A stretch of DNA of 7,927 bases from an archaeon (GTDB taxonomy: Archaea > Asgardarchaeota > Hermodarchaeia > Hermodarchaeales > Hermodarchaeaceae). The stretch is from assembly GCA_016550415.1 (NCBI GenBank), contig JABXGU010000372.1, positions 1 through 7,927 of the forward strand. Direction: 5' to 3'. Positions within the stretch are counted from its first letter, which is position 1. Each line of letters opens with the position of its first letter. Both the position numbers and the translations under genes were made by a program. Under the pieces are notes generated by a model. That model worked only from the letters and a program-made list of their open reading frames with translations, was not told the origin of the DNA and searched no databases. Below, piece by piece: positions 1 to 7,927 of this stretch.

Positions 1-1299
1 CTTTACATGGATGGCAAAGCGTTCAGCACCTTTGCCAATTTTCTGAGCAGCACGCTTAGAGCCTTCTGCAAGTAGATCGCCGATTCCTTCTCTTCTGGCG
101 ATCTTCTCAACCAGTGCAATCATAGTTTCGTGATTGCCCCAACTCAAGTCTAATCCATCTGCATCCTTCGAAGTAATAAGCCCATGTTCTGCAGCTTCAA
201 AGAGAAAGGCAATAGTACATCCAGTACTTATTGTATCGAGACCATATCGATTACAGAGTTGATTGGCATATAATATGGATTCAAGATTATTGTTGAGGAG
301 ATTACTACCAAAAGCCATTAGAGTTTCATATTCTGGTCCACCGGTTATTATTTGGTATTTTCCAGATTTTACTTGGGAAATGAATTTGCATTGAATAGCA
401 CATCCGAAACAGGATTCACGGCTTGTACGATACCCTTTCCTAATGGTTTCAGGTCCAATGGCATCAGCATCTTTGTAAATACCAGTTGTGTGGTTTTTAG
501 TGGGAAGTCTACCGATCTCTCCAATAGCTGAGACGAGATTTGTGGTACCATATTTGCCCAGTGATTCTTCGTTCATTTCGCCCCATTTGCCTGTAGTCAT
601 TAATTCAAAGGCTTTTCTGGCAACTGCCATGAATTGTCCTGTGTTAGCAACTTGAACTCCACCAGTTCCACGAACGGCAACCGCTTTGAGATTCTTACTG
701 CCCATCACAGCACCAGCGCCACCCCGTCCTGCGGCACGATAATAGGAGGAGATAATGGCAGCGTATTTGACAAGATTTTCACCACCGATACCTATGGTGG
801 AAACCTCAACTTCTTCATCCCCTTGCTCTTCACGAATAATATCAGTGGTTTCAACCGTATCTCGGCCCCAAAGATGCTCTGCATTTTGAAGGGTGACCTC
901 ACCATTTCGAACCATGATGTATACAGGTTTAGATGCCCTTCCTTGAATAGTCAACATGTCGAAGCCTGCGTATTTCAGTTGGGGGCCCCAGTGTCCACCG
1001 CAGTGAGCTTCACCCCAAAGCCCAGTTAAAGGAGCTTTGAAGGCAACCATGAACCGACCAGAGGGAGAGAAGAATGTGCCTGTAACAGGACCTACAGCAA
1101 AAACCAATGGATTTTCAGGATTCAACGGGTCCATGGATCCTTTAACACGATCCCAGAGCAGTCTAGATGCGAATCCTGTTCCACCCAGATATGAAAGGGC
1201 AAATCCTTGTTCCAAGGGGCGGACACTGATTTTACTGTGAGTAAGGTCAATGTCTGCAATCTTGCCTGCCCATCCGTAAAATTTCCCAGTTTTGCTCAT
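1..1299 (-). CDS. aor: Tungsten-containing aldehyde:ferredoxin oxidoreductase, catalytic subunit (C-terminus outside window)
   Basis: The frame is open from an ATG at 1299 to the left edge, giving 433 residues; the family is usually about 600, so the last quarter is missing. Enzymes of this family oxidise aldehydes to acids in the cytoplasm with a tungsten bis-pterin cofactor, passing electrons to ferredoxin. Visible family marks are HWGPQLKYAGFD (about 103-114), GRGGAGAVMGSKNLKA (191-206), LPTKN (265-269), the cluster motif C297-x2-C300-x3-C304, GGPEYET (about 320-326) and LDTIS. The fourth cluster cysteine of the family lies further downstream, beyond the window. The start is supported by GGAGGAG seven bases upstream and by an ATGA overlap with the stop of the polyferredoxin gene, which implies translational coupling. 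The aldehyde substrate cannot be read from the sequence. Confidence 0.95.
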   Translation of the reverse strand, partial: MSKTGKFYGWAGKIADIDLTHSKISVRPLEQGFALSYLGGTGFASRLLWDRVKGSMDPLNPENPLVFAVGPVTGTFFSPSGRFMVAFKAPLTGLWGEAHCGGHWGPQLKYAGFDMLTIQGRASKPVYIMVRNGEVTLQNAEHLWGRDTVETTDIIREEQGDEEVEVSTIGIGGENLVKYAAIISSYYRAAGRGGAGAVMGSKNLKAVAVRGTGGVQVANTGQFMAVARKAFELMTTGKWGEMNEESLGKYGTTNLVSAIGEIGRLPTKNHTTGIYKDADAIGPETIRKGYRTSRESCFGCAIQCKFISQVKSGKYQIITGGPEYETLMAFGSNLLNNNLESILYANQLCNRYGLDTISTGCTIAFLFEAAEHGLITSKDADGLDLSWGNHETMIALVEKIARREGIGDLLAEGSKRAAQKIGKGAERFAIHVK

Positions 1300-1802
1300 T
1301 TTGATTCTCCTCCACTTATAACTTGAAGGTATTTTGCCGCCTTTGCTATGCCCTCTTTTTGTTGACGGCGAGTCAATTCGTTTGGTTCAAGGTAAAGGAG
1401 GGCGTTCCTTGGACAGAATTGAACGCACATTACATATCCGTCACATAGGTCACATTTGATAGTTCTACCATCAACTGGATCAATGTGAATACCTCCAAAG
1501 GGGCAAGCAACTAGGCATTGATGGCACCCAATGCATTTTTCCTGATTGATACAAACTGCATTGGTTGTTTCATCACGATATATAGCGCCAGTAGGACAGC
1601 TTTCCATGCAAAGAGGATTATCACAGTGTTGACAGATGATAGGTATATTCACCCCTTGCTTCTGATCTCGAAGGATGGTGAGAAGTGCTCTACTGGGATT
1701 GAACTCTTTGTTGTGACGAAAAGAACACACTAATGTGCAAATAGCGCAGCCTGTACATTTCTCAGGATCTGCTACCAGAACTTTTTTTGTAGCCCTTGCC
1801 AT
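1296..1802 (-). CDS. Four-cluster [4Fe-4S] ferredoxin subunit partnering the aldehyde oxidoreductase
   Basis: This is a 168-residue soluble polyferredoxin. Sixteen cysteines fall in four groups: C16/19/22/26, C57/60/65/69, C90/93/96/100 and C117/120/126/130. That is the DmsB/HycB-type pattern expected to bind four [4Fe-4S] clusters, with an extra cysteine at 84. No signal peptide or membrane segment is visible, so it should act in the cytoplasm. Its stop overlaps the start of the aldehyde oxidoreductase gene by four bases (ATGA), which strongly suggests the two products form one complex. The polyferredoxin would wire electrons from the tungsten subunit to an acceptor, as in AorA/AorB-type enzymes. 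No good Shine-Dalgarno precedes the ATG at 1802, so the transcript may have a short or absent leader. The cofactor and fold assignment is solid; the partner is inferred from gene order. Confidence 0.92.
   Translation of the reverse strand: MARATKKVLVADPEKCTGCAICTLVCSFRHNKEFNPSRALLTILRDQKQGVNIPIICQHCDNPLCMESCPTGAIYRDETTNAVCINQEKCIGCHQCLVACPFGGIHIDPVDGRTIKCDLCDGYVMCVQFCPRNALLYLEPNELTRRQQKEGIAKAAKYLQVISGGESK
1307..1313 (-). promoter_or_regulatory. Ribosome binding site of the aldehyde oxidoreductase gene
   Basis: Read on the minus strand this is GGAGGAG, seven bases before the ATG at 1299. It lies inside the 3' end of the polyferredoxin gene. It fixes the oxidoreductase start and fits reinitiation across the ATGA overlap. 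Confidence 0.8.
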
Positions 1803-1904
1803 TGAAAAACACGCCCAGAAAGAGGGGGATAGAGAGCCTTAAAGCCTTACCCGTTTTATTACCTAGTTCCCTATTTGTAATTTCATTATAGGAGTGGACA
1901 TCTG
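1803..1904. promoter_or_regulatory. Divergent intergenic promoter region
   Basis: These 102 bases separate the polyferredoxin gene (minus) from the SsnA-like gene (plus), so both promoters must lie here or overlap the gene ends. On the plus strand TTTTATTA at 1854-1861 is a TATA-like box at a suitable distance from the GGAG at 1891. On the minus strand CTTTAAGG at 1837-1844 is a weaker candidate that would give a very short leader. No clear operator repeat was found. The box assignments are guesses from spacing and base composition. Confidence 0.35.
1891..1897 (+). promoter_or_regulatory. Ribosome binding site supporting a TTG start
   Basis: GGAGTGG stands ten bases (counted from the end of GGAG) before the TTG at 1905. 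The GTG inside this site is out of frame with the gene. This makes the TTG the best start for the SsnA-like protein. Confidence 0.6.
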
Positions 1905-3236
1905 TTGCGCACATTAATCCAAAACGCAATGGTCGTCACAATGGATAGTCAGCGTCGTGTATTAGAACATGCAGACATCCTTATCGAGGACACCCGTATC
2001 GTTGCGGTTGGTGAAAAAACAAAGGCAAAACCTGACAAAGTTATTGATGGAACTGGGCGAATTGTGCTTCCTGGATTCATTTGTGGTCATACACATCTTT
2101 ATGGTATTCTGCTACGAGGAGCACCACTTAAAATGGAAGCGCCTTCAGATTTCATGCAGATACTCGACCGGATTTGGTGGCGTGCTGATTCCGCATTCAG
2201 CAAAGAAGATGCCTATGCCAGTGCCCTTATTGCTGGATATGAATTCATCAAAAGTGGAACTACATGTTTTGCAGACACATACTCAGGTCCAGGCTCAATT
2301 GAGGGTGTATTGGATGGAATTGCCAAAGGTGTCACTGAGGTTGGGCTACGAGGTATCCTAGCCTTCGAAGCCACCGAACGGAACAATCCTAAGGAAGGAC
2401 AAAGAGGGCTTCAAGAAAACGTACGCTTCATCAAACGGTTAAAGCAAAATCCCCATGACCTGCTTTATGGAATGTATAGCTTGCATGCATCGTTTACAAT
2501 TAGTGATGAGTTAATTAAGCAAACACGCCAGCAAGCAGACAAGCTTCCTGCACCCCTTACTATTCACACAAGCGAGGGGCTCATAGACGTTTACCATAAC
2601 ATCGAACGTTACGATAAACGCACTGTAGAACGCCTATTTGATTTAGGATTCCTTGGTTCCGATGTTGTGCTAGCACACTGTGTTAACGTAAACACTGATG
2701 AGCTCAAGCTTATTCGTGGCAGCGGAGCTTGTGTGGCACATAATCCAATGTCAAACATGAATAATGCTGTTGGTGTTGCCCCTGTTAAAGAAATGATGGA
2801 GTTAGAAATCCCAGTTTGTCTAGGCAATGATGGATTCATCTTCGACGCAATCGAGAATATGCGAGCCGCTTATCTCATCCATAAAGTTCACCACCTTGAT
2901 TCCCGAGTGACAACACCTCAGCAAATACTGGAGATGGCTACTATCAAAGGCGCTCAATGCTATGGGTTAGCAGATGAGCTAGGATCAATAGAACCAGGCA
3001 AACGCGCAGATCTAGTCATTCTTCATCCCAATCCACAAGCTACTCCAATACTACCCATAGGAGTCGCCAGTTACATTATCTACGGTCTTACAAACCAGAA
3101 TGTTGAAACAGTCTTCGCAAATGGAAAAATGGTAGTTGAGAACCAACGTGTCACTACAATTGAAGCTGAGACCGTTGAGAAAACCCTTGAAAAAGTAGTA
3201 CCAACGCTCTGGGCAAAACTTGGCATAGAAATCTAG
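1905..3236 (+). CDS. ssnA: SsnA-like metal-dependent amidohydrolase (deaminase/hydrolase)
   Basis: This is a 443-residue cytosolic TIM-barrel amidohydrolase of the AtzA/TrzN/deaminase group. The full single-metal set is present: H62 and H64 in GHTHLYG, H221 and E224 in HTSEG, H258 in AHC and D309 in GNDG. The small beta-sandwich halves lie at about 1-55 and 365-410. Features recalled from E. coli SsnA are also present: a paired tryptophan segment (IWWRAD, 90-95), FEATERNN (154-161) and SNMNN before VG (283-287). These favour the SsnA branch over S-adenosylhomocysteine deaminase. The start is TTG with GGAG ten bases upstream, and the first residues (RTLIQNAMVVTMD) match the usual N-terminus. 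It is divergent from the aldehyde oxidoreductase unit and ends seven bases from the convergent MoaD-like gene. SsnA itself has no settled substrate, so hydrolysis of an amino or ring C-N bond is inferred. Confidence 0.82.
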   Translation: MRTLIQNAMVVTMDSQRRVLEHADILIEDTRIVAVGEKTKAKPDKVIDGTGRIVLPGFICGHTHLYGILLRGAPLKMEAPSDFMQILDRIWWRADSAFSKEDAYASALIAGYEFIKSGTTCFADTYSGPGSIEGVLDGIAKGVTEVGLRGILAFEATERNNPKEGQRGLQENVRFIKRLKQNPHDLLYGMYSLHASFTISDELIKQTRQQADKLPAPLTIHTSEGLIDVYHNIERYDKRTVERLFDLGFLGSDVVLAHCVNVNTDELKLIRGSGACVAHNPMSNMNNAVGVAPVKEMMELEIPVCLGNDGFIFDAIENMRAAYLIHKVHHLDSRVTTPQQILEMATIKGAQCYGLADELGSIEPGKRADLVILHPNPQATPILPIGVASYIIYGLTNQNVETVFANGKMVVENQRVTTIEAETVEKTLEKVVPTLWAKLGIEI

Positions 3237-3243
3237 CTAATTC

Positions 3244-3525
3244 TTATCCTCCAGCAATCGGCGGAAAGATTGCGACAACATCACCATCACTAAGAGTGGT
3301 TTCAAGACCATGCAGTACATGCAAGCCACGACCATTAACTAAGATTTTGATGTAGGGTCTGACGCTACCTTGCTTGTTGAACACAGTTTCTCGAAAATTA
3401 CGACCATGTTTACCACAAAGCTGTTGCAGCAGGTCACCAACTGTTCGACCTTTCAAGTTAACCATTAATTGACGAAAACCTATTCGTTCAGAAAATGGAC
3501 CAATAGTCCTCACGGTCACCTTCAA
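3244..3525 (-). CDS. MoaD/ThiS-fold small sulfur-carrier or SAMP-like protein
   Basis: This is a 93-residue beta-grasp protein. It has an N-terminal strand (VTVRTIGPF), the TVGDLLQQL helix (about 28-36), a late LSDGDVVAIFPP segment and a terminal GG. That tail is the mark of MoaD/ThiS/SAMP proteins, which are adenylylated and thiocarboxylated at the last glycine. The likely role is sulfur donation for pterin-dithiolene synthesis, serving the tungsten enzyme at the left. A role as a ubiquitin-like protein modifier (SAMP) is equally compatible with the sequence. The start is TTG with AGGAG ten bases upstream; an ATG slightly further upstream is out of frame. It is transcribed towards the SsnA-like gene, with only seven bases between the stops. 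No MoaE or E1-like partner is in the window. Confidence 0.85.
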   Translation of the reverse strand: MKVTVRTIGPFSERIGFRQLMVNLKGRTVGDLLQQLCGKHGRNFRETVFNKQGSVRPYIKILVNGRGLHVLHGLETTLSDGDVVAIFPPIAGG

Positions 3526-3645
3526 GGTACTTTTTCTCCTTCATCGTGGAGATAATCAGCAATCTCATAAACCTACTGGAAAACCGCATTACTGATAAGC
3601 CAAAGTCTTAACAGTTGTGATAAAATCCTAGGAAGAGGATGCATT
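3526..3645. promoter_or_regulatory. Divergent intergenic region between the MoaD-like and second amidohydrolase genes
   Basis: This 120-base A/T-rich gap must hold the start signals of both neighbours. GAAGGAG (minus strand, 3536-3542) serves the TTG start at 3525. GAGG at 3635-3638 serves the ATG at 3646. I see no convincing promoter box, operator repeat or riboswitch-like fold. Confidence 0.35.
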
Positions 3646-5037
3646 ATGGCTGACATACTTATTGATCGTGCAACCATTATCACCATAAATCCTAAGCGCC
3701 AAATAATCAAAGATGGGGCAGTAGCTATTGAAGATCACAATATTCTCGCTGTTGGCAAAACAAGAGAGGTAAAACAGAAGCATAGCGCAGACACAAGAAT
3801 TCACGCAGATGGAAAGATACTACTCCCTGGTCTAATTGATGGTCATACACATTTAGCACAGGCATTAATCCGGGGATGTGCAGATGATGTAGACCTAATT
3901 CCATGGCTTCGGGACTATGTTTGGCGTCTACAAGGAAATTTCACTTCAGAGGACGGTGCAGCAAGCGCAGCACTGTGCATTGCTGAAATGCTCAAGTCTG
4001 GCACAACTAGCTTTCTTGAGTGTATGATTCACACACGTTACGGATTCGACGGGATAGCAAAGGTTGTAGATCAGTCCGGAATTCGTGGAGGCCTTGCTAA
4101 GATTTTCATGGACCTAACTGGTTATGCAGAAGAAGAGTCTATAATGTATCCTGGAATGATTGAAGACCCTGAGGTTTGTATCCAAGAAACATTATCAATG
4201 CATAAAAAATGGAGTGGAAAAGCTGATGGGAGAATCCATGTTTGGTGGGGAGGACGTACACCTGGTGCAGTAAGTCCCGAGTTGTATCGTCGTGTAGCAT
4301 CATTGGCAAAGGAACGAAATATGCGCATTACCATGCATTTAGCTGAAGTTCAAGCTGATGTGGAATACACAACCAGACAATTTAAACAAAAACCAGCTGA
4401 ATTCGCAAAATCTGTTGGGATGCTTGGAGATAATGTTGTCCTAGCTCATGGCGTATGGTTTAGCCCAGAAGAATTCCAGATACTAGCTAAAACTGGAACC
4501 CACATATGCCATTGCCCCGCAAGTAATTCGAAACTCGCCTCAGGCATAGCCCCAATCCCTCAAATGCTCAAAGCCGGTGTCAACATATGTCTTGGATGCG
4601 ATGGGGGACCCAGCAATAATGCCTACGACATGTTCCGGGAGATATTCCTCGCTGCCATTATTCACAAAGCCAAATCCCTTGATCCATTGACCATGCCAGC
4701 AGAAACTGTCATTGAAATGGCGACCATCAATGGCGCCAAGGCACTGGGCCTAGATAGGGAAATTGGTAGCATCGAGGTAGGTAAGAAGGCTGACCTGATT
4801 CTTATTGACACTGAGCAGTTGAATATTGCCCCCACCTATAACTCATTGAGCAACATCGTCTACGCTGCAAATGGCTCAAATGTTGACACAACCATAGTAA
4901 ATGGGCAAATCCTTGTTAGCAAAGGCAATCTTCTGACACTTGATGAGGATAAAGTAATTGAGCGTGCCCAAAAACTGGGTGCAAAACTCCTTGACCGTGC
5001 AGGAGTAGAAATCAAAAGCCGATGGCAAACAGATTAA
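3646..5037 (+). CDS. Amidohydrolase of the S-adenosylhomocysteine deaminase/TrzN/AtzB group
   Basis: This is a 463-residue cytosolic TIM-barrel hydrolase expected to remove an amino or other leaving group from an N-heterocycle or nucleoside. The metal ligands are all visible: H67 and H69 in DGHTHL, H231 and E234 in MHLAE, H268 in AHGVW and D319 in GCDGGPSNN. The stretch HCPASNSKLASGIAP (289-303) with the GPSNN motif resembles adenosine/S-adenosylhomocysteine deaminases and triazine hydrolases. It is a distant paralogue of the SsnA-like protein at the left but lacks that protein's WWR and SNMNN marks. The ATG start has GAGG seven bases upstream. The carbamoyltransferase begins 33 bases after its stop on the same strand, so they are probably co-transcribed. 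Specificity is not readable; guanine-, pterin- or nucleoside-type substrates are all possible. Confidence 0.85.
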   Translation: MADILIDRATIITINPKRQIIKDGAVAIEDHNILAVGKTREVKQKHSADTRIHADGKILLPGLIDGHTHLAQALIRGCADDVDLIPWLRDYVWRLQGNFTSEDGAASAALCIAEMLKSGTTSFLECMIHTRYGFDGIAKVVDQSGIRGGLAKIFMDLTGYAEEESIMYPGMIEDPEVCIQETLSMHKKWSGKADGRIHVWWGGRTPGAVSPELYRRVASLAKERNMRITMHLAEVQADVEYTTRQFKQKPAEFAKSVGMLGDNVVLAHGVWFSPEEFQILAKTGTHICHCPASNSKLASGIAPIPQMLKAGVNICLGCDGGPSNNAYDMFREIFLAAIIHKAKSLDPLTMPAETVIEMATINGAKALGLDREIGSIEVGKKADLILIDTEQLNIAPTYNSLSNIVYAANGSNVDTTIVNGQILVSKGNLLTLDEDKVIERAQKLGAKLLDRAGVEIKSRWQTD

Positions 5038-5067
5038 TACAGCTTTTAGCCATTTTCGAAAACAATT

Positions 5068-5075
5068 GAGGTGAT
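5068..5075 (+). promoter_or_regulatory. Strong Shine-Dalgarno that overlaps the apparent GTG start
   Basis: GAGGTGAT matches the 16S rRNA tail complement (AGGAGGTGAT) very well, but it contains the GTG at 5071 that would be the standard start. Its own natural target lies about eight bases downstream of GAGG, where the in-frame codon is ATT (5080). The paralogue at 7203 has the same arrangement, an AGGTGA site containing an in-frame GTG, but there the downstream codon is ATG. Confidence 0.6.
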
Positions 5076-6144
5076 TCCAATTTCTGTAGATAAAATTGTT
5101 GGCAAATTCCATGGTCGTGACTGGTTAACTATCCAAGAATGGACCCAAGAAGAACTCCAAGAACTCATTGATGCCGCTATAAGAATCAAGAAACTTCAGA
5201 AAGCCCACAAACCCCATGATTACCTAGCACGCCAGACACTATTCATGATATTCTTTAACCGATCACTTAGAACAAGAAACTCCTTTGAAGCAGGTATGAC
5301 CCAAATGGGAGGACACGCTCACTTCCTATCTCCACAAGACGTCTACCGTCCATCACTACCCGACGACGAAGAAGCCTACACTAGCGAACGAATATCAGAT
5401 GTCGCAAGAGTACTAGCACGCATGGGAGATGCCATAGCAATAAGAATCTACGGATCCCACGCAAAATGGATCTATGGACGAGGACACCGCATACTACGCG
5501 AATTCGCCAAATGGTCTGACATACCCATGATTAACATGGAGGATGACGTATATCATCCTTGTCAGGCTTTAGCGGATATGCAGGCGATTCAGGAGCATAG
5601 TCCCAAGTGGGAGGGTAAGCGGTTTGTTATGAGTTGGGCGTATAGTCCAAGTATGAAGAAGCCCTTGGCAGTCCCGCAGAGTGGTGTTTTGATGGGTACG
5701 AAGTGGGGTATGGATGTTGTCTTGGCTCATCCGAAGGGTTTTGAATTGGATCCCAAGATTATCAGTATGTGTGAGGAAAACGTGGCAAAATACGGGGGCT
5801 CATTTGAAATTTCTAATGATATGGAAGCTGCCTTTGCTGGTGCCCATTTTGTGTATCCTAAATGTTGGACCTCTAAACATCATATTCCACCCATAGCACC
5901 TGAAGAAGACTGGGATGGTTGCCAGAAGCTCTTTGAGAAAAACAAGGACTGGATTTGTGATTCAGAGAAGATGGCGTTGGGGGCTAGTGATGTTAGATAT
6001 ATGCATTGTCTTCCTGCTGACCGAGGCTTCGAAGTAACTGATGAGGTTCTCGACAGTGATCAGAGTATTGCCTTTGATGAGGCTGAGAATCGACTCCACG
6101 CTCAGAAAGCAGTTATGGCAGCTATTATGGGAACTCAGAAATGA
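5071..6144 (+). CDS. Carbamoyltransferase of the N-acetylornithine transcarbamylase/YgeW type
   Basis: This is a 357-residue aspartate/ornithine carbamoyltransferase-superfamily enzyme with a carbamoyl-phosphate domain followed by an amino-substrate domain. Carbamoyl-phosphate residues are seen in SLRTR (65-69), HPCQ (162-165) and HCLP (312-315); DEAENRLHAQKA closes the protein. The segment SWAYSPSMKKPLAVP (188-202) is rich in proline and resembles the knot-forming loop of AOTC, SOTC and YgeW. It replaces the DGNN motif of true ornithine enzymes. The ornithine SMG loop is also absent. An acidic stretch at 97-101 (PDDEE) sits in the specificity loop. The substrate is therefore probably not ornithine. 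Running in reverse to make carbamoyl phosphate is possible, given its amidohydrolase neighbour upstream. The GTG start lies inside the Shine-Dalgarno, and ATT at 5080 may be the real start. Codon style flips mid-gene near HPCQ. Confidence 0.88.
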   Translation: MIPISVDKIVGKFHGRDWLTIQEWTQEELQELIDAAIRIKKLQKAHKPHDYLARQTLFMIFFNRSLRTRNSFEAGMTQMGGHAHFLSPQDVYRPSLPDDEEAYTSERISDVARVLARMGDAIAIRIYGSHAKWIYGRGHRILREFAKWSDIPMINMEDDVYHPCQALADMQAIQEHSPKWEGKRFVMSWAYSPSMKKPLAVPQSGVLMGTKWGMDVVLAHPKGFELDPKIISMCEENVAKYGGSFEISNDMEAAFAGAHFVYPKCWTSKHHIPPIAPEEDWDGCQKLFEKNKDWICDSEKMALGASDVRYMHCLPADRGFEVTDEVLDSDQSIAFDEAENRLHAQKAVMAAIMGTQK

Positions 6145-6192
6145 GTATTTATGAAAAATGGGAGCATAGTGGAAATAGTGGTTTTTGCTTTC
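6145..6192. terminator. Convergent intergenic spacer with T-runs on both strands
   Basis: Forty-eight bases separate the stops of the two convergent carbamoyltransferase genes. The plus strand has a T-run near 6182-6186, and the minus strand has a run of five T at about 6155-6159. No stem-loop is evident. T-rich termination of archaeal type in both directions is plausible but not proven. Confidence 0.3.
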
Positions 6193-7203
6193 TCAGTCAG
6201 CCATGATTAAAGAGAGAAGACCCTTCTGTAGATGAAGACGGTTTTCGGCTTGATCAAAGATAACACTTTGAGGACTATCTACAACCTCGTCAGTAGCTTC
6301 CTCACCACGAAAGACTGGTAGACAATGCATGAAAATTGCATCTTTGCTGGCTTTAGCCATTCGCTCAGAGTTACAAATCCAATCCCGGTACTTCTCATGC
6401 AGTTTTGCTTCGGTTTCAGTGCCGAATTTGTCGATGCCCATAGATGCACATTTGGCACTCATCCATGACCTTGGATAAATCACATGAGCTCCGTTATAGG
6501 CCTCTTCGATATCATTAGTAATGGTGAAAGAGCCTCCAGATTCGTCAGCATTCTGCTTGCACCAACCCATAATCTCTGAGTCTAGCTCAAAGCCGGGAGG
6601 ATTGGCAAGAACTACATCCATACCAAATCTGGCAGCTGTTAACACTGCACTCTGAACACTACACCAAGAACGAGCATGACGACTATAAGCCCAACTAAAA
6701 ACGAACTTCTTACCCTGAATTTTGGGGAAGTTTTCTTGCACCGTCATCAGGTCAGTAAGAGACTGGCAGGGATGGAATTTATCGTCGGCCATATTCACAA
6801 TAGGAACATTTGCCCATTTGGAGTATTCACGAAGGACTTGGTTACCACGTCCATATACGTAGCCGACTGCTTTTTCGAGGATACGGATTCCAATTCCGTG
6901 TCCGTAGCGTGCGAGTGTATTTGCAGTGTCTTTGATGCTTTCGCCTTCACCGAGGCGCATTGTGCCTGGTTCTAAAAATTGGGCATGTCCGCCGAGTTCT
7001 GTTAGTGCTGTTTCAAAGCTTGCGCGGGTTCGTGTTGAGGTGTTATAGAAGAGCATGAAGAAGGTTTTGTCTTTTAGTAGGTGTGGGCATTTTCCTGCTT
7101 TGCTCTTCTGTTTTAGGTCCTTGGAGAATTCGAGGACAGTATCAAGTTCTTCGCGTGTCCATTCTTGTGTTGTTATCATATCGCGTCCGCGCAAATCAAT
7201 CAT
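6193..7203 (-). CDS. Second carbamoyltransferase, ornithine/N-acetylornithine-like paralogue
   Basis: This is 336 residues from the ATG at 7203. It is paralogous along its whole length to the neighbour at 5071-6144, with which it converges. STRTR (56-60), HPCQ (144-147) and HCLP (293-296) give a complete carbamoyl-phosphate site. RLGEGESIKDTA (83-94) and CLPVFRGEEATDEV (294-307) look like ordinary ornithine carbamoyltransferase, and an SMG (254-256) is present. However, the ornithine DGNN motif is replaced by SWAYSRHARSW (170-180), the AOTC/YgeW position, with the usual prolines missing. The amine substrate is uncertain: ornithine for arginine synthesis, an acylated ornithine, or a catabolic carbamoyl compound. 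ATG 7203 is preferred to GTG 7215 because that GTG lies inside the AGGTGA ribosome binding site. Base skew changes near HPCQ, as in the paralogue. Confidence 0.87.
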   Translation of the reverse strand: MIDLRGRDMITTQEWTREELDTVLEFSKDLKQKSKAGKCPHLLKDKTFFMLFYNTSTRTRASFETALTELGGHAQFLEPGTMRLGEGESIKDTANTLARYGHGIGIRILEKAVGYVYGRGNQVLREYSKWANVPIVNMADDKFHPCQSLTDLMTVQENFPKIQGKKFVFSWAYSRHARSWCSVQSAVLTAARFGMDVVLANPPGFELDSEIMGWCKQNADESGGSFTITNDIEEAYNGAHVIYPRSWMSAKCASMGIDKFGTETEAKLHEKYRDWICNSERMAKASKDAIFMHCLPVFRGEEATDEVVDSPQSVIFDQAENRLHLQKGLLSLIMAD

Positions 7204-7300
7204 CTTTTTTTTCACCTAAAGAGTTGAATCCCAGAAGGCGGGTGGAGGCAAATCCTTTTGAACTTTTCGTGGTGTTGCTATCAACATAGGGTTCTTTGCA
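7204..7300. promoter_or_regulatory. Divergent intergenic region between carbamoyltransferase and TatD
   Basis: This 97-base spacer must hold divergent start signals. AGGTGA (minus strand, 7212-7217) is the ribosome binding site for the ATG at 7203. Only a weak TAGGG precedes the TatD ATG at 7301. GAAAAGTTCAAAA on the minus strand (about 7256-7268) is a loose BRE/TATA-like candidate. Nothing else recognisable is present. Confidence 0.3.
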
Positions 7301-7927
7301 ATGGAGCTTTTTGATACTCATTCGCACTTGGAAATGCCTCGGCTTTATCCTTCTGCAGCAAAGATTGTTGAACGAGCGCAAAGGGCAGGTGTGATTGGTA
7401 TTGTTGTTAGTGCTATTGAGCCAAAATTTTATTCTAAGGCTCTTGACTTGACCAAACGGTTTTCTGGCTTTGTGTGGGCTACCTTTGGTCTTCATCCTCC
7501 ACAAGCCACCCCCAAGATGGTAGATCACTGTGTGCGGTTGATGCGGGAGAATGTTGACAATATTGTAGCGATTGGTGAGGTAGGACTTGATTATTATTGG
7601 GTGAAGGATGATAAGCGGCGAGAGTATCAGCATCATTCTTTCGTTGAGTTCATTCAGTTAGCCGCCGAGTTGGATTTACCCCTAGTAGTGCATTCCCGGG
7701 AAGCAGAACTTGACGCTATAAACGTCTTAAAAGAGGAGGGAGCCCAACGTGTGCAATTGCATTGTTTTAACAATCCTGATCATGTTGAAGCCGCAGCAGC
7801 TCATAACTGGTATATGAGTGTGCCAACTAGTGTGGTTACACGCAGGCGAATGCAACGTGTGGCTTTAGCTATGCCGCTTGAAAACATGCTTTTGGAAACA
7901 GATGCTCCTTATCTTTCTCCATTTCCA
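7301..7927 (+). CDS. tatD: TatD-family metal-dependent nuclease (C-terminus outside window)
   Basis: The frame is open from ATG 7301 to the right edge, giving 209 residues of a family that usually runs to about 250-270. TatD proteins are TIM-barrel two-metal hydrolases with DNase activity in the cytoplasm. The expected ligands are all seen: H7 and H9 in DTHSHLE, E93 in GEVGLDYYW, H131 in VVHSRE, H154 in LHCF and D201 in ETDAPYLSP. The gene is divergent from the carbamoyltransferase at its left, with a weak Shine-Dalgarno. It is a common housekeeping gene with no evident tie to the metabolic genes, so it may mark the edge of the cluster. Codons are G/T-ending from the start. Confidence 0.95.
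   Translation, partial: MELFDTHSHLEMPRLYPSAAKIVERAQRAGVIGIVVSAIEPKFYSKALDLTKRFSGFVWATFGLHPPQATPKMVDHCVRLMRENVDNIVAIGEVGLDYYWVKDDKRREYQHHSFVEFIQLAAELDLPLVVHSREAELDAINVLKEEGAQRVQLHCFNNPDHVEAAAAHNWYMSVPTSVVTRRRMQRVALAMPLENMLLETDAPYLSPFP

Follow-up and report, generated by a model that had tools for sequence, protein, structure and literature searches.

The window analysed here, a 7,927-nucleotide stretch of DNA from an Asgard archaeon, could well be part of a catabolic locus for a urate-type purine ring, a version of reductive uric acid degradation with two carbamoyltransferases (CT1 and CT2) to take both ureido groups; we consider the chances of this reading to be about evenly balanced.

Gene content of the window

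The initial annotation had singled out an amidohydrolase resembling SsnA and a carbamoyltransferase resembling YgeW, and open reading frames for both are present at exactly 1905–3236 and 5071–6144. The genes for CT2, the ferredoxin and the MoaD-like protein also lie in the window and were absent from that annotation. The genes are as follows:

1–1299, minus strand: AOR-family tungsten aldehyde:ferredoxin oxidoreductase (PF02730, PF01314), its C-terminal part past the window end
1296–1802, minus strand: ferredoxin-like electron-transfer subunit (several Fer4-type Pfam matches)
1905–3236, plus strand: AH1, SsnA-like amidohydrolase (best NCBIfam match SsnA, below cut-off)
3244–3525, minus strand: MoaD/ThiS-like sulphur carrier (TIGR01687)
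3646–5037, plus strand: AH2, deaminase-type amidohydrolase (best NCBIfam match 5'-deoxyadenosine deaminase, below cut-off)
5071–6144, plus strand: CT1, knotted-type carbamoyltransferase (NF003384, over cut-off)
6193–7215, minus strand: CT2, second carbamoyltransferase (46.6% identity to CT1)

Genes for TatD, glmS and GGGP synthase are found around the locus.

Carbamoyltransferases

Where a single carbamoyltransferase had been described there are in fact two. CT1 exceeds the cut-off of the N-acetylornithine carbamoyltransferase (AOTC) profile [NF003384, 295.7 bits, cut-off 288] and CT2 falls just under it [283.6]. Both are below the cut-offs for YgeW [NF005538, 152.4 and 162.1 bits for CT1 and CT2, cut-off 453] and for ornithine carbamoyltransferase, OTC [TIGR00658, 242.4 and 273.5 bits, cut-off 280.85]. 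Their nearest folds are AOTC structure entries, AOTC being described as a knotted family in PMC4581275. Public records give relatives the name N-acetylornithine carbamoyltransferase.

In alignment E. coli YgeW reads TWAYSPSYGKPLSVPQG, LAHPEGYDL and VYPKSW where CT1 reads SWAYSPSMKKPLAVPQS, LAHPKGFEL and VYPKCW, and the proline-rich loop of CT1 (KP.AVPQS) is aligned to KPLSVPQG of YgeW. The CT2 loop reads RSWCSV, with extra residues relative to OTC, a knotted-type feature weaker than in CT1. The Asp of the D..SMG-type loop of OTC is replaced by Lys or Arg in CT1 and CT2. The S.RTR, HP.Q and C-terminal N-R-.-H columns are invariant in both clades in the sets aligned; the CT2 clade varies in the H.LP motif, at Cys and, less, at His, and CT2 of the window has HCLP.

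CT1 and CT2 form separate clades, each containing bacteria and archaea, beside a third clade which holds E. coli YgeW; since AOTC and YgeW are on long branches in this tree, their exact places are unsure. The earlier assignment of CT1 to YgeW thus holds as to kinship and shared segments, but CT1 is below the YgeW cut-off and belongs to a clade of its own. YgeW (YTCase) has in common with these proteins the proline-rich loop, the Lys of VYPK.W (CT1), the carbamoyl phosphate motifs and clustering with SsnA. It differs in its long N- and C-terminal extensions and 240's-loop insertion, which are absent from CT1 and CT2 in the alignment, and in its shorter 120's loop; extra N- and C-terminal helices and an extended 240's loop are given as marks of YgeW in PMC4581275. 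Xanthomonas AOTC resembles CT1 and CT2 in fold and in both knotted-group loops, is the nearest profile for CT1, and shares S(L/M)RTR with it; unlike AOTC, CT1 and CT2 have a catabolic gene neighbourhood and occur in genomes with a separate OTC. We might suggest CT1 as a candidate 2,3-diureidopropionate phosphorolysing enzyme, and CT2 as a candidate for the second ureido group (an albizziin-type intermediate).

Amidohydrolases

The best NCBIfam matches of AH1 are the SsnA profiles [NF005540, 378.6 bits, cut-off 444; TIGR03314, 358.4 bits, cut-off 455.5], followed by N-ethylammeline chlorohydrolase (300.6) and 5'-deoxyadenosine deaminase (261.8). WWR, FEATER and SNMNN in AH1 correspond to WWR, FETTDR and SNMNN in E. 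coli SsnA (b2879; 31.6% identity); these positions vary in other SsnA-type sequences, and two thermococcal deaminases lack the motifs. An archaeal AH1 clade (17 sequences, 100/100) adjoins the SsnA clade (join 89/63) and is split from AH2 and the two thermococcal deaminases at 100/99, in a tree with few reference deaminases. AH1 therefore resembles SsnA in its best profile match and shared marks, as had been proposed, but it is not a strict SsnA, being below the cut-offs and in a sister archaeal clade. That AH1 is a plain SAH deaminase was rejected, since the tree, with its few deaminase references, places it outside the SAH/MTA-type enzymes. Judged from its sequence, AH1 is a candidate for the hydrolytic opening of a reduced purine ring.

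AH2 is the second deaminase-like amidohydrolase already recognized near the pair. Its best NCBIfam match is 5'-deoxyadenosine deaminase (432.9 bits, cut-off 522) and it clusters with thermococcal deaminases (98/95). A relative with 57% identity is present in a Chloroflexi cluster (L053) together with SsnA, a YgeW-clade enzyme, YgeY, carbamate kinase and HyuA. By its sequence affinities AH2 is a candidate for deaminating a purine or 8-oxopurine at the entry to the pathway.

The amidohydrolases of loci L043 and L172, considered as SsnA, were dropped, as the tree puts both in a third small group (95/90); that of L043 scores lower against SsnA (225.7 bits) than against N-ethylammeline chlorohydrolase (247 bits).

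Tungsten oxidoreductase and associated genes

The tungsten oxidoreductase reported near the pair is confirmed as a member of the AOR family: the part in the window matches PF02730 (257 bits) and PF01314 (239.6 bits). A full-length relative from L001 (79% identity) aligns to Pyrococcus AOR 1aor (424 bits) and keeps its Glu, His and four cluster cysteines, which we take to be active-site (E313, H448) and cluster residues. The ferredoxin gene overlaps the AOR gene by 4 bases. Its product matches AegA (5.4e-26) and YgfT (1.6e-21), far below the NCBIfam cut-offs; AegA and YgfT are formate-dependent uric acid utilisation proteins. The ferredoxin is found in all five Hermodarchaeota-type loci (70–78% identity), truncated by the contig end in one; gene calling missed some genes, and the ferredoxins of L119 and L121 were recovered by tblastn.

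The MoaD-like protein (TIGR01687, 72.6 bits, cut-off 49.5) is encoded in the AH1-AH2 gap of 5/5 Hermodarchaeota-type loci (62–69% identity) and also in L138, and a second MoaD-like stretch adjoins the UacX-like gene in four of the five. It is a candidate for a role in making the pterin (tungsten) cofactor. The UacX-like gene lies outside the window and adjoins AOR in four of the five genomes. It specifies a DHODH/PreA-like protein with a C-terminal Fe-S part, a candidate for the dearomatising reductase (YgfK or UacX, PF01180), and its best profile is dihydropyrimidine dehydrogenase PreA (192 bits, cut-off 335).

The AOR link does not extend to AH1 loci in general: of the 19 others in Asgard genomes, 17 show no AOR, and the link is confined to the Hermodarchaeota type, G018, G058 (34%, weak) and the Bipolaricaulota loci L043, L172 and L173. 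In G018 AOR, ferredoxin, the UacX-like gene, AH1, AH2 and MoaD are clustered again, at 31–62% identity, and in the bacterium of L043 AOR overlaps an AH1-like gene which in turn overlaps a UacX-like gene. We know of no tungsten enzyme acting on a purine, and none was present among the literature matches listed, judged by title and the start of the abstract.

Conserved neighbourhood

In 5/5 Hermodarchaeota-type genomes the genes run AH1-AH2-CT1-CT2, next to a ferredoxin gene, a recurrence that is more than chance; the conserved co-occurrence that the initial annotation proposed to look for in related genomes is thus borne out. AOR and the UacX-like gene are beside this set in four, while in the fifth the contig breaks off within the ferredoxin gene. 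Among 227 Asgard genomes, 41 have both CT1 and AH1, seven CT1 only, 11 AH1 only and 168 neither. In Thorarchaeota-type genomes AH1 and CT1 are in different surroundings. The scans of G018 gave CT2 but nothing of the CT1 type, and in some Asgard genomes (e.g. G002, G210) CT1-type and CT2-type matches are on different contigs or >10 kb apart.

Both carbamoyltransferases are present at 43 of the 52 CT1-type loci fetched, and in 37 of the 43 they are direct neighbours with no called gene between them. Of 40 pair-only loci, 33 have close to the pair the carbamate kinase looked for outside the window, which was also located on a separate contig of the one Hermodarchaeota genome scanned (TIGR00746, over cut-off). 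The initial annotation had no hyuA in view; a hydantoinase (TIGR02033, over cut-off) is encoded on other contigs in three of the five Hermodarchaeota-type genomes.

In the Bipolaricaulota locus L007 an SsnA over the cut-off (527.6 bits, cut-off 444) accompanies the pair, within a same-strand run of F420 reductase, SsnA, ThrS-like and a second PLP enzyme (overlaps of 1–4 bases), then carbamate kinase, CT1 and CT2. Adenine deaminase follows carbamate kinase in L003, L005 and L006. Several bacteria have XDH, YgfK or adenine deaminase near the conserved set; over the pair-only loci adenine deaminase is near 4/40 and XDH near 10/40.

YgeY (150 bits) is near 4/40 pair-only loci versus 14/26 YgeW-clade loci (p 1.6e-4), and was not detected in the five Hermodarchaeota-type genomes at E 1e-60 (TIGR03526). 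The proposal that the CT pair always replaces YgeY is weakened by L023, L034, L035, L036, L039, L043, L050 and G065. Molybdenum hydroxylase/XDH (PF02738) was found in 0/5 Hermodarchaeota-type genomes, which are possibly incomplete, and YgeX near none of the 66 loci searched.

Proposed pathway

In E. coli and C. difficile the cluster for reductive uric acid degradation, which converts urate to pyruvate by way of yanthine and diureidopropionate, comprises XdhD-YgfM, YgfK or UacX, SsnA, HyuA, YgeW or UacY, YqeA, YgeY and YgeX (PMC12507026); SsnA was the marker gene for the cluster survey in that work, a survey of bacteria. The present locus is similar in its SsnA-like amidohydrolase, YgeW-related carbamoyltransferase, carbamate kinase, adjoining DHODH-type Fe-S reductase and, in some genomes, hydantoinase. 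It differs in having two carbamoyltransferases from two other clades, a tungsten AOR with ferredoxin, and an archaeal host, and the searches of the five Hermodarchaeota-type genomes found neither YgeY nor XdhD.

From the observed gene families, carbamoyltransferase clades, neighbourhoods and separate OTC we infer the reactions, the substrates and the role of AOR as follows. The UacX-like ferredoxin-linked reductase, just outside the window in relatives, would dearomatise an oxopurine, and AH1 would open the reduced pyrimidine ring. The ring left over would be opened to 2,3-diureidopropionate by a hydantoinase whose gene lies elsewhere. CT1 and CT2 would each phosphorolyse one ureido group, leaving 2,3-diaminopropionate and two carbamoyl phosphates, from which carbamate kinase would form two ATP instead of one; E. 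coli relies on YgeW together with the hydrolase YgeY. A PLP enzyme of fold type II would convert diaminopropionate to pyruvate and ammonia. AOR with ferredoxin may either remove the 6-oxo group, the task of XdhD in E. coli, or supply low-potential electrons to the reductase, and AH2 probably deaminates purines on their way in. YgeW makes albizziin from diureidopropionate, and for Chloroflexota the suggested reductase is an F420 'luciferase family' protein (PMC12507026); PMC4581275 describes a transcarbamylase that works between diaminopropionate and beta-ureidoalanine.

The tungsten-based N-heterocycle or purine pathway yielding carbamoyl phosphate that was envisaged earlier gains from the conserved set, carbamate kinase, the UacX-type reductase and the adjoining AOR and ferredoxin; its purine substrate is presumptive. 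A bolder version, in which the urate (6-oxo) reductase of Asgard archaea is AOR in place of molybdenum xanthine dehydrogenase, ferredoxin drives both reductions, and the paired carbamoyltransferases recover both ureido groups so that ATP by this route per purine ring is doubled relative to E. coli, is speculative and in our opinion unlikely to hold in full.

Alternative interpretations

The passing AOTC score of CT1 (295.7 vs 288), the AOTC folds and the AOTC names of relatives would all fit anabolic arginine enzymes (AOTC or OTC) whose neighbours have an unrelated cause. However, a separate OTC is over its cut-off in 12/12 genomes checked, while archaeal CT1 and CT2 are below it, and therefore arginine synthesis by this pair is unlikely; argH, moreover, was detected in 0/5 Hermodarchaeota-type genomes (E 1e-20), and the recurrent neighbours that could be identified (some could not) are carbamate kinase, amidohydrolases, PLP enzymes and XDH-type proteins. 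We reject this role and give it hardly any credence. It is very improbable, if less so, that CT1 and CT2 form one hetero-oligomer, with one catalytic and one structural or regulatory subunit, which converts only one ureido group to carbamoyl phosphate. The active site of transcarbamylases lies between subunits, and the frequent adjacency of the two genes (37/43) and the variable Cys and, less, His of H.LP in the CT2 clade would suit such an assembly. Transcarbamylases are trimers (PMC4581275). Both clades nevertheless keep S.RTR, HP.Q and N-R-.-H invariant in the aligned sets, CT2 of the window retains HCLP, G018 has CT2 without a CT1-type match, and in G002 and G210 the two types are on different contigs or >10 kb apart.

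The same reductive logic might apply to another substrate, be it a pyrimidine, a hydantoin or some further N-heterocycle that yields ureido compounds, the carbamoyltransferases phosphorolysing N-carbamoyl amino acids outside any purine pathway; of the alternatives this deserves the most attention, though we think it rather unlikely. It would account for PreA as best match of the UacX-like gene (192 bits, below the cut-off of 335), for the hydantoinase near PreA-like genes elsewhere in three Hermodarchaeota-type and three Thorarchaeota-type genomes (28–41% to the UacX-like protein), and for the different surroundings of AH1 and CT1 in Thorarchaeota-type genomes; moreover, no XDH, by which an 8-oxopurine might arise or be dehydroxylated, turned up in the five genomes. 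A purine is favoured over these substrates by the SsnA type of AH1, the L007 pair with its adjacent SsnA that passes the cut-off, the adenine deaminase (4/40) and XDH (10/40) near bacterial pair-only loci, and the pairing itself, which suits a substrate with two ureido groups. Loosely adjacent housekeeping genes, namely an AOR for amino acid fermentation aldehydes, SAH/5'-deoxyadenosine deaminases (AH1, AH2) and unrelated carbamoyltransferases, are an improbable explanation: genes for AOR, ferredoxin, the UacX-like protein, AH1, AH2 and MoaD recur together in G018 (31–62% identity), the AOR, AH1-like and UacX-like genes overlap in series in the L043 bacterium, and AH1 lies outside the deaminases in the tree, even if AOR keeps the classic active-site residues, AH2 groups with thermococcal deaminases, and TatD, glmS and GGGP synthase genes flank the locus. 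A fermentative role for the multiple AORs of Hermodarchaeota, on aldehydes from amino acids, is proposed in the Hermodarchaeota paper PMC8163825.

Significance

Only in 2025 was the reductive urate pathway elucidated, in gut bacteria, and which of its ureido groups is cleaved first has been named an open question (PMC12990295). Among the literature matches listed, none appeared, by title and the start of the abstract, to deal with a pair of carbamoyltransferases or with Asgard archaea degrading urate; most subscription papers fell outside the search. The paired clades expose relatives which public records call arginine enzymes and, accompanied by carbamate kinase, offer a direct test case for phosphorolysis of both ureido groups. 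The likely reach of the pathway would thereby be extended to the Asgard archaea.

Gene content

The window, a single contig of 7,927 bases, carries the following features:

1–1299, minus, oxidoreductase of the tungsten aldehyde:ferredoxin oxidoreductase (AOR) family, incomplete at the window end
1296–1802, minus, ferredoxin-like subunit, overlapping the AOR gene by 4 bases
1905–3236, plus, AH1, SsnA-like amidohydrolase
3244–3525, minus, MoaD-like protein
3646–5037, plus, AH2, deaminase-type amidohydrolase
5071–6144, plus, CT1, carbamoyltransferase
6193–7215, minus, CT2, carbamoyltransferase
from 7301, plus, TatD-type nuclease, start only

The initial annotation, which proposed a purine-type catabolic locus from the SsnA-like and YgeW-like genes, was right in outline but missed the second carbamoyltransferase, CT2. 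Among the 80 loci fetched the nearest to the window is L001, from a genome labelled Candidatus Hermodarchaeota, with a CT1 that is 88% identical. It is by similarity that the window is assigned to the Asgard archaea.

Two carbamoyltransferases

CT1 and CT2 share 46.6% identity. In a carbamoyltransferase tree of 88 rows, where YgeW and AOTC have long branches, three clades stand apart from OTC and ATC: a CT1-type clade (26 rows, support 81/96), a CT2-type clade (29 rows, 89/79) and a third which includes E. coli YgeW (22 rows, 97/99). Asgard archaea, Bipolaricaulota, Chloroflexota, Cloacimonadota and Caldisericota are all represented in the CT1 clade, and likewise in the CT2 clade. Both enzymes are encoded in 43 of the 52 CT1-type loci found among those fetched, 40 having this pair only and three a YgeW-clade enzyme as well. 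The two genes are directly adjacent, with no called gene between them, in 37 of the 43, and lie on the same strand in all but one (42/43), the exception being L001.

In the aligned sets S.RTR, HP.Q and a C-terminal Asn-Arg-x-His are invariant in CT1 and CT2, and HCLP is invariant in CT1 and variable in CT2. The position of the OTC Asp is occupied by Lys in CT1 and by Arg in CT2; a passage of PMC4581275 describes the second substrate of the knotted AOTC and SOTC as bound by a conserved Lys of this same loop. Among the matches listed, CT1 relatives, where named in the public records, are called N-acetylornithine or ornithine carbamoyltransferase, and the window CT1 passes the AOTC model cut-off. 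These arginine-type names are probably misnomers. Each of the five Hermodarchaeota-type genomes has a separate OTC over cut-off, and argH at E 1e-20 was found in none of them.

Conservation in Asgard archaea

CT1 at 86–89% identity turned up in four further genomes when 227 of the phylum were scanned. The order AH1-AH2-CT1-CT2, a ferredoxin gene beside AH1 and a MoaD gene in the AH1–AH2 gap recur in all five Hermodarchaeota-type genomes. In four of them AOR and a UacX-like gene come next; the fifth contig stops within the ferredoxin gene. The UacX-like protein is a relative of dihydroorotate/dihydropyrimidine dehydrogenase with an Fe-S part at its C-terminus, and in L001 its gene overlaps that of AOR by one base. 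Neither PF02738 (the XDH molybdenum subunit) nor YgeY at E 1e-60 was detected in these five genomes, all drafts. A hydantoinase over cut-off is present in three of the five, and carbamate kinase in the one scanned for it (L157).

Two of these genomes have a second AOR gene (641 aa; L184:6894-8819 and L186:2693-4618) upstream of the UacX-like gene, with GTPase and GGGP synthase genes in between; the L186 protein shares 49% identity with the first AOR.

Over the 227 Asgard genomes CT1 and AH1 occur together in 41, CT1 only in 7, AH1 only in 11 and neither in 168 (p 1e-27, too small a value since the genomes share ancestry); the CT1 count leaves out a 44% match in G124 and includes a partial match in G199. 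Asgard genome G018 has a further such cluster (L138:6678-18361), in which AH1, AH2, UacX-like and MoaD genes are flanked by three AOR and two ferredoxin genes. It also has YgeY over cut-off, and a CT2 (63%) which adjoins a threonine-synthase-like gene (L177); the genome scans gave no CT1-type match in it.

In Thorarchaeota-type genomes the gene directly upstream of AH1, in the same orientation, codes for a protein of 485–505 aa. At the limits used, neither Pfam nor NCBIfam gave a match to the L148:6610-8118 representative; those in L140, L141, L142, L143, L144, L147 and L150 are similar to it in size and position. One such genome carries, divergent to CT1, a gene for a member of the penicillin-amidase family (PF01804, 617 bits; L126:5800-8397), and L122, L123 and L128 have similar-sized proteins in that place.

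Genes around the pair

Carbamate kinase lies near 33 of the 40 pair-only loci, followed by adenine deaminase in L003, L005 and L006. In L007 (Bipolaricaulota, in a record labelled Acetothermia) same-strand genes for an F420-dependent reductase, for SsnA and for two PLP enzymes, the first threonine-synthase-like, overlap by 1–4 bases; after a gap of 759 bases the run continues with carbamate kinase, CT1 and CT2. Its SsnA exceeds both SsnA cut-offs (527.6 vs 444; 497.3 vs 455.5). SsnA at 200 bits is near only 3/40 pair-only loci. Cloacimonadota L034 and L036 additionally have YgfK, YgeY, XDH and a YgeW-clade enzyme. Over 100 Bipolaricaulota genomes CT1 and AH1 are both present in 39, CT1 only in 23, AH1 only in 15 and neither in 23 (p 0.025, too small for the same shared ancestry).

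YgeY at 150 bits is near 4/40 pair-only loci versus 14/26 YgeW-clade loci (p 1.6e-4), and at 250 bits near 4/40 versus 13/26 (p 4.5e-4), values which common descent again makes too small. It is near all three loci holding both the pair and a YgeW-clade enzyme. YgeX at 120 bits was near none of the 66 loci searched.

In eight loci (L003, L007, L053, L133, L149, L154, L155 and L167) an SsnA-type gene has a threonine-synthase-like gene next to it. Because the product of the latter passes a threonine synthase cut-off, we put it forward only as a candidate diaminopropionate lyase.

Near 15/40 pair-only loci is a further PLP enzyme, some 489 aa long (L018:5162-6631 and relatives), that of L018 showing a weak likeness to cysteine synthase (52.7 bits to PF00291). 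A Chloroflexi contig (L053:1038-13349) carries a nearly complete urate-type cluster, with threonine-synthase-like, SsnA, YgeY, carbamate kinase, YgeW-clade and HyuA genes, and codes for a relative of AH2 (57% identical).

Proposed pathway

In E. coli, according to PMC12507026, XdhD turns urate into yanthine by reduction and YgfK reduces again; opening by SsnA and HyuA forms 2,3-diureidopropionate, from which YgeW removes one ureido group to give carbamoyl phosphate and YgeY the other, and YgeX produces pyruvate. The presence of two carbamoyltransferases with carbamate kinase, YgeY being uncommon alongside, suggests that CT1 and CT2 would take both ureido groups as carbamoyl phosphate. Diaminopropionate transcarbamylase, described in PMC4581275 as making beta-ureidoalanine, is a precedent for the second ureido step, run in the opposite direction. 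Beta-ureidoalanine is the same compound as albizziin.

AOR may act as the 6-oxo reductase that is otherwise missing, or else supply the UacX-like enzyme with electrons. Its sequence can be aligned to ordinary AOR and retains what we take to be the active-site Glu and His of the latter, so that it may instead have a plain aldehyde role. In Bipolaricaulota L172 and L173 an AOR occurs together with XDH, which speaks for electron supply in those two loci.

The locus is real and conserved, and its putative pathway would be a novel form of a type already known.
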